From the NCBI GenBank assembly GCA_016223145.1, contig JACRPN010000012.1, forward strand, positions 186,001-250,000: DNA of 64,000 nucleotides. The letters are read 5' to 3'. Source of the DNA: Armatimonadota bacterium (GTDB lineage Bacteria; Armatimonadota; Fimbriimonadia; Fimbriimonadales; Fimbriimonadaceae). Position numbers and translations under genes: made by a program. This document shows, in pieces, positions 1 through 64,000 of the stretch. The notes below the pieces were generated by a model. The model searched no databases, was not told where the DNA came from, and was given only the letters and a program-made list of their open reading frames with translations. The number at the start of each line of letters is the position of its first letter. The first letter of the stretch is position 1.

Positions 1-1506
1 CAGCAGAAGCGCGACCTGGTCCTTTCCCGAACCCCGAACGTTGACCCCCGGGGCAGGCGAGTCGAACTTGGGATAGTAAAACCTCCCGGCGCGGAATTCC
101 AGCTCCCCCGCTTGGTCCATCGCTTCGGCGACCGTAAGGGCCGACTCTCCAAAGGTCTCCAGCTCGCTGGGTGCGACTGCGCGTTCATAGGCGGCGCAGA
201 GGAGCTGCTGCTCCAGGATCGTTCGGTTCTCCGGGTTGATGGAGACCGGTTCGTGAGAGGAATCGAGCAGCATTCGGGGGTTGCGCATGAGGAACTGCTC
301 CAACGGGTCGTCTTTGGCGATCAGGATCGCGACGCCATCGCGCTCTCCCCGACCCGCTCGGCCCGCTTGCTGCCAGAAGCTGGCGATCGTGCCCGGATAG
401 CCGTTCATGACCACCGCATCCAGACCGCCCACGTCCACGCCCAGTTCCATGGCGTTCGTGCACGCCAGCGCCAGGATGCGGCCCTCGAAGAGCGCCTGCT
501 CGATCTGCCGGCGCTCATCGGGGGTGTAGCCGCTGCGGTAGCTCTCCACCTTCCCGGGAGGCGTGTCCCCGATCCGTTCGAGAACCTCGCGTGTGTAGCG
601 CAGGACCAGTTCGGCGGCGACTCGCGAACGGCAGAACGCCAGCACTCTGAGGCCCGAATCCACCAGGTTGGCCGTCATTCCCGCCGAAGCATAGTTCGCG
701 CTTTGGCGCCGCCCGGTGTCGTCTTCGGGCGGATTGTAGAAGACGACGGTCTTGCGGCCTTGCGGGGACCCGTCTTCGGCGAGCAGCGTGGGCACGCGTC
801 CCGTCATCTTTCCGAAGAGGTCGATGGGGTTGCCGATGGTGGCGCTGCAGGCGACGATCTGGGGGTGCGCGCCGTGCCACTCGCAGAGCCTGAGCAGCCG
901 CTTCAGGATGCCGGCGACGTGGCACCCGAAAACGCCCCGGTAGGCGTGGAGTTCGTCGATGACGATCAGCCTTAGCGACTTCAGAAACCTGGACCAGTTC
1001 TCGTGCCCTGGGAGGATCCCCACGTGGAGCATGTCCGGGTTGGTCAGGACGATGTTGGCCAACCGTCGGATGGGCCCGCGCTCGGATTGGGGCGTGTCGC
1101 CGTCATAGGTCCCCACGCGCACGGACCTATCCGGCGAAAGCTGAATCAGCTTCCCCAACTGATCTTGGGCCAGCGCCTTCGTCGGGTACATCATCAGAAT
1201 CCGGCAGGCCGGCTCCTCCAGGCAGTGCTGGAGGGCGGGCAGCGCGTAGCACATCGTCTTGCCGCTGTTGGTGCCCGTGACCACCATCACGTCCCTGCGG
1301 CCCATTACGGCATCGAAGGCGTGCGCCTGATGGGAATAGAGGCGGGGAATGCCCATCGCGGCGAGGCGCTCGGCCAGCTTGGGATGCAGGGGGCGCGTCG
1401 GTTCGGCAAACCTGGCGCTCCGTCTGGGGAGCACTTCCGTCGCGGCCACGTCCGGACGCACGCCTGGAATCTGGAGGATGGATTCGAGGAGCGGAAGGTC
1501 CGGCAT
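1..1506 (-). CDS. DEAD/DEAH-box helicase, YprA/MrfA-like (C-terminus beyond window)
   Basis: Superfamily 2 helicase, likely in DNA repair. The reading frame is open from an ATG at 1506 to the window edge, so about 502 residues are visible and the C-terminus is missing. Visible motifs: a Walker A variant TGTNSGKT, the following CYALPAL typical of the YprA group, motif Ib-like TNPDMLH, a DEAH-type box DELH, SAT (motif III), and motif VI QQAGRAGR in the second RecA domain. YprA/MrfA relatives end in a DUF1998 zinc-binding region; that part would lie outside, so the subgroup is an inference. It starts 10 bases after the tatC stop and is probably the last gene of a three-gene minus-strand operon. 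A long plus-strand frame opposite it is a shadow. Confidence 0.85.
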   Translation of the reverse strand, partial: MPDLPLLESILQIPGVRPDVAATEVLPRRSARFAEPTRPLHPKLAERLAAMGIPRLYSHQAHAFDAVMGRRDVMVVTGTNSGKTMCYALPALQHCLEEPACRILMMYPTKALAQDQLGKLIQLSPDRSVRVGTYDGDTPQSERGPIRRLANIVLTNPDMLHVGILPGHENWSRFLKSLRLIVIDELHAYRGVFGCHVAGILKRLLRLCEWHGAHPQIVACSATIGNPIDLFGKMTGRVPTLLAEDGSPQGRKTVVFYNPPEDDTGRRQSANYASAGMTANLVDSGLRVLAFCRSRVAAELVLRYTREVLERIGDTPPGKVESYRSGYTPDERRQIEQALFEGRILALACTNAMELGVDVGGLDAVVMNGYPGTIASFWQQAGRAGRGERDGVAILIAKDDPLEQFLMRNPRMLLDSSHEPVSINPENRTILEQQLLCAAYERAVAPSELETFGESALTVAEAMDQAGELEFRAGRFYYPKFDSPAPGVNVRGSGKDQVALLL

Positions 1507-1516
1507 GGCCGACTCG

Positions 1517-2359
1517 TTAGTCGAGGTCGTCGAGTACTGCCTCGCGCTCGGTTCGCTCCTTCTTCTTCACGGTGAATTTGACCATCATGATGCTGATCAT
1601 CAGCATGATCGAAACGGGCACCGCCATCATCAGCATGCTGAAGATGTCGCCGCTGGGAGTGAGGATCGCCGTGGTGATGAACACGAACACCACCGCGTGC
1701 CGCCAATAGTGGACCAGGGTGTCGGGTCCGATGATCCCGACACGCCCCGCGATGTAGACGACTAGAGGGAGCTGGAAACCCAAGCCGAACGCAAACAGCA
1801 TCTTGATGATGAAGAGGGCCATCGTGCCCGCTTCCTGCAGGACGCCGATGCTCTGATACTCTTCCGTGTAGCTTAGGAACCACTTGAACGTGAGGGGCAG
1901 AATGTACCAAGCGAACACGCATCCCATGAAGAAGAGCACGACGCTCACCGGCGCCAGCATCTTGATGGGCTTCTTCTCGGCTGGTTTGAGCCCGGGAGAG
2001 ATGAACCCCCACAGTTCCAGAATGACCAGCGGCAGTGCGATGCCGAGCCCAATCATGAAGGAGGAGCGGAACTTGAACAAGAACGGCGCGGTGGCCCCGA
2101 ACCACTTTTCATCCCAGACGAAGCCGGGATGCGTCCTCGCATATTCCCGAACGCTGGTCTCGAAGATCTGATTGATCGAGTTGTAGAGCCAGGGCTGAAG
2201 GAACCAACCGATCAGCCATCCCCCCGTGATATAGATCAGGACGCGGACGATTCGGTCGCGAAGCTCCCCGATGTGTTCGCCCAATGGCATGCGAAACTCC
2301 TCTGGGTCGCCAGAGGAGTTTCGCAATTTCTTCTTTCGGTTTTTGATAGCCAGGGGCAT
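1517..2359 (-). CDS. tatC: Sec-independent protein translocase TatC
   Basis: Core membrane subunit of the twin-arginine translocase, which recognises RR signal peptides and exports folded proteins. 280 residues, normal for TatC. A basic N-terminus is followed by the signature MPLGEHIGELRDRIVR, then hydrophobic segments consistent with six membrane spans, including a conserved FGLGFQLPLVV stretch. No tatA/tatB gene is visible here. Likely clients in this window are ActB and the DUF1501/DUF1800 proteins, all of which have RR-type N-termini. The start at 2359 is an ATG 15 bases after the upstream stop; no strong Shine-Dalgarno sequence is seen, so coupling to the upstream gene is possible. Confidence 0.96.
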   Translation of the reverse strand: MPLAIKNRKKKLRNSSGDPEEFRMPLGEHIGELRDRIVRVLIYITGGWLIGWFLQPWLYNSINQIFETSVREYARTHPGFVWDEKWFGATAPFLFKFRSSFMIGLGIALPLVILELWGFISPGLKPAEKKPIKMLAPVSVVLFFMGCVFAWYILPLTFKWFLSYTEEYQSIGVLQEAGTMALFIIKMLFAFGLGFQLPLVVYIAGRVGIIGPDTLVHYWRHAVVFVFITTAILTPSGDIFSMLMMAVPVSIMLMISIMMVKFTVKKKERTEREAVLDDLD

Positions 2360-2374
2360 GGTCGCCCGCTGATT

Positions 2375-3850
2375 TTACTGCTCAAGGATCATTGTTAACT
2401 TGATCCGAAGTCGAACGAGCTGGTTTCCGCCCGCCATTCCACCGCCCGCACGGCCCTGTGGGGCTCCGCCTTGCGGCGGTCCGCCCGCGCCCGGAGGGCC
2501 TCCAAAACGGCCGCCCGGAGGTCCGCTGCCGGCTGGAGGACCAAACTGTCCCGGAGGAGGCCCGAAGCCGCCGCGGCCGCCACCCTGGCCGCTCTGCGCG
2601 AGCAACAACGCGCCGCCGTCGTCATCGGGACCGCCACGTCGTCCGGGGCCACGCCCGCCAGCCTGGTTGCCCTGCCCGCCCGCGGGTCCGGTCGGGCCGC
2701 CCGTGGCGATCACAGCGCCCTGGGTGTCCAGCGTTACGTCGATCTCGGTGCGGATCGGTATGCCCAGGTCCATGGCGAAATAGACGATCTGTTCGAGCGA
2801 CATCTTCTCGCCGCCCATGCCTTCTTTGCTGACGCCAGGCTTGGCCTTCATCGGCTCGGAGGTAAGGATGTAACGGAGCTTGGCGCAGGGGTGGCCAGAC
2901 TCCCACTCCGCGCCCACGAACTCGCCTCGCAAGGGGATTCGCGTGGTGGTCTTGTTCGCCTCAAAGTACTTTTCGAGGTCGATGTCCGGCAACTGGAAGA
3001 CGCCACCGAACGGGGTTCCCGGCTTGATCGGGTCCGTGGGGAGCACGGGCATCGGAATCAACATGTACTCGTTGACCCTGCCGCCCGAGCCGCCAAACGG
3101 GTTCACGAAGATCGGGATCGTACCGAACTGCTCGACGCCCGTATCCGAGAGCCGCTGGTAGATCGAGCCGAAATCAGAGTCCTGGACAAGCATGCCCTGA
3201 CTCACCGATCCGTCAACTCTTTGCATCAACCTGAAGAAAACGGAGTCGCGGCCCTTGAGGGACATCGGCGTCAGTCGGAGGAGGCCGTCGCCGTTGCCGT
3301 AGGTGTTGTCGATGGAGTACTGATAGCGGAAATGGTCAGCGTCAAGCGGGAGTTCGGCAGACCGGCCGCCAGCGCGGGCTTGTTGCTCGCTGATGGTGTT
3401 GACCGTGCCTTTGGCTTCGACATTGTAGACCAGCTTCTGGCCGTTCCTCCACTTATAGCGAAGCGTGAAGCCATCCTCGGGCATCTTGATCGAGGCGGAG
3501 TTAGCCACGGTCACGTTCACTGAGGTCCGGTCCATCACCTTGGGCCGATCCGTGCCCGAATAGAGCACGAACTCGAGCTTGTGGCGGCCGTCCGTGATCT
3601 TGCGCGCCTTGGTGTCCAGGGCGTATTCGCTGTATTCGCCCTTTTCGGCGAGCGTCGTGGCCTCGATGAACTTGCCATCCACATAGATTCCAACAAATCC
3701 GTCTTCAGGCACGCTGTTCTTGGGCAAGAGCACCCTGACGACTTCCTTCACCTTGGCGTCGTTCGCTGGGCGAACGATGGTGAAGGGCGCCTGTGACAGT
3801 GCGCTAGCGGCCCAGGCCGTTGCGGCAACAATTCCAATCCATCGCTTCAT
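2375..3850 (-). CDS. Secreted protein with N-terminal Ig-like region and Gly/Pro-rich tail
   Basis: 491 residues; no enzyme family recognised. The ATG at 3850 is preferred over one 60 bases upstream because GGAGG lies about 8 bases before it and because it yields a clean signal peptide (MKRWIGIVAATAWAASALSQA). Residues about 20-120 resemble a bacterial Ig-like domain (IVRPANDAKVKEVVRV, VGIYVDGKFIEA, DGRHKLEFVLY). The middle (LRYKWRNGQKLVYNVEAKG) resembles large exported proteins of unknown function that begin with a conserved lipid- or ligand-binding-like beta region. The last 90 residues are a low-complexity run of G, P, Q and R, followed by a short ordered end (NQLVRLRIKLTMILEQ). First gene of the operon that continues into tatC. 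Function unknown. Confidence 0.8.
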   Translation of the reverse strand: MKRWIGIVAATAWAASALSQAPFTIVRPANDAKVKEVVRVLLPKNSVPEDGFVGIYVDGKFIEATTLAEKGEYSEYALDTKARKITDGRHKLEFVLYSGTDRPKVMDRTSVNVTVANSASIKMPEDGFTLRYKWRNGQKLVYNVEAKGTVNTISEQQARAGGRSAELPLDADHFRYQYSIDNTYGNGDGLLRLTPMSLKGRDSVFFRLMQRVDGSVSQGMLVQDSDFGSIYQRLSDTGVEQFGTIPIFVNPFGGSGGRVNEYMLIPMPVLPTDPIKPGTPFGGVFQLPDIDLEKYFEANKTTTRIPLRGEFVGAEWESGHPCAKLRYILTSEPMKAKPGVSKEGMGGEKMSLEQIVYFAMDLGIPIRTEIDVTLDTQGAVIATGGPTGPAGGQGNQAGGRGPGRRGGPDDDGGALLLAQSGQGGGRGGFGPPPGQFGPPAGSGPPGGRFGGPPGAGGPPQGGAPQGRAGGGMAGGNQLVRLRIKLTMILEQ

Positions 3851-3954
3851 GAGCGGGTCCTCCGATACAAACAGACGCGGACAGGCTGGCCTGCCGTTCG
3901 CGGTTGACAAACATTATGACGCTATTCGCGTGCGGGAGAGTCACATGCGGGAAG

Positions 3955-4156
3955 TGAAGTGATGAGGGGATGAGGGGGAAGAGAGGGTGAGTCGGGGAAC
4001 GATGAACCGTGGAGGGTGACGGATGCTTGGGGCATGGTAAATCGTGAAGGGTGCGTGGCGGACTTTGAAAGGTGAACTGGACTCAGATCTCCTCGTTTGC
4101 CATTCGCCATTCGTCTTTCGGCATGCCGCATTCGCTCTTCGCCTTTCGCTTCGCCG
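3955..4156. repeat. Intergenic low-complexity microrepeats upstream of pcrA
   Basis: The 362-base gap between the divergent genes (3851-4212) has no convincing gene. It holds two kinds of short imperfect repeat: GATGAGGGG-like units near 3960-4000 and a string of CATTCGCC/TCTTTCG/CGCCTTTCGC units at 4101-4156. The same word types recur in other gaps of this window (7185, 25866, 37444, 40527, 48318, 54290, 60832). Confidence 0.6.
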
Positions 4157-4212
4157 TTTTCGGGGAAAACCGGCGTCCCAGCAGCCCGCCAACGTTCCAT
4201 AATAGTAACCCT

Positions 4213-6432
4213 ATGCCTACCTCTTCGACCCTCCTGGACCTCAACGCAGAGCAACGCGAAGCCGTCGAGCATCCCGGTGGGCCGATTCTCGTCTTTGCCG
4301 GGGCAGGCTCGGGCAAAACGAGGGTCATCACGTGCCGCATCGCACGGCTTCTGGAGCAGGGCGTTCCGGCACATCGGATCTTGGCGGTCACCTTCACGAA
4401 CAAGGCGGCCCGTGAGATGCGCGAGCGCATCGAGCACATGGTGGGCGACACCTCAAAGAACCTCTGGATGGGCACCTTTCACTCGATTGCCAGCAAGCTG
4501 CTGCGCATCGAGGGACGGTCGATCGGGCTCGACCCGGGATTCGTGATCTACGACGACGGCGACCAGGTTGGCCTGGTCAAAGAGATCCTCAAGCGCAAGA
4601 ACCTTGACGAGAAGTCGATCAACGCCCGAGGAGTCCTGAACGAAATCAGTTCCGCCAAGGAAAAGCTGCTCTCGCCAAACGATTACCAAAGTAAAGCCTC
4701 CGGGTTTTTCGAGCGCGTCGCGGCGGAGGTCTACGAGGAGTACGCCGCTCAGCTTCGCAAGGCCAATGCGCTCGATTTCGACGACCTGCTCTTCTGGACC
4801 GTGCGCCTCCTCCAGCAACGCGAAGACGTGAGGGAGAAGTATCAGGAGCGGTTCCTCCACGTGATGGTGGACGAGTATCAGGACGTGAATAGGGCCCAAT
4901 GCGAGATGGTCCGCCTATTTGCCGGGCGGCATCAGAACGTCATGGTGGTGGGCGACGACGACCAGAGCATCTACGCTTGGCGCGGAGCGGACGTGAAACT
5001 GATTCTGGGTTTTAGCGGCGAGTGGCCCGACGTCAAGGTCGTCAAGCTGCAACAGAACTACCGGTCCACCGGCAACATCCTCTCAGCGGCCAATGCGGTG
5101 ATACAGCGCAACCGGTCGCGCGCGAGCAAGCAGCTTTGGACTCAGAACGGCGAGGGCGCCAAGCTGACCTGGCTTGAAGTGGGCACTGAGATGGACGAGG
5201 CGATGACGGTCGCCGATTCGGTGATGAACGACGTTCGGACCGGCAGGCGCGCTTACAAGGACTTTGCGGTGCTCTACCGCACCAACGCGCAGAGCCGCGT
5301 GCTTGAAGAGGCGTTCCTGACGCTCCGCATCCCGCATGTGCTGGTGGGTGGGCAGAGGTTCTATGAGCGAAAGGAGGTCAAAGACATGCTGGCTTACCTC
5401 CGCCTCACGCTGAACGCTGCCGACGATGTTTCTTTTCGGCGCGTGATAAACGTACCTGCACGCGGTTTTGGAGCTGGGAGCCTCAGCTTGGTGGACGATG
5501 CCGCCCGGGCAAACAGCCTGTCCTTGCTGGATTCGCTTCGCCGGGAAGACGTGCAGCACAGCCTACCGAAAAAAACTCTTGTCGGTGCGCAACGCTTCCT
5601 TTCGGCCATCGATGAGGCAGGCAGGATCGCTGCAGGCAGCGAGGTGAGCGCGGTCTTGAAGCATCTGATGGGTGCTTCGGGCTACCTCGACGAACTCAAG
5701 GCGGAGCGAAGCCACGACTCGGAAAGCCGCCTCGAAAACTTGCAGGAGCTGCTCAATGTGACCGCCCAATACGACGCGACCGCCGAGGACGGGCCTTCGC
5801 TGGCGGAGTTTCTCGAGAATGTAGCCCTCGTCTCAGACGTCGACATGGCGGACACTTCCGGCGACGCGGTGACGCTCATGACCTTGCATACGGCGAAGGG
5901 CCTGGAATTCAAGTCTGTTTTCTTGGTCGGCATGGAAGAGGGCGTGTTTCCCCACTCTCGGTCGCTGGGTTCGGATCACGAGATCGAGGAGGAGCGCAGG
6001 CTTTGCTATGTCGGAATGACGCGAGCGCGAGAGGAGCTGAACCTGGTGCATGCCCATCGGCGCTCGCTCTACGGACAGCCCACCTTCAGCCGGCCGTCGC
6101 GGTTTCTCTCCGAGATCCCGCCGGAACTGGTCAGTTCGGGTTCTGGCTCGAGGCCCGCGCCCGACATTCGCAGGGTCGTCCCAGATCGGACCGGAAGCTA
6201 CGGCGTCGTCGAGGCGCCGTCAGCCCGAGCCGCCCAAGAACTCTCGCTTCGAAGCCCTTCCTGGAAACCGCCGTTTGAGGTGGGGCAGAAGGTGCGCCAC
6301 GCCAAGTTCGGGATGGGGGTCGTGGTGGCTTGCAGCCCGCTGAAAGACGACGCCGAGGTGACCGTTGCCTTTCCAGGTGTGACCGGCATCAAGAAGTTGG
6401 TGCAAGGACTGGCGAAACTTGAAGGGGCCTAG
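4213..6432 (+). CDS. pcrA: UvrD/PcrA-type 3'-5' DNA helicase
   Basis: Superfamily 1A ATP-dependent helicase for nucleotide excision repair, replication-fork restart and removal of recombinase. 739 residues, the usual PcrA length. Visible: Q motif region LNAEQREAV, Walker A GAGSGKT (residues 30-36), TFTNKAAREM (Ia), DEYQD (II), VGDDDQSIYAWRGAD (III), QNYRST (IV), TAKGLEF (V) and YVGMTRAR (VI). The last 50 residues (FEVGQKVRHAKFGMGVVV) form the Tudor-like end found in PcrA/UvrD that contacts RNA polymerase. The ATG at 4213 begins exactly where homology begins; the 47 upstream in-frame codons are repeat-derived intergenic sequence. It differs from the AddA-like helicase at 51828, which lacks this tail. 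Confidence 0.96.
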   Translation: MPTSSTLLDLNAEQREAVEHPGGPILVFAGAGSGKTRVITCRIARLLEQGVPAHRILAVTFTNKAAREMRERIEHMVGDTSKNLWMGTFHSIASKLLRIEGRSIGLDPGFVIYDDGDQVGLVKEILKRKNLDEKSINARGVLNEISSAKEKLLSPNDYQSKASGFFERVAAEVYEEYAAQLRKANALDFDDLLFWTVRLLQQREDVREKYQERFLHVMVDEYQDVNRAQCEMVRLFAGRHQNVMVVGDDDQSIYAWRGADVKLILGFSGEWPDVKVVKLQQNYRSTGNILSAANAVIQRNRSRASKQLWTQNGEGAKLTWLEVGTEMDEAMTVADSVMNDVRTGRRAYKDFAVLYRTNAQSRVLEEAFLTLRIPHVLVGGQRFYERKEVKDMLAYLRLTLNAADDVSFRRVINVPARGFGAGSLSLVDDAARANSLSLLDSLRREDVQHSLPKKTLVGAQRFLSAIDEAGRIAAGSEVSAVLKHLMGASGYLDELKAERSHDSESRLENLQELLNVTAQYDATAEDGPSLAEFLENVALVSDVDMADTSGDAVTLMTLHTAKGLEFKSVFLVGMEEGVFPHSRSLGSDHEIEEERRLCYVGMTRAREELNLVHAHRRSLYGQPTFSRPSRFLSEIPPELVSSGSGSRPAPDIRRVVPDRTGSYGVVEAPSARAAQELSLRSPSWKPPFEVGQKVRHAKFGMGVVVACSPLKDDAEVTVAFPGVTGIKKLVQGLAKLEGA

Positions 6433-6526
6433 GGTTGTCCTCCATGGGCGAGCACAAGGGCCAGGCCCGGGGCAGGGTCCTGCCTGTATTCGGTCACGAG
6501 AATCCAATGCATCGCAAAGCTCCGAA

Positions 6527-6606
6527 GGCCCAACGGGCCGACCTTTTGAAGCGAAGGGCGAAACCCTGGTGCCAGGCGCCCGAAGATCTCCCAGCCCTGT
6601 AAGGGC
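6527..6606. repeat. Short palindromes (REP-like) before the lipoprotein gene
   Basis: Two compact inverted repeats with three-base loops: GGCCC-AAC-GGGCC at 6527-6539 and GCCCT-GTA-AGGGC at 6594-6606. They resemble extragenic palindromes more than a promoter, and the second overlaps the proposed N-terminal coding region of the next gene. Confidence 0.45.
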
Positions 6607-7174
6607 GGCCTACCGCGCCCTGCTATGGCTCCCGACGCTGGCGATCGGCCCGATAGGCTGCGGATCGAGCGACGACCTCATGCCGCTCAACGAGGGCAAG
6701 GCTTGGACCTACAAGGTCTTCAACGGCTACGCGACCGTCATCGACGAATTCAAGGTGCATAAAAGGCTCTCGGTGGCGGGGGTCAGCGGATGGCAGATCA
6801 ACGGGAGCCTCGGGCAGCATCGAATGGCCTGGTCGGGGAACGATCTGCTCTGTGAGCGAACCCCTAACGCGCGATTCGTTCCGCCTCTGCTGCTTGCCGT
6901 TCGGGGATCAGAGAAGGCCAAGCGAACCTGGAAAGGACGCTTTGAGTCTCAGGGCCAGGTGTGGCAGGCCGAAGGGACGTTCGAACAGGGCCAAGACAAG
7001 GTCAAGATCGCGGCTCGCTCTTTTCAGACCACGAAAACCCGTATCGTCCTTAGGTGGCCCGGGCACCGCACCGAGCTCATTAGTTGGTTTGCGCCTGGAA
7101 CCGGTCTGATCAAGCAGGAGCAGCGGACCGACGACCAACTGGACCTGAGTTTGGAGTTCCTGAGCTCGCGGTGA
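6569..7174 (+). CDS. Putative lipoprotein of unknown function
   Basis: About 201 residues from a GTG at 6569. The N-terminus has a basic start, a hydrophobic stretch (LLWLPTLAIGPIGC) and a cysteine that could be lipid-modified; the residue at -3 of the box is not ideal, so lipidation is uncertain. The rest (MPLNEGKAWTYKV, ISWFAPGTGLIKQEQ) has the pattern seen in small bacterial proteins that open with a beta strand containing G.W.Y and close with F.PG.G.v. The start is uncertain: the frame stays open back into the pcrA stop, and the interval contains REP-like palindromes. No clear Shine-Dalgarno sequence precedes the GTG. No function can be assigned. Confidence 0.6.
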   Translation: MPGARRSPSPVRAAYRALLWLPTLAIGPIGCGSSDDLMPLNEGKAWTYKVFNGYATVIDEFKVHKRLSVAGVSGWQINGSLGQHRMAWSGNDLLCERTPNARFVPPLLLAVRGSEKAKRTWKGRFESQGQVWQAEGTFEQGQDKVKIAARSFQTTKTRIVLRWPGHRTELISWFAPGTGLIKQEQRTDDQLDLSLEFLSSR

Positions 7175-7184
7175 AAGGGACAAA

Positions 7185-7546
7185 GGGACTGAGGGAGGAT
7201 GGGACTAAGGGACGGGGGAACGGCTGATCACCGACTCGTCAAAGAGGATGCAGGGCACTGGCGTGGGCAGGCGCGTCTACCGATCATTCTCTAGGGCGCG
7301 ACCTGAGAGGAAACGAGAATCCGGGAAGTGGCCGCAAGGCAAATCACAGCAGCCCGTGCCCTTGGTTGGGAGAGTCCTGAAGCCGATGGCGCCCAGGCGT
7401 CTGGCCTGGGCTGCTCCATTTCGACCTCGCAGCTCGCCGAAGCGGCGAGCCCTGAAACAGGACCGAAAGGGCGGGCCCCGAAGAAGACAGTCTTGGGCCC
7501 CAGACCCGCACGGAGCCATACTGCACATACCGCACCGAGAAGACCC
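7185..7546. repeat. Gap with microrepeats and two hairpins
   Basis: No gene is supported here. Bases 7185-7222 are GGGAC-based repeats. Hairpins are visible at 7391-7411 (GCCCAGG ... CCTGGGC) and 7433-7449 (CTCGCCG-AAG-CGGCGAG). They look like extragenic palindromes; no T-run follows either. Confidence 0.5.
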
Positions 7547-8236
7547 ATGGAACCTCTGCCCACTCGCGAGCACCGACTGATAACGCTCAAGGACGTCAAA
7601 TCGAACCCGAAGGTCCGGAGCCTCATCGACGCTGCCAACAACCTTCTCAAGGCGATGGGCTATACGGAGCACGGGCACCGGCACGTCGGCGTCGTGTCGC
7701 ACATCACCCGCTATATCATGGAAAACATCGGCGCTGAGGACCGAGAGGTCGAGCTCTCGATGATCGCGGCCTACCTTCACGACATTGGTAACTGCGTCAA
7801 TCGCGAAAGCCATCCGCTAACAGGCGCGAACATGGCCTTTACGTTACTAAACGAGATGGGCATGGACCCAGTGGAGATAGGACCGATCCTCGGCGCGATC
7901 GGCAACCACGAGGAGATGACCGGCATCCCGATCAGCGCGATGTCGGCCGCGCTCATTCTCGCCGACAAGAGCGACGTTCACAAGACACGGGTTCAGAACC
8001 CGATTATGGAGTCGTTCGACATCCATGACCGCGTGAATTACGCGGTGAACAAGAGCCGAGTTGAGATGTCGAATTCGCCTCAGACTATTGAGTTGGTGCT
8101 TGAGATCGACACGGAATTTGCGACCGTGATGGAGTACTTCGAGATCTTCCTTTCGCGCATGGTGATGTGCCGTCGCGCGGCCGACACCCTCGGGTACCGG
8201 TTCTTCTTAAGCGTGAACGGCGTCCGTTTGGAGTAG
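7547..8236 (+). CDS. HD-domain phosphohydrolase
   Basis: Metal-dependent phosphohydrolase of the HD superfamily; the substrate is unknown (nucleotides or cyclic nucleotides are common in the family). 229 residues from ATG 7547, with GAGAAG a few bases upstream. Metal ligands follow the H...HD...D pattern: GHRHVGVVSHI (first His), AAYLHDIGN (the HD pair) and LADKSDVH (last Asp). A C-terminal region of about 70 residues follows the HD fold. The frame extends 73 codons upstream, but that part is hairpin-rich intergenic sequence. It stands alone, without an obvious operon partner. Confidence 0.85.
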   Translation: MEPLPTREHRLITLKDVKSNPKVRSLIDAANNLLKAMGYTEHGHRHVGVVSHITRYIMENIGAEDREVELSMIAAYLHDIGNCVNRESHPLTGANMAFTLLNEMGMDPVEIGPILGAIGNHEEMTGIPISAMSAALILADKSDVHKTRVQNPIMESFDIHDRVNYAVNKSRVEMSNSPQTIELVLEIDTEFATVMEYFEIFLSRMVMCRRAADTLGYRFFLSVNGVRLE

Positions 8237-8284
8237 CGACGGCCCGTGTAAGGCGGTGAAGCTGCATCAAGGTGGTTGAAATGT

Positions 8285-8364
8285 CTCCATCTTGGAAGAG
8301 GCGGCGGCATCAAGAGGGAATCTCGCGGTTCAGAGCCTCCACCTCGAAAGAGGAGGAGGCATCC
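8285..8364. repeat. Tandem palindromic units between convergent genes
   Basis: Two related copies of about 27 bases start at 8285 and 8337. Each begins CTCCA and ends GGCATC, with an internal GAAAGAGG/GGAAGAGG core; the second forms a stem CCTCC...GGAGG. They lie in the 226-base gap between the HD gene (plus) and the PEP-CTERM gene (minus). Confidence 0.5.
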
Positions 8365-8407
8365 AAATCCGCTGTCCCCAGACACATTGCCACAGATTCA
8401 AATGATG

Positions 8408-8439
8408 AAGGGGCGGCAATCCGAAGATCGCCGCCCCTT
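8408..8439 (-). terminator. Probable terminator of the PEP-CTERM gene
   Basis: Eleven-base stem AAGGGGCGGC ... GCCGCCCCTT with a ten-base loop, 24 bases beyond the minus-strand stop at 8463. On the minus strand it is followed by TCATCATTT, a weak T-rich tail. Confidence 0.6.
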
Positions 8440-8462
8440 CCATGTCTCTTCGACGGAATGGG

Positions 8463-9149
8463 TTACTTCTGCTTTCTGCGAAGCAGAACCGCAGCGCCGA
8501 GTCCGAGCACGGCCAAGCTGGCGGGCTCGGGGGTCGGGGTCGCGTCGAACGACCATGAAACCACGTCGCCCACGTCGCCACCGGCGTTATCGACGACCTT
8601 CAAGTTCCAGTCTCCGTTCATGGCGAGGCCGGTGAAGCTGGCAAAGGTGCCAGCGTTGTATTGGGCAGTGCCATTGCTGGAGTTACCCGCGCCCGCGCCG
8701 GCGGCATGCGTGGATCGGGCATAGTCGCCGGGCCGAAGAATGTAGCTCGTCGTTCCGAGAGCAGCTTCAGCGGCAAAGCTGCTGCCGGTCTCGAAGAACT
8801 TATAGCTGCCGGCCAGGTTCGATGAGTCGCCTATCGAAGTTCCAGTTGTGGCTCCTGTGCGGCTGAATAAGTGCATCGAGGTTCCCGAAGACACATGCGT
8901 GAAGATGGCGATCAGGTCGCCGACCCACGTATGCCAGCGAGTTGAGCCGGTAGTGGATCGGGTCGTGCCAAACTCGACTCGGACCCAGTTGAGCGAACCA
9001 ACGACGGGATTCTGTCCCGAGACGTTGATCGTGCTCTGGCCACCGGTTGCACTGCTATCGGGGATAGCAAAGGCAGCACCGGGGCCAAACTCAGTGGCCA
9101 TTGCGCCCGAGACAACGGCAAGCAAAGAAATCGCTAAGAGACGCTTCAT
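8463..9149 (-). CDS. PEP-CTERM surface protein with P-domain-like fold
   Basis: 228 residues from ATG 9149, chosen because GGAGG lies 6 bases upstream and the N-terminus is a signal peptide (MKRLLAISLLAVVSGAMA). The C-terminus is a PEP-CTERM sorting signal: TPEPASLAVLGLGAAVLL followed by RRKQK, the substrate of exosortase/archaeosortase-type processing. The body contains MNGDWNLKVVDNAGGDVG and VVSWSF, the G-W-L-V-D-GD-G-W-S pattern of proprotein-convertase P domains, here as a stand-alone surface module. No exosortase gene is in the window. Isolated gene with its own hairpin terminator. Confidence 0.85.
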   Translation of the reverse strand: MKRLLAISLLAVVSGAMATEFGPGAAFAIPDSSATGGQSTINVSGQNPVVGSLNWVRVEFGTTRSTTGSTRWHTWVGDLIAIFTHVSSGTSMHLFSRTGATTGTSIGDSSNLAGSYKFFETGSSFAAEAALGTTSYILRPGDYARSTHAAGAGAGNSSNGTAQYNAGTFASFTGLAMNGDWNLKVVDNAGGDVGDVVSWSFDATPTPEPASLAVLGLGAAVLLRRKQK

Positions 9150-9448
9150 ATTGTTCCTCCTCAGACCAAACGCGCCCGGCAACAGCGCTGGGCGATACAA
9201 CACTATGAGCGAAGGACTTTCAAAAAGCCAATACTCAAATACTGTTTTCTGGCAAAAGTACCTGTCACGATTCCTGTTGCCGCGTAAGCCACCCATCAAA
9301 TTACACGCAGCAACCTTTGGAGACCTATCCAAAGGACCGCCAGACACGCAGCGCATCTTTCCCTTGGCCATCAGGTAGAATTTGCGTTCGCATCGCCCTG
9401 CTCCTGGTGCGCCGGGAGCCGCTAGCAGCGTCCAGAGGGAATCTCAAG

Positions 9449-9742
9449 ATGAACCAACGAAAATACGAAGCCATGGTGATCGTCAAGCCCAGCTTGAGCG
9501 ACGCCGACGTTCAGAAGATCGCCGACCGCTACAAAGCCGTCGTCGAAGAGCAGGGCGGCACCGTCGAGAGCGCCGGGAAGTGGGACAAGCGAAAGCTGGC
9601 CTACCCGATCGACGGCCACAAAGAGGGCACCTACGTCTTGCTCACGTTCGATGCGCCCGCAAAGGCGCCGGCGGAACTGAGCCGCTTGCTCGGCATCAAT
9701 GACGACGTCATTCGCCATCGCGTTTTCAAGGTCGAGCATTAA
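9449..9742 (+). CDS. rpsF: 30S ribosomal protein bS6
   Basis: Small-subunit ribosomal protein S6. 97 residues, family-typical, starting RKYEAMVIVKPSLSD and including WDKRKLAYPIDGHKEGTYVLLTF. The ATG at 9449 is preceded by GAGGGA. A TAGAAT (9376-9381) could be its -10 element, but I do not see a matching -35. The next gene is ssb, the usual neighbour, but rpsR (bS18), which normally follows, is missing from this position. Confidence 0.95.
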   Translation: MNQRKYEAMVIVKPSLSDADVQKIADRYKAVVEEQGGTVESAGKWDKRKLAYPIDGHKEGTYVLLTFDAPAKAPAELSRLLGINDDVIRHRVFKVEH

Positions 9743-9760
9743 GCTCGGGGGAGATCGAAA

Positions 9761-10180
9761 ATGATCAATCGCGTCGTGTTGGTGGGCCGCCTGACGCGCG
9801 ACCCTGAACTCAGAACTACGCAGACTGGTAAGGACGTTTGCTCCTTCAGCCTGGCAGTCACCAAGCGCATGAAGCCCCAGGACGGGTCGCCGGATGCAGA
9901 CTTTTTCCGTTGCACCGCATGGGGCCAGTCGGCTCAATACGTCGCCAACTACCTTCACAAGGGCCGGCTCGTGGCTGTTGACGGACGTCTACAGTCCAGG
10001 AAGTACACGGGAAGCGATGGGGCGGAGCGCGAAGTCGTGGAGATCGTGGCTGAGAACGTCCAGGGCTTGGATCGCCCGAAGGATGATGCCGGCGGAGGCC
10101 ATTCTGAAGGTGGTACGAGACCGGCCGCTGTTGGCGCGGCCCCAGACGTCGACGAATACGATCCTTTCGCAGAAGAGTAA
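9761..10180 (+). CDS. ssb: Single-stranded DNA-binding protein
   Basis: OB-fold protein that coats single-stranded DNA. 139 residues. The OB fold spans about residues 1-105 (MINRVVLVGRLTRDPEL, SFSLAVTKR, FFRCTAWGQSAQYVANYLHKG, VDGRLQSRKY), followed by a short disordered linker and an acidic end YDPFAEE. In most SSBs the protein-interaction tip ends in DDIPF; here the PF pair is followed by AEE, a small variation. It lies 18 bases after rpsF, preceded by GGGGGAG. Confidence 0.95.
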   Translation: MINRVVLVGRLTRDPELRTTQTGKDVCSFSLAVTKRMKPQDGSPDADFFRCTAWGQSAQYVANYLHKGRLVAVDGRLQSRKYTGSDGAEREVVEIVAENVQGLDRPKDDAGGGHSEGGTRPAAVGAAPDVDEYDPFAEE

Positions 10181-10183
10181 TAG

Positions 10184-11251
10184 ATGTCCCAGCACCCTCT
10201 CGACGACGCCTCTTTCGTTCTTCGAAACGACCCGTCGGAGATGTACCGGCTGACGTGCGAATTCCCGAAGCAGTGCAAGACCGCGCTCGCGATCGCCTCC
10301 GAAACGCCGTTGCCCGATCTGGCGGTTCAGCCCAATCTCGCGATCCTGACCGGAATGGGCGGCTCGGCGGCGGGAGGCGATTTCGTCCGCGCGCTCTTTG
10401 AGGCCAGCGCGAAGATTCCCTTTACGGTTAACCGGGACTACGGCCTCCCACATTGCGCCGGCGCGCAGACGCTGGTGTTTGCCTGCAGCTATTCCGGCAA
10501 CACCGAGGAGACGATTTCCTCGTTCAAGCTCGCCCAGGCGGCAGGGTGCCAGATGGCCGCGCTTACCAGTGGCGGCAAAATAGCGGAGATGGCGTCTCAG
10601 GCGGGCATTCCGCTCATCAACATCCCGGGCGGCCAGCCTCCGAGGACGGCATTGGGCTACCTGTTCGTACCGGTCGTCAACGCCTGCGAGCGCTGGGGGC
10701 TTTTGCCCGAGCAGGATTTCGGCTCAGCGTTTGCGCTGCTCGAGCAGTGCGTCTCGGATTGGGGGATCGACACCCCCTTTGAAGAGAACGCCCCGAAGAA
10801 GCTCGCACAGGCCCTCTATGGAAAGGCGCCGATTTTCTACGGGTTAGGCGGCTGGCAAGGGATTGTCGCGTACCGGTGGAAGGGGCAAGTCGGCGAAAAC
10901 GCCAAGGTGCTCAGCTTTTGCCACACCTTCCCAGAGCTAAATCATAACGAGATCTTGGGCTGGGTGCTCGCCGACCGACAGGGTGTCGAGGATTGGGCTG
11001 TGGTCATCTTGGAGGACGGCCATGAGAGCCCCAAAATGAAGGAGCGCGCGAGGGTGTCCACCGAGCTGATCGGCGACAAAGCCGAGGTGTTCCGCGTTCA
11101 GGCCAGAGGCGAGACGCTCCTCGAGAAGATGCTCTCTCTGACCCTGTTCGGCGACTTCGTGTCGCTCTATCTCGCGGCACTCAATGGGGTCGACCCGGAG
11201 AACATCGACTCCATCAACGTCCTAAAGTCAGCTCTCGCCAGAGTCGCTTGA
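10184..11251 (+). CDS. Bifunctional phosphoglucose/phosphomannose isomerase
   Basis: Interconverts glucose-6-phosphate or mannose-6-phosphate with fructose-6-phosphate. 355 residues with two SIS domains. The first holds GMGGSAAGGDFV and CSYSGNTEET, the sugar-phosphate loop. The second holds FCHTFPELNHNEILGW, whose Glu and His match the catalytic region of the archaeal/bacterial PGI-PMI family. It starts 3 bases after the ssb stop and so appears to be in the rpsF-ssb operon, taking the place where rpsR would be expected. Overall length and both motifs fit the dual-specificity family rather than classical Pgi; true specificity cannot be read from sequence alone. Confidence 0.88.
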   Translation: MSQHPLDDASFVLRNDPSEMYRLTCEFPKQCKTALAIASETPLPDLAVQPNLAILTGMGGSAAGGDFVRALFEASAKIPFTVNRDYGLPHCAGAQTLVFACSYSGNTEETISSFKLAQAAGCQMAALTSGGKIAEMASQAGIPLINIPGGQPPRTALGYLFVPVVNACERWGLLPEQDFGSAFALLEQCVSDWGIDTPFEENAPKKLAQALYGKAPIFYGLGGWQGIVAYRWKGQVGENAKVLSFCHTFPELNHNEILGWVLADRQGVEDWAVVILEDGHESPKMKERARVSTELIGDKAEVFRVQARGETLLEKMLSLTLFGDFVSLYLAALNGVDPENIDSINVLKSALARVA

Positions 11252-11438
11252 TCGCTGGTCGCCAATCTTGCCGAAAAATCATCGGATTGGTTCAGTGCCG
11301 CAGATTTTGAGTTCAAATCCCGGAAAGATCACAAGAATCTTGAGAGAATCGTAAGGATTGTCTCGTAGTACCGGATGTTATTCTGTGTGCTTGTTTCGTC
11401 CGTACCTCATCAGGCGGGCGAGCGGGCCAGAGCGGCAG

Positions 11439-13307
11439 ATGGGCTTACTCAACATTTCAAACGGGAACGGCGGCGGATCCACGGGCAGATTTGCCCGTGG
11501 GGTGCTTCTCTACACGATCGGCGTGATCGTGTTTGGGGCGTTTGTCCGGGCCACGAACTCCGGGGACGGCTGCGGCGCACACTGGCCGCTCTGCAACGGC
11601 GAGGTCATTCCCGTCAACGCGCCCACCGCCCGGCTCATCGAATTCACGCACCGCGTGACCAGCGGCATAAGCGGAATCCTCATCTTCGCGCTGCTGGCGA
11701 CGGTTTTTCGCCGCTTTACGGCGGGATCGCCTGCCAGAAAAGCGGCGGTTGCCGCGATGTTCTTCACGATCGTCGAAGCACTTCTCGGCGCCGTGCTGGT
11801 CAAGCAGCAATGGGTTGCGCAGGACGCCTCCGTGGGCCGCGCGGTCGCAATGTCGGTCCATTTGGTCAACACCTTCTTCCTGCTCGGTTCGCTAGTCGCG
11901 ACGGCTTTCTATGCTTCGGGTGGCGCCAAGACCCGCTGGAGGGAGCAAGGGGCCTTCGGGTGGGCGCTGGCGGCAGGGTTGGTCGGACTCACGATTTTGG
12001 GCATCAGTGGAGCCGTGACCGCGCTCGGCGACACGCTCTACCCCGCTAAGAGCCTCGCTGAGGGCATTCAACAGGACCTCAACCCCACTGCGCACTTCCT
12101 AATCCGGCTCCGAATGCTCCACCCGCTCTTGGCGGCCTCGGTGGGGCTCTACATGCTGCTCCTTTCTGGCCTCGCAACAAAGCTGAGAGCCTCCGAGCAG
12201 GTCAAGAAGATCGCCAATTGGCTGACCGCCATCGTGCTGGTGCAGATCGGCGTTGGCATCCTCAACATCATCTTGATGGCGCCGGTCTGGATGCAGCTCG
12301 TGCATTTGGCGCTGGCCGACATTAACTGGGGCCTGCTCGTCCTGCTGACCCTGAGCGCGACGGCCGAAGGGGTCAGCCGCTACGAGGCAGAGGCGTTTGG
12401 CGAGGCGGCGCCCGAGAGTCCTTCTGCTTTGGCGCCCACCCGCAAAGAGCTGGCCAAGGCCTATGTGGCCCTCACCAAGCCCCGCGTCATCAGCCTTCTC
12501 CTCTTCACCACCTTGGCCGCGATGTTCATCGCGGGCGGCGGCTGGCCAGGTTTCTGGCTCTTCCTCAGCGTGGCCGTCGGCGGCTACTTGGCGGCAGGTT
12601 CGGCGAACGCGATCAACATGGTGATCGATCGGGACATCGACGGCTTCATGAAGCGAACCGCGAGCCGCCCGACGGTGACCCAGGTGATTCCCTCCAACAA
12701 GGCGCTTGGCTTTGGGCTCATCACCGGCGCGGCGTCGTTTGCGATTCTCTGGGCCGGAGCGAACCTGCTCACGGCGGTGCTCGCGATGGCGGGACTCGCC
12801 TTCTACGTGCTGGTCTATACCCTGGCGCTGAAGCGGCGCACCTGGCAGAACATCGTGATCGGTGGCGCCGCCGGTGCGTTCCCTCCCCTGGTGGGCTGGG
12901 CGGCGGTGGCGGGAGACCTGAACCTCTTCGCCTGGCTCCTCTTTGCGCTGATCTTTGTGTGGACCCCCGTCCATTTTTGGGCCCTGGCGCTCCTAATGAA
13001 GGACGACTACGCCGCTGCCGGAGTGCCGATGCTCCCGGTGGTTAGGGGCGACCGGGTGACCGTCATCCAGATCTTCTTCTATGCCGTGCTGACCGCGGCG
13101 GTCAGCCTTCTTCCCTACCTTCAAGCCCACGTGGGCATGTTCTATCTCGTGACGGCCGTCGTGCTGAACCTGCTCCTCATGGCGGCTTGCCATCGGCTGT
13201 ACAAAAAACCCGAAAGAAAGGAAGCGCTCGTGGTGTTCAAGTACTCGATGGTCTACCTTGCACTTCTGTTCCTCGTGTTGGCCATCGACCGGGCGGTGCT
13301 GCTGTGA
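11439..13307 (+). CDS. ctaAB: Fused heme A synthase and heme O synthase (CtaA-CtaB)
   Basis: A 622-residue integral membrane protein joining two consecutive enzymes of heme A formation. Residues about 1-320 are the COX15/CtaA domain (GAFVRATNSGDGCGAHWPLCNG, IEFTHRVTSG, MSVHLVNTFFLLG and LRMLHPLLAASVG supply the heme-binding histidines). After a linker, residues about 334-622 are protoheme IX farnesyltransferase CtaB: YVALTKPRVISLLL, then NAINMVIDRDIDGFMKRT with the NxxxDxxxD polyprenyl-diphosphate site, and FVWTPVHFWALAL. CtaB acts first (heme B to heme O) and CtaA second, so the domain order is opposite to the reaction order. It directly precedes the ACIII and caa3 oxidase genes it serves. 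The ATG at 11439 is my choice; upstream in-frame codons lack homology. Confidence 0.93.
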   Translation: MGLLNISNGNGGGSTGRFARGVLLYTIGVIVFGAFVRATNSGDGCGAHWPLCNGEVIPVNAPTARLIEFTHRVTSGISGILIFALLATVFRRFTAGSPARKAAVAAMFFTIVEALLGAVLVKQQWVAQDASVGRAVAMSVHLVNTFFLLGSLVATAFYASGGAKTRWREQGAFGWALAAGLVGLTILGISGAVTALGDTLYPAKSLAEGIQQDLNPTAHFLIRLRMLHPLLAASVGLYMLLLSGLATKLRASEQVKKIANWLTAIVLVQIGVGILNIILMAPVWMQLVHLALADINWGLLVLLTLSATAEGVSRYEAEAFGEAAPESPSALAPTRKELAKAYVALTKPRVISLLLFTTLAAMFIAGGGWPGFWLFLSVAVGGYLAAGSANAINMVIDRDIDGFMKRTASRPTVTQVIPSNKALGFGLITGAASFAILWAGANLLTAVLAMAGLAFYVLVYTLALKRRTWQNIVIGGAAGAFPPLVGWAAVAGDLNLFAWLLFALIFVWTPVHFWALALLMKDDYAAAGVPMLPVVRGDRVTVIQIFFYAVLTAAVSLLPYLQAHVGMFYLVTAVVLNLLLMAACHRLYKKPERKEALVVFKYSMVYLALLFLVLAIDRAVLL

Positions 13308-13355
13308 TGCGGCGCTCGCCACTTGCCAATCTTGACTTTTTTGTGTCACAGTTGT

Positions 13356-13398
13356 CGGTCGAAAGACCGGGAATCGGCGCGTGGGAGCGTGCCGATTC
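13356..13398 (+). promoter_or_regulatory. Two adjacent hairpins in the leader of the ACIII operon
   Basis: CGGTC-GAAA-GACCG at 13356-13369 (a five-base stem with a GNRA tetraloop) is followed one base later by a 10-of-11-base stem, GAATCGGC ... GCCGATTC, at 13371-13398. A TTGACT at 13332 could be a -35 element, but no good -10 is seen. The structures may protect or regulate the downstream mRNA; this is inference. Confidence 0.35.
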
Positions 13399-13446
13399 TC
13401 TGCGTTTTCAAACCCCGGAGTTCCCGATAGCGAAGGAGCGCTTCTA

Positions 13447-14193
13447 ATGGCCCAGTTATTTCCGTCTTACTCCAACACGCTCGCCAAGTTGAGCCTCATC
13501 CTTGGCGCGGGCACGCCCTTTGCGCTTTTCTACCTGGGCAGCACCTTCACCCGGGGGCCGGCAAACACCAACGTGGAGGTGCCCCTCGATCAGCCGGTGC
13601 CCTTCAGCCACAAGCACCACGCGTTCGAGCTCGGAATCGACTGCCGTTACTGCCACTGGAACGTGGAGAAGGGCCCTGTCGCCGGCGTCCCGGGCTCCGA
13701 GGTCTGCATGTCCTGCCACTCCCAGGTGTGGACGAACTCCCCGCTGCTGCAGCCGGTGCGCGACAGCTACGACAACAACACCCCGCTGGTCTGGAACAAG
13801 ATCAACAAGGTTCCGGAGTTCGTGTACTTCGATCACAGCATCCACGTCTCGCGAGGCCTCAACTGCAACCAGTGCCATGGCCGCGTGGGCCAGATGCAGA
13901 TGACCTACAAGGGCAAGTACTTCTCGATGGACTGGTGCCTGACCTGCCACCGGAACCCGGAGGCGTTCATCGGCGCGAACGCGCAGGACCCGAAGCTCAG
14001 CCCCCAAGACGGCGCGTTTGAGCTCTACAAGAAGGCCTCGCGAGGCGAGAAGCTGACCCCAACGGAGTATGAGCTGTGGGTGGATTCGGCCCACACGGCC
14101 ACCCCGGAGGAGATCGAGAAAGGGAAGGCCCTGGTCAAGAAATACGGCGTGAAGAAGGAGCAGCTTTCGGATTGCTGGATCTGCCACCGCTAA
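13447..14193 (+). CDS. actA: Alternative complex III subunit ActA, pentaheme cytochrome c
   Basis: Electron-transfer subunit of the quinol:cytochrome c/oxidase oxidoreductase ACIII, on the periplasmic side. 248 residues with an N-terminal hydrophobic anchor (residues about 12-32). Five CXXCH heme sites are visible: CRYCH (66-70), CMSCH (87-91), CNQCH (140-144), CLTCH (164-168) and CWICH (243-247, at the very C-terminus). Extra histidines (FSHKHHAFE, FDHSIHV) are likely distal ligands. The ATG at 13447 follows GAAGGAG. The gene order actABCDEF fits ACIII operons of Rhodothermus and many Bacteroidota, Acidobacteriota and Planctomycetota. Confidence 0.94.
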   Translation: MAQLFPSYSNTLAKLSLILGAGTPFALFYLGSTFTRGPANTNVEVPLDQPVPFSHKHHAFELGIDCRYCHWNVEKGPVAGVPGSEVCMSCHSQVWTNSPLLQPVRDSYDNNTPLVWNKINKVPEFVYFDHSIHVSRGLNCNQCHGRVGQMQMTYKGKYFSMDWCLTCHRNPEAFIGANAQDPKLSPQDGAFELYKKASRGEKLTPTEYELWVDSAHTATPEEIEKGKALVKKYGVKKEQLSDCWICHR

Positions 14194-14210
14194 CGGATAG
14201 GAAAGCAAGG

Positions 14211-17200
14211 ATGGAGATGGAGAAGAACAGCATTAGCGTAGCGGAGGTCCGGGAAAAGCTCTCCAAGGGCGGACCCAAATGGTGGCGAAGCCTGAGCCAG
14301 GTGATGGACACCCCTTCGTTCAAGAAGTGGGTCGAGGACGAGTTCCCTGAGCGGGCCACGATGCTCCAGGTGGACCGGCGGAACTTCCTCAAGCTGACCG
14401 GCGCCGCCGTGATGATGGCCTCTCTGACCGGCTGTCGAAGGCTGGACAAGGACAAGATCGTCCCGTTTGTCAAGATGCCTGAGGATTCGGTCCCCGGCAA
14501 GCCGGAGTACTACGCGAGCACGTTCGTGCACGGTGGCTATGGGATCGGCGTCTTGGTCGAGAGCCGCCAGGGCCGCCCGACCAAGGTCGAGGGTAACCCG
14601 CTTCATCCTTCGAGCCTCGGCAAGTCGAGCGCGATCACGCAGGCGTCCATCTACGGGCTCTACGATCCCTTCCGGTCGCAGCAGACGATGAGGGGCAGGG
14701 AGTCCACCTCTCTCGCCGAGTTCCTAAAAGCGGGCAAGGCCGCGCTTGCGGGGAAGGCGGGCAATGGCCAGGGGGTCGTGCTGGTGACGGAAGCGATCAC
14801 CTCGCCGAGCCTTGCAGGGCAGATCAAGGCGTTTCTCAAGAAGTACCCCGGCGCGAAGTGGTGCGTCTACGAGCCCGCGGGCCGCGACAATGAATTTGCT
14901 GGGACGGAGCTTGCGTTTGGCAGGCGGGTCAACCCGGTGTACAACTTCGAGCGGGCCGACGTGATCGTGTCGCTCGACGCTGATTTCCTGCTTTCAGGTT
15001 CAGGGGTGGCGCGCTATTCCCAGGATTTCGCGAGCCGCCGAACCGTTGCGGGCGGAGACGCCTCGCGCATGAGCCGGCTCTACATGATCGAAAGCTCGCC
15101 CAGTTCGACCGGCGCTACCGCCGACCACGCGCTCAGGGTCAAGGCCTCGCAGGTCCAGGCCGCGGCCGGACGTCTCGCATCCCAAGTTGGCGTAGCCAAT
15201 TCGGTGGCGAACGACCCCCGGCTGAACGCGGCTTGGCTCGATGCCGTCGCGAAAGACCTTCAATCGGCTTCTGGGCGCTGCGTCGTCCTTGCAGGCGAGC
15301 ATCAGCCCCCTTCGGTACACGCCCTGGCCCATGCGATGAACGCCAAGCTTGGCGCCGTCGGCCAGACTGTGACCTACACGGAAGTTCCCGAGGTCGGACC
15401 CGACACGGCCTTTACGCTGAAAGACGCCGTTGCCGATCTAAATGCCGACAAGGTCGACGTTTTGCTCGTTCTCGGAGGAAACCCGGTCTACCTCGCTCCA
15501 GGCGATGTGAACGCAAAGGGAGCTTTCGCCAAGGCCAAGTTCTCGGCAAGGCTCGGCCTCTATCAGGATGAAACCAGCGCCGTCTGCCAGTGGCACGTGC
15601 CCGAGTCGCACTACCTCGAAGCTTGGGGAGACGCCCGGGGGCACGATGGCACGATCTCGGTGGCTCAGCCGCTCATCGCGCCGATCTACCCGTCGCTGGC
15701 GGCCATCGAGTTCCTTGAGACGCTTTCGGGGGGCCCGCGCAAGTCACGAGCGATCGTCGAAGACACGCATCGTCCCGCCGGAGCGGTTGACACCGATCTG
15801 AACCCCAACGCGGGCGCGGCATTCCAAAAGGACTGGAACCAGATCGTTCATGACGGCATGATCCGGGGCTCGGCGTTTCCTGCGGTCAGCGTGACGGCCA
15901 CGGCCGACCTCAGCGGGATGCCGGCCGCCAGGCCGATCGAGGGTCCCGAAGTGCTCTTCCTGCCGGACGCAACGATCCACGATGGCCGGTACGGGACATG
16001 CGCCTGGCTGCAAGAACTGCCCCGCCCGATGACCTCGGTCACCTGGGACAACCTGGTGCTCGTCTCGCCGAAGACCGCCGAGAAGCTTGGAGTGGAGAAC
16101 CAGGACCTGGTTTCGCTCGAGGTGAACGGCAAGAAGGTCGAGGGCCCGATCTTTCTCGCTTACGGCCAGGCGGAAGACCAAATCGTGGTCCACATGGGCT
16201 ACGGGCGGGTCTCCGGCGCGCCGCTCTCGTTCTTCGACGGCAACGAGGTGCGCGGGTTCGATGTAAACCCACTTCGAACCTGGCAGTCGCCGAACATGGC
16301 TGCGGGCGGCACGATCACGAAGGTGGGTGGCCGGCAGCCGGTCGCCAACACGCAAGAGCACCACGTAATGGCCACCACCGAGGGCGTCATGCCGCTCGAC
16401 ATCGTGCGCTCGGGGACGATCGGCGAAATGGCCGCCAACCCCAACTTCTCACCGCATCCCGCCGAGGAAAAGGAGGAGCTCCATTCGCTCTACAACGACG
16501 AGGAGTTCAAGTACGACGGCTATCGCTGGGCGATGACCATCGACCTTAGCCTCTGCACCGGCTGCAACGCCTGCACCCAGGCCTGTCAGGTGGAGAACAA
16601 CATCCCGAGCGTTGGCAAGAGCCAGGTGATCAAGGGCCGCGAGATGCACTGGATCCGGGTGGACCGCTACTACAAGGGGGGATTCGACAGCCCGACGGAG
16701 GTCCTGCATCAGCCGGTGACGTGTCAGCACTGCGAAAACGCGCCGTGCGAGCCTGTTTGCCCTGTGGCGGCGACCACGCACAGCAAGGAAGGCCTGAACC
16801 AGATGGTCTACAACCGCTGCGTGGGCACCCGGTACTGCTCGAACAACTGCCCTTACAAGGTCCGTCGGTTCAACTTCCTGAACTACGCCGACAAGACCGA
16901 CTACCCGACGCTGACCCTGCTCAACAACCCCGACGTGTCCGTTAGGGGCCGCGGAGTTATGGAGAAGTGCACGTTCTGCGTGCAGCGAATCAGCGCGGCG
17001 CGAATCGAGTCCAAGAAGTCGAACACGGCGATCAAAGACGGCGACATTGTGACGGCTTGCCAACAGGCCTGCCCGAGCAAGGCGATCGTCTTTGGCGACC
17101 TGAGCGACGAGAAGAGCGCGGTCAACAAGTGGCAGCGCGACCCGAGGGCGTATACGCTCCTCCGGGAAGTCAACACAAGGCCACGACTCAAGTATCTGGC

Positions 17201-17247
17201 AAAGGTAAGAAACGTGAACAAGGAAATCGAAGCGATCGAGGGGACCC

Positions 17248-17258
<11 letters not shown>
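14211..17258 (+). CDS. actB: Alternative complex III subunit ActB, molybdopterin-like/Fe-S fusion
   Basis: Largest ACIII subunit, 1015 residues. The N-terminus has a Tat-type motif DRRNFLKLTG (55-64) followed by a lipobox-like SLTGC (71-75). The first 750 residues resemble a molybdopterin oxidoreductase that binds no Mo cofactor. The C-terminal 240 residues are a ferredoxin-like module with four cysteine clusters: CTGCNACTQAC (about 782), CQHCENAPCEPVC (about 839), CVGTRYCSNNCP (about 871) and CTFC...CQQACP (about 920-955). These account for the [4Fe-4S]/[3Fe-4S] chain known in ACIII. The gene starts 17 bases after actA and its end overlaps actC by 11 bases. High confidence from length, domain order and context. 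Confidence 0.94.
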
Positions 17259-18687
<1,429 letters not shown>

Positions 18688-18702
18688 GGGAAATACACCA
18701 CC

Positions 18703-19254
18703 ATGTCGCACGAAGAACCCAAAAGCCCACAGGTGTACGGAGTCGTCGCAGAGTTCGATGATCCGGACGCCATTCTTTCCGCCGCCAAGCGCACGCGGGA
18801 AGAAGGCTACGAGAAGTTCGAGGCTTACACGCCGTTCCCGGTTCATGGCCTCGCAGACGCCGTGGATAAGGAAGACCACCGGCTCAAGTGGATGATCTTC
18901 TTCGGAGGTGTTGCGGGCGCCTGCACGGGATTCGGGTTCCAGACCTGGGTCTCGATGGTGGCGTATCCCCACAATGTGGGCGGCAAGCCGCTGTTCTCCT
19001 GGCCCGCGTTTATCCCGGTCACGTTTGAGTGCATGGTGCTCTTCGCGGCGGGTACGGCAGTTCTGGCGATGCTCGGCTTGAACGGGCTGCCGAGGCCGCA
19101 CCACCCGATCTTCGAGGCCAAGAACTTCAAGCGGTGCTCGCAAGACCGGTTCTTCCTTTGCGTGGAAGCCGAGGACCCCAAATTCAACTCGGCCGAGGTC
19201 TCCAAGTTCCTGAAGGGGCTGGGTGCGCTCGAGGTGTCGGAGGTGGTGAGTTGA
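18703..19254 (+). CDS. actD: Alternative complex III subunit ActD (DUF3341)
   Basis: 183-residue membrane subunit with two transmembrane helices (about 63-90 and 104-128) and N- and C-terminal parts on the same side. Family hallmarks of DUF3341: VYGVVAEFDDPDAIL, YEKFEAYTPFPVHGL, GFQTWVSMVAYPHNVGGKPLFSWPAFIPVTFE (read in two parts) and FFLCVEAEDPKF. The role within ACIII is structural. Its TGA stop overlaps the TTG start of actE. Confidence 0.92.
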   Translation: MSHEEPKSPQVYGVVAEFDDPDAILSAAKRTREEGYEKFEAYTPFPVHGLADAVDKEDHRLKWMIFFGGVAGACTGFGFQTWVSMVAYPHNVGGKPLFSWPAFIPVTFECMVLFAAGTAVLAMLGLNGLPRPHHPIFEAKNFKRCSQDRFFLCVEAEDPKFNSAEVSKFLKGLGALEVSEVVS

Positions 19255-19916
19255 AATCTCTGATAAGGCGTATAAGTCCATTAAGTCTTATAGGACTTAT
19301 CTTTCTGGCGGGCTGCCATACCGACATGTGGCGTCAGCCAAAGGCCCTGCCGCAGCAGCCGTTCGACACCAACGTATTTGCCGATGGCCGTGCCGACAGG
19401 CCCAAGGTCGAAGGAACCGTCGCCTGGGGCAAGAACCGCGACGGCGACCCCCGCTACACCGCCTACAAGGACGGCAAGCTGGTCACGACGCTTCCCTCTG
19501 AGCTTGTGATCAATGGCGAGACCCTCAGCACCGCCGATCCTGCGGGTTTGCGCAAGGTGCTCGGACGCGGCAAGGAGCGGTTTGAGATCTTCTGCACGCC
19601 CTGCCATGGTGCGCTCGGCGACGGCAAAGGGATGATCACGCAGCGCGGCCTCGCGGTGCGGCGAACCCCGGCTTCGTATCACACCGACCGGCTGCGCAAG
19701 ATTCCGATCGGCCACTTCTTCGACGTGATCACCAACGGCGCAGGCGTGATGTTCCCCTATGGAGCGCGCATCGACGCTGACGACCGGTGGGCCATCGCCG
19801 CCTACATCCGAGCCCTGCAGAAGAGCCAGAACGCCAAGGCTTCGGACCTGACCCCCGAGCAGATCCAAGCCATCGAATCGGCCAAGACCGACAAAGTCGG
19901 GGAGAACCACGAATGA
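19251..19916 (+). CDS. actE: Alternative complex III subunit ActE, lipoprotein monoheme cytochrome c
   Basis: 221-residue periplasmic cytochrome anchored by lipid. I place the start at a TTG (19251) because GGAGGT sits about 7 bases upstream, it overlaps the actD stop as TTGA, and it gives a perfect lipoprotein signal (SPLSLIGLIFLAGC). One heme site is visible: CTPCH, followed by GALGDGKGMITQRGL and a distal Met region (GAGVMFPYG). ActE is the likely electron exit toward the oxidase. Odd point: the signal-peptide codons (19262-19300) are built from CTTATAGGACTTAT-like repeats, the same words that fill the gap after coxD. The start codon is a rare type but well supported. Confidence 0.9.
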   Translation: MKSLIRRISPLSLIGLIFLAGCHTDMWRQPKALPQQPFDTNVFADGRADRPKVEGTVAWGKNRDGDPRYTAYKDGKLVTTLPSELVINGETLSTADPAGLRKVLGRGKERFEIFCTPCHGALGDGKGMITQRGLAVRRTPASYHTDRLRKIPIGHFFDVITNGAGVMFPYGARIDADDRWAIAAYIRALQKSQNAKASDLTPEQIQAIESAKTDKVGENHE

Positions 19917-21091
19917 GCATCGAATCCGCTGCCCCGACAGGCCTCCGCAAGTACGCCATGGCGGCGTTCCTCGCCGCCGTGCTTCTTGTGATCGGGGCCG
20001 TCGCCATGATGTCGTCCGACAAGACGGCCATCCAGTCCTACCTCATGGGCTGGCTTTTCTGGATGCTCCTGGCGCTCGGATGCCTGGGACTTACCCTTTT
20101 GCATCACACGATCCGGCCGACCTGGAGCCTTAGCACCATGCGGCTCTATGAAGCCGGTGGAAGCTGGGTGTCGTTCGTCTTGCTCTTCCTCGCCGGTTTG
20201 CCCATCTTCACCAACCTCTCGGCGCTCTACAAGTGGACCAACCACGAGGTGATGCACGAGTCCAAGATGCTGCAGTACAAGACGTGGTACCTGAACGAGT
20301 CCTCGTTCACGATCCGGCAGGTGGTCTATCTACTGCTCTGGGCAGGCATCGCATTCTGGATGAGGAGATCCTCGCTCGAACAGGACAAGACGCTGAACGA
20401 TCGTGCCGCCGCGTTTCGCTCGTCGGCCTCGGCGGTGATACTGCCGGTTTACGTGATCAGCCTCACGATGGCGGTCACGGACTGGATCATGTCGCTCGAC
20501 CTGAAGTGGTTCTCATCCATCTTCGGCGCGTGGCTAATGGTGGGCGCGGTTCTGACCACGATCGCCCTGACCAACCTCATTGTGCTGCGCAACTCGGGCA
20601 GCGAGCCGTACAAAGCGATCATCAACAGGGGGCTGACCAAGGACCTTGGCAACATGATGTTCGTGTTCACGCTGCTCTGGGCCTACACGTCGGTCTCGCA
20701 GTTCATCATTATCTGGCAGGGCAACCTCAGCGAGTTCATCAGCTTCTTCGTCATCCGCTCCCAAGGCGGGTGGGACAAGCTCGCGCTGGTTCTCATCGTC
20801 GGCCAATTCCTGATCCCATTCATCCTGCTGATGTCGCCGAAGCTCAAGGCCACCCCCAGGCTGCTGATGGGGATGTGCGTGTGGGTGCTGGCGATGCGGC
20901 TGATCGACTTCTTCTGGATCGTGGCGCCGTTCATGCGCACGGGCAACGTCGAGGTGCACCTGCTGCCCGACCTGCTCTGCTTTGCCGCCATGGGCGCCGT
21001 TTGGGCGTTCGCCTTTTTGAGCCAACTGGGCCAGGGCGCGCTGATTCCGATCCACGACAAGCGGCTTCAGGAGGCGTACCACCATGCATAG
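19913..21091 (+). CDS. actF: Alternative complex III subunit ActF, NrfD-like
   Basis: 392 residues, about ten membrane segments, the second NrfD-family membrane subunit of ACIII. Family features: FLAGLPIFTNLSALYKW, WYLNESSFTIRQVVYLLLW, LTMAVTDWIMSLDLKWFSS, LWAYTSVSQFIIIWQGN. Start and actE stop overlap as ATGA, so translation is coupled. Its own stop overlaps the start of the next small gene by 8 bases. Confidence 0.93.
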   Translation: MSIESAAPTGLRKYAMAAFLAAVLLVIGAVAMMSSDKTAIQSYLMGWLFWMLLALGCLGLTLLHHTIRPTWSLSTMRLYEAGGSWVSFVLLFLAGLPIFTNLSALYKWTNHEVMHESKMLQYKTWYLNESSFTIRQVVYLLLWAGIAFWMRRSSLEQDKTLNDRAAAFRSSASAVILPVYVISLTMAVTDWIMSLDLKWFSSIFGAWLMVGAVLTTIALTNLIVLRNSGSEPYKAIINRGLTKDLGNMMFVFTLLWAYTSVSQFIIIWQGNLSEFISFFVIRSQGGWDKLALVLIVGQFLIPFILLMSPKLKATPRLLMGMCVWVLAMRLIDFFWIVAPFMRTGNVEVHLLPDLLCFAAMGAVWAFAFLSQLGQGALIPIHDKRLQEAYHHA

Positions 21092-21512
21092 TGCCGACCA
21101 AAATGCGATCAACGAAGCCACGCGCCCCGAGGACCGCTACGACACGCGGGACATGAAGATGTCCCACATCCTCAAGCCCGTGGGGATATTCTTCGTGTTC
21201 ACCGTTATCTGCATCGTGGCGATAATCGCGCTCTACAATTACGGGATTCCGTTTTCCTTCCCGGGCGGCATAACCCGAGCCCGAACAGAGGCGCCGATCC
21301 TGCCGGGTGGCGTCAACCCGCTGGTGCAGACCAACCATACGGCGACCAAGGACATTGTCGACCTTAAGGGCCGGGAGCACCAGGAACTCAACAGTGCCGG
21401 GGTCGTGGACCCCCGAAAGGGAACGTATCGCATCCCCATCGAGGAAGCCATGGATCAGGTGGCAAACGAGGGTATCAAGCCCGCAACGACGGAGGCGCCC
21501 CATGCGAACTAA
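21084..21512 (+). CDS. Small single-span membrane protein in the ACIII-caa3 operon
   Basis: 142 residues. A short polar N-terminus is followed by one transmembrane helix (about 35-55, IFFVFTVICIVAIIALYNYG) and a roughly 85-residue exported tail without cysteines (LNSAGVVDPRKGTYRIPIEEAMDQV). The tail motif of a proline/basic turn leading to IP(I)EEAM resembles small proteins found between act and cox genes in other genomes, but I cannot name a family. Eight-base overlap with actF and an 11-base overlap with sco make it an integral operon member. It may be an ACIII accessory subunit (an ActG-like position) or a linker to the oxidase; this is inference. Confidence 0.8.
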   Translation: MHSADQNAINEATRPEDRYDTRDMKMSHILKPVGIFFVFTVICIVAIIALYNYGIPFSFPGGITRARTEAPILPGGVNPLVQTNHTATKDIVDLKGREHQELNSAGVVDPRKGTYRIPIEEAMDQVANEGIKPATTEAPHAN

Positions 21513-22434
21513 TGTCCCCCTTCGCCCTTCGCCCTTCGGTCTTCGCATTTCGCGACTTCCTTATTGCGCAGCGCGCATCGCCCATCGCTTCTTGATGGCA
21601 TCCGTGCTGGCAATCAGCGCTTTCGCAACGGCGCAGGATACGGTCAAGACCCCGTTCGACGACAAGATCGGCATCACCCAGAAGCTGGGGTCGAGCTTGC
21701 CGCTGGGTCTCAAGTTCAAGGACGAAACCGGCGCGACGGTCAGGCTTGGCGATTACTTCAAGGATCGGCCGGTGGTGATCGTCCCGGTGTTCTACGAGTG
21801 CAAGAGCGCTTGTCTGATGACCCGCGACGGCGTGGTCCAAGTGCTCGGACAGCAGAAGAAGGAGCGCATTGGACGCGATTTCGACGTGCTGGTGTTCAGC
21901 TTCAAGTCGGACGAGACCACCAAGATGGCCGCCGACGCCAAGAAGTACTGGATGGAGCACACCCGCTATGGGGAGAACGCCGAAGGCTGGCACTTCTTGA
22001 CGGGCGACGAGGCTTCGATTCAGTCGCTGACCTCGGCGATCGGCTTCCGGTTCCACAAGGTGCCCGAGATGGACACTATCGTCCACCCGACATGCATCGT
22101 GTTCGCCACGCCCGACGGCAGGGTTTCCTACTATCAGGAGGGAGCGAATTACGCCGCGCTGGAGTTCCAGACGGCGGTCGAAGAAGCCAAGCGGAACCAG
22201 GTGGGCACCAAGAGCCCGACAATTCGCTTCCCAGCCTGTTATGCCTATGACCCCACGACCGGCAAATACCGCGTGGCGGTCGAGAACATCTTGCTGTGGT
22301 CCGGTTTGGCGACGGTCGCCATCGTCGCCGGCTCGATCATCCACATGTCGCTGAAATATAGGCGCACCCCGCTGAAACCCGGCGACGCGCCAGACCAGGG
22401 AGGAACGGACGCCAATCCGTCCGAGGGCCACTGA
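21502..22434 (+). CDS. sco: SCO1/SenC-family copper chaperone with C-terminal membrane anchor
   Basis: Delivers copper to the CuA centre of CoxB. 310 residues from ATG 21502, supported by GGAGG 6 bases upstream and by overlap with the preceding stop. The thioredoxin-like SCO domain carries the copper-binding CxxxC (ECKSACLMTRDG) and the distal His (DTIVHPTCIVF). A transmembrane helix lies near the C-terminus (ILLWSGLATVAIVAGSIIHM), unusual because most SCO proteins are anchored at the N-terminus only. Odd point: codons 4-30 are encoded by CGCCCTTCG-type microrepeat sequence like that found in gaps; an alternative ATG at 21595 would skip this but has no Shine-Dalgarno sequence. Confidence 0.9.
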   Translation: MRTNVPLRPSPFGLRISRLPYCAARIAHRFLMASVLAISAFATAQDTVKTPFDDKIGITQKLGSSLPLGLKFKDETGATVRLGDYFKDRPVVIVPVFYECKSACLMTRDGVVQVLGQQKKERIGRDFDVLVFSFKSDETTKMAADAKKYWMEHTRYGENAEGWHFLTGDEASIQSLTSAIGFRFHKVPEMDTIVHPTCIVFATPDGRVSYYQEGANYAALEFQTAVEEAKRNQVGTKSPTIRFPACYAYDPTTGKYRVAVENILLWSGLATVAIVAGSIIHMSLKYRRTPLKPGDAPDQGGTDANPSEGH

Positions 22435-23453
22435 TGCCAGGATCGCTTCTCGCTCAATTCAATATGCCTCTGATGCCGGAACAGGCGTCCGAGTTCGCCA
22501 AGCCGTATGACAGCATTTTCTTTGCCACGACGGCCCTGACGGTGTTCTTCATCGTGGTCGTGGTGATCATGATCACGGTGTTCGTGATCCGCTACCGGCA
22601 TGGCGTCAAGGCGGACCGTTCGAACGCGCCGACTTCGCACATGCTCCTCGAGATCACCTGGACCGCGGTGCCGTTCATCTTGGCGATGGGCATGTTCTTC
22701 TGGTCGTCGTACTTGTTCGTCCAGCAGCGCATCCCGCCGAAGGACGCCCAAGAGATCTACGTGATCGGCAAGCAGTGGATGTGGCACATCCAGCACCCAA
22801 ACGGCATCCGGGAGAACAACGAACTGCACGTTCCGGTGGGTAAGGACATCAAGCTCGTCATGATTGCCCAAGATGTCATTCACAGCTTCTACATTCCGGC
22901 GTTCCGGATGAAGCAAGACGTGGTGCCAGGCCGCTATACGATGCAATGGTTCAAGGCGACGAAGCCAGGCAAGTATCCGATCTTCTGTGCGGAGTATTGC
23001 GGGACGCAGCACTCGGAAATGGGCGGCTACGTGTACGTGATGTCGCAGGCCGACTTTGACAAGTGGCAGGCCAACGGCGGCGAGAAGGTCAAGGAGACGG
23101 ATTTGACTCCTGTGGCCCAAGGCAAAGCGCTGTTCGAACGCTACCGTTGCGCCACCTGCCACGTCGATGCCGACACCGAACGCGGCCCGACGCTTTTTGG
23201 CCTGGTTGGCAAAACACGCGACTTTACGGACGGCTCGAAGAAGGTCGCAGACCGCGAGTACGTGCGAGAGTCGATTGTCAGCCCGGAAAAACACCTCGTG
23301 AAGGGCTACGACAACACGATGGCGACCTACAAGGACGACATCACCGAGGATCAGCTTCTGTATCTCTATGAGTACATCCGCACCTTGGGCGGACCCTCCA
23401 GGAAGCCGGCATCAGCGCCTGCAGCCACGAACCAGACAGGAACCACACGATGA
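22434..23453 (+). CDS. coxB: Cytochrome c oxidase subunit II fused to cytochrome c (caa3 type)
   Basis: 339 residues. Two transmembrane helices (about 27-50 and 74-95) precede the cupredoxin domain with the CuA site [12 protein letters not shown] (C-x3-C-x3-H-x2-M) and the aromatic [10 protein letters not shown] patch. A C-terminal cytochrome c domain (from about residue 222) has a single CATCH heme site and a candidate Met ligand ([13 protein letters not shown]). This makes the enzyme a caa3 oxidase, able to take electrons directly from ACIII. The ATG overlaps the sco TGA. Confidence 0.95.
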
Positions 23454-25150
23454 GAGCGAGTACCGTCAAGAACCCTGCAGCCGAAGCGCCCAAGCCGGAA
23501 TCGAACTACCTGAACAACGGGCACACGATCGCTTCGTGGCTCCTAACCAAGGACCACAAGCGAATCGCGATCCTGTATCTGATCTCGGTCACGATCTTCT
23601 TCGCCGTCGGCAGCTTCCTCGCGGGCCTGATCCGTGCCGAACTGATCCTGCCGCGCGGCGTGATGCTGGAGAACGAGACCTACAACAAGATATTCACGCT
23701 GCACGGCGTGGTGATGATCTTCTTCTTCCTCATCCCGTCGATCCCGGCGACCTTGGGCAACTTTCTGATTCCGATGATGATCGGGGCAAAGGACCTTGCC
23801 TTTCCACGCCTGAACCTGCTGTCTTGGTACCTCTACATCATCGCCGGCCTTATCGCCATCGTCGCGATTGCGATGGGCGGCGTGGACACGGGCTGGACCT
23901 TCTATGCCCCCTATGCGAGCATGTATTCGAACTCCCAGGTGTCGCTGACCATCGGCGCGGCGTTCCTGGCGGGCTTCAGTTCGATCTTTACCGGCATCAA
24001 CTTCATCGTCACCATCCACAAGATGCGCGCGCCGGGCATGACCTGGTTCCGGCTCCCGCTCTATGTGTGGGGCCACTATTCGACCAGCATCATCATCATC
24101 CTTGGGACCCCGGTCGTCGCGATCACCCTGCTGATGCTCCTGGCAGAAAGGACGCTGCATCTTGGGTTCTTTAGCCCTGAGCTCGGCGGCGACCCGGTGC
24201 TCTTCCAGCACCTGTTCTGGTTCTATTCGCACCCCGCGGTCTACATCATGATTCTGCCCGGCATGGGCGTCATCAGCGAGATCATCACATGCTTTAGCCG
24301 TCGGCGGATCTTTGGCTATGAGTTCGTGGCGTTCTCGTCGCTGGCGATTGCGGGCCTCGGCTTCTTGGTTTGGGGCCACCACCTTTATGTCAGCGGCCAG
24401 TCGATGTATCAGGGCATGGTGTTCTCGATCATCACCTTCCTGGTGGCGATCCCCTCCGCCGTCAAGGTGTTCAACTGGTCCACCACGATCTTCAAGGGCT
24501 CGGTCCGACTTCAGACGCCGATGGCCTACGCGCTCGGCTTCATGGGGCTGTTCCTGGTGGGCGGTCTCACGGGGCTCTACCTGTCTTCGATGGCGACCGA
24601 CATCCACCTCACCGACACCTACTTCGTGGTCGCGCACTTCCACTTCGTGATGGTCGGCGGAGCGGTGATGGCGATGCTCGGCGGCGTGCACTTCTGGTGG
24701 CCGAAGATGACCGGCAAGATGTACAACGAGCACCTTGGCAAGCTCTCGGCGGCGATCACGTTCGTCGGGTTCAACCTGACGTTCCTGCCGCAGTTCGCTA
24801 TGGGCTACCTGGGCATGCCGAGGCGCTACCACTACTACTACCTGTGGCCGGACTTCCAGATCTATCACATCCTCTCGACTGCCGGCGCATTTGTGCTGGC
24901 GATCGGATATGCCATGCCGGCTTTCTATTTGCTCTGGTCGCTGAAGCACGGCAAGGACGCCGGTCCGAACCCCTGGGGCGCGAAAGGCCTTGAGTGGACC
25001 ACACCGTCGCCCCCGCCGACTGAGAACTTTACGACGATCCCGATCGTGACCGAAGAGGCCTACAACTACGACCCTGAACTCGCCGAGCGGGAAGAGACCC
25101 TGGCAGACATGCTTGAGCACGACTACTCGCCGGAAGGAGCCGGAAACTAA
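23450..25150 (+). CDS. coxA: Cytochrome c oxidase subunit I, A2-type (YS motif)
   Basis: Catalytic heme-copper subunit, 566 residues, twelve expected helices. Ligands: [13 protein letters not shown] (low-spin heme), the CuB/Tyr helix [16 protein letters not shown] (Y259-S260-H261-P-A-V-Y265), GHHLYVSG, and [10 protein letters not shown] (both hemes). The position of the D-channel glutamate in HPEVY enzymes is alanine here, and Tyr-Ser precedes the histidine. This is the signature of A2-type oxidases such as the Rhodothermus and Thermus caa3 enzymes. K-channel residues near [16 protein letters not shown] appear present. It overlaps coxB as ATGA. Confidence 0.95.
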
Positions 25151-25860
25151 TGTCGACGACCATGGCAAATTCGGACCACGGGCATGCCGATGGCGTGTTC
25201 CACCAGTACGAGAACATCGACCAGCAGAACGAGAGCTACATCGTTGGGATGTGGACGTTCCTCGTCACCGAGGTCATGTTCTTCGGGCCGCTGTTCTTCA
25301 CGTACATCCTGTACCGCTGGCAGTACCAGGAGTACTTCTGGCGTACGCACCAACTGCTCGACATCAAGCTGGGCGGCATCAACACGATGATCCTCCTTGC
25401 GAGTTCGTTCTCCATGGCGATGGGCGTGCACTACGCACAGAAGAAAGACACCAAGAGACAGCTCGGCATGATGGGATTCACCGTTCTGTGCGGTGCGGCT
25501 TTTCTTGCCATAAAGCTGGCGCTTGAATGGGCGCCGAAGTTTCAGCACCACATGATCCCGGGCCCGCAGTTCACCTGGCCGCCGCACGATGGATACGACC
25601 AGAGCATCTTGGCGCTGCTGCACGACGTGCCTCGCGGCGCGGCGGAGATGTACTTCAGCATCTATTTCGGCATCACGGGCCTGCACGGCATCCACGTCGT
25701 CGTGGGCATGCTCTGCATCGCCATCATCATGTTCATGAAGGTGCGCAAGTTCCCGCAGGTCGAGAGCTACATCCCGACTGAAATGGTGGGACTCTATTGG
25801 CACTTCGTCGACTTGGTCTGGATATTCCTGTACCCACTGTTCTATCTGATGCCGCGCTAG
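25150..25860 (+). CDS. coxC: Cytochrome c oxidase subunit III
   Basis: 236 residues, five visible transmembrane segments. Subunit III features: GMWTFLVTEVMFFGPLFFTY, GGINTMILLASSFSMAMG, FSIYFGITGLHGIHVVVGM, and the C-terminal YWHFVDLVWIFLYPLFYL. It stabilises subunit I and proton uptake. The ATG overlaps the coxA TAA by one base (TAATG); a second in-frame ATG five codons in is possible. Confidence 0.94.
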   Translation: MSTTMANSDHGHADGVFHQYENIDQQNESYIVGMWTFLVTEVMFFGPLFFTYILYRWQYQEYFWRTHQLLDIKLGGINTMILLASSFSMAMGVHYAQKKDTKRQLGMMGFTVLCGAAFLAIKLALEWAPKFQHHMIPGPQFTWPPHDGYDQSILALLHDVPRGAAEMYFSIYFGITGLHGIHVVVGMLCIAIIMFMKVRKFPQVESYIPTEMVGLYWHFVDLVWIFLYPLFYLMPR

Positions 25861-25865
25861 TTTTT

Positions 25866-25990
25866 GGATGACGAATGAGGAATGAGGAATGAACGATCGA
25901 AGGGAGAAGGACGAAGAGCGAAGCAATGCGCTATCGTCAGTCGCCCTTCGCTCCTCGCCCTTCGCACCGTTCCCAATGCCTAACGCCTCA
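25866..25990. repeat. Microrepeats between coxC and coxD
   Basis: 152-base gap with GAATGAGGAATGAGGAATGA-like words, then TCGCCCTTCGC and CCTAACGCCTCAATGCC units. No gene and no terminator are visible, so coxD is probably still co-transcribed. Confidence 0.55.
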
Positions 25991-26012
25991 ATGCCCTAAC
26001 CCCTGAACCACC

Positions 26013-26465
26013 ATGAGCCACGACACCCACGCCGCCACTTGCCCTCCGGGCCAAGAGTCCACCCACCACGTCACCTCGCCGGCGACGTTCGTGAAGGTGT
26101 TCGCATTGCTATTCGTGCTGATGTGCCTGACGATCGGCGCGGCGATCTATGCCCACGAAGCTCACATCGACGCACCATGGTTCACCTGGGCGATGAACAT
26201 CGTCGCCATGGCGATCGCTTGCATAAAGGCCACCTATGTCGTGCTGTACTTCATGGGTGTGAAGTACGCCACGCAGCTTTCGAAGGTCTTTGCGCTGGGG
26301 GGGTTCGTGTGGGTGACGTTGCTGCTCATCATGTTCTGCGACTACGGCACAAGGCACGACGAAACGTCTCCGGGCTGGACCACCGAGAACAAGAGCTATC
26401 AGTCCAACGTGAACCTGCCGGAGCTCGGGAAAGAGGCGCCTCGGCAGTACTGGGGCGCGCGATAG
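26013..26465 (+). CDS. coxD: Cytochrome c oxidase subunit IV, prokaryotic type
   Basis: 150 residues with three hydrophobic helices (about 27-48, 58-79 and 91-111) and a His-rich N-terminus (MSHDTHAATC). The pattern FVKVFALLFVLMCLTIGAAIY then AIACIKATYVVLYFMGVKY is that of the prokaryotic COX4 family. An extended C-terminal tail of about 35 polar residues follows. Last gene of the respiratory operon, although 152 bases separate it from coxC. Confidence 0.88.
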   Translation: MSHDTHAATCPPGQESTHHVTSPATFVKVFALLFVLMCLTIGAAIYAHEAHIDAPWFTWAMNIVAMAIACIKATYVVLYFMGVKYATQLSKVFALGGFVWVTLLLIMFCDYGTRHDETSPGWTTENKSYQSNVNLPELGKEAPRQYWGAR

Positions 26466-26551
26466 GCCAGAGGTAGGACTTATACGACCTATAGGACCTA
26501 TAAGTCGTATAGGTCCTATAGGTCCTTTAGGCCGTGTGGGTCCTATAGGCC
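26466..26551. repeat. Palindromic CCTATAGG/ACTTATA microrepeats between convergent genes
   Basis: About 80 bases made of ten-base words such as GGTCCTATAG, GACCTATAGG and ACTTATACG in both orientations, so that parts pair with each other. It lies between convergent coxD and DUF1501 and may act as a bidirectional terminator, but it has no T-run. Confidence 0.7.
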
Positions 26552-27955
26552 CTACAGAAGCACCCCGGCCCCACTCCCCACGAACCCTGGGAACACCTTC
26601 TCCGCCTGTCCGAAGCCCATGCGTTTGGAAAGCACCTCGCTCAGCACGCTTCGGTAGTCCGTGGTAACCCTCAGGTCTCCCGGCTGCTCCAGGTCGGCTT
26701 CGCCTAGCCCAGGCCAGACGCCGTGGACCTTGCCGCCATTCACCCCGCCCCCGATTAGGAGCATCACGCTTCCGCGTCCGTGATCCGTGCCGAGCGTACT
26801 GTTCTCATAGGCGCGCCGGCCAAATTCGGTCATCGCGACCACCGTCACGCGGCTCATTTCGGAGCCCAGGTCCGCTGCGAAGGCCGCCAAGGACTGCCCA
26901 AGCTCGGAAAGCAGTCCAGTCAGTAGACCCGACGAGCGGCCCTGGCCGAAGTGGGTGTCCCAACCTCCCTTGTCCAGGCAAGCCACCTCCAGCCCCAACC
27001 GACCCTTGATCAGGAACGCCACCTGCTTCAGAGCGGTCCCAAGGTCTCCCTCGGGATACTGGGCGCCTCCCGACGGCACATATCGGGTGGGGTCGAGCTT
27101 TTCGAGCGCCCCCAGCACCTGCAGCGTCTCGTGCCCAGACTGAGAGATCAGATCGCGATCCCCGGAGTAGAGCTGTGCAAGGCTCTGCCGAAATGCCGCG
27201 GCCTCGCCATCCTTGGGCACCTCGAGACGAAAGGCATCGAGGGATTCCAGAGCCAAGGCGTGCGTGGCGCCCCTTAGAGAATCCGGCATGACGCTCGTGA
27301 GCGCGACGGCCCTGAGGGGAGAGGGGCTCTTAGCGGGAGATGCCTCCAGATACCGGGCAAGCCAACCTCCCGGCGCAATGCCTTTTGCGGTGGCGACGCC
27401 CCGCTCCATGGCGTTCATCGCCTCGAAGTGAGATCGCGTCCGGTCGTCGGACCCGATCGCGTGAACGACGCCCAGCCGCCCCTCACGGAAAAGCGGCAGG
27501 AGCGGTCCCAGCGCGGGGTGGAATCCGAAAAACCCGTCCAGGTCCAGTGTCCGATCGATCTGGGCCGCAGCGCGGTCCTTCGGGGTCGAGAGTCCCAGCG
27601 TGGGCCGCTGTCGGTGATAGCCGTCATCCCCGTACGGAACCACGGCGCTCAGCCCGTCCATGCCGCCGCGCAGGAAGATCACGACCAGCACGTTGCCGCC
27701 CCGGTCTCCAGATGGGCTCATGGCGACCTGGGCAAGGACAGAGCCGCGAGCGGCCCATCCGAGCGCCCCGATGCCGGCGACGGAGATCAACGAGCGCCTG
27801 GAAAGCCCCACAAAGCCGTTGGTTGAACGGCGCGACTCATGGCTCGGCGAGCATCCGCCTGCGACTTGGGCCTCCACCCACCCGTGTCCCGCGCCTCGAG
27901 GCGAGCCGCTCTGTCCGGTCCCGTCGCAACTGCACCAATCCTCTTTCCAGTTCAT
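26552..27955 (-). CDS. DUF1501 (sulfatase-like) exported protein, partner of DUF1800
   Basis: 467 residues from ATG 27955, which has GGAG about 9 bases upstream and sits within the end of the DUF1800 gene region (5-base gap). A long cysteine-containing N-terminal region precedes a Tat signal (LSRRSLISVAGIGALGWAA). Family features: VVIFLRGGMDGLSAVVPYGD, the metal-site-like HPALGPLLPLFREGRLGVVHAIGS, SHFEAMNAME, CLDKGGWDTHF, and VVAMTEFGRRAYENSTLGTD followed by HG. DUF1501 proteins belong to the alkaline phosphatase/sulfatase fold; their substrate is not known. A paralogue lies at 54416-55645. Confidence 0.88.
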   Translation of the reverse strand: MNWKEDWCSCDGTGQSGSPRGAGHGWVEAQVAGGCSPSHESRRSTNGFVGLSRRSLISVAGIGALGWAARGSVLAQVAMSPSGDRGGNVLVVIFLRGGMDGLSAVVPYGDDGYHRQRPTLGLSTPKDRAAAQIDRTLDLDGFFGFHPALGPLLPLFREGRLGVVHAIGSDDRTRSHFEAMNAMERGVATAKGIAPGGWLARYLEASPAKSPSPLRAVALTSVMPDSLRGATHALALESLDAFRLEVPKDGEAAAFRQSLAQLYSGDRDLISQSGHETLQVLGALEKLDPTRYVPSGGAQYPEGDLGTALKQVAFLIKGRLGLEVACLDKGGWDTHFGQGRSSGLLTGLLSELGQSLAAFAADLGSEMSRVTVVAMTEFGRRAYENSTLGTDHGRGSVMLLIGGGVNGGKVHGVWPGLGEADLEQPGDLRVTTDYRSVLSEVLSKRMGFGQAEKVFPGFVGSGAGVLL

Positions 27956-27959
27956 AGCA

Positions 27960-29393
27960 TCATCTCCATTGGAACTGCGGGCTGGCAAGGCACCGAGCGA
28001 CGGTCGCCTGCAGAGAGCCATCGACGCAGGTCGCCGGAACGTCCCCACCCAAGATCGTCGCGGCGAGTCCGGCGGGTCCGCCAGCCTTGCCTCCAACTTC
28101 ATTGATGCGCGGGCTGGTCCCAGCAATCAGGCCGTGCGCAAGCGCCCAGGAGAAGTTCCAGCGCCCCAGCAGCGACCCGGTCCAGGCGGCGGCCTTGTCA
28201 GGGTAGCCGTCGGGCATCGGCCACATGTAAAGGGGCTGGCCCATCTTGTCCAGATGGTCCTGGATCGGCTTCGCCCCGTCCGTGTCGGCGTAGACCGAGC
28301 GCAGGGCCGAAGCGACGAAGTCGAACGGTCGTTTGAGGATCGGTGCGCCATGGACCAGCTCGTCCGACAGCAGGATCGGCTTCAGCATCGCCCTAATGTC
28401 GCCGGCCCCATCGTCGGTGATCGACTCCCGATAGATGGCCGCGGTCCTCTCGATCCAGGCTTCCGCAGGATCGGCGAGGAAGTGCCGGCAGATCTTCTTT
28501 GCGATGAACCGGCTTGTCGAGGGGTGCCTCGACAGGATGGCGAGCACGATGTCGACGTCCTTCTGGCCGGCTCCCGGCGGGATGCGGTGGCCGAGCACCG
28601 TTTTGGCGCCGTCGTCGTGCTGGCTGGGGTCGAAGCGCCACGTCCAGAACGGCCTAAGGAACCGGTCTTCGACGGTCCATCCCGTGAGGCACCGAGCCAC
28701 TTCTTTGATGTCCTTGTAGGTGTAGCCGCCGTCCACGCCGAGGGTGTGGAGCTCCATCAGCTCGCGGGCATAGTTCTCGTTGGGCACGCCTTTGTGGTTC
28801 TGCTCGGCGTCCAAGTAGATCAGCATCGAAGGGCTCTTGGCTGAGGCCTTGAGGAGATCGGAAAAACGGCCGAGCGCATGGGAGCGAACGACCTTGAGGT
28901 CATCCGTCGGCTTGCGATAGGCGCCTTCCGCCTTCTTGGCATAGATGCTGAAGTGGTTGCTCCAGAGGTCCACCATACGCTCGAAGAGCTGGTTCGGTGA
29001 ATACACCGCGCGGAGCATCGCCGCCTGCTGAAGCTGCCCTAGCACATAAGGCTCGGGAAGGTCCTGGAGGGTCGCCGCGTCGAGCTGGAGCGCGTCCATC
29101 CGGTGGAGCATCGTGAGCAGATAGGGCGATTCTGGCTGGCTCGCCGCAAGCTGCTCTTGCACATAGGCTGCCCGTCCCATACGCCTTATCCGCTCGGGCT
29201 CTCCGGGAACGGGGCCATAGCCCAGACGGTTTGCAAGGCGGTACTCGGGGTCCGACGGGCTCTTGGGCGGCTCGATCCGCTCCGGAAGGCCCTTGCGTCC
29301 GACCCGGCTCAGCGGGATCGCGCAACCCGCGGCGGCCGCTGCGGCGCCTGCAGCAAGGCTGGCCCTCACCACTTCTCGGCGAGAGACTTCCAT
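27960..29393 (-). CDS. DUF1800 exported protein
   Basis: 477 residues from ATG 29393. The N-terminus combines RR (SRREVVRASLAAG) with a possible lipobox (AAAAGC). DUF1800 features are clear: NRLGYGPVPGEPERI, LWSNHFSIYAKK, NENYARELMELHTLGVDGGYT, DIKEVARCLTGWTV, HPSTSRFIAKKICRHFLAD and SPQFQWR at the end. The function is unknown; the family almost always travels with DUF1501, as here. It starts one base after the stop of the membrane protein upstream, and DUF1501 begins 4 bases after its own stop, so the three form a tight operon. Confidence 0.9.
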   Translation of the reverse strand: MEVSRREVVRASLAAGAAAAAAGCAIPLSRVGRKGLPERIEPPKSPSDPEYRLANRLGYGPVPGEPERIRRMGRAAYVQEQLAASQPESPYLLTMLHRMDALQLDAATLQDLPEPYVLGQLQQAAMLRAVYSPNQLFERMVDLWSNHFSIYAKKAEGAYRKPTDDLKVVRSHALGRFSDLLKASAKSPSMLIYLDAEQNHKGVPNENYARELMELHTLGVDGGYTYKDIKEVARCLTGWTVEDRFLRPFWTWRFDPSQHDDGAKTVLGHRIPPGAGQKDVDIVLAILSRHPSTSRFIAKKICRHFLADPAEAWIERTAAIYRESITDDGAGDIRAMLKPILLSDELVHGAPILKRPFDFVASALRSVYADTDGAKPIQDHLDKMGQPLYMWPMPDGYPDKAAAWTGSLLGRWNFSWALAHGLIAGTSPRINEVGGKAGGPAGLAATILGGDVPATCVDGSLQATVARCLASPQFQWR

Positions 29394-29394
29394 G

Positions 29395-29913
29395 TCAGGC
29401 CGCCCCAAAGTCGAACGCCGGAGCCGCCTGCTTCTTGGCAAGCAGCGCCTGCAGGCCGAGGCCCGTGCCGTAAGCCAGCAGCAGCGGCGCGAACACGAAC
29501 CAGCCGATGAAGGGCAGCAAACCCGCGACGACCAGCAGACCGGTGCTGCGCGACATCGCCTTGTAGCGGGTCAACTCGGGATCGGTGGGGCGGATCCGCT
29601 GGCCGACAAGGCAGGCAATTCCGGTGAATCCCAGCAGGGCCACGCAGAGGAGCGCTAATAGAAGAACCGTGCCCAAAAGCTTGGCGCCGGGAAGCGGCTG
29701 GCCCAGGAACGCGAGCGAGAGAAAGGCTCCTGCAGCGAAGACCAAGAGGCCGAGGCCAAAGGTCTTCCATGGGCGCTTGTCGGCCGCCAGTTCCGCCGCC
29801 GAGACCTTGCCAGGGAACAGAAAGCTCATGCCCATGACCAACGCCCAGGTCGAGAGGCAAACGCCAAAGAGGTAAGCGATCACGAGGAATACGTCGCCGA
29901 TCACAACCATCAC
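29395..29913 (-). CDS. Integral membrane protein of unknown function
   Basis: 172 residues, four to five hydrophobic segments (about 4-30, 50-70, 79-104, 122-140 and 142-160). It has a short cytoplasmic-looking loop (GQRIRPTDPELTRYKAM) and an Ala-rich end. No family recognised. First gene of the operon with DUF1800 and DUF1501. The start (two successive ATGs at 29913 and 29910) follows GGAAGGTGATG. Confidence 0.75.
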   Translation of the reverse strand: MMVVIGDVFLVIAYLFGVCLSTWALVMGMSFLFPGKVSAAELAADKRPWKTFGLGLLVFAAGAFLSLAFLGQPLPGAKLLGTVLLLALLCVALLGFTGIACLVGQRIRPTDPELTRYKAMSRSTGLLVVAGLLPFIGWFVFAPLLLAYGTGLGLQALLAKKQAAPAFDFGAA

Positions 29914-30034
29914 ATCACCTTCCTTGGGCCCCGGATCGGGGCTCCATGACTCAGGTTACAGGAGGTTGTTCGAGAGGGTTGCAGAAGGTCCTAGGCGCAC
30001 GCCCGACGCGAAGCCGGAACCCATGAAGCGCGAA

Positions 30035-30062
30035 TCCCCGGCGAATGGCTCTTCACCGGGGA
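30035..30062 (-). terminator. Hairpin after the small secreted protein gene
   Basis: Stem TCCCCGGCGAA ... TTCACCGGGGA (10 of 11 pairs) with a 6-base loop, 28 bases past the stop of the minus-strand gene that ends at 30090. There is no T-run, so factor-independent termination is uncertain. Confidence 0.45.
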
Positions 30063-30089
30063 CCCATCGCGAGTCGGGGTTGGATTCTG

Positions 30090-30575
30090 TCAGTTGCGCT
30101 CGAAGACGACGAGGTCGCCCTCGGCAACCGCGCCGCCGAACTCAAACACGAAGTTGCCGCGTGCGGCTTCGAACCGAAGGCCAAGCCGATCCGGGGTGTC
30201 CGTGGGATGGTCCGGAGAGGTGTTATCGGCCACGTGGACCCGAACGGTGCCCTCGCGAACGACGCGGTTTCGCCCGATGACGGTGACCATCTTGGCTTTG
30301 CCGCCAAAGCCCGCTCTATTGCCGTCACGATTGAACCCGAGCGCCTTGGGCATGGCGATCTCGACGCGCCTTTCGTTGCCCCCAAGCTTGAAGTGGAACT
30401 CGCCGGCCACTCGCCCGTTATCCACAACCTTGCGCACTTCGAATCCGAACTGGCCACGCTGGCCCTGGTCGTTCTGGACCGCGCCGCGGCCCCTTGCTCC
30501 TTCGATGCCGGCCACGGCGAGCGCCAAGGCTCCCAGGGCGACACCAAAGCCAATCAACACATTCTTAAGCTTCAT
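30090..30575 (-). CDS. Small secreted beta-rich protein (paralogue of 60243-60743)
   Basis: 161 residues with a signal peptide (MKLKNVLIGFGVALGALALAVAG) and a mature part rich in beta-strand patterns: QGQRGQFGFEVRKV, GRVAGEFHFKLG, ARGNFVFEFGGAVAEGDLVVF. The alternation of G..G.F.F.. units resembles the post-COAP-1-type exported domains often seen in poorly characterised bacteria. A second member of the same family lies at 60243-60743 (QGRRGEFSVDATKI, NRRGKFDFMARHGDY). The start has AAGGAGA 10 bases upstream. No function can be assigned. Confidence 0.75.
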   Translation of the reverse strand: MKLKNVLIGFGVALGALALAVAGIEGARGRGAVQNDQGQRGQFGFEVRKVVDNGRVAGEFHFKLGGNERRVEIAMPKALGFNRDGNRAGFGGKAKMVTVIGRNRVVREGTVRVHVADNTSPDHPTDTPDRLGLRFEAARGNFVFEFGGAVAEGDLVVFERN

Positions 30576-30680
30576 TAGTGGTCTCCTTAAGGCTGGGCAG
30601 GGGTCGCAAGGAGCCTAGCCCAACGCCTGCACGGACGTCCGGGCACGGACTGCGTTCACTGATCCGGCTCAACTACTCGA

Positions 30681-31277
30681 TTACTTAGGAGTAAAGATTG
30701 GGCTGTCCATTGTCTGCACCAGATGGGCCCTGCCGTTCAAGGTGCTCATACAGTTGGCAGTCTCGTCGCCTGGATGACGAGGGGGATTGGGCAAGGTGTC
30801 CAGTCCTGCGACGGCGCCACGCTTCAGCACTGCGCTGTCAAAGGCGACAGGCGTCTTTTCGTTCTCGATGGAGGCAAGCACCTTGCCCGCGATCGCCTCG
30901 TTGAAGGCGATCCCATACTGCTCCGGATGTGCCCTATGGATCAATGGGCACGCGGCTGTGTTCTCCATCCTCCTCCGTGTGAAGGGTTGCAGGGCCTCCA
31001 CCCAACCCTTTCCGCCGGGCAGCTTCCCGTCGTGGTCCGCCGCATAGAGGATGCTTGCTGAAGCGATGACGCGGACATTTCGAAGGCAGAGCCGCCTGCT
31101 TCCCGAGATTCGCGCTTGGCTGAGCGCAGGGAGCACAAGGCTCAAGAACAGGCTCATCAGGCCGATGCCCCCGCCCACGAGCCCCACCCAAAGCACCCAC
31201 GGCAGCGCCGACGACTTCTTCTTTCGGGGAGATGGGCCCACTTCGGAGACATCGCTCATCCGGGGCAGGTCGCTCAC
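30681..31277 (-). CDS. Pseudopilin-like membrane protein, paralogue of the upstream gene
   Basis: 198 residues. A polar N-terminus, one membrane helix (about 27-50, WVLWVGLVGGGIGLMSLFLS), then SQARISGSRRLCLRNVRVIASASILYAADHDGKLP. This last stretch resembles the part of type II secretion pseudopilins and DUF1559 proteins that follows the helix (S.A....C..NL...G.....YA.D..G.lP). The prepilin cleavage motif is absent and the helix lies too far inside, so it is not a normal pilin. Near the end is AGLDTLPNPPRHPGDE, shared with the gene upstream. The GTG start overlaps the upstream TGA. Confidence 0.75.
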   Translation of the reverse strand: MSDLPRMSDVSEVGPSPRKKKSSALPWVLWVGLVGGGIGLMSLFLSLVLPALSQARISGSRRLCLRNVRVIASASILYAADHDGKLPGGKGWVEALQPFTRRRMENTAACPLIHRAHPEQYGIAFNEAIAGKVLASIENEKTPVAFDSAVLKRGAVAGLDTLPNPPRHPGDETANCMSTLNGRAHLVQTMDSPIFTPK

Positions 31278-31939
31278 GGCTTGTCCCCGAGGGCAACTGC
31301 TTTCACCGATCCGCTCCCCAGAACGACGTTGTTGAACCTCGACATGCGATGGCGAGGGGGTTTGGGCAGGGTGTCCAATCCCGATACCGCGTTGCGGCCC
31401 ATCAGGATGCTGTCGAAAACGAGCGGCGCCGCGTCATAGCCATCCAGCGACTTGATAGCGGCTCCGTCGAGGGCGATGCTGTACGCAAAGCCGTATTCGC
31501 CCGTTCGTTTCTTCGAGATCGAGGGGCACCGAAAGACGCTTTCGCTTTCGTTGATGGGGTCGAGGGGCTTGGAGTTGGGATCGTTCGGCTTTTGCTTCGG
31601 CATCAGCGGCCACGAGGCGTCGACCCACAGGGCGGCTGGAGGCAGGCGCCCGTCGTTCTGCTCGGCATACAGCGACAGACCCTGCCAAAGAGCTTTGAGC
31701 CGGGTTTGACAGCGCTCGCCCTCGCGGCCCTCGACCGCGCCCTGCAGCGCCTTGACGCCGTAGTTCAGGGTCCACCACGTGATGCCTAGAGGGAAAACGC
31801 ATACGGCGAACAGGCTGATGAGCCACCACCAGCGCACGGAAAGCTGCCGCCTCGGGCGGGCGGCAAGCACCTCGTCGGCAGCCTTGTGGGAGTCCTGTTT
31901 CGGTGCATCCGGCTCGCGCTCGTCGGCTTGATCGGACAC
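31274..31939 (-). CDS. Pseudopilin-like membrane protein
   Basis: 221 residues, clearly paralogous to the following gene: one helix (about 37-60, WWWLISLFAVCVFPLGITWW), then GERCQTRLKALWQGLSLYAEQNDGRLPPA, YGFAYSIALDG and SGLDTLPKPPRHRM. The GTG start at 31939 has AAGGAG 8 bases before it, inside the end of the response-regulator gene. Together with its neighbours it forms a three-gene unit: response regulator, this protein, its paralogue. Function unknown; the conserved fragment is that of the exported core of DUF1559/pseudopilins. Confidence 0.75.
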   Translation of the reverse strand: MSDQADEREPDAPKQDSHKAADEVLAARPRRQLSVRWWWLISLFAVCVFPLGITWWTLNYGVKALQGAVEGREGERCQTRLKALWQGLSLYAEQNDGRLPPAALWVDASWPLMPKQKPNDPNSKPLDPINESESVFRCPSISKKRTGEYGFAYSIALDGAAIKSLDGYDAAPLVFDSILMGRNAVSGLDTLPKPPRHRMSRFNNVVLGSGSVKAVALGDKP

Positions 31940-31943
31940 GCCG

Positions 31944-32606
31944 TTACTCCTTGACGACCATTTTCGACTTGACGGCCTTCATCGCGGCCTCGGTGCGGCT
32001 GTTGACCTGGAGCGCCTTGAGGATGTTGCTCACGTGGTTCTTGACGGTCTTTTCCGCGATGCAAAGCCTGGAGGCAATCTCTTTGTTTCTCATGCCTTGG
32101 GCGATGAGATCGAGGATCTCCTGTTCGCGATCGCTGAGGACAAAGAGCTCCGCGTCGTCGGTGTCGTCGTCTTCCTTGACCCTGCGGAAATCTTCAATCA
32201 CCTTGGCCGCGATTTTTGGCGTGATCTTGGCCTCGCCGCGCTCGGCCAGACGGATCGCATCGATCACGTCCTGTGGCGTGGAAGTTTTGAGCAGGTAGCC
32301 TAGCGCCCCGGCGCGAAACGCGTCAAAAACCGTGTCTTCGTCTTCACGGATCGTGAGCACAACTACGCGGACGTCCTTTTCCTGGCGCTGGAGCTTGCGA
32401 ATCAGCTCGACTCCATCCAGCCTTGGCATGTTGACGTCGGTGAGGAGCACGTCCGGGGGATCGGCAAGGCAGGCGTCGAGCGCCTCCTGGCCGTCTTGGC
32501 AGACGGCGATGACCTGGCACTCAGGCATCAAGCCTAGCGTTCGCTGCAGCGCGTTTCGATAAGAGTGCTCATCGTCCGCGACCACGACCCTGATCTTCGT
32601 CGGCAT
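31944..32606 (-). CDS. NarL/FixJ-family two-component response regulator
   Basis: 220 residues. N-terminal receiver domain with acidic pocket VVADDE and phospho-acceptor D57 (LLTDVNMP), switch Thr (VLTIRED) and Lys (LLKTSTP). A 30-residue linker rich in D follows, then a LuxR-type HTH (LSDREQEILDLIAQGM, NKEIASRLCIAEKTVKNHVSNIL). It is a DNA-binding regulator; no histidine kinase lies nearby, so it is an orphan here. The two membrane proteins downstream are co-transcribed and may be targets or partners. Start ATG 32606, without a strong Shine-Dalgarno sequence. Confidence 0.93.
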   Translation of the reverse strand: MPTKIRVVVADDEHSYRNALQRTLGLMPECQVIAVCQDGQEALDACLADPPDVLLTDVNMPRLDGVELIRKLQRQEKDVRVVVLTIREDEDTVFDAFRAGALGYLLKTSTPQDVIDAIRLAERGEAKITPKIAAKVIEDFRRVKEDDDTDDAELFVLSDREQEILDLIAQGMRNKEIASRLCIAEKTVKNHVSNILKALQVNSRTEAAMKAVKSKMVVKE

Positions 32607-32675
32607 AGGGCGGAGTATACAGCCAACGAGTCGGGTTGAACCTATCCCAGTTCAGAGCAAGACTCACAAATGACG

Positions 32676-32707
32676 AACCCCTTCTCCCCGAATGGGAAGA
32701 AGGGGTT
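32676..32707 (-). terminator. Terminator hairpin of the 45-residue lipoprotein gene
   Basis: Stem AACCCCTTCT ... AGAAGGGGTT, extended to about 13 of 14 pairs, with a five-base loop, 22 bases after the stop at 32729. The minus-strand tail (CGTCATTTG) is only weakly T-rich. Confidence 0.6.
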
Positions 32708-32728
32708 GATTTCGTCGACTGTTGAAGC

Positions 32729-32866
32729 TTACTTCGCTTCGCCGCCCTCTGCGGGCGCTGCGTTGTCGGCAGGCTTCGCGCCTTCGTCAGCAGCACCACC
32801 GCCGCAACCGCCGATCACGAGCGAAAGAGCGCTCAAAGCCAACAAAATCGTAAAGATCTTTTTCAT
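32729..32866 (-). CDS. 45-residue lipoprotein
   Basis: A short gene easily missed. The ATG at 32866 has a perfect AGGAGGT 7 bases upstream. The product starts MKKIFTILLALSALSLVIGGC, a lipoprotein signal with cysteine 21, and continues as a small polar tail of G, A, D, E, P and K (GGGAADEGAKPADNAAPAEG). It has its own promoter (32976-33004) and a hairpin after the stop, so it is a self-contained transcription unit. Small lipoproteins of this type resemble entericidin-like or surface-coating peptides, but no function can be assigned. Confidence 0.8.
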   Translation of the reverse strand: MKKIFTILLALSALSLVIGGCGGGAADEGAKPADNAAPAEGGEAK

Positions 32867-32975
32867 ATCCCACACCTCCTAAAGTTGAGATTCTTTTTAT
32901 GGACGGAGCATGCTCCGCATAGGGTTCACCCTCCGATGCGATGATCCGCAGCTTCAGGCTAAGCCTACTCTCGCG

Positions 32976-33004
32976 ATTATATTAGGTTCTTTCGGCCAAG
33001 GCAA
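32976..33004 (-). promoter_or_regulatory. Sigma-70-type promoter of the small lipoprotein gene
   Basis: On the minus strand: TTGCCT (-35, 4/6), a 17-base spacer, and a perfect TATAAT (-10). Transcription should start near 32968, giving a leader of about 100 bases that contains a palindrome (CGGAGCATGCTCCG). Confidence 0.7.
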
Positions 33005-33108
33005 GCCCCCTGGGACCAAAAAGTTCAGCATTCTGCTGTGGAAAACTGCTTCGGGTATCCTGCTCACCTTCCTTCGGAGGCTCACCGCGAACCCCCATTC
33101 CAGGCAAC

Positions 33109-33140
33109 GGCGCTTGGTCCGAAAGCTGATCCCAAGCGCC
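33109..33140 (+). promoter_or_regulatory. Hairpin in the leader of the arginine fusion gene
   Basis: Perfect nine-base stem GGCGCTTGG ... CCAAGCGCC with a 14-base loop, 70 bases before the argD-argF start. The 344-base gap 32867-33210 holds this, the divergent promoter, and no gene. It is not a T-run terminator; a role in attenuation or mRNA stability is possible but unproven. Confidence 0.35.
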
Positions 33141-33210
33141 AGAAGCGCCGGGCTTTCAGCTCATGAACCCATCGCGGGCAGCTCCCGAACACATCCACAG
33201 GAGGATAACC

Positions 33211-35325
33211 ATGATCGACACTCACAGCGCTCAGCAACTCGACGACCTTCACGTGATGAAGACCTACCGTCGTTTTCCCGCGTTGTTCGAGCGTGGCAAC
33301 GGTTGTCTCCTTTGGGATGAGAACGGCAGGGTCTACCTCGACTTTCTGGCCGGCATCGGGGTCTGCCAACTCGGGCACGCCCACCCGGCGGTGACAGAGG
33401 CCATCACTCGACAAGCCTCAAGGCTGGTGCATGGCTCCAACCTGCTTTTGACCGACCCTGTTCCCCGGCTCGCAGCGAAGCTCTGCGCAATCAGCGGGAT
33501 GGACCGCGTGTTCTTCTCGGTCTGCGGGGCATCGGCCATCGAAACGGCCCTCAAGATTGCCAAGAAGCACGGGCTTTCGAAGAGGCGCAACGGCGACTAC
33601 AAGGTCTTGGCGCTGGACAACAGCTTCCACGGCCGGACGCTCGGGGCGCTCACCCTGACGGGTCAGATCAAGTATCAGGACGACTTCCAGCCCCTCATCC
33701 CGGGCATATCGTACGTGAAGCCGAACGACCTGGATGCCCTGAAGGCAGCCTTCGACGATTCCGTTGCGGCGATTTTCATCGAGCCAATCCAGGGAGAGGG
33801 CGGTGTCGTTCCGATCTCGAGAGAGTTTCTTGCTGAAGCCCGAACGCTCTGCGACCGGCATGGCGCGCTGCTGGTTTTCGACGAGATACAGACTGGAATG
33901 GGCCGCACGGGAACCTGGTTCCACTTTCAGCAGCACGGCGTCGTCCCGGACGTGATGGCCATCGCTAAGGGGCTAGGAAACGGCATGCCGATTGGTGCTT
34001 GTTTGGCGCGCGGGGAGGCCGCGGAGGTGCTGCAGCCCGGAAACCACGGCAGTACCTTTGGTGGAAACCCCCTGATGTGCGCCGCGGGCCTCGCGGTCAT
34101 CGAGACGATCGAATCGCAAGGGGTGATCGCCAACGCCAAGCGTGTGGGGGATTCCCTTCGTTCGCAGCTCACTGCGATCGGTGGGCCCATAGCCGAGGTT
34201 CGAGGGGCCGGTCTCATGATCGGCATCCGGCTCAATCAGCCGATAGCTCGCGACGTGGTGCAAAAGTGCTTCGAGCGGGGCCTGGTGGCAAACGCCACTT
34301 CGGAAGACACGCTCCGGCTGCTGCCTCCCCTCATTCTCACCGAAGCTCAGGCGGAGCAGGGCGTGGCGATCTTGAAGTCGGCCTTGGCCGGCGAAACGTC
34401 GGAGGCGGTGGAGGCCGTGGCCCAGACGCCAGAGGCCTACCACGACGTGCTGGCCATGGAAGACCTATCCGGTTCTCAAGCCGAGGAGGTTCTCGCGCTG
34501 GCGGCACGGCTCAAGAACCGACGGAAATTTGCGCCGGAGCCGGTGGTTTCGGTTGAGGGCCGGACGATCGCCCTGGTGTTTGAGAAGCCGTCGCTCAGGA
34601 CTCGTGTGAGCTTCGAAGCGGCGATCCAGGAGTTGGGTGGCCATGCGGTGTACCTTAGCAAGGCCGACATCGGCATGGGCAGCCGCGAGGCGATCAAGGA
34701 CGTGGCCAGCAACCTCGGCGGATGGTGTGCGGCGGTGGTGGCGCGGCTCTATTGGCAACGTCACTTGCACGAGTTGGCGCACTACTGCGATTCACCCGTC
34801 ATCAACGCTCTGACCGAGATGGAGCACCCTTGTCAGGCGCTGGCCGACATGCTGACCGTTCGTGAGGCGTTCGGCGGGCAGACAGTTCCGATCACCTATG
34901 TGGGCGATGCCAACAACGTGGCCCGGAGCCTAGCAAAGCTCGCCGTGATGCTCGGCTACCCGATGACGATTTGCGGCCCCAAGAACTTCCAACTCGAGGA
35001 AACCGAAGGGGTTCGGCAGACAGAGAGCATCGAAGAAGGACTAACGGGCGCCAAGGTGGTTTACACCGACGTGTGGGTGAGCATGGGCGACGAGCACGAG
35101 CAAGAGCACCGCTTGAAGGTCTTTGAGCCCTATCAAGTCGACTCGCGCGTGATGGCGATGGCCGAAAAGGACGCGATCTTCCTGCACTGCCTTCCGGCGC
35201 GCAGGGGCTTCGAGGTGACGGACGACGTCATCGACGGCGCCCAGAGCCGCGTGGTCCAGCAAGCGGAGAACCGTCTGCATGCGCAGAAGGCACTGCTGGC
35301 AAAGGTCTTGGGTTTGGCGCAGTAA
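33211..35325 (+). CDS. argDF: Fusion of acetylornithine aminotransferase and ornithine carbamoyltransferase (ArgD-ArgF)
   Basis: 704 residues in one frame. Residues 1-392 are the class III PLP aminotransferase ArgD: FLAGIGVCQLGHAHP, SNLLLTDP, FSVCGASAIETALK, EPIQGEGG, FDEIQTGMGRTG, and the PLP lysine K253 in AIAKGLGNGMPIGA. A short linker (393-410) leads to ornithine carbamoyltransferase (411-704): carbamoyl-phosphate motif S461-L-R-T-R465 (STRTR in most OTCs), HPCQ (539-542), and HCLP (659-662), the OTC signature. ArgD and ArgF are steps 4 and 6 of arginine synthesis in the linear or cyclic pathway; they are not adjacent steps, since acetylornithine must first be deacetylated (ArgE/ArgJ). 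The start has AGGAGG 7 bases upstream. No stop or frameshift separates the halves. Confidence 0.95.
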   Translation: MIDTHSAQQLDDLHVMKTYRRFPALFERGNGCLLWDENGRVYLDFLAGIGVCQLGHAHPAVTEAITRQASRLVHGSNLLLTDPVPRLAAKLCAISGMDRVFFSVCGASAIETALKIAKKHGLSKRRNGDYKVLALDNSFHGRTLGALTLTGQIKYQDDFQPLIPGISYVKPNDLDALKAAFDDSVAAIFIEPIQGEGGVVPISREFLAEARTLCDRHGALLVFDEIQTGMGRTGTWFHFQQHGVVPDVMAIAKGLGNGMPIGACLARGEAAEVLQPGNHGSTFGGNPLMCAAGLAVIETIESQGVIANAKRVGDSLRSQLTAIGGPIAEVRGAGLMIGIRLNQPIARDVVQKCFERGLVANATSEDTLRLLPPLILTEAQAEQGVAILKSALAGETSEAVEAVAQTPEAYHDVLAMEDLSGSQAEEVLALAARLKNRRKFAPEPVVSVEGRTIALVFEKPSLRTRVSFEAAIQELGGHAVYLSKADIGMGSREAIKDVASNLGGWCAAVVARLYWQRHLHELAHYCDSPVINALTEMEHPCQALADMLTVREAFGGQTVPITYVGDANNVARSLAKLAVMLGYPMTICGPKNFQLEETEGVRQTESIEEGLTGAKVVYTDVWVSMGDEHEQEHRLKVFEPYQVDSRVMAMAEKDAIFLHCLPARRGFEVTDDVIDGAQSRVVQQAENRLHAQKALLAKVLGLAQ

Positions 35326-35632
35326 TGCCCCGTGGCTTCGCCCTTAAGCTCCCGATAGCGGGCGCAAAAGGAACCGCCTTTATCCTCTTCCTTGTTCGGT
35401 GCGGGCCGCTTTGTCGCCCCGTATAGCGACGGGCTTCACAGAAATGAGGACATCCATGAACGCACGAACTCTTCGGAACTCCGGGGGCAGCCCCAATGAC
35501 AGCAAAATTGCCGGTATTGCCCCTAAATCTGCCGGCAGACGCCGTCACTCCTTGCGAGGCTTTCAGCAATGCGAGATAATGGTGCTATTGCTGGGCAGTC
35601 CCTGCTTGGGCGCCCCAATGAGGAGGAGGACC
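35326..35632. other. Gap of 307 bases without a gene
   Basis: Between the ArgD-ArgF gene and the PEP-CTERM gene. It contains short in-frame codons continuous with the next gene but no conserved protein pattern, and no strong terminator; a four-base stem CCCG-ATAG-CGGG (near 35352) is the only hairpin seen. Confidence 0.4.
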
Positions 35633-36475
35633 ATGTCACGACGCTTCTTTGCGATCAGCATCCTGGCAGCGAGCGCCCTTAGCCAAGCGCAGCAGCTTAA
35701 CTTTACGGGAACAATTCTCAACGAGAACTTCAATTCCCTTTCATCCACCGGCACCACCAACTCGTGGACCAACGGTTCATCGCCCCTGAACGGCTGGTAC
35801 ATGGAGACCATCACCGGTAACCAGGAAGCCAACTATCGAGCTGACACTGGCGCTTCCAACAGCGGCGCTTTGTATAGCTATGGCGCGTCGACGACCGACA
35901 ACGAGCGCGCGCTCGGCGCCTTGGGCTCCGGCACGCCGCAAGCGGTCATCTTCGGATTCCGCGTGCGCAACATGACCGGCTCGGCGATCGATTCGTTCAG
36001 CATCGTCTATACGGGCGAGCAGTGGCGCAACGGTGGCAACGCGAGCGCCCAAACCCTGCGCTTCAGCTACAAACAGGACGCCGACAACACCGCGGACACG
36101 AACGAGTTTGTTGGAACGGACACCCAGTCCGCTTCGGGCGACGTCTCGGGAACCAACGTGAACGGCTACAATCCGGACACGAGCTGGACGCGTGTGACGA
36201 GCCTCGACTTCACCTCGCCGACCACGGGAACCACCGCTGCCGCCCTGAACGGCAACGACCCGATTAACGAGGCGTTCATCAGCTCGGGCGCAACCCTGAG
36301 CTCGCTCTGGATGCCGGGCCAGGACATGATGTTCCGATTCGTTCACATCAACGAGGCGGGCAATGACCACGGCCTCGCGATCGACAACATGGAGTTCGAC
36401 GCTCACCTGGTGCCCGAGCCTGCCGGCTTCGCGGTCTTGGCGATTGGGCTTCTGGCGCTTCGTCGCCGCAAGTAA
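35633..36475 (+). CDS. PEP-CTERM surface protein
   Basis: 280 residues from ATG 35633, which follows a strong AGGAGGAGGA. Signal peptide MSRRFFAISILAASALSQAQQ. The body (FTGTILNENFNSLSSTGTTNSWTNG, read in parts) has the pattern of exported beta-sandwich proteins: WTNGSSPLNGWYM, GFRVRNMTGSAIDSFSIVYT, EQWRNGG, HGLAIDNMEFDA. It ends in the sorting tail VPEPAGFAVLAIGLLALRRRK. This is the exosortase-type tripartite signal (PEP motif, helix, basic end). The enzyme that processes it is not in the window. A hairpin lies shortly after the stop. Confidence 0.85.
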   Translation: MSRRFFAISILAASALSQAQQLNFTGTILNENFNSLSSTGTTNSWTNGSSPLNGWYMETITGNQEANYRADTGASNSGALYSYGASTTDNERALGALGSGTPQAVIFGFRVRNMTGSAIDSFSIVYTGEQWRNGGNASAQTLRFSYKQDADNTADTNEFVGTDTQSASGDVSGTNVNGYNPDTSWTRVTSLDFTSPTTGTTAAALNGNDPINEAFISSGATLSSLWMPGQDMMFRFVHINEAGNDHGLAIDNMEFDAHLVPEPAGFAVLAIGLLALRRRK

Positions 36476-36499
36476 GCGACATCGAGTTCGCTGCAGTTT

Positions 36500-36530
36500 G
36501 AGCCGATCTGGGGAGTCCCCAGGTCGGCTC
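36500..36530. terminator. Bidirectional terminator-like hairpin
   Basis: Stem GAGCCGATCTGGGGA ... CCCCAGGTCGGCTC with a 3-4 base loop, between the convergent PEP-CTERM gene (plus) and motB (minus). One G-T mismatch; no T-run on either side. Confidence 0.55.
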
Positions 36531-36537
36531 AGTTGCC

Positions 36538-37443
36538 TTAAGGGAGCTTGCCCTGTGAGACATCGGGCTTGCCGGGGGCCACGTCGATGTCCGTGCGGAA
36601 GGCGGCCTTGATCTGCTTCTTCAGGAGGTCGGCGGGAAGGTCTTGGACCTTGCTGATCTGCTTATCATACGGCAGCAGCAGCGTGACCCGTCGGTTGCTG
36701 AAATGGTAGGGGTCCTTCTTGTTCTTGAGCTCACTCGCGCCGAGTCCTTCGATGCTGAGGACCTGTTCGAGTGCCACGCCATCTGCAGTCAACTCCCTGC
36801 GCAGACTCCCCGCCCGGTCGGTGGACAGTTCGAGGTTTGTGTAGTCCTTGCCCGCATAGGGCAAGGCGTCGGTGTGGCCCTCGATCCTCATCTTCCTTCC
36901 TGAGCGGGCGAGAATCGGCGCGATGCGCTGGATGAGCTGTTTGGCCTCGGGCCGGATCACCGCTTTGCCTGATTCGAAGAACACCGCGCCAACCGATTCG
37001 GCGAATTCCAGCCTCAGCCCCTCGTCGGTGAGCGTCACTTCGAAGTTCTCGAGCAGGTCTTTGAGGTCGGCGGATCTCCCGTCCTTTGCCGCATTCTCGA
37101 TCTTCTTCTGAAGCGACTTCATGGCGTCCGCTTCGAGGCGCTCGTTTTCGCTCATGGTCATCGAGGTCGAAGCGCCAGCCTGGCCTAGCTTGGGAGCCGG
37201 GGAGCCCGGCATCGGAAAGACGGTTCGAGACTTGGGCGGGTTTTTGATGAAACCCATTGGGTCGTTGAAATAGCCGGCGACCATGGACCGGGTCTCGGCG
37301 TCCATGCCCATGATCCACATGACCATGAAGAACGCCATCATGGCCGTGACGAAGTCGGCATAGGCCACCTTCCAGGAGCCGCCGTGATGCCCTCCGGCGA
37401 TGACCTTTTTCTTCTTGACAATGATGGGTCCGGCTTCACTCAT
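36538..37443 (-). CDS. motB: Flagellar motor stator protein MotB
   Basis: 301 residues. The N-terminal helix carries the proton-binding aspartate: GSWKVAYADFVTAMMAFFMVMWIMG. A plug/linker region (GSPAPKLGQAGASTSM) follows, then the C-terminal OmpA-like peptidoglycan-binding domain (VFFESGKAVIRPEAKQLI, IEGHTDALPYAG, NLELSTDRAGSLRRELTADG, VTLLLPY). It pairs with MotA to form the ion channel that drives the flagellum. Downstream of motA but separated from it by 161 bases of microrepeat. Flagellin is at 46805. Confidence 0.95.
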   Translation of the reverse strand: MSEAGPIIVKKKKVIAGGHHGGSWKVAYADFVTAMMAFFMVMWIMGMDAETRSMVAGYFNDPMGFIKNPPKSRTVFPMPGSPAPKLGQAGASTSMTMSENERLEADAMKSLQKKIENAAKDGRSADLKDLLENFEVTLTDEGLRLEFAESVGAVFFESGKAVIRPEAKQLIQRIAPILARSGRKMRIEGHTDALPYAGKDYTNLELSTDRAGSLRRELTADGVALEQVLSIEGLGASELKNKKDPYHFSNRRVTLLLPYDKQISKVQDLPADLLKKQIKAAFRTDIDVAPGKPDVSQGKLP

Positions 37444-37604
37444 GGCGTTGGGGCATTAGGGCATTGGGGCATTGGGTGTTGGGTCTTCAGGTTCTCAAGT
37501 GTTGGGTTCTCGGGTGTCCGGGTCGCTCGTCGCCCTTCGCTCGTCGCAAATTCCCCATCGCACATCGCCTTCCATACATCCTCACGTCCACCTATCCACA
37601 CTCC
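37444..37604. repeat. Microrepeats inserted between motA and motB
   Basis: 161 bases made of GGGCATTGGGGCATT-like units, TTGGGTTCTC/GTGTTGGG words and CGTCGCCCTTCGCTCGTCGC. Both flanking genes are on the minus strand and would normally be overlapping or adjacent, so this looks like an insertion or expansion within the stator operon. Confidence 0.7.
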
Positions 37605-38465
37605 CTAGGCTGCGGCTTTCTCCTTGACCGCCGCTTCCATTTCGGCAAAGCCAGGCCTGTTGGCCGGGTCAATGTTGCGCCGCGCGAACTCAACGCAGGT
37701 AATCGGTGACTCGCCCCGGGCAAAGCTGAAGAGCGCATAGCGAACGCAGTTCAGATAGGCTGCTTCTGAATTGAGCCGAAGCTCCATGGCGCGCGCCAAT
37801 GGCCCAAAGATGCCGTACGCGAGAAGAATTCCCAGGAACGTGCCTACAAGGGCTGCCGCGACGCTTTCGCCGATGGCCGCTGCCTCACCGCCGATCTTGC
37901 CCATCGTGATGATAACGCCAAGGACGGCCGCGACGATTCCGAATCCGGGCATGGCGTCGCCTACGGTTTGAACGGCGTGCATCGGAAGGTGCGCTTCGGC
38001 GTGGGCCGTCTCCAAGTCGACTTCCATCATTTCGGAGAGGTCGTGGGGGCCAACAGCGCCGGTCAAGATCACCTTCATCGTGTCGCAGAAGAACGCTACG
38101 GCGTGGTGGTTTGCCAGGAACGACTTGTAGTTGCTGATGATCGAGCTTTCTTCAGGCTTTTCGATGTGCGATTCCAGGCCAAGGAGGCCCTCTTTTCTCG
38201 CAACGTTGAAGAGCTGATACATCATCTTGAGCAGGTCGACATAAGCCTGCTTGACGAAGGGATCGGGCTTGAGGAGCCCCATGATGCCCTGAATGACCCC
38301 TTTCAGGCCGTTCATCCCTGTGGCGGCGATGATTGAGCCGACCGCTGCGCCTCCAAGAATAATGAACTCGTTCCACTGCATCAGGACGCCGATCGGGCCG
38401 CCGTGCATGACGTAGCCCACGATGACTGCGACCAATACGATTCCAATGCCGACAATCGTGAACAT
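37605..38465 (-). CDS. motA: Flagellar motor stator protein MotA
   Basis: 286 residues. Features: FTIVGIGIVLVAVIVGYVMHGG and WNEFIILGGAAVGSIIAA (helices 1-2), the cytoplasmic LFNVARKEGLLGLESHIEKPE that holds charged residues contacting the rotor, and MPGFGIVAAVLGVIITMG (helix 3, with the conserved proline) followed by VGTFLGILLAYGIFGPLA. Standard proton-type stator by overall similarity. The start at 38465 is an ATG; mutL begins divergently about 210 bases away. Confidence 0.95.
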   Translation of the reverse strand: MFTIVGIGIVLVAVIVGYVMHGGPIGVLMQWNEFIILGGAAVGSIIAATGMNGLKGVIQGIMGLLKPDPFVKQAYVDLLKMMYQLFNVARKEGLLGLESHIEKPEESSIISNYKSFLANHHAVAFFCDTMKVILTGAVGPHDLSEMMEVDLETAHAEAHLPMHAVQTVGDAMPGFGIVAAVLGVIITMGKIGGEAAAIGESVAAALVGTFLGILLAYGIFGPLARAMELRLNSEAAYLNCVRYALFSFARGESPITCVEFARRNIDPANRPGFAEMEAAVKEKAAA

Positions 38466-38675
38466 ACGCTTTCCCTAGCTCCCTTCCGCGCCCCTCGCCG
38501 GGCGGGCCTTCTCCTTTGCCGCTTCCATACGACAAGATGCAAGGCGCCCCTACTGCTCCTATTCCTCATTCCGAACGGAAACCCACGCAAAATGCGGGCA
38601 AAAGCCTCGCAAATCAGCATGGGGATTCTTGTTCGCTACAATAGGATCATCGGCGGCGTCCCTCCCCATACACAC

Positions 38676-40526
38676 ATGCAATCCTTACAGGTCCCTCCAG
38701 CGGAATCGCCTGCCTCGCGCGTGCGTCTGCTCGACGGCCATACCGTGAACCAGATCGCCGCGGGCGAAGTGGTTGAAAGGCCAGCTTCGGTGGTCAAAGA
38801 GCTCGTCGAGAACGCGCTCGATGCCGGCGCTACGGCCATACGGGTTCAGCTTAAGGATTGCGGAAAAACGTTGATCCGGGTCTCGGACGACGGATCTGGG
38901 ATGAGCGCCGAAGATGCGGCCCTTGCGCTCGAGCGCCACGCGACATCAAAGATCCGGTCGCTGGAGGACCTCGCGTCGGCCCTCTCTCTCGGGTTCAGGG
39001 GAGAAGCGCTCCCCAGCATCGCTTCGGTCTCCAGGCTCTCGATCACAACGGGGGTCCTGGACGGGCTCAAAACGAAGCTGGCGATCGAGGGGGGCAAGAC
39101 CCTTCAGGAGCGGGGTGTGTCTGGTCCGCGGGGAACCGAGGTCACGGTTGAAGACCTTTTCTACAACACCCCCGCAAGGCTCAAGTTTCTGAAGTCCGAC
39201 GCCACGGAGCTCGGCGCATGCCTGGACGCGGTCTCCAAGTACGCGCTGGCGTTTCCGACGGTGTCCTTCACCGTGATTCACAACGACAACGAGATCCTCG
39301 CCACTTCCGGCAGCGGGGACCTGCTGGAGGCGCTGAGCCGGGTGTGGGGGCGCGACCTGGCTCGGGGGCTGGCCGAGATCGAGGCGGAGACTGCAGGGAT
39401 TCGCGTGCGGGGGTTCGTCAGCCCGCCGCACTTGACGAAGCCCACCCGCGCGTTCCAGTTCTTCTTCGTCAACGGCCGGCCCGTGCGCACCCGTACCCTA
39501 CAAGCGGCGCTGGACCAGGCGTATCGGTCATTGACTCCTGAAAGGCGGTTCCCGGTGGCGGCGCTGATGCTGGAGGTGGCGCCGGAGCGGATCGACGTCA
39601 ACGTCTCGCCCACGAAGAGCGAGGTCAAGTTCCAGCAGGAATCCTCAGCGTTCGATGCTATCTTCTATGCGATCCGAAACGCCCTCATGCAGCACGGGAT
39701 GATTCCGAGCGCGGAGGGGATCGCGGCGGCCAATGAAGCGATCGCCCTGGCGGGCGGTGGACAGGTGGGCGGAGTTGCATGGACGCCGGCTGGATTCCTC
39801 AGCAGCGGTTCCCCGGGGGGCTCCCTCACTGAAATGTCGATCAGGGCCCAGTCGCCATTGGAGTCCCTTGGTGCGCCCAACCTCTCAATTCCGGTCGAAC
39901 TTCCGGACCCAACCCTCAGCAATGAGCGGCAGCCGTTCTACGACCTGCTCGACGGCCTGAAGGTGCTGGGGCAGGCGATGAGCACCTTCATCATTGCGGA
40001 GACGCGCCGAGGAATCGTCATCATCGACCAGCACGTGGCGCACGAGCGGATCCTATACGAGTATCTGTGTGGGCTCAAGGGCTCGACCGCCATCGAAAAG
40101 CAGCCGCTGCTCACGCCCGAGACTCTGCATCTGGACAGGAGGTCGGCGGTCTTGCTCACCGAGAGGCTCGACGAGCTCGAGCGCATCGGCTTCGACCTGG
40201 AGCCGTTCGGCGGCGAGAGCTTCTTGATTCGCGCGGTGCCTGGAGCGATCCGGGGCAAAAGCTCGCTCAAGGTGCTGAAGGACATGGTGGACGAACTGAC
40301 GGACATGGCTGTCACGCGCAGGTTGAGCCCGACTCGCGAACAAATCTGGATCACGGCCTCCTGCCGGATGGCGATCAAGGCGGGCGACCCGCTCAGTATC
40401 CCGGAGATGGAGAAACTCATCGTTGACTTGGCGACCACAGAGAACCCCTACCTGTGCCCGCACGGGCGGCCCATTACGGTCACTTTGAGCACGGAGGATC
40501 TTCTGCGAAAGTTCAAGAGGACGTGA
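38676..40526 (+). CDS. mutL: DNA mismatch repair protein MutL (endonuclease type)
   Basis: 616 residues. The N-terminal GHKL ATPase carries IAAGEVVERPASVVKELVEN, DAGAT, SDDGSGM, ATSKI and GFRGEALPSI. After a linker (about 350-420), the C-terminal dimerisation/endonuclease domain has DQHVAHERILYE, one residue away from the DQHA(X)2E(X)4E site of nicking MutL proteins, and CPHGRP near the end. So it probably nicks DNA as in Bacillus rather than relying on MutH. The start ATG 38676 lies in a region without a clear Shine-Dalgarno sequence; an upstream in-frame ATG (38592) is possible but outside the homology. No mutS is nearby. Confidence 0.93.
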   Translation: MQSLQVPPAESPASRVRLLDGHTVNQIAAGEVVERPASVVKELVENALDAGATAIRVQLKDCGKTLIRVSDDGSGMSAEDAALALERHATSKIRSLEDLASALSLGFRGEALPSIASVSRLSITTGVLDGLKTKLAIEGGKTLQERGVSGPRGTEVTVEDLFYNTPARLKFLKSDATELGACLDAVSKYALAFPTVSFTVIHNDNEILATSGSGDLLEALSRVWGRDLARGLAEIEAETAGIRVRGFVSPPHLTKPTRAFQFFFVNGRPVRTRTLQAALDQAYRSLTPERRFPVAALMLEVAPERIDVNVSPTKSEVKFQQESSAFDAIFYAIRNALMQHGMIPSAEGIAAANEAIALAGGGQVGGVAWTPAGFLSSGSPGGSLTEMSIRAQSPLESLGAPNLSIPVELPDPTLSNERQPFYDLLDGLKVLGQAMSTFIIAETRRGIVIIDQHVAHERILYEYLCGLKGSTAIEKQPLLTPETLHLDRRSAVLLTERLDELERIGFDLEPFGGESFLIRAVPGAIRGKSSLKVLKDMVDELTDMAVTRRLSPTREQIWITASCRMAIKAGDPLSIPEMEKLIVDLATTENPYLCPHGRPITVTLSTEDLLRKFKRT

Positions 40527-40713
40527 GGGGGAATGACGAAGGACGATTGACGATTGACGATTGATGGCCGGGCAATTTGGGGAACGGAAGCATGAATCCC
40601 GCCAGGAACCACCCAGGCGCCCAACCCCAAGGCCCAACACCTGAACACCTGAACACCTGAAAACCTGAACACCCGAACACCCGAACACCTGACCACCCGA
40701 CAACCACCCTCCC
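40527..40713. repeat. Microrepeats between mutL and ruvC
   Basis: GACGATTGACGATT units, then a run of eight or more ten-base words of the form ACACCTGAAC/ACACCCGAAC that continue to within 10 bases of the ruvC start. The same words, reverse-complemented, occur at 48340-48440. Confidence 0.75.
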
Positions 40714-41193
40714 ATGCTCATCCTCGGCATCGATCCTGGACTTGAACGACTAGGCTACGGCCTCGTAAGGCGTGAGGGCTCCCGCCTGCAGGCCATTGAT
40801 TTCGGACTCATTGAGACGCCGCGCATCGAGCTTGGAAGCCGGCTGCTCCTTCTTCATCAGCAGACCTCAGAGCTTCTGGGGCGCCACAAGCCCGATGCGC
40901 TCGCTACTGAGAAGCTGCTGTTCTCGGTCAACAAGAAGACCGCGATGGACGTCGCCAAGGCGCTGGGTGTGGTCATGCTCGCGGCGGGACAGCACGGCCT
41001 CGCGGTCACCGAATACACGCCTCCGGAAGTGAAGCAAGCCGTGGTGGGTGTAGGCAACGCCGAGAAGAAGCAAGTCGAGTTCATGGTCACCAAGCTGCTG
41101 GGTTTGGCAAAGCCTCCCAAGCCGGACGACGTCGCCGATGCGCTGGCGATCGCCATCTGCCACGCGATGCGGAGCCGGATTTCGATCAGCTGA
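40714..41193 (+). CDS. ruvC: Crossover junction endodeoxyribonuclease RuvC
   Basis: Resolves Holliday junctions with RuvAB. 159 residues, the usual length. Acidic active-site residues: D7 in GIDPG, E66 in LATEKLLF, and the pair in PDDVADALAIAICHA near the C-terminus. The middle (NKKTAMDVAKALGVVMLAAG and YTPPEVKQAVVGVGNAEKKQV) is typical. No ruvA/ruvB nearby. The start directly abuts the repeat tract; no Shine-Dalgarno sequence is visible, so it may be poorly translated or co-translated with mutL. Confidence 0.95.
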   Translation: MLILGIDPGLERLGYGLVRREGSRLQAIDFGLIETPRIELGSRLLLLHQQTSELLGRHKPDALATEKLLFSVNKKTAMDVAKALGVVMLAAGQHGLAVTEYTPPEVKQAVVGVGNAEKKQVEFMVTKLLGLAKPPKPDDVADALAIAICHAMRSRISIS

Positions 41194-41228
41194 TGCCGCC
41201 CTTGTCTATAAGCGAAATGGGGTAGGCC

Positions 41229-41270
41229 GTTCTTGGCGAAGGGCGAAGGGCGAAGGGCGAAGGGAGCTGG
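41229..41270. repeat. GGGCGAA tandem run
   Basis: Four copies of GGGCGAA in direct tandem, then GGTGTTGGG words, in the 190-base gap between ruvC and the DUF3052 gene. Confidence 0.6.
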
Positions 41271-41313
41271 GTGTTGGGATTTGGAATAGGGGGGCTCTTA
41301 AGGTCGAACGGAG

Positions 41314-41394
41314 GGCGGGGTTCACCCCGCCTTTTCAGTGAGAGCGAGCTTCAGCTCGCGCCGAACACTCCCAATGAACCGGCTTACCGCCGGT
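41314..41394. repeat. Three consecutive short palindromes (REP-like)
   Basis: GGCGGGG-TTCA-CCCCGCC (41314-41331), GCGAGCT-TC-AGCTCGC (41344-41359) and ACCGGC-TTACC-GCCGGT (41378-41394), one after another, with different stems but similar size and loop start (TT/TC). The third overlaps the 3' end of the DUF3052 gene. Confidence 0.65.
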
Positions 41395-41800
41395 CCTTCA
41401 CCGGAATCACGAACTTGAGCCCCGTCCACACATCGTCAATCGCACAGACCTTGATATCCACAAGACCCTGGGACAGCACATAGGGCTGAACGACCTCGAA
41501 CGTGAGCTCCGTGGGGACTTTCGACGCCTTCTTGGGCCAGGCAACCCAGATCATCCCGTTCTGCTTGATGAGCGGCTTGGTCTCCGCAAGTTTATGCCGG
41601 AAGTCCTCAAATTCCGTCGCAAAGAGAAGCACCATGTCAAAGCTGCCTTCGGGCCCATCCTCAAGGAAGTTGACAGCCTCTGGGAGTGGCTCCAGGGCTC
41701 CGATTAGGCCTGGCGGACCGTCCAGCACCTTGACCCGAAATCTGGCTTTGAAGCCGAGCTTCTTGACCAGAGGCGTTCCCGAATATCCGGCGGGTTGCAT
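41384..41800 (-). CDS. DUF3052 family protein
   Basis: 138 residues from ATG 41800, which starts MQPAGYSGTPLVKKLGFK, the conserved opening of DUF3052 (AGYSGTPL..KLG). Further family features: PEGSFDMVLLFATEFEDF, KPLIKQNGMIWVAWPKKASK and a C-terminal VDIKVCAIDDVWTGLKFV. The family is small, cytoplasmic and of unknown function, with a fold reminiscent of the C-terminal half of SAM-dependent methyltransferases. In-frame codons upstream of 41800 come from REP sequence and are excluded. The last codons lie in a palindrome. Confidence 0.85.
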   Translation of the reverse strand: MQPAGYSGTPLVKKLGFKARFRVKVLDGPPGLIGALEPLPEAVNFLEDGPEGSFDMVLLFATEFEDFRHKLAETKPLIKQNGMIWVAWPKKASKVPTELTFEVVQPYVLSQGLVDIKVCAIDDVWTGLKFVIPVKDRR

Positions 41801-41863
41801 GCGCGGCGGTTTTACCCTTTTGCCGGGAGGGGCAATGGTCGAAAGGCCCCTTTGGGTTTCGGC

Positions 41864-41971
41864 CCCCAAAGCGCAGGCACGGAACCTGCGGCTACGGTCC
41901 CCGTCCCTCTGTCCCTTTGTCCCTCAGTCCCCAAAGCGCAGGCACGGAACCTGCGGCTACGGTCCCCGTCC
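41864..41971. repeat. Two identical 43-base direct repeats with internal palindrome
   Basis: Exact copies at 41864-41906 and 41929-41971, separated by 22 bases of GTCCCT-type microrepeat. Each contains CGCAGG-CACGGAA-CCTGCG, a REP-like stem. They lie between the DUF3052 gene and mnmG. Confidence 0.85.
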
Positions 41972-41988
41972 TCCCTCTGATCCTTCCC

Positions 41989-43896
41989 CTATGCGCTGTT
42001 GAGCCAACCGATCAACAGGGCGACGTCAGAGGGACGAACGCCGGGGACCTGGGACGCCTGCCCAATCGTTACGGGACGGACGCGCGAGAGCTTCTCGACA
42101 GTTTCGTAGCTGAGACCGGAAAGTCGCCGGTAGTCGAACGCCTCGGGGATGCGGAGGTCCTCCAGTCGGCGGGCCCGGGCCGCCACGCGCTCTTGGATCT
42201 GAAGGTAGCCATCGTATTTCGCCGCAAGTTCGATCTGCTCTCGAACCTGCGCGGAGAGAAAGCACCCGTCGTCTTCGGCCCACGCCGTGCTGGAACTCTC
42301 GGTCTCCAGCCGCGCGGAGAGGACCTGAGCGTCGGCCAGCGAAAAACTCGGCCGTTTCATAAGGTCGAAAAGGGAAGCTCTGTTTGACACAGGCGGCTGG
42401 CCCATTTCAGCGAGCATAGGGTTCTCCGCCGATCCAATTTGAGTCTCCTTGAGCCGAGCGATGCCCCGTTCGATCCGTTCCTGCTTTTCAGAGAAGCGTT
42501 GCCAGCGGGCGTCTGAGCACAGTCCCAACTGCTTCGAGACCGGGGTCAGGCGCTGGTCGGCGTTGTCGTGCCGCAACAGCAGGCGATGCTCCGCTCGCGC
42601 CGTGAGCATGCGGTAGGGGTCCTCGATCCCCTTGGTCACCAGGTCGTCCACCATGACTCCGATGAAGCTCTGCGACCGTGGGAAAAGCTCGGGCTCCAAT
42701 CCCAGCGCGTGCCGTGCCGCATTGATGCCGGCGACGATGCCCTGCCCAGCCGCCTCTTCATAGCCGCTCGTGCCGTTAAGCTGCCCCGCCAGGAAGAGCC
42801 CGGAAAGCTGCTTGCTCATCAAAGTGGGGAAGAGCTGCAGCGGGTCGGCCATATCGTATTCGACCGCATACCCGGGCCGGAGCATCTCGACCTCCTCAAG
42901 CCCCTCGATTGTCTTGAGAGCCAGAAGCTGGACCTCCGATGGCATCGAGGTCGAGAATCCCTGCACATAGACCGATTCGCCGTCCCACTCCTCGATCTCG
43001 AGAAAGATCGGGTGCGAGTCCTTGCCGGCAAACCTCACAACCTTGTCCTCGACGCTTGGGCAATAGCGCGGCCCGACGCCCTCGATGCGCCCGGAGTACA
43101 TCGCGCTTTCATGCAAGTGCTCCTTTAGGAAGTCGTGGGTGGCAGGGTTGGTGCGGGTCTGCCAGCAGGCGTAGGGCTCGCCGGCCGGATTTGGCGCGTC
43201 GTTCAGGAAGCTCATCGCCCCGGCGTTCGGCTCCGATTCCAGCTTTTCCAGGCCCTCCAGCCTTAGGCTCGAAAGGCGGACGCGAGGCGTCGTACCCGTC
43301 TTGAAGCGTCGCAAGTTGACGCCGATTTCCCTGAGAAACAGCGAGAGTCCTAGCACCGCCTCGTCGCCGTGCCGCGCGGCCACCGTCTGACGGCTCCCCT
43401 CGTGGCAAAGGCCGTTCAAGAAGGTCCCCGTGGTGAGTACGACCGCGCGCGCCTCGACCTCGATGGGTTTGGCACTCTCAGAACCCAACACCAGAACACC
43501 CGACACCTCCCCCTTCCCAAGGACCCACTCCGCTCGGCCCTCGATAATCGTCAGGTTGGGCTCCGACTCCAGGACCGAGCGCATGAGGCGAGGATAGAGG
43601 TCCTTGCAGACGTGCGCTCGCAGAGTTTGGACCGCGGGGCCCTTTCCCGTCCCCACGCGGCGGATATGCGTCAGCGCCTGATCGGTGGCCAGGGCCATTT
43701 GGCCGCCGAGGGCATCCACTTCGCGGGCGATGTGCCCCTTGGCGGGCCCGCCGATGGAGCAGTTGCATGGAAGGTGGCCGATCCGGTCGCGGCGAAGCGT
43801 CACGCAGGCGGTCTTGGCGCCGAGGCGCGCCGAGGCCAATGCGGCCTCGATCCCCGCATGGCCCGCGCCCACCACCACAACGTCGAACCGTTCCAA
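41989..43896 (-). CDS. mnmG: tRNA uridine-5-carboxymethylaminomethyl modification enzyme MnmG
   Basis: FAD-dependent enzyme that, with MnmE, modifies U34 of several tRNAs. 635 residues. FAD-binding [11 protein letters not shown] at the N-terminus, signature [16 protein letters not shown] (catalytic Cys region), [20 protein letters not shown]-type NAD region [44 protein letters not shown] and the C-terminal [20 protein letters not shown]. No mnmE in the window. The start ATG 43896 is 26 bases from the GAF gene stop. Confidence 0.96.
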
Positions 43897-43921
43897 GGTG
43901 GAGATTGTACCGACCTGGACC

Positions 43922-44371
43922 CTACCACTTTGAGGCCAGGATTCCAGCGACCTGCGTCAGGAGCCTTTCGTCGCTGGAATCGAACGCGCCCTGGGTGTGC
44001 GAATCGACGTCGATCTGCCCCAGCACCTTGCCCTCGCGGTCGCGGATCAGCACCACGATCTCGGCCTTGGTCTTGAGGGAACAGGAAAGGTAGTTTTCCA
44101 GCGCGTTCACGTCGTCAATGACCTGATTCCTGTTCTCGGCCACCGATGTTCCGCAGACCCCCCTGCCCACCGGAATCAGGGTGTGGTCGGTGGGTTCGCC
44201 GACGTATTCCGCCAGCCTGAGAAGGTCGCCGTCCAGGACATAGATCCCAGACCAATCATAGCCTGGCAGGGCGTCCAGGAGGGTCATCGCCAGCCCCCGC
44301 AGCTCAGACCCAATTTGCTCGGATCGCTGAAGCGTCAAGACGATGTGAAGCGCGGCGTCCGGGTTGACCAC
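43922..44371 (-). CDS. GAF-domain protein related to free methionine-(R)-sulfoxide reductase
   Basis: About 149 residues from a GTG at 44371 (start uncertain: no Shine-Dalgarno sequence, and the frame is open to 44437). A single GAF domain: [73 protein letters not shown]. This is close to the fRMsr family, which reduces free methionine-R-sulfoxide with three cysteines. Two are here (in GVCGT and LSCSL), but the first, found before the GRGVCG loop in active enzymes (PAC..IP), is replaced in [10 protein letters not shown]. Activity with a different resolving partner, or a non-catalytic GAF role, is therefore possible. Confidence 0.75.
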
Positions 44372-44534
44372 TCGCCGATCATACCGCGTCGTCCTCCCTT
44401 GCCATGGGAAGCATCCAGGCCCGCCCTCACCGAACACAATAGTGCGCCGATATGGGTGCCGGCAGGCTCCGCATTCGGGCGTTTAGCGGGGGCCATGCGG
44501 TACAAAGGGGGACAGTATCCACCAGGTTGGTCCT

Positions 44535-45239
44535 ATGAAGCCATTGCGTTCGCTCTTGCCTATATCCTTGCTCCTGCTCAGCCTCGGGCTCGCCGAGGCC
44601 ACGCAGGACGCCTTCTCGATCGCCCGCAAAGTCAAGGCAGGCGCGACCGCCCGCTACAGCATGCAGATGTCGCTGACCTTCCAGGGCATCGAGGCCAAGG
44701 GCACCGCGACGCTGATCGAGAAGGTGGTGAAGGTGGAATCCGACGGCTCGTACCTGATCGAGCAGTCCACGACGGAAGGCAAGCTGGCGTTTCAGGGCCA
44801 AACGACCGCTTTGCCCAATTCGGTGGGCACCATGAAGTTCAAGGCTAATGGCGAGATCTTGGAGATCAACTCGCCGGAGCTCGACGAAGGCACGAGCCGC
44901 CGTGAGCACCTGACCCTGTTCGTGGCGCCGCCTCAGGGCGTGAAGACAGGGGAGAAGTGGTCGTTCGAAGTGAAAGCCTCAGCCCTAAACGCCAACACGC
45001 CGGGAAGGGCCGACTACGAGTGCCTGGGGATCGAAAAGCTGGAGGGCGCGGACGCAGTGGCGGTTCGGTTCAGCTACACCGAGACCAAGGGCGACTTTCC
45101 AGCAAGCTGCACCGGCAAGCTCTGGATATCGCCCGAGGATGGGACGCTCTTGAAAGGCGACTATGACTATAAGGCGGCGCCCCTGCCTGGGATCGGGCCC
45201 GTGGACATGAAGATGACGATGGCCCGGGTCAAGGCGTAA
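44535..45239 (+). CDS. Secreted protein of unknown function
   Basis: 234 residues with a signal peptide (MKPLRSLLPISLLLLSLGLAEA). The mature part is beta-rich: YSMQMSLTFQGIEAKGTATLIEKVV, GEILEINSPELDEG, FVAPPQGVKTGEKWSFEV, and the closing KLWISPEDGTLLKGDYDYKAAPLPG (read in parts). The pattern is that of bacterial proteins that look like soluble lipid-carrier or DUF6263-type repeats; I cannot place it further. Eleven bases separate its stop from the next gene, so they may form an operon. Confidence 0.7.
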   Translation: MKPLRSLLPISLLLLSLGLAEATQDAFSIARKVKAGATARYSMQMSLTFQGIEAKGTATLIEKVVKVESDGSYLIEQSTTEGKLAFQGQTTALPNSVGTMKFKANGEILEINSPELDEGTSRREHLTLFVAPPQGVKTGEKWSFEVKASALNANTPGRADYECLGIEKLEGADAVAVRFSYTETKGDFPASCTGKLWISPEDGTLLKGDYDYKAAPLPGIGPVDMKMTMARVKA

Positions 45240-45250
45240 CAGGAGGAGGC

Positions 45251-46633
45251 ATGCATCCAGCGCTTGAACTGGTGCGCGATGCATGCAGTGGGACCCCTTT
45301 TGAAGGCCACGTGTGGTTGGTGGGCGGCGCGGTGCGGGATGCCTTGCTTGGACTCCCAGAAGCCAAGGACCTTGACCTAGTCACCGATCTCGATGCTCTC
45401 AAACTCGCGGAGCACCTGGCCGCCAAGGGGCTTTCCGATCACCTTCCCGTGACTTATCCACGGTTCGGGACCGCAAAGGTGAGGATCGGCGGGGCCGACA
45501 TCGAGATCGTCACCGCGCGCAAAGAGAGCTACCGCTCGGTTTCGCGCAAGCCGAAAGTCGAAGCAGCGACGCTCCAAGAGGACGCCAGACGGCGAGATTT
45601 CACGGTCAACGCGCTGATGCAGGACCTTTGGAGCGGCGAGGTGCTCGACCTCTTGGGCAACTCCGTCGACGACCTCAAGGGCCGAGTTCTACGAACGCCC
45701 TTGGAGCCTGGCGCGACCTTCGAAGAGGACCCGCTGAGGATGCTCAGGGCCGTTCGGTTTCGCTGGCAGTTGGGTCTGGAGCCCGCAGAGGGCCTGGTTG
45801 AGGCCATCGAGAGGCATGCTCAGCGCCTAGCGATCATCAGCAGGGAGAGGGTTCAGGAGGAATTCAGGCGGATGCTTCTATTGCCCCAGACCTCCGAGTG
45901 CCTCCGGGCCCTGCTGGAGACGGGACTGCTGGCGCAGTTCGCGCCCGAGCTTTGCGCGCTCAGGGGCTTGGAGCAAGGGGTGTACCATCACCTGGACGCC
46001 TGGGACCACACGCTCGCGGTCCTGGATGGCGTGCCAACGGGGGACCTGGTTCTAAGGCTGGCGGCTCTGCTGCACGACGTCGCCAAACCCCTGACAAGGA
46101 CCGAGGACCCGACCGGACGCGTGCGCTTCTTGGGGCATGAGGCGCAGGGTGCGAAGGTCGCCGAGAGGGTTTTGCGCCGTCTCAAGTTCTCCAATTCGGT
46201 GATCGCTCCAGTTCGCACGCTGGTGGCCAACCACATGCGGCCCTCCTCCACCCTGCACTGGGGTTTGCCCGCCGCGCGCAGGCTGCGTCGAGACCTCGGC
46301 GGGGAACTTGAACGGCTGATGACGTTGGCCTGGGCGGATCGGCGAGCCCACGCTCCAGGGGCGGAAACGCTGGGCCTGGAGAGCCTTGAGCGCGTGCTGG
46401 GGGACCTCGAGGAAGCCGAGGAGCCAAGGGAGGAACTCTCCCCGTTGAGCGGCGAGGAGATCAAGACCGTGCTTGGCCTCCACGAGGGCCCTGAGGTTGG
46501 GAAGTGGAAGCGCTGGCTGGAAGATGAAGTCATCGAGGGACGGCTCCCTTCAGGCGATATCGATATGGCAAAGCGTGCGCTGCTCGGCCGAGTTAGGGCC
46601 CTCAAGCCCCCTTCTCCGGGCCAAAACACTTGA
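45251..46633 (+). CDS. CCA-adding tRNA nucleotidyltransferase/poly(A) polymerase family
   Basis: 460 residues. N-terminal class II nucleotidyltransferase head: GGAVRD (25-30), metal-binding D40-L-D42 in KDLDLVT, RRRDFTVNALM and EEDPLRMLRAVRF. It is followed by the neck/body helices and an HD domain (LAALLHDVAKPLTR, HEAQGAKVAERVLRRLKFS, LVANHMR). Such enzymes complete or repair the tRNA 3' CCA end, or add only A or CC in split systems; sequence alone does not decide. The start has AGGAGG 4 bases before it. Confidence 0.9.
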   Translation: MHPALELVRDACSGTPFEGHVWLVGGAVRDALLGLPEAKDLDLVTDLDALKLAEHLAAKGLSDHLPVTYPRFGTAKVRIGGADIEIVTARKESYRSVSRKPKVEAATLQEDARRRDFTVNALMQDLWSGEVLDLLGNSVDDLKGRVLRTPLEPGATFEEDPLRMLRAVRFRWQLGLEPAEGLVEAIERHAQRLAIISRERVQEEFRRMLLLPQTSECLRALLETGLLAQFAPELCALRGLEQGVYHHLDAWDHTLAVLDGVPTGDLVLRLAALLHDVAKPLTRTEDPTGRVRFLGHEAQGAKVAERVLRRLKFSNSVIAPVRTLVANHMRPSSTLHWGLPAARRLRRDLGGELERLMTLAWADRRAHAPGAETLGLESLERVLGDLEEAEEPREELSPLSGEEIKTVLGLHEGPEVGKWKRWLEDEVIEGRLPSGDIDMAKRALLGRVRALKPPSPGQNT

Positions 46634-46804
46634 CATCCGCACAAATACCTGCTTTCGCGGACCCCCGTATTCCTGACAGCGAAGCCTGCCTTTAGGGATT
46701 CCAAAGAACAGAAGGACGGAAGCCACGCTGGCTGGACCACCGAGGGTTGGTCCCAACGGAAGGAGCCGTCAGCCAACGTAGGTTTTGGCATCACGGAGGA
46801 TCAA

Positions 46805-48256
46805 ATGTCGTTTCGGGTTAACAATAACGTCGCGGCCATGAACGCGCTTCGCAACGTCAGCACGACTGGCGATGCGTTCGGCAAGTCCATGACCCGACTT
46901 TCCACGGGTCTGCGGATTACGTCGGCTGCCGATGATCCCGCTGGCCTGATCATCTCGGAGAACTTCCGCGCACAGATCGCGGGCATCGACCAGGCATTGC
47001 GCAACAACCAGGACGCGGTCAACTTCTCGAAGACCGCCGAAGGAGCGCTCGACGAGGTCAGCAGCCTGCTCAAGGACGCCCGCTCACTTGCGGTCGCGTC
47101 GTCCAACACGGGCGCTCTGAGCTCGACTCAAATCCAGGCGAACCAGAACCAGCTTGCGTCGATCGTGGCGTCGGTCACGCGTATTGCTGAGCAGACGCAG
47201 TTCGGCAGCAAGAAGCTGCTGGACGGCAGTTCCGGCGTGCAGGCCTCGATCACAAGCGCGGCCAACATTGCGCGGATGTACTTTGGCGGTTCGTTCAACA
47301 GCGCCGCCATCACGACCGACTCGTTGATCACCGTGTCTGTTTCAACGGCGGCGACCAGGGCGACCGTGACGGGCTCGACGCTCTTCACGAACGCGACGGA
47401 CACCGTCTCTGCCGGATCGTTCTCGATCAACGGCCGCACCTTCGTAACCAAGTCCACCAACACGGTTATGGATGTGGTCAACATGATCAACGCGGCCTCC
47501 GGAAGCACGGGCGTTGCTGCCGACTTCCAGAGTGGCACCGGCGTGATCTTGAGGGCCTCGAATTACGGTTCGGTCGGCAACTTCTCGATCAGCGACGCGA
47601 ACGGCGTCTTGAACACAGCGGGCACGACGAGCGCCACCGGCACCGACGGCGTGGCCAACGTCATCATCGACAGCAATGGCTCGACTTCGGGCGGCCTCGC
47701 CACCGTGGCCTTCACGGGCGGAAAGATGGGCGCCAACGGCCTTACGCTGACCGACGCGGTCGGCAACACGGTCTCGCTGAGCGAAGCGGGCAACGCGACC
47801 AGCAGCGCCTTCACGGCAGGCAACCTGAAGGTCGGCCAGACACAGTTCCAGATTGGAGCGAACTACGGCCAGACCAGCAGCCTTGCCCTTGGCAACTACG
47901 TGTCGACCGAACTCGGCAAAAACATCGTGTCGGGCTACACGCTGAACAACCTCGACCTAACGACCGCAAGCGGCGCTGCCGACGCGATCAAGGTCATCGA
48001 CGCAGCCATCAACGAGATCACCACGGCGCGGGGCACCATCGGTAACTTCAGCCGCAACGTTCTCGAGACGAACATGCGCTCTCTGGGCGTCACCCGAGAG
48101 AACCTCGCAGCGACCGAGTCGTCCATCCGCGACGTCGACGTGGCCGAGGAAATGACCAACTTCACGAAGTTGCAGATCCTGCAGCAGTCGGGTCTTGCGA
48201 TGCTCGCTCAGGCGAACAGCGCTCCGAGCTCCGTGCTCAGCCTGCTGCGCGGCTAA
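46805..48256 (+). CDS. fliC: Flagellin
   Basis: Filament subunit, 483 residues. Conserved N-terminal D0/D1: RVNNNVAAMNALRNVSTTG, RLSTGLRITSAADDPAGLIISE, RNNQDAVNFSKTAEGALDEVSSLL. Conserved C-terminal half: LGVTRENLAATESSIRDVDVAEEMTNFTKLQI (read in parts) ending LQQSGLAMLAQANSAPSSVLSLLRG. The variable centre (about 145-390) is Ser/Thr/Gly-rich and exposed. SD GGAGG lies 5 bases upstream. A strong terminator follows, so it is monocistronic. No other filament genes lie nearby; stator genes are at 36538-38465. Confidence 0.97.
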   Translation: MSFRVNNNVAAMNALRNVSTTGDAFGKSMTRLSTGLRITSAADDPAGLIISENFRAQIAGIDQALRNNQDAVNFSKTAEGALDEVSSLLKDARSLAVASSNTGALSSTQIQANQNQLASIVASVTRIAEQTQFGSKKLLDGSSGVQASITSAANIARMYFGGSFNSAAITTDSLITVSVSTAATRATVTGSTLFTNATDTVSAGSFSINGRTFVTKSTNTVMDVVNMINAASGSTGVAADFQSGTGVILRASNYGSVGNFSISDANGVLNTAGTTSATGTDGVANVIIDSNGSTSGGLATVAFTGGKMGANGLTLTDAVGNTVSLSEAGNATSSAFTAGNLKVGQTQFQIGANYGQTSSLALGNYVSTELGKNIVSGYTLNNLDLTTASGAADAIKVIDAAINEITTARGTIGNFSRNVLETNMRSLGVTRENLAATESSIRDVDVAEEMTNFTKLQILQQSGLAMLAQANSAPSSVLSLLRG

Positions 48257-48278
48257 TCTCGATAAGCTTCACGACGAC

Positions 48279-48316
48279 CCGGGCCCTGGAGATCCTCCAG
48301 GGCCCGGTTTTGTTTG
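48279..48316 (+). terminator. Strong intrinsic terminator of flagellin
   Basis: Perfect 12-base stem CCGGGCCCTGGA ... TCCAGGGCCCGG with a five-base loop, directly followed by TTTTGTTT. 22 bases after the flagellin stop. Confidence 0.92.
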
Positions 48317-48317
48317 T

Positions 48318-48440
48318 GAGGGGATGAGAGGGTATTAAGGTGGTCAGGTGGCCAGGTTTTCAGGCGTTAGGGCATTGGGGCGTCCGGGTGTTAGGACATT
48401 GGGGCGCTAGGTGTTCAGGTGTTCAGGTTGTCAGGTGGTC
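48318..48440. repeat. Microrepeats after flagellin, running into the next gene
   Basis: About 110 bases of ten-base words GTGTTCAGGT, GGTGGTCAGG, GGCATTGGGG and GTGTTAGG, the reverse complement of the words before ruvC. The last copies encode the C-terminal PPPDHLTT of the minus-strand membrane protein. Confidence 0.75.
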
Positions 48441-48998
48441 AGGGGGTGGAGTCTGCCGTTCACCCTTCACCCATTCCTCAATCCGTTGCTTCAGCTCCTT
48501 CGAAAACGCCCTGTTGCCCCACAACGTGCGCCTCTCTCGCGGCTCAATCAACAACCGGATCGGCGTTCCTTCCAGCACTCCCTCCACCGAAACCCACCGG
48601 CCCAGCCCGACCATCGAATGCACATTGGGCCGGAATCGCACCCCGTTGAGCGACTTGCGGTCGATCCGGATCTTCAGCGACTCGCCGAGAAACTCCAGCG
48701 CCGTCTCACCGAGCACCAGAAAGCCGACATCCTCATGGGGATCGAGGAGTCCCCGAAACGAGGGGCGCGCAACTCCGACGAACACATGCTGGGGCCTCGG
48801 CGAGAGCCTCCGCTGGAGTTCTGCCCTCATCTTCGCGTTCTCAAAGAGCCCGAGGGAGTTCATCAGCAGCCATCCGGCAACAGGCATCAGCGAGAAGACC
48901 CAAAGCGGTAAGCCGGACATTTGCTGCCGCTGGATCGCCAGCGCGAGCCCCACGACGCCAAAAGGCAGGGCTCCGAGAAGCGGCACAAGGTTTCCCAT
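48423..48998 (-). CDS. Membrane protein with PH-like domain, unknown function
   Basis: 191 residues from ATG 48998 (a GTG at 49049 would add 17 residues but leaves only 11 bases to the divergent gene). Two hydrophobic segments near the N-terminus (about 5-25 and 31-53: LVPLLGALPFGVVGLALAI, LPLWVFSLMPVAGWLLMNSL), then a soluble part with beta-strand periodicity (FVGVARPSFRGLLDPHEDVGFL, GRWVSVEGVLEGTPIRLLIEP) that resembles bacterial PH-like domains. The final residues come from repeat DNA. Function unknown. Confidence 0.65.
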   Translation of the reverse strand: MGNLVPLLGALPFGVVGLALAIQRQQMSGLPLWVFSLMPVAGWLLMNSLGLFENAKMRAELQRRLSPRPQHVFVGVARPSFRGLLDPHEDVGFLVLGETALEFLGESLKIRIDRKSLNGVRFRPNVHSMVGLGRWVSVEGVLEGTPIRLLIEPRERRTLWGNRAFSKELKQRIEEWVKGERQTPPPDHLTT

Positions 48999-49060
48999 CA
49001 ACTGGCGGCGGAAGCTCCAGACCTTTGGTGCCACGCAGGGATGATACACTTTGAGCCCAC

Positions 49061-51850
49061 ATGCCGAAGGGCTCCGTCCGCGTCATCCGGTGTCTTCCAA
49101 ACGCCCAATCCAGGCGGCGCGTGCTCCTTGACGCGGGAATGGGCGCGTTCTCGGCGATCACCTGTCTGTCGGATGGCTTGGGACGCCCGCTTTCGGAAGC
49201 CGCCGCCGAAACGGGAGCCGGCGAGTTTGTTTCGCTTTCTGAGCTCGCCGGCAGAGCGCTCGACGCCTCCGGAATCCCGCGCGGGAACGCGCTGGCCTCA
49301 GAGCGAGAGTCACTGGCTGCCCTCGCGGCGGTCTGTCGCAACCTGCCGGAGGACAGCCCATTCAAGGGTTCGTCCGCGTTCGCCGGGTTCCACCGGCGCC
49401 TGGATCGGACCCTTGTCGAACTCAGGCTGTGGAAGATCAGCGTGGAACAGCTTCTGGAACTCGCCAAGGGGGTCCCGCCACACCTGTCTGCCAAGCTGGG
49501 CAGCCTCGCCTGGCTCATGGAGAGCCAGGAAGGAGCACTCGAGCATCTTGGGAAGACCTTTGTGGAGAACAGGATCGCAAAGGGCCTGACCTCCTTCTTT
49601 GAGCCCTCGGCCTCCATTGGGCCGGTCTTGATTTTTGCGGGCTCGGACGATGCACCGCTCTACGCAGACTGGATGAAGTGGCTCGCACTGCAGGGGGTCG
49701 CGGTGACGGTGGTGGTGGACCACCAGGCGTCCTCGGCCCAGCTCTTCGAGGGAGCGCGGCGCCTGGAGTCCCTGTTCGCTGGCCATCCGAAGTCCGTCAA
49801 CGAAGGCAACCCTCTTTGTCGCAATCTGTTTGCGCCGCAACCGAGCATGGGCGCCGACTTTGAGGTCGAGATCTTCAGCGCAGCCGACCCGCTTGCCGAA
49901 GTCGAATGGGCTCTTCGACGGGTGAACGCCGCGCTTGCGGCGGGAACGTCGGCCTCTTCGATCGGTCTCTTTGGGCGGGACCTTTCGGCCTATGGCCCCA
50001 TGATCGAAGCCGCGGCAGATCGCTTCGGCGTTCCTGTGCGGCTCTCAAAGCGAATCCACCTCAGCCAGTCGGCGCTATGCAGGCTGCTGAGGGACGCCAC
50101 GCGGCAGACTCTAAAGCTTGGCGCGGACTCACAAAGGGGCCTTGAGACGACGAGCTACTGGCCCTCGGATTCGATAAGCGTTCGCTCGGAACTCGCGGCC
50201 TGGGCAGAGCGTGCTCCCACCGCCGCAGGGCTCTCCGAGTGGGTTGGCTGGTGGCGCGGCTGTCTGGACTTCGAGTGGGTGAGGCAGGCCCGGCAAACCC
50301 CCTCGATGACCCAGACCCGCGATGATCTCGCCGCTGCGGCTCTGGAAGAGGCGCTGTTGGTGCACGCAATGCTTGAGGGCCAGGGTCTGACCAGCCAGCT
50401 CGATGCCCAGCGGTTTCTGAGTCTGCTGAACGCCGCAGTGGACCAGGAAGAATGCGCCCTGCCCGCCCAAGGACAGGGCGTGTTAGCGACCAGCCGCCCC
50501 GACGAACTCGGGTCCCTGGATTCCCTGCTGGTGTTGGGGATGCTCGAAGGCGGTTTCCCGCGACGCAGGTCCGAGGACCCGATCCTGAGCGACTTTGATC
50601 GGCAAGCCATCAACGCGCTCCGCCCAGGAAAGCCCGAGCTTCCCGATTCCCATCGCGATGCGAGAGGCGAGCGAGACGTCTTGGTGCGGGTCTGCGCCGC
50701 CCCAAGCCGCCGCATCGCCTTCAGCTATCCGTTGACCGATGACGACCGCGACAACGTGCCGGCGTTCTATCTGGAGGAGATCACGCGCGCCATGGCTGGG
50801 CTGGTCGAGAGGGGAGATCACCCCAGGGCGCAGTTGACGCCCCCCATCGAGAATTGCGCGATCCAGGCGGATCGCGAGCTTTGCACCGCGCTCGACTCGC
50901 GTTCGCGGCCCGGGCCGCCGGCTGAGCTTTTCAGCGACCTCGCGAAGGCGGCGGTGGCGCCGTTGCTTGAGGATCCGCTGAGCCCCTCCGAGCTTCGAGA
51001 CGCCCTACATTGTGGGTTCAAGTCGGCGTTCCGTCGCGGGCTCAAGCTCGATCCCAAGCGGATGGGACTCACCTGGACGATCTTGCTCGCGCTTCCGCAG
51101 AGGGTGGGCTTGCCGGCGATCGCAGGCCCTGAAGAAGCCAAAGAGCGCCTGAAACACGCCCTCGAGGCGCAGGTGCTTGAACACGCGCATGAACTCTCTG
51201 AGGGCGACCTAAAGCTGCTTCGAATCTGGGGGAGCCGCCTCATCAAGGAGTGGGTCGGCCGGGAATTTGAGGCGCGGGAACTCTGGCAGAAGGACCCCGG
51301 GTCGGTCAGGCCCCACGCTGCCTTCGGCGAAGAGGGCCTGCGCGGCGAATTGCCACTGCCTGGAAGATCGCTTCGGCTGAGAGGGGCGGCCACGGCTCAG
51401 GCGACGATGGGGCCCTATGCGGTGGTTGAAATCCTAAACGCGCGTCGGTCGATCGCCGAAGCCAAGTCCGCTGAGGACCTGAGCGACGCGGACGCCATGG
51501 AGTTGGGCGTGTACTTGATGGCGCTCTGGGGTCAGCGGGCAGCCGTAGCCGCCGAGGTCGAATCGCTATCAGGCGACCGCACGCTCTTTGTGTTGCCACG
51601 ACGCTTGGAGCAGGAGTTGGCCGGGAAAGCCGCCTCTGGAATGAGGGTGGTGGACCTAGGTGAGCCCCGCTCGTTCCTTGGCAGGGTGAAAGACAACCTG
51701 AGCCTGGCTCTGGAGCGGATTGACGCGGGAGCCGTTGCCCCGTCGCCGGGCGACCATTGCAGCCGATGCGACTTTGCTGAGCTTTGCCGCAGCGCGCAAG
51801 GAAGCGGAGAAGAGGAGGGGGTGACCTTTGCGTCCGACGTCGAAGCTTAA
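49061..51850 (+). CDS. AddB-like protein with degenerate nuclease and helicase sites
   Basis: 929 residues, partner of the helicase that follows. AddB relatives have a helicase-like fold, a C-terminal PD-(D/E)XK nuclease and an Fe-S cluster bound by four cysteines. Here the Fe-S set is kept: C651 (LRDALHCGFKSAF) and C900-x2-C903-x5-C909 (HCSRCDFAELC). The nuclease motifs are not: where active enzymes have GRIDRvD, this has G775-A-A-T-A-Q780, and in place of the DYK element it has VVEILN (E790, no lysine). The N-terminus has no Walker A (CLPNAQSRRRVLL). The middle keeps AddB-like landmarks: LVLGMLEGGFPRRRSEDPILSD. It probably serves as a structural or DNA-binding partner. Overlaps the next gene by 23 bases. 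Confidence 0.8.
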   Translation: MPKGSVRVIRCLPNAQSRRRVLLDAGMGAFSAITCLSDGLGRPLSEAAAETGAGEFVSLSELAGRALDASGIPRGNALASERESLAALAAVCRNLPEDSPFKGSSAFAGFHRRLDRTLVELRLWKISVEQLLELAKGVPPHLSAKLGSLAWLMESQEGALEHLGKTFVENRIAKGLTSFFEPSASIGPVLIFAGSDDAPLYADWMKWLALQGVAVTVVVDHQASSAQLFEGARRLESLFAGHPKSVNEGNPLCRNLFAPQPSMGADFEVEIFSAADPLAEVEWALRRVNAALAAGTSASSIGLFGRDLSAYGPMIEAAADRFGVPVRLSKRIHLSQSALCRLLRDATRQTLKLGADSQRGLETTSYWPSDSISVRSELAAWAERAPTAAGLSEWVGWWRGCLDFEWVRQARQTPSMTQTRDDLAAAALEEALLVHAMLEGQGLTSQLDAQRFLSLLNAAVDQEECALPAQGQGVLATSRPDELGSLDSLLVLGMLEGGFPRRRSEDPILSDFDRQAINALRPGKPELPDSHRDARGERDVLVRVCAAPSRRIAFSYPLTDDDRDNVPAFYLEEITRAMAGLVERGDHPRAQLTPPIENCAIQADRELCTALDSRSRPGPPAELFSDLAKAAVAPLLEDPLSPSELRDALHCGFKSAFRRGLKLDPKRMGLTWTILLALPQRVGLPAIAGPEEAKERLKHALEAQVLEHAHELSEGDLKLLRIWGSRLIKEWVGREFEARELWQKDPGSVRPHAAFGEEGLRGELPLPGRSLRLRGAATAQATMGPYAVVEILNARRSIAEAKSAEDLSDADAMELGVYLMALWGQRAAVAAEVESLSGDRTLFVLPRRLEQELAGKAASGMRVVDLGEPRSFLGRVKDNLSLALERIDAGAVAPSPGDHCSRCDFAELCRSAQGSGEEEGVTFASDVEA

Positions 51851-54131
51851 TCTGACCGACGAGCAGAGGGCCGTCGTCGCCTCTCAGGAGGCGGCGCTCG
51901 TGGTGAGGGCTGCGGCGGGCTCCGGCAAGACAGCGGTTCTCGCAGAGCGCTACTTGAAGCACGTGGTCGAGGACCGGCTTTCGCCGGATTCGATCCTCAC
52001 CCTCACCTTTACCAAGAAGGCGGCCGCCGAGATGAAGCAGCGAATCGTGCGAAGGCTTTCGGCGGCGGGGCTGCATGAAGCTGCTCAGGCGTCCGAGACC
52101 GGGCCGATTCAGACGATCCACAGCTTCTGCGAGCGGCTGCTGAGAGAGAACGCGATCGAGGCGGGGATCGACCCTGATTTCGAGATTTTGGGGGAGGCCG
52201 ACGGCGCAAGGGAGTTGCAGAGGGCCATTGAAGTCGCCATCGCCTCGGCGGAGGGGCTCGAGGATCTCGTCGTCCATGCGCTCTCGGGCAAGCGGGAACA
52301 GGGGTCGCCCTCGCCCTTTGCCAGGCTGGAGTCCACGCTCAAAGGAGCGCTCCTGAACATGCGCGGGTCGGGCTTGCCTCGGACGGCTTGGGAGGCGCGC
52401 CACCGCGAACCCGAGACGCTCCTGGCTATCTGGCGAGATGCGATGCTGGATGGGCTCGCCCCGGCGGTCAGGAGGGCCTTCGAAGAGGCAGACCCGTCGG
52501 TTCCGTTTGGCTTGCGGATCGTGCAGGCGCACAAGTCGCTCAAGCACAAGGCGCCAAAGGGCGCGCCGACCCCGGCCAAGATTGAGGATGCCGAGGCTGC
52601 CGATCGCGCCTGTGCCGAGATGTCTTGCGGCCTGGCGCAGCTTGCGTGCCGCGCCTGGAAAGCGCTCGAAGCGCGCCTCTCGGAGCTGAGGTCCCTCGAT
52701 TTCACCTCCTTGGAGGATGCCGCCATCGCGATCCTTGAAGGGTATCCCCACGTTCGCGAAAAGCTTCAGCGGCAGTACCGGGTCGCCCTGATCGACGAGG
52801 CGCAGGACTTGAGTCCGGCGCAGCACGGCCTCTTTCGAGCGTTGGGCATCGCCCTGGAGATGCGCGTCGGTGACGCAAGCCAGTCCATCTACGGCTTTCG
52901 GCAAGCCGACGTCCGGCTCTTTCAGGAGCACGCGGAGGCGACCGCCGGCTTGACCCTCTCCCGAAACTTTCGCTCGACCGATGGCATCCTGGCCTTTGTC
53001 GACTCGGTGTTTGGCAGGCTGTGGCAGGAGGGCCACGTTCGGATGTCGGCCTCCGTGCCGCTCGGCGAGCAGCCTCCTCCATCTGAAGGCGTGGAGATCT
53101 GGCGGCAGCGCGTCAAGGACACATCGCGAGTTGCCGAGTGGGTCGAAGACCTGCTTGGCACGGAAGACCCTGGAGACGTGGCCGTGTTGGTTCGCGGCTC
53201 CAAATACGCCCAGGACCTCTACGCCCGCTTGGAAGCCAAGGGGGTCCCCGCGCGGATCATCGGCGGCAGCGAGCGATTCTATACGCGGCTGGAAGTCCGG
53301 GACCTGGCGAATGCGCTCACGGCCGTCGAGGACCCGACAGATGATTTCGCGCTCCTGGCCACGCTTCGAAGCCCGATCGTGGGCCTGTCGCTTGATTCCA
53401 TCGTTCTGCTGGCGACCCAGAAACCCGTACATGAAGCGCTGCCGAGCTTTGCGCCCCCGTTTGAGGAGGATTTGGAGCCGCTGGAGAGGTTCCGGAGCTG
53501 GTTCGAACCCCTCCGATTGCAGGGCGACCGCCTGGGTGCTTGGGAGGTGCTTTCGGCGATTTTCGCCCAGTCGGACTACCTGCCGAACCTGGCCCTTAGG
53601 CTGAACGGACGGCAATCCGTCGCGAACGTCCGCAAGCTCCTCATGCTCGCCGCGGAGCGCCCGGATGTATCGCCTCGGGCCTATGCGAGCATCCTGCGGG
53701 AAGTCGCCGAACTGAAGCATCGGGAGGGGGACGCCCCGGCGACCAACGTGGACGACAGCATGGTGAACATCCTCACCGTTCACAAGGCCAAGGGACTGGA
53801 GTTTCCGGTGGTTGTGGTCCCGGACACCCACGGCGCCCTATGCCGCAACCGCCAGGAAGTCGAGATCGACAAGCGGCAGGGGCTGCTCACGACGGCGATC
53901 GGGTGTCCTGAGGTGTCGATGTTTCACGACTGGATCGCCGAAAAGCGAAAGGACCGCGAGCGCGCCGAGGAACTCAGGCTGCTCTATGTGGCCATGACGC
54001 GCTCGGAACGAAGGCTCTGCCTCGTGTCCGACCCCCAGGCGCGGGCCAACTCCGCCGCGCGGCTGCTTGCCGAGACGCTGGGCCTCCCCGACCACCTGCC
54101 GGATGGGGTGAAGGTTCGTGACGGCGGGTGA
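51828..54131 (+). CDS. AddA-like UvrD-family helicase without nuclease domain
   Basis: 767 residues from a TTG at 51828 with AGGAGG shortly upstream. All SF1A motifs are intact: AAAGSGKT (28-35), TFTKKAAAEM, TIHSFCERLLREN, DEAQDLSP, VGDASQSIYGFRQAD, SRNFRST, LTVHKAKGLEFPVVVVPD and YVAMTRSERRL. TIHSFCERLL, VGDASQSIYGFR and HKAKGLEF are AddA/RecB-like rather than PcrA-like. AddA normally has about 1200 residues with a C-terminal nuclease; this one ends 35 residues after motif VI, so the nuclease domain is absent. With the AddB-like gene it forms a translationally coupled pair, presumably a DNA-end-processing motor whose nuclease, if any, is elsewhere. Confidence 0.88.
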   Translation: MRPTSKLNLTDEQRAVVASQEAALVVRAAAGSGKTAVLAERYLKHVVEDRLSPDSILTLTFTKKAAAEMKQRIVRRLSAAGLHEAAQASETGPIQTIHSFCERLLRENAIEAGIDPDFEILGEADGARELQRAIEVAIASAEGLEDLVVHALSGKREQGSPSPFARLESTLKGALLNMRGSGLPRTAWEARHREPETLLAIWRDAMLDGLAPAVRRAFEEADPSVPFGLRIVQAHKSLKHKAPKGAPTPAKIEDAEAADRACAEMSCGLAQLACRAWKALEARLSELRSLDFTSLEDAAIAILEGYPHVREKLQRQYRVALIDEAQDLSPAQHGLFRALGIALEMRVGDASQSIYGFRQADVRLFQEHAEATAGLTLSRNFRSTDGILAFVDSVFGRLWQEGHVRMSASVPLGEQPPPSEGVEIWRQRVKDTSRVAEWVEDLLGTEDPGDVAVLVRGSKYAQDLYARLEAKGVPARIIGGSERFYTRLEVRDLANALTAVEDPTDDFALLATLRSPIVGLSLDSIVLLATQKPVHEALPSFAPPFEEDLEPLERFRSWFEPLRLQGDRLGAWEVLSAIFAQSDYLPNLALRLNGRQSVANVRKLLMLAAERPDVSPRAYASILREVAELKHREGDAPATNVDDSMVNILTVHKAKGLEFPVVVVPDTHGALCRNRQEVEIDKRQGLLTTAIGCPEVSMFHDWIAEKRKDRERAEELRLLYVAMTRSERRLCLVSDPQARANSAARLLAETLGLPDHLPDGVKVRDGG

Positions 54132-54415
54132 GAATGGTGAGGGGGACGGGCCCGCTTCCCGGAACCTCCACGCCTCACCGAAATAGGCCGCGCCAATGTG
54201 TAGAGTTGGGTGGCGCGGGCAACATGGAGCCCCTGCCACCCGTGGTTCATGCCAAGGACGCCGCTCCCTGGGCAGCCGGAGGGGAGTTCCTGCGACCGAC
54301 GATCCACGACCTACGACCTACGACCTGCCTTACACGGCCTGCGACCTGCCTTACACGGCCTGCGCCCCACGACCTACCTCAATCGTCAATCGCAAATCGT
54401 CAACTCCCTTGAGCC
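54132..54415. repeat. Gap with tandem ACGACCTACG / TTACACGGCC words
   Basis: The 284-base gap between convergent genes. Bases 54300-54400 carry CGACCTACGACCTACGACC and two copies of a 21-base unit (TGCCTTACACGGCCTGCGACC and its near repeat), then CAATCGTCAATCGCAAATCG. No gene seen. Confidence 0.7.
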
Positions 54416-55645
54416 TTACTTCCGAAACACGTTGACGGCTTGGAACTTCTCGCCGAGCACCGCCGTGGAGTCGCCTCCGATCCAGTTCTCGAGCGCCGAC
54501 GCGTAGATTTGTCGGAAGTCGATGGCGTGTTTCAAGTCGCCGTCGTTGAGGTCGCCCAGGTTCGGCAGGGGGCCCTCGAGGCCGCCCTTCACATTCTTGC
54601 CGATCATGAACACCGGGGCTGCCGCGCCGTGGTCGGTCCCGCTGCTAGCGTTCTCGTAAGATCGTCGCCCAAACTCAGAGAACACCAGCACGGCCACCTT
54701 ATCGGCTTTGCCCATCGCCTCGATCTCCTTCTGGAAGGCGGCGACCGCGTTTGAGAACTGCGAAAGCAGGTTGGCGTGGGTGTCGGCCTGGCGAGCGTGG
54801 GTGTCGAATCCGCCTGCGCTGAAATACACGACGCGCGTTGCCGGCGACGTCGCGATCAACTGGGCGATCTGCTTGAAGCCGTTTCCAAAAGCATCGTTGG
54901 CGTAGGTCTCCTTGGGGGCGAATCCGGCAAGCTTTTTGTTGAGCTCGGCCATCGCATCGAGCGCGGCCTTATTGGCCTGCTGCACCACGCGCAGTGGCGA
55001 TCCCGCGGGGGCATCCGCGCCTTGAATCTGGCGCAACATGCGCTCGGCGTCCGGGTCGCCCACCATGTTCTGGATGTCCACAAGGCTCGCAAAGCACGGA
55101 ATGCTCGCGCCCTTTCCGTCGAGAGCCCTGGGCCGTTCGGTCGAAAGCCCCAACGCAACCACCGGGTTCAGTGGCCCGGTCAGCGCCTGCTGGTCGAAGT
55201 GTCGGCCGATCCAGCCGTACTTCGGGCAGCTTGGCCCACCGGACTGCCAGATCTCCATGCTCTTAAAGTGCGAGCGGTTCGGCTGCGGGTACCCGACGTT
55301 CTGGACGATGCTGACCTTTCCCTGCTTGTAAAGGTCCGCCAGACCGGCGAGCGACGGGTGAAGGCCGACCTGTTCACCGATATCGAGCACCTTGTCGCGC
55401 GCGATGCCAAGGGTTGGGCGAAGCTGGTAGTAGACGTCGTCTTTGAACGGGACGACCGTATTCAGGCCGTCGTTACCGCCGGAGAACTGGCACACCACGA
55501 GCACCGAGTCCTTCGGCGCGACGCCATTCGCGGCGCCGAAGATGTCGGCATGGGCCACAGAGGAGAGCCACTTGGGGGTGGTCAGGCCCACCGCCATCAA
55601 GCCGCTGACACGAAAGAGGTCTCTTCTGGAAAGCAAGTCGCTCAT
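54416..55645 (-). CDS. DUF1501 (sulfatase-like) exported protein, second copy
   Basis: 409 residues, shorter than the copy at 26552. A Tat-type signal opens it: LSRRDLFRVSGLMAVG. Family features: LVVCQFSGGNDGLNTVVPF, YYQLRPTLGIARDKVLDIG, LHPSLAGLADLYKQGKVSIV, YPQPNRSHFKSMEIWQS, GGFDTHARQADTHANLL, VLVFSEFGRRSYENASSGTD then HG. Unlike the first copy it has no DUF1800 gene beside it and lacks the Cys-rich N-terminal extension. The ATG at 55645 is divergent to the next gene, with a short shared promoter region. Confidence 0.9.
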   Translation of the reverse strand: MSDLLSRRDLFRVSGLMAVGLTTPKWLSSVAHADIFGAANGVAPKDSVLVVCQFSGGNDGLNTVVPFKDDVYYQLRPTLGIARDKVLDIGEQVGLHPSLAGLADLYKQGKVSIVQNVGYPQPNRSHFKSMEIWQSGGPSCPKYGWIGRHFDQQALTGPLNPVVALGLSTERPRALDGKGASIPCFASLVDIQNMVGDPDAERMLRQIQGADAPAGSPLRVVQQANKAALDAMAELNKKLAGFAPKETYANDAFGNGFKQIAQLIATSPATRVVYFSAGGFDTHARQADTHANLLSQFSNAVAAFQKEIEAMGKADKVAVLVFSEFGRRSYENASSGTDHGAAAPVFMIGKNVKGGLEGPLPNLGDLNDGDLKHAIDFRQIYASALENWIGGDSTAVLGEKFQAVNVFRK

Positions 55646-55710
55646 GGTTTCACCCGATGGTAGCTATGGTACAACAGACGCGAACCCCCGTTGGGTGTTC
55701 AGTCCCCCAA

Positions 55711-56133
55711 ATGAGAGACGGCGCGAACCCGGCAAGAAGAACGAAGATCGGCTCCGTAGTGGCCGCATTGCTCCTGGCGGCGCTGAGCCTGGGGACGTTC
55801 GCGATGCTGCAGGGTATGGGGCCCGAGAGCGCGCTTCGCCGGTTCCACCAACATGCCGCGAACGGCCAGTTCGATCAGGCTTTTGGCTTGACCACAGGGT
55901 CTTCGCCGGAGCAAGTGGCCTATGTGGCGGAATCCATCGGACGCTATGCAAGGGCTCGGGTGCAGTTTCAGGTGTCCGAAAAAGTCCCAACGCGCACCGG
56001 GATGATCGTTCGGGTGGACTACACCTTTCCAAACGGGCTGATCGTACCGGCCTACTGGGTTCTCGAAAACGTCGGCAAGAGCGCCACTTGGCGGGTCAAC
56101 GTCGCGCGAACGCTTGAGATGCGCATGCGCTGA
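55711..56133 (+). CDS. Small membrane-anchored protein, NTF2/DUF4878-like
   Basis: 140 residues from ATG 55711 (an in-frame ATG at 55666 and a start at 55657 are alternatives). An N-terminal anchor (about 15-35, IGSVVAALLLAALSLGTFAML) precedes a domain with the opening GPESALRRFHQHAANGQFDQAFGL, the helix pattern by which small NTF2-like domains (DUF4878-type) begin, and a closing beta part (MIVRVDYTFPNGLIVPAYWVLENVGKSATWRVN, read in parts). The next gene has the same layout and is likely a distant paralogue. Function unknown. Confidence 0.7.
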   Translation: MRDGANPARRTKIGSVVAALLLAALSLGTFAMLQGMGPESALRRFHQHAANGQFDQAFGLTTGSSPEQVAYVAESIGRYARARVQFQVSEKVPTRTGMIVRVDYTFPNGLIVPAYWVLENVGKSATWRVNVARTLEMRMR

Positions 56134-56176
56134 GAACAGGAACTCACGGAAGGGCCTTCGGGTTTAATAGTCCGGT

Positions 56177-56659
56177 ATGCGAAGGGCAGGCAAAGCAGAC
56201 GCGATCACGATAGCGATCACCGTATTGGGCATCGCGGGCGCTTTGGCGCTCGTCGTGCTCCTACTTTTCTCCAAAGAAACGCCTCAGGCCGCGTGTAACC
56301 GGTTCTTGGACGCTCTGGCCAGCGGAAATGTCGACACGCTTGTCGAGACCAGCTATTACGAGGGCACGCCGGAGGACCTCCGCCGCTCGTGGAAATACGC
56401 CACCGAAGTGGGGCAGCACTACCTGTTCCATTGGGAGACCGTTTCGGTAAAGGAGCACGATGAGAACGCGGCGGCCGTGCTCTCGCAGATCGAGCGAAAC
56501 TTCGGCCCCTCGTCCTATCCCGAGAAGATCGACATCCCCATGGTCCGGGTGGAGGGCAAGTGGAAGGTCGACGTACGCGGGCTCTATCGCGGCCTTTACC
56601 CCGCTCTTCCCGGAAACCCCAATTTTGCCAAGTACCTAGAAACAAAAAAAGAGTCTTGA
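56177..56659 (+). CDS. Small membrane-anchored protein, NTF2/DUF4878-like
   Basis: 160 residues: anchor helix (about 10-32, ITIAITVLGIAGALALVVLLL), then TPQAACNRFLDALASGNVDTLVETSYY and a beta part ending VRVEGKWKVDVRGLYRGLYP. The layout (anchor, ...A..RF..AL..GN.D.....) mirrors the preceding gene 43 bases upstream. Neither shows catalytic residues I can name. Such domains often sense or bind ligands outside the membrane, but here that is only inference. Confidence 0.75.
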   Translation: MRRAGKADAITIAITVLGIAGALALVVLLLFSKETPQAACNRFLDALASGNVDTLVETSYYEGTPEDLRRSWKYATEVGQHYLFHWETVSVKEHDENAAAVLSQIERNFGPSSYPEKIDIPMVRVEGKWKVDVRGLYRGLYPALPGNPNFAKYLETKKES

Positions 56660-56724
56660 GCATTCTAAACTATGCCGCCCTCAAAAACGGGGGCGATGAA
56701 ACGCCGAACAGGGAGTACCCAACC

Positions 56725-57165
56725 ATGAATTTGTACCGGACGATCCTCGCGCTAGTTGTCGCTTGTCTTGCCATGTCGTATTCGATCGGCGCCGCCACGG
56801 CGCAGACGATGTCGGTCGACCCGAAACTCGCCAGTGACAAGCTTGCCAAGAAGGCGTTTTATGCTTGCCCGAAGTGCAAGCTGGCCACCATGCAGAACGC
56901 CCCGTGCCCAACCTGCAAGGGCAAGCTAACGGCAATCGACGGCATGCCAGGCTATGCCTGCGACCATTGCCACGTAGCCTCGAAGATGGGAGGCAAATGC
57001 CCCAAATGCAACAAGCCGATGAAAGTGATGGTCCACACCTATGCTTGTGAGGGATGCAAGACCTCGTCTTCGAAGAAGGGCGCCTGCCCCAAGTGCAAGA
57101 AGCCGCTGAAGGAGACGTTCCTGAAGTTCGTCCCGGGCGCGGCTCCCGGCAAGACCAAAGGCTAA
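56725..57165 (+). CDS. Secreted zinc-ribbon protein with six CxxC pairs
   Basis: 146 residues with a signal peptide (MNLYRTILALVVACLAMSYSIGAATAQ). The mature part carries six CxxC knuckles: CPKC, CPTC, CDHC, CPKC, CEGC, CPKC, i.e. three tandem zinc-ribbon-like units of about 30 residues, each with a lysine-rich spacer (YACPKCKLATMQNAPC, YACDHCHVASKMGGKC, YACEGCKTSSSKKGAC). Extracytoplasmic zinc ribbons are uncommon; related ones occur in heavy-metal-binding exported domains. ATG 56725 without a strong Shine-Dalgarno sequence. A strong hairpin follows the stop. Confidence 0.8.
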   Translation: MNLYRTILALVVACLAMSYSIGAATAQTMSVDPKLASDKLAKKAFYACPKCKLATMQNAPCPTCKGKLTAIDGMPGYACDHCHVASKMGGKCPKCNKPMKVMVHTYACEGCKTSSSKKGACPKCKKPLKETFLKFVPGAAPGKTKG

Positions 57166-57175
57166 GAGCATGCGC

Positions 57176-57209
57176 AGGGCCCGGTCTGCCTCAGAGCAGA
57201 CCGGGCCCT
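57176..57209 (+). terminator. Terminator shared with the 3' end of maf
   Basis: Perfect 14-base stem AGGGCCCGGTCTGC ... GCAGACCGGGCCCT with a six-base loop, then TGGCTTTC. The maf stop codon (minus strand) lies in the loop and one arm codes its last five residues (GPGLL). Confidence 0.85.
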
Positions 57210-57850
57210 TGGCTTTCATGAGGCTCCATGGGAACGGCGAGCCCAAGGCGAAGCAGTTCCGACCGCAGGGCCCCAATGGGTAGCCCGATTACGTTCGAGA
57301 GCGGCCCCTCGACTGACTGGATCAGCTTCGCCGCTTCGCCCTGCGCCCCATAGGCGCCGGCCTTGTCGAGAGATTCGCCGGTGGCCACGTAATCGGCGAT
57401 TTCTTGCTCGCTCAAAGGGCGGAAGGTGACGATCGAGGTCTCAGAGAAGGTGTGCGCGCCTCCGGGCCAGCGCAGAGCCATGCCCGTAACGACGAGGTGC
57501 GATCGCCCCGAGAGGTCTTTGAGCATCTGCCGCGCGCCCTCGGGCGAACCAGGCTTGCCGAGAAGCTGCATGGGCTGCTCCCGCTGAAGCCGCTTCATCG
57601 CTTGGCCGATATCCGGCAGCGCCACCACCGTGTCCCCTCCAATGACAATGTGGCTGGGCCTCAAAGCGGCCACTGCCGCCGCCTTTTCCTGCGCCAGCAC
57701 CTGAGCGAGCACCCAGGGATCGGCTGATTCCGGGTCATGCTCGTGGACGTCTGAGACCAGGACTTCAAACTCGGCCAAAAGCTGTCGAAGCAACTCCTGG
57801 CGCCTGGGAGAGCCGCTGGCAAGCACGGCCGGAAACCTGGGGGCGAGCAC
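57191..57850 (-). CDS. maf: Maf-family nucleoside triphosphate pyrophosphatase
   Basis: Hydrolyses dTTP/UTP or modified nucleotides to monophosphates. 219 residues. Signature ASGSPRRQELLRQL at the N-terminus, then AQEKAAAVA, VIGGDTVVAL (catalytic Asp), GKPGSPEGARQMLKDLSGRSH, ETSIVTFRPLSEQEI, YVATGESLDKAGAYGAQG and NVIGLPIGAL. The GTG start at 57850 fits the homology. Its C-terminal codons lie within the terminator of the convergent gene. Confidence 0.95.
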   Translation of the reverse strand: MLAPRFPAVLASGSPRRQELLRQLLAEFEVLVSDVHEHDPESADPWVLAQVLAQEKAAAVAALRPSHIVIGGDTVVALPDIGQAMKRLQREQPMQLLGKPGSPEGARQMLKDLSGRSHLVVTGMALRWPGGAHTFSETSIVTFRPLSEQEIADYVATGESLDKAGAYGAQGEAAKLIQSVEGPLSNVIGLPIGALRSELLRLGLAVPMEPHESQGPGLL

Positions 57851-57916
57851 CTGAGCAGAGTACCGTCGGAAACGCCTGAACCCCAGATTGCGTTCGACTA
57901 GTCAGGGGTAAATGTC

Positions 57917-58966
57917 ATGAAGCCGTGTGTCGTCCTCAAGCTATCAGTTCTGGTTGCGGTGGGCCTGAACCTCGCAGGCTGCGGGTATGTGGCCTTCTCG
58001 CCGGATGGGAAGTCTCTCGCTTTCTCATGGAGAAAGGGCAAGGCGGACGAAATCGCCATGATCGACTTGGAGAGCGGCAAGTTCACTGACTTGCCCAACT
58101 CCGGCGAAGCGACTTACCTTCAGTTCGCCTCAAGCGGACAAAGGATCGCCTATCAGTCCCTAGAAGGCGAGTTGATGCTCTATGACCTGAGGGCCGGACG
58201 GGTGACCAAGGTTGCTGACTCGGCGGAACTCTTCACGTGGGCTGAAGAGGACAGGCGTCTTGTCGCCTTCGAGAGGAGGCTCGACGAAAACTACGACTGC
58301 GTTTGGTTTGATGTGCCAACCCGGCGAGAAAGCGCTCGCTTGAACCTGCCGGAAGGCGTCAAGCCAACTCTGCCCCCCGTAGCGATCGGTTATAACGGCT
58401 CGATCGGAATTGTGGGAGACAAGGATGGAAAGGCAGAGGTCTACATTGCCGAGTTTGGCAAGGTATCGAAACTGACAACCACGGGAGATGTGGTTGGCCT
58501 TGCGGCATCCCGGGATGGGCGTGAAATCATCTGGGCCCGTAGGAGCCGGAATGCCAAGTACATTTTGCTCTCGCTCTATCGCTATGACATGCAGATGCGA
58601 AGCGTGCGCAAGATGGACTTTCCCGAACATGTGTCGGCACTCAATCCCGGCGCAAGGAGCCGAATCAAGGAAGTGGTCGCCGTGGTCTTCTCGCCAGACT
58701 GGAACCGGATGATCGTCGCGGCCCGCTTTGAGCCCGCGAAGAAGGGTGCGAGCCTCATCCAAAGACTCTTTTCGGTCTCGATCGACGGCAGACAGGCCAG
58801 GGAAATTGCATCGGATCGTGGCGGTAAGGACTACAATATGCCGGCCTTTTCTTGGGATTCACGCAAGATCGCGATGCTGAGCATGGGAGATGAATTCTCG
58901 AAGGTGATTCTCTCGGACGCTGACGGCTCCAATCGGCGAGTCTTGCGCTCGCTGAAGAGCGACTGA
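57917..58966 (+). CDS. Lipoprotein with beta-propeller-like repeats
   Basis: 349 residues. Lipoprotein signal MKPCVVLKLSVLVAVGLNLAGC (LAGC box), then repeated segments with the WD40-like/PD40 pattern: YVAFSPDGKSLAFSW, YLQFASSGQRIAYQS, VVFSPDWNRMIVAARF, PAFSWDSRKIAML and a final SDADGSNRRVL. This is a periplasmic or surface propeller, probably a binding scaffold as in TolB-like proteins; it is not TolB itself. Monocistronic. Confidence 0.85.
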   Translation: MKPCVVLKLSVLVAVGLNLAGCGYVAFSPDGKSLAFSWRKGKADEIAMIDLESGKFTDLPNSGEATYLQFASSGQRIAYQSLEGELMLYDLRAGRVTKVADSAELFTWAEEDRRLVAFERRLDENYDCVWFDVPTRRESARLNLPEGVKPTLPPVAIGYNGSIGIVGDKDGKAEVYIAEFGKVSKLTTTGDVVGLAASRDGREIIWARRSRNAKYILLSLYRYDMQMRSVRKMDFPEHVSALNPGARSRIKEVVAVVFSPDWNRMIVAARFEPAKKGASLIQRLFSVSIDGRQAREIASDRGGKDYNMPAFSWDSRKIAMLSMGDEFSKVILSDADGSNRRVLRSLKSD

Positions 58967-59047
58967 CTTGCCCTCAGCCCCTCCGGGCCGCCTTCGTCTA
59001 AAATTGGGTGGAGACCTCGCGCTGACGCGTGGCCCAAGGATCAAACC

Positions 59048-60163
59048 GTGCGTGTACCTTTTTACGACATCAAAGCTCAGTACGACGAGCTGAAGGCCGA
59101 GCTCGACCCCGCCGTGATGGGCGTGCTTTCAAGCGGCGGCTACATCATGGGGCCGAATCACAACGCTTTTGAGGCCGAAGTGGCCGCCATGCACGGCTGC
59201 AAGCACGGCATCGCCGTGAACAGCGGCACCGACGCGCTGCGCATCCTGCTCGACGCGGCGGGCATCGGCGCGGGCGATGAGGTCATCACCACGGCGTTCA
59301 CCTTCGTAGCGACCGCCGAGGTCATCGTCCAAACGGGCGCACGCCCGGTTTTCGTGGACATCGACCCGAACCACTATCAGATCGACCCGGCAAAAGTCGA
59401 GGCGGCTATCACCCCACGCACGAAGGCGATCATGCCGATCCACCTCTTTGGACAGCTCGTGGACGTGAAGGCCCTTGAGGCGATCGCGGCAAAGCACGGC
59501 CTCAAGGTCATCGAGGACGCTGCGCAGGCCATCGGCGCCCACCACGAAGGAACCTATTGCGGCAACTTCGGCATCGGTGCGGGGTTCAGCTTCTATGTGA
59601 CCAAGAACCTCGGCGCGATCGGCGACGGTGGCCTGATCCTGACCAATGACGACGCGATCATGGCCGACTGCAAGTCGTATCGCATTCACGGCATGGGCCG
59701 CGAGCGCTATTACTATGACCACGTGGGCTACACCAGCCGGCTCTCGGAGATCCAGGCTGCGGCGCTCCGGGTGAAGCTGAAGGCTGTTCCACGCTGGAAT
59801 GCGCGCCGCGCCGAACTCGCGAAGGTCTACTTCGAGGAGCTTATAGGAACAGGAATCGGCCTACCCCAGACCCTTCCCGGCAACAACAACACCTGGCACC
59901 AGTTTTCGATCCGCGCCAAGGACCGCGACGCATTGCAGGCGTTCCTCAAGGAGCAGGGCGTGGACTCGATGATCTACTACCCGGTGCCGCTGCACTTCCA
60001 CGAGCCCTATCGGCATTTGGCCAGCGGGGAAGGGAGCCTGCCGGTGACGGAGCAGCTGTGCCGCGAAATCCTAAGCCTGCCGATCCACCAGCACCTGAGC
60101 GAAGAGCAGGTTCTCTGGGCCGCGCAGAAGGTGAAGGAGTTTGCGGTCTCGGCAGTTCGATAG
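59048..60163 (+). CDS. DegT/DnrJ/EryC1-family sugar aminotransferase
   Basis: PLP enzyme, 371 residues from GTG 59048. Family landmarks: FYDIKAQYDELKAELDPAV, NSGTDALRILLDAAGIGAGDEVIT, ATAEVIVQTGARPVFVDID, IMPIHLFGQLVDV, EDAAQAIGAHHEG, the PLP lysine in FSFYVTKNLGAIGDGG, and YTSRLSEIQAAALRVKL. It likely aminates a nucleotide-linked keto-sugar for surface polysaccharide or glycoprotein. No other sugar-pathway genes are next to it. A strong terminator follows. Confidence 0.92.
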   Translation: MRVPFYDIKAQYDELKAELDPAVMGVLSSGGYIMGPNHNAFEAEVAAMHGCKHGIAVNSGTDALRILLDAAGIGAGDEVITTAFTFVATAEVIVQTGARPVFVDIDPNHYQIDPAKVEAAITPRTKAIMPIHLFGQLVDVKALEAIAAKHGLKVIEDAAQAIGAHHEGTYCGNFGIGAGFSFYVTKNLGAIGDGGLILTNDDAIMADCKSYRIHGMGRERYYYDHVGYTSRLSEIQAAALRVKLKAVPRWNARRAELAKVYFEELIGTGIGLPQTLPGNNNTWHQFSIRAKDRDALQAFLKEQGVDSMIYYPVPLHFHEPYRHLASGEGSLPVTEQLCREILSLPIHQHLSEEQVLWAAQKVKEFAVSAVR

Positions 60164-60190
60164 AGCTCCTGCGGCGAACCGATAAACGAC

Positions 60191-60218
60191 TCGGGCCGGG
60201 CGAAATCGCCCGGCCCGA
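60191..60218 (+). terminator. Terminator of the DegT-family gene
   Basis: Perfect 12-base stem TCGGGCCGGGCG ... CGCCCGGCCCGA with a short AAAT loop, followed by TGTTCTT, 27 bases after the stop. Confidence 0.85.
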
Positions 60219-60242
60219 TGTTCTTGGAGGTAGCCCTGCAAA

Positions 60243-60743
60243 CTAATAGGACTTCGTCGTGCTGACGCCGACGTCGCCCTGCACCACCCGGCCCTCATAG
60301 GAGAAGGGCGGGTCTGTGTTGACGTTCGGCACGAAGTGGACGGCCACCACGTCGCGGTCACCTTCTTCCTCCTGATGCCGATTGCTGATCCCGACGAAGT
60401 ACCCGCGTCCGCGGAAGTACTTGGTCTCCGTGCCCCTTTGAACGCGCATTACGGCGGGCCCGCCAAGGCGGCCGGTGTTCTCCAGGACCTCCATTCCGTC
60501 GATGGCCTCGACCCGGATCCTGATGTGATAGTCTCCGTGGCGAGCCATGAAGTCGAATTTGCCTCTCCGGTTCTCTTCGTGTCGATGGATGATCTTGGTC
60601 GCATCGACTGAGAACTCACCGCGACGTCCTTGGCCGTCGAGGGTCTTCCCGCTCCCTTTGACCGTGTGGATCGTCATCACTGAGGCTGCTGCAAACGCAA
60701 AAACGCCCACCATCAGGCAGACGGCCAACTTTCGTTGAATCAC
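60243..60743 (-). CDS. Small secreted beta-rich protein (paralogue of 30090-30575)
   Basis: 166 residues from GTG 60743; GGAGG lies 6 bases upstream, which decides for this start over one 30 bases earlier. Signal peptide RKLAVCLMVGVFAFAAASVM. Mature features: LDGQGRRGEFSVDATKIIH, ENRRGKFDFMARHGDYHIRI, GPAVMRVQRGTETKYFRGRGYFVG, YEGRVVQGDVGVSTT. The G.G.RG.F...........RG.F.F pattern matches the gene at 30090 (QRGQFGFEVRKV). No function can be assigned. Confidence 0.75.
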   Translation of the reverse strand: MIQRKLAVCLMVGVFAFAAASVMTIHTVKGSGKTLDGQGRRGEFSVDATKIIHRHEENRRGKFDFMARHGDYHIRIRVEAIDGMEVLENTGRLGGPAVMRVQRGTETKYFRGRGYFVGISNRHQEEEGDRDVVAVHFVPNVNTDPPFSYEGRVVQGDVGVSTTKSY

Positions 60744-60831
60744 TACAATCCTCCTGTGCGCGACAACGCGCACGTTTCGTTGGACTGCATTCTCTAAGTG
60801 CTTGTTCCCGGGTGGTTCTTGGAGATTCAGA

Positions 60832-60957
60832 GACTAAGGGACGAAGGGACGCAGGGACGAAGGGACGGAGGGACTTGGGTGAGGGGATGATGGGATGAGG
60901 GGATGAGTCGGTGAGGGGGGTGAGTCGGTGAGAGGGTGAAGGGGTGAGGGGATGGAG
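60832..60957. repeat. Microrepeats upstream of the minus-strand glycosidase end
   Basis: GGGACGAAGGGACG units, then GAGGGGATGA and GAGTCGGTGA words, over 126 bases between the two minus-strand genes. Confidence 0.7.
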
Positions 60958-60973
60958 TGTGGCCTTAGCCCGC

Positions 60974-62359
60974 TTACTTCACCACAATCTCTGCTCTCGC
61001 CACGCGCCCCGCGACCCAGGCCGTGATTGTCGCCTTGCCAGGTTTGATCGCGCGGATCAGCCCGCCCTGGTCGATCCACGCGTCGCCCGAACAGGCCCAG
61101 ATCACCTCACGGTTGGGCACTCTGCGGCCGTCTTCGAAGAACGCCTTCGCCAGCGCGGGAGAGGCAGAAGTCACGGTTTCGGGGGCCTTGACGTTGATCT
61201 CCAGGCCGTCGTCGTTGAACGTCTTTCCGCGCGTGTCGATGCCCCGAAAGAACAGCACGCCGTTGGCCACGGGGCGTTCGGTTCCATCGCTCGGGCGGTT
61301 GAGAGTCAGGTTGAAGAGGTTGATGGTGGTGCTTCCTCCGCCATCCAAATTGATCGCGTCGACGCACCCGAGCCGCTTCAAAATGAGCGCGGTCTCCTGC
61401 AGCGTGGCGCCGTCGCTCATGGCTTGCCGGCCGTCGATCGCTACGAACCACACATCGCCTTCATCGGTTCTGCCGACTGCGGTGCGCGGGTGCCGCTTTA
61501 GCGCGAACGACTCGGCAAAGCCTTGCGCGGCCCAGTCGCTGATGATCTGACCCTTCTTGAGCAGGGTTGGCCCACCCCCCACCGCGTTCTCCACCTCGGC
61601 CCAGCCGGACTCGCCCATCTTCATAGATATTTCGACCACCGAGCCGACGCTGAGCGCCTCGACCTCGGCTTTGTGGCTGCCCGTCCCAACGAGCACCGCG
61701 GAGTTGGGCGCAACCGCGATGTTTCCCTCAGAAGTGAGTCCTGCGACCCGCGTTCTCACCCGCCCGTTTGCCGAAAAACCGCCATCCAGAACTTGCAGGA
61801 GCGCCATCGCGCACGGGTGCTTTGACTTCGCAAAGCCCGCCGCCTCGGTGTTCAGGCACAGCATGTTGATACCAGACTCCTGGTTCAGCCCGTCGATGGC
61901 CAGCGGCGATCCGCCCTCCGGCGTGGCCGTCGCTTCGAGGACGGCAGGGCCGAACACCATCGTTCTTCCGTTCCATCCAAAGGCCGATCGCCTGGGATCG
62001 GGAAGGCTTGTGACCTCGCCGCTGCGGATCATAAGGCCCAAAGGGTCGCCGGTAAAGGGGAAAAAGTCGCCGTTCAGGCCGCCGATAGCCCCGCTGGAGC
62101 GCACCGCCTCCGAGATTGTCGCGCGGCTTTTGGCGATCTCCTGCGCGTACACCTTGCCCTTGCCGAGTTCGGAGCGTGCCTGGACCCAGGCGGTCGTCGG
62201 CGAATAGCGGATGGCGTGAATGAGGCGGGGAGTGGAAAGGTCCACCTCCATGCGGTAGGTGAATCCGGGGAAGACCAGCTTTTCCCAGATTTGGGCCGAC
62301 CCTAGGGCTGCCAAACACGCCCAAGTCGCCACCAACACAACGAGCCTGTCTACCCGCAT
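60974..62359 (-). CDS. Phosphodiester glycosidase family protein (NAGPA-like), exported
   Basis: 461 residues with a signal peptide (RLVVLVATWACLAALGSAQ). The NAGPA domain spans about residues 60-370: GAIGGLNGDFFPFTGDPLGLMI, RSAFGWNGRTMVFGP, SGINMLCLNTEA, AVGGGPTLLKKGQII, KRHPRTAVGRTDEGDVWFVAIDGR and the signature DAINLDGGGSTTI. The family includes the enzyme that uncovers mannose-6-phosphate tags and bacterial phosphodiesterases of teichoic acid-like chains. The last 90 residues form a Big2-like Ig domain (LAKAFFEDGRRVPNREVIWAC, ITAWVAGRVARAEIVV). Its start overlaps the S66 peptidase gene by 10 bases, suggesting joint cell-wall work. Confidence 0.92.
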   Translation of the reverse strand: MRVDRLVVLVATWACLAALGSAQIWEKLVFPGFTYRMEVDLSTPRLIHAIRYSPTTAWVQARSELGKGKVYAQEIAKSRATISEAVRSSGAIGGLNGDFFPFTGDPLGLMIRSGEVTSLPDPRRSAFGWNGRTMVFGPAVLEATATPEGGSPLAIDGLNQESGINMLCLNTEAAGFAKSKHPCAMALLQVLDGGFSANGRVRTRVAGLTSEGNIAVAPNSAVLVGTGSHKAEVEALSVGSVVEISMKMGESGWAEVENAVGGGPTLLKKGQIISDWAAQGFAESFALKRHPRTAVGRTDEGDVWFVAIDGRQAMSDGATLQETALILKRLGCVDAINLDGGGSTTINLFNLTLNRPSDGTERPVANGVLFFRGIDTRGKTFNDDGLEINVKAPETVTSASPALAKAFFEDGRRVPNREVIWACSGDAWIDQGGLIRAIKPGKATITAWVAGRVARAEIVVK

Positions 62360-63264
62360 AGGTTCTCAGTGTAGCGCAGCGCCCCCGCCCCTGCGTCTAA
62401 TTCGGCCCGAATCCCAAGAGGCAGGCTCAGCATATTCCTGCAGTGCCCGAACGGGAAACCCAGCACCGTCGGAATGGAAAGTCCCGCCAGTCGGTCCACC
62501 ACAATATTCCGCCATCCCAGCCCCCCGATGGATTCATCCGCCTTTTCGTCGGTGCGAGTCATTTCGCCGATCACAAGACCCTCGGCGCGCTGGAGCAGAC
62601 CCGCATTGAGGAGATGAGTCAACAGGGCGTCCACCCGGTGCGGCGGCTCGTCGACGTCCTCGATCAGCACGATCTTGCCTTCAACGTCGGGGGGATCGGG
62701 GGTGCCGATGGCGTCGCAAATCAGGCACAGACAGCCTCCGGTAACCACTCCTGTTGCCCGGCCCGGCTTGAGGCATTCGCCCTTCGGGGCCCCTTCAGGA
62801 ATCGAGCAATCGCCCCGCATCACCCGACGAAGCGACTCGAAGACCCAGGGTTCGCGCTCGACGCTGAGCGACAGCGCCATCGGTCCGTGGACGGTGGGGA
62901 GCCCGCGCCGGTTTAGGGCGAGGTGGAGCGTCGTGATGTCGCTGAAGCCGACGAACAGCTTGCCTGAAGCCGCCATGCGGTCGAGGTCGAGATGCGGCAT
63001 CAGTCTGGCACAGCCGTAGCCGCCGCGGGTGCAGAAGACACATGCGACCTCGGGGTCGTCGAACGCCTCCTGTAGGTCCGCGGCTCGGTCCTGGTCCGAT
63101 CCTGCCAAGTAGGGCAGGCGGTCGAAGGCGTGGGGGCCGTAAGTGACCCGATAGCCCTCGGCAACCAGGAACGCCTCCATATTGGCGACCTTCTCGCGGT
63201 CGATCGGCGACGCAGGTGAAACGAACCGGATCTGGTCGCCGGGTTTCAGGGCTCGAGGTCGCAT
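62350..63264 (-). CDS. LD-carboxypeptidase, peptidase family S66
   Basis: 304 residues. Cleaves L-D bonds in muropeptides (or microcin C-like compounds, as MccF). Catalytic triad visible: Ser in FVGFSDITTLHLAL, Glu in KIVLIEDVDEPPHRVD, His in FPFGHCRNM. Other family motifs: GDQIRFVSPASP at the start, AFDDPEVACVFCTRGGYGCARL, GLPTVHGPMA, VTGGCLCLI. First gene of a two-gene operon with the NAGPA-like glycosidase. Confidence 0.94.
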   Translation of the reverse strand: MRPRALKPGDQIRFVSPASPIDREKVANMEAFLVAEGYRVTYGPHAFDRLPYLAGSDQDRAADLQEAFDDPEVACVFCTRGGYGCARLMPHLDLDRMAASGKLFVGFSDITTLHLALNRRGLPTVHGPMALSLSVEREPWVFESLRRVMRGDCSIPEGAPKGECLKPGRATGVVTGGCLCLICDAIGTPDPPDVEGKIVLIEDVDEPPHRVDALLTHLLNAGLLQRAEGLVIGEMTRTDEKADESIGGLGWRNIVVDRLAGLSIPTVLGFPFGHCRNMLSLPLGIRAELDAGAGALRYTENLCG

Positions 63265-63584
63265 AGCCCCCGAATTCTATCCGACATAGAAGCTCAAACG
63301 AGCATGGCCGTGGCTCGAATCCTAGACTGCTGAAAGGGAGCGGCTTGCTCTACGAAAATGCATGGATTCGATATGCTTTTGTGGGTATAAAATGCTTATT
63401 ACCTGACGTGTGGGCGCAAGAATCCCCTCGCCCAAGTCCCCAGGAAGAGTCTGCGGCGTTCGTCGGCGTGGCTCGTGTCGGATTTATCCGCTCAAGGCAA
63501 GCCGGCTGCCTGGCGAACAACCTGGCAGCTCAACATGCGCCGCCCTCCACGGAGCCTTCGCCAGGATTAATGGGAGGCACTGAG
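63265..63584. other. Gap of 320 bases with a candidate promoter
   Basis: No gene seen. A TATAAA at 63386-63391 with TGGATT 17 bases upstream (63363) may drive the last gene; the match is weak. Further on is an imperfect stem GCTGCC ... GGCAGC near 63507-63531. Confidence 0.35.
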
Positions 63585-64000
63585 ATGAAACGGAGCCTGG
63601 CCCTCGCGGCCATCGTCGCTCTTGCTGCCATGACCTTTGCGCAGCAAACCAACTACATCAGGGGCATGGCGCCCAACTGGGACCAGCCCTACGACTATCC
63701 CGACGGCTACGACGCTTCCGGCCCGGGGCCGGACCCAAATCCCAACGCACCTACCCCGTGGGATGCGTGGTGCACTCCAACTGCGGCCTCGATGATGCTC
63801 GGATACCTGGAGGACTACCGGGGCTACAACGGGCTCGCGGACATGTCTGCCGATGCAAACCAGGCCATCGCCAATGGCTATGGCGGGCCGCTCTGGGCAA
63901 ACATCCAGAACTGGCGTATCTGGCACGACTTCAATGCCGACGGCTCCGCGCTGAGGGGCGCGAGGAACGTCAACGACCTCGGCTGGTACATGGACACCAA
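63585..64000 (+). CDS. Secreted putative C39-like cysteine peptidase (truncated by window)
   Basis: About 138 residues visible; the gene continues past the edge. ATG 63585 has GGGAGG about 8 bases upstream. Signal peptide MKRSLALAAIVALAAMTFAQQ. The mature part opens NYIRGMAPNWDQPYDYP, then WDAWCTPTAASMMLGYLED: a Cys followed by PT and a helix, the pattern by which C39-like and papain-like peptidases present their nucleophile. The His/Asp partners would lie downstream, outside. Similar proteins often end in PEP-CTERM tails, which cannot be checked here. Confidence 0.65.
   Translation, partial: MKRSLALAAIVALAAMTFAQQTNYIRGMAPNWDQPYDYPDGYDASGPGPDPNPNAPTPWDAWCTPTAASMMLGYLEDYRGYNGLADMSADANQAIANGYGGPLWANIQNWRIWHDFNADGSALRGARNVNDLGWYMDT

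Follow-up and report, generated by a model that had tools for sequence, protein, structure and literature searches.

An AddAB-type gene pair of Fimbriimonadales without recognisable nuclease sites

Introduction

Bacteria process broken DNA ends with enzymes described as helicase-nucleases (RecBCD, AddAB and AdnAB); in the first two of these, Chi keeps the cutting in check. In B. subtilis AddAB the 5' strand is degraded by the AddB nuclease and the 3' strand by that of AddA, and the F210A substitution in AddB weakens Chi binding (PMC4824097). The dead nuclease domain of RecC serves as a hoop that guides ssDNA (PMC1185551), and in E. coli the nuclease-dead RecBCD helicase of recB1080 works with RecJ and RecFOR (PMC3375238).

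Here we analyse an AddAB-like pair encoded in a stretch of 64,000 nucleotides (the window) in contig 12 of an Armatimonadota genome of 3.87 Mb that is 97% complete. The named-record relatives of the window AddA come from Fimbriimonadaceae and other Armatimonadetes; Fimbriimonadales are soil and water bacteria. We found no earlier report on AddAB in Armatimonadetes in the open literature searched, and one in closed papers is possible.

Results

An overlapping addB-addA pair

The features of the locus used below are as follows.

49061-51850, + strand: addB-like gene, 929 aa, ATG start, predicted to be nuclease-dead, without Walker A
49637-49642, + strand: AddB A193-G194, replacing the Gly-Phe to which the Chi-binding F210 of B. 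subtilis AddB belongs
50918-51796, + strand: AddB nuclease-like PD-(D/E)XK domain, residues 620-912, catalytically dead as judged from sequence
51011-51013, + strand: AddB Fe-S cysteine C651
51383-51403, + strand: site of the AddB GxxDRxD element, residues 775-781, reading GAATAQA
51422-51439, + strand: site of the AddB D-Y-K element, residues 788-793, reading VVEILN
51758-51787, + strand: AddB Fe-S cysteines C900, C903 and C909
51813-51818, + strand: AGGAGG Shine-Dalgarno for addA, inside addB and 9 nt before the TTG
51828-51850, + strand: addB/addA overlap, 23 bases
51828-54131, + strand: addA-like SF1A helicase gene, 767 aa, TTG start, without C-terminal nuclease domain
51912-51932, + strand: AddA Walker A, AAGSGKT
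52794-52808, + strand: AddA motif II, DEAQD
53985-54002, + strand: AddA motif VI, YVAMTR

The 23-base overlap reported in the initial annotation is real, as the two open reading frames share 51828-51850. Overlapping genes are suggestive of an AddA-AddB complex, which remains an inference. The overlap is not universal, since addA and addB are unlinked in the genomes of family f2 and in a few of f1 (G016, on contigs C5 and C10; G030; G141). Neighbouring genes were considered as a clue to function; the conserved ones proved patchy, for example one resembling a carbon-nitrogen hydrolase (30 loci) and one for a small membrane protein (26 of 73). No defence genes were recognised beside addAB, and a defence-system reading of the pair found no support in a PADLOC comparison, in which AddA resembled GajB models through the common UvrD-type helicase domain and AddB matched none.

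AddA keeps its helicase motifs and lacks a nuclease domain

The window AddA has the N- and C-terminal UvrD domains of Pfam, and its best NCBIfam match is addA_Gpos. SF1A motifs I-VI are present, and the helicase motifs are all invariant among relatives. The initial annotation had the protein ending right after motif VI with no nuclease domain, and indeed 42 residues follow YVAMTR, where full-length AddAs of the phylum have about 350. Every AddA of the same order whose end could be read stops roughly 29-62 residues past motif VI; the long frame in G010 reflects an upstream extension and not additional C-terminal length. In a few assemblies (L145, L055 and L272) the AddA frame is split. Outside the phylum, in the loci compared, AddA/RecB-type matches with a recognised motif VI carry at least 219 residues after it, the short ones being PcrA/UvrD, so that no truncated AddA was seen among them; L063 (915 aa), in which motif VI was not recognised, lies outside this count. 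A second, full-length addA elsewhere in the genome would have refuted the proposed loss. It was looked for and not found: the genome has no second AddA-type UvrD_C protein, its sole other UvrD_C protein being PcrA/UvrD, and no AddAB-, AdnAB- or RecBCD-type motor besides the window pair.

AddB keeps its fold and cysteines while the active site is lost

The window AddB matches B. subtilis AddB over its full length with a profile E value of 5.7e-77 (3U44_B), against only 1.2e-4 for RecC. An AlphaFold model of the whole protein (pLDDT 82.7) has AddB as its best structural match, with a Z of 29 over about 870 residues (3U4Q/4CEJ chain B), and the two parts by which an AddB is recognised, an inactive helicase-like N-terminus and a RecB-like C-terminal fold, are both present. 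Folded alone, the nuclease-like domain (pLDDT 86, pTM 0.85) matches 4CEJ_B 771-1138 with a Z of 16.3 over 289 residues and an rmsd of 4.1, followed by AdnA (Z 16.0) and then Cas4 and Dna2, with RecC at Z 7. The comparison of this C-terminus with AddB and AdnA proposed in the initial annotation thus returns a retained AddB fold.

Alignment confirmed the initial reading that G775-A-A-T-A-Q and VVEILN occupy the catalytic columns and that no Walker A is present, and it extends the degeneracy, as had been suggested for checking, to 77 sequences of families f1 (70 usable sequences) and f5 (7), which we call the dead clade. In 34 of 34 intact AddBs from other families, H680, D778, R779, D781, the D of DYK, K793, Q814 and Y818 are all kept. 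In the dead clade R779, D781 and Q814 are each kept in 0 of 77, H680 in one, the D of DYK in two, K793 in four, Y818 in 15 and D778 in 24, and no AddB retains two of the four key residues D/D/D/K. A strict Walker A is missing from all f1 and f5 sequences. The Fe-S cysteines 651, 900, 903 and 909, which the initial annotation had picked out, are kept in 77/77 dead-clade and 34/34 intact AddBs, although this is known from the letters alone and the cluster itself is inferred. The claim would have been overturned by a full D/E/K set in a PD-(D/E)XK fold predicted with confidence. Such a set was sought and is absent; as an alternative catalytic set, the clade-conserved E716, R726, R734, E735, R739 and R840 were rejected, as they form no D/E/K metal site pattern. 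Because the domain matches the AddB nuclease, the cysteines are kept in 77/77 and the catalytic columns are changed, the predicted active site of AddB is lost while the fold and its cysteine staple stay; biochemical inactivity is inferred, without an assay. Chance or assembly error is excluded by the same state in 77 sequences of two families.

A Chi-binding residue is lost as well

A scan of the whole of AddB for columns at least 97% fixed in intact AddBs and below 50% in the dead clade returned 18 columns, 14 of them in the nuclease-like domain and four outside it, of which G193-F194 make up two. The F194 column aligns with F210 of the B. subtilis chain, and the window has G194. Phenylalanine occupies this position in 34/34 intact AddBs vs. 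3/76 in the dead clade, where the Gly-Phe survives in place in one (G115). F210 is also kept in outgroup AddBs from four named-record loci (L053, L058, L059 and L060) and in three independently degenerate AddBs, and the latch residue R629 remains in 58 of the 77 dead-clade AddBs. The pair is probably Chi-blind, by an inference that rests on one residue of the Chi site seen to be lost. Lineages with an AddA that is already shortened still have F210, whose role there cannot be just to put the AddA nuclease under Chi control. Residues newly fixed in the dead clade include W207, W283, W394, R503, S530 and R739, a pattern that fits a changed job.

Stepwise loss across the phylum

Full-length AddA, with about 350 residues after motif VI, is found in families f8, f20, f21, f31-f34 and f36, and truncated AddA in nine families (f1-f5, f12, f13, f19 and f24). 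An intact AddB catalytic set occurs in f2, f3, f4, f12, f19, f24, in most of f13 and in those full-length-AddA families whose AddB was read; every f1 and f5 sequence has a dead one. Truncation of AddA is more widely spread than inactivation of AddB. Since truncated-AddA families mostly keep an intact AddB site while f1 and f5 are dead, the AddA nuclease was lost first and that of AddB later, and living intermediates remain. In a tree of the AddB N-terminal part f1 and f5 form one clade (SH-aLRT 99), and their dead AddB has a single old origin. Two members of f13, G098 (L238, L295) and G100 (L235, L293), have a truncated AddA and degenerate AddB catalytic residues (H to R; K to T or R; Q to R or M) with F210 kept; their sites were lost separately and in parallel, apparently at a later time. 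G112 (f17), on a long branch, may be a third such case. As the AddB nuclease cuts the 5' strand and that of AddA the 3' strand, we infer that pairing an active AddB with a truncated AddA would yield 3' tails constitutively, which is a reasonable first step.

Proposed function

We consider it reasonably likely, though by no means settled, that the pair is an AddAB-derived end helicase for double-strand break repair that has no nuclease of its own and leaves removal of the 5' strand to a separate enzyme; the biochemistry is inferred. AddB would bind the duplex end through its Fe-S-stabilised C-terminal domain, and AddA would be the only ATP motor, its helicase activity, likewise inferred, unwinding 3' to 5'. 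The dead AddB nuclease domain is supposed to guide the unwound strand, as in RecC. The 5' strand would then be removed in trans by a separate exonuclease, most likely RecJ, or by the stand-alone Fe-S RecB-type nuclease (G000:C14) described below, the identity of this partner being conjectural, and RecA would be loaded by RecFOR. Such a machine should need no Chi switch, because its motor would cut no strand, and the Chi-binding phenylalanine is also gone. A DNA-end motor that lacks its own nuclease and perhaps recruits one was also the proposal of the initial annotation, and it is now the best-supported reading, given the clade-wide degeneracy, purifying selection and the presence of RecJ, RecF, RecO and a stand-alone nuclease. 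We lean only slightly towards the wider claim that the clade resects without a helicase-nuclease, AddAB having become a Chi-blind end helicase in two steps with motor and nuclease split as in eukaryotes.

Candidate separate nucleases

The RecJ or other nuclease suggested in the initial annotation has plausible counterparts: RecJ and a stand-alone RecB-type nuclease each occur in 51/51 complete relatives. RecO is present in 49 of these 51, and RecF-type proteins in 37/37 with a match. Since RecJ, RecF and RecO are common among bacteria, finding them here is only weak support. The stand-alone enzyme is encoded as follows.

G000:C14:76335-77138 (L152:6336-7139, - strand): stand-alone Fe-S RecB/Cas4-like nuclease, 268 aa

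It is single-copy in most genomes of the order, and a profile comparison relates it to the Argonaute-associated ACE1 structures 9IAB/9IAC. A second PD-(D/E)XK protein in the window genome (L153:6816-8048, - strand, G000:C13), of 411 aa with C-terminal cysteines, belongs to no NCBIfam family of note.

It is possible, though we think it unlikely, that the stand-alone nuclease is a fixed third subunit, so that the whole would still be a helicase-nuclease with the nuclease in another gene. Its motifs are intact (invariant GRxDRxxE, DYKSG and four Cys), it is never missing from the 51 complete relatives, and among outside genomes it is present in 13/13 from truncated-AddA families vs. 2/10 from families with full-length AddA. 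However, it also occurs in f10 and f11, where the genomes concerned gave no AddB, as well as in genomes whose AddB site is intact. Its gene is unlinked and the association is confounded by phylogeny. It lies near addB only in G039 and G049, where the common neighbour looks like a GAF-domain gene, and this linkage was judged incidental; no convincing genetic linkage of addAB to any nuclease was found. Because the association follows phylogeny and convincing gene linkage is lacking, RecJ and the stand-alone nuclease are candidates for the partner of a nuclease-free end helicase, not demonstrated partners.

Retention and selection

Within the limits of the sample (single genomes per species, MAGs among them), AddB is present in 51/51 and AddA in 50/51 complete genomes of the order. 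A reduced genome of 1.5 Mb (G030; L140, L171) retains both genes, unlinked, and a UvrD_C search showed no PcrA/UvrD in it. In four closely related species pairs within the clade the dead AddB domain has a dN/dS of 0.016-0.062, similar to or below the values for the rest of AddB and for AddA, and is under purifying selection.

A rival reading is that the pair no longer resects and serves instead as a clamp on the end or as a translocase, which might for example keep exonucleases away, strip off proteins or remodel forks. The residues fixed in this clade only (those listed above, from W207 to R739) and the loss of the Chi-binding Gly-Phe speak for such a role, but the invariant helicase motifs of AddA, the invariant Fe-S end-binding module and the lack of another AddAB-, AdnAB- or RecBCD-type motor for end processing make it improbable in our judgement; a function other than end resection is not excluded. 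That the pair is a decaying remnant heading to loss, as the split AddA frames in three assemblies might suggest, is hardly credible in view of a dN/dS of 0.02-0.06, one old origin with many descendants, and the retention of both genes in nearly all complete genomes, the reduced one included.

Discussion

Our analysis indicates that in Fimbriimonadales the unwinding and the trimming of broken ends are probably the work of two different machines. A natural and ancient clade without nuclease sites and without the Chi residue shows that it can pay to keep the motor and end-binding parts by themselves. It also pulls apart, in a natural setting, questions that until now have been addressed only through mutants: the role of the Fe-S domain without the nuclease, the purpose of Chi, and RecA loading. 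Because the order still holds intermediates with a truncated AddA and an intact AddB site, each step of the loss can be tested.

The closest described system is AddAB (RexAB), as in B. subtilis 3U4Q/4CEJ, with which the window pair shares the whole-length AddB fold, the Fe-S cysteines, the AddA motor and the addB-addA order. It differs in having no AddA nuclease domain, an AddB nuclease that appears dead, no AddB Walker A and a replaced F210, and so, at the level of predicted sites, it lacks two defining features of AddAB, the nucleases of both subunits, and a third, the Chi phenylalanine. Unlike RecBCD, it has no RecB nuclease or RecD second motor beside its AddB. RecC likewise keeps an inactivated PD-(D/E)XK domain in a non-motor subunit, but the window AddB retains the Fe-S cysteines and is AddB-like, not RecC-like (domain Z 16 vs. 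7). AdnAB has a similar fold, and the AdnA domain ties structurally with that of AddB (Z 16.0 vs. 16.3), yet AdnA and AdnB each bear a motor and a nuclease, whereas the window pair has one motor and no nuclease site. Like recB1080 RecBCD of E. coli, the pair offers a helicase without a nuclease in a cell with RecJ, RecF and RecO, although recB1080 is a laboratory mutant of another enzyme and the window pair is natural, ancient and of AddAB type. The inferred split of unwinding and degrading between enzymes recalls Sgs1/BLM with Dna2/Exo1, the proteins themselves being unrelated.
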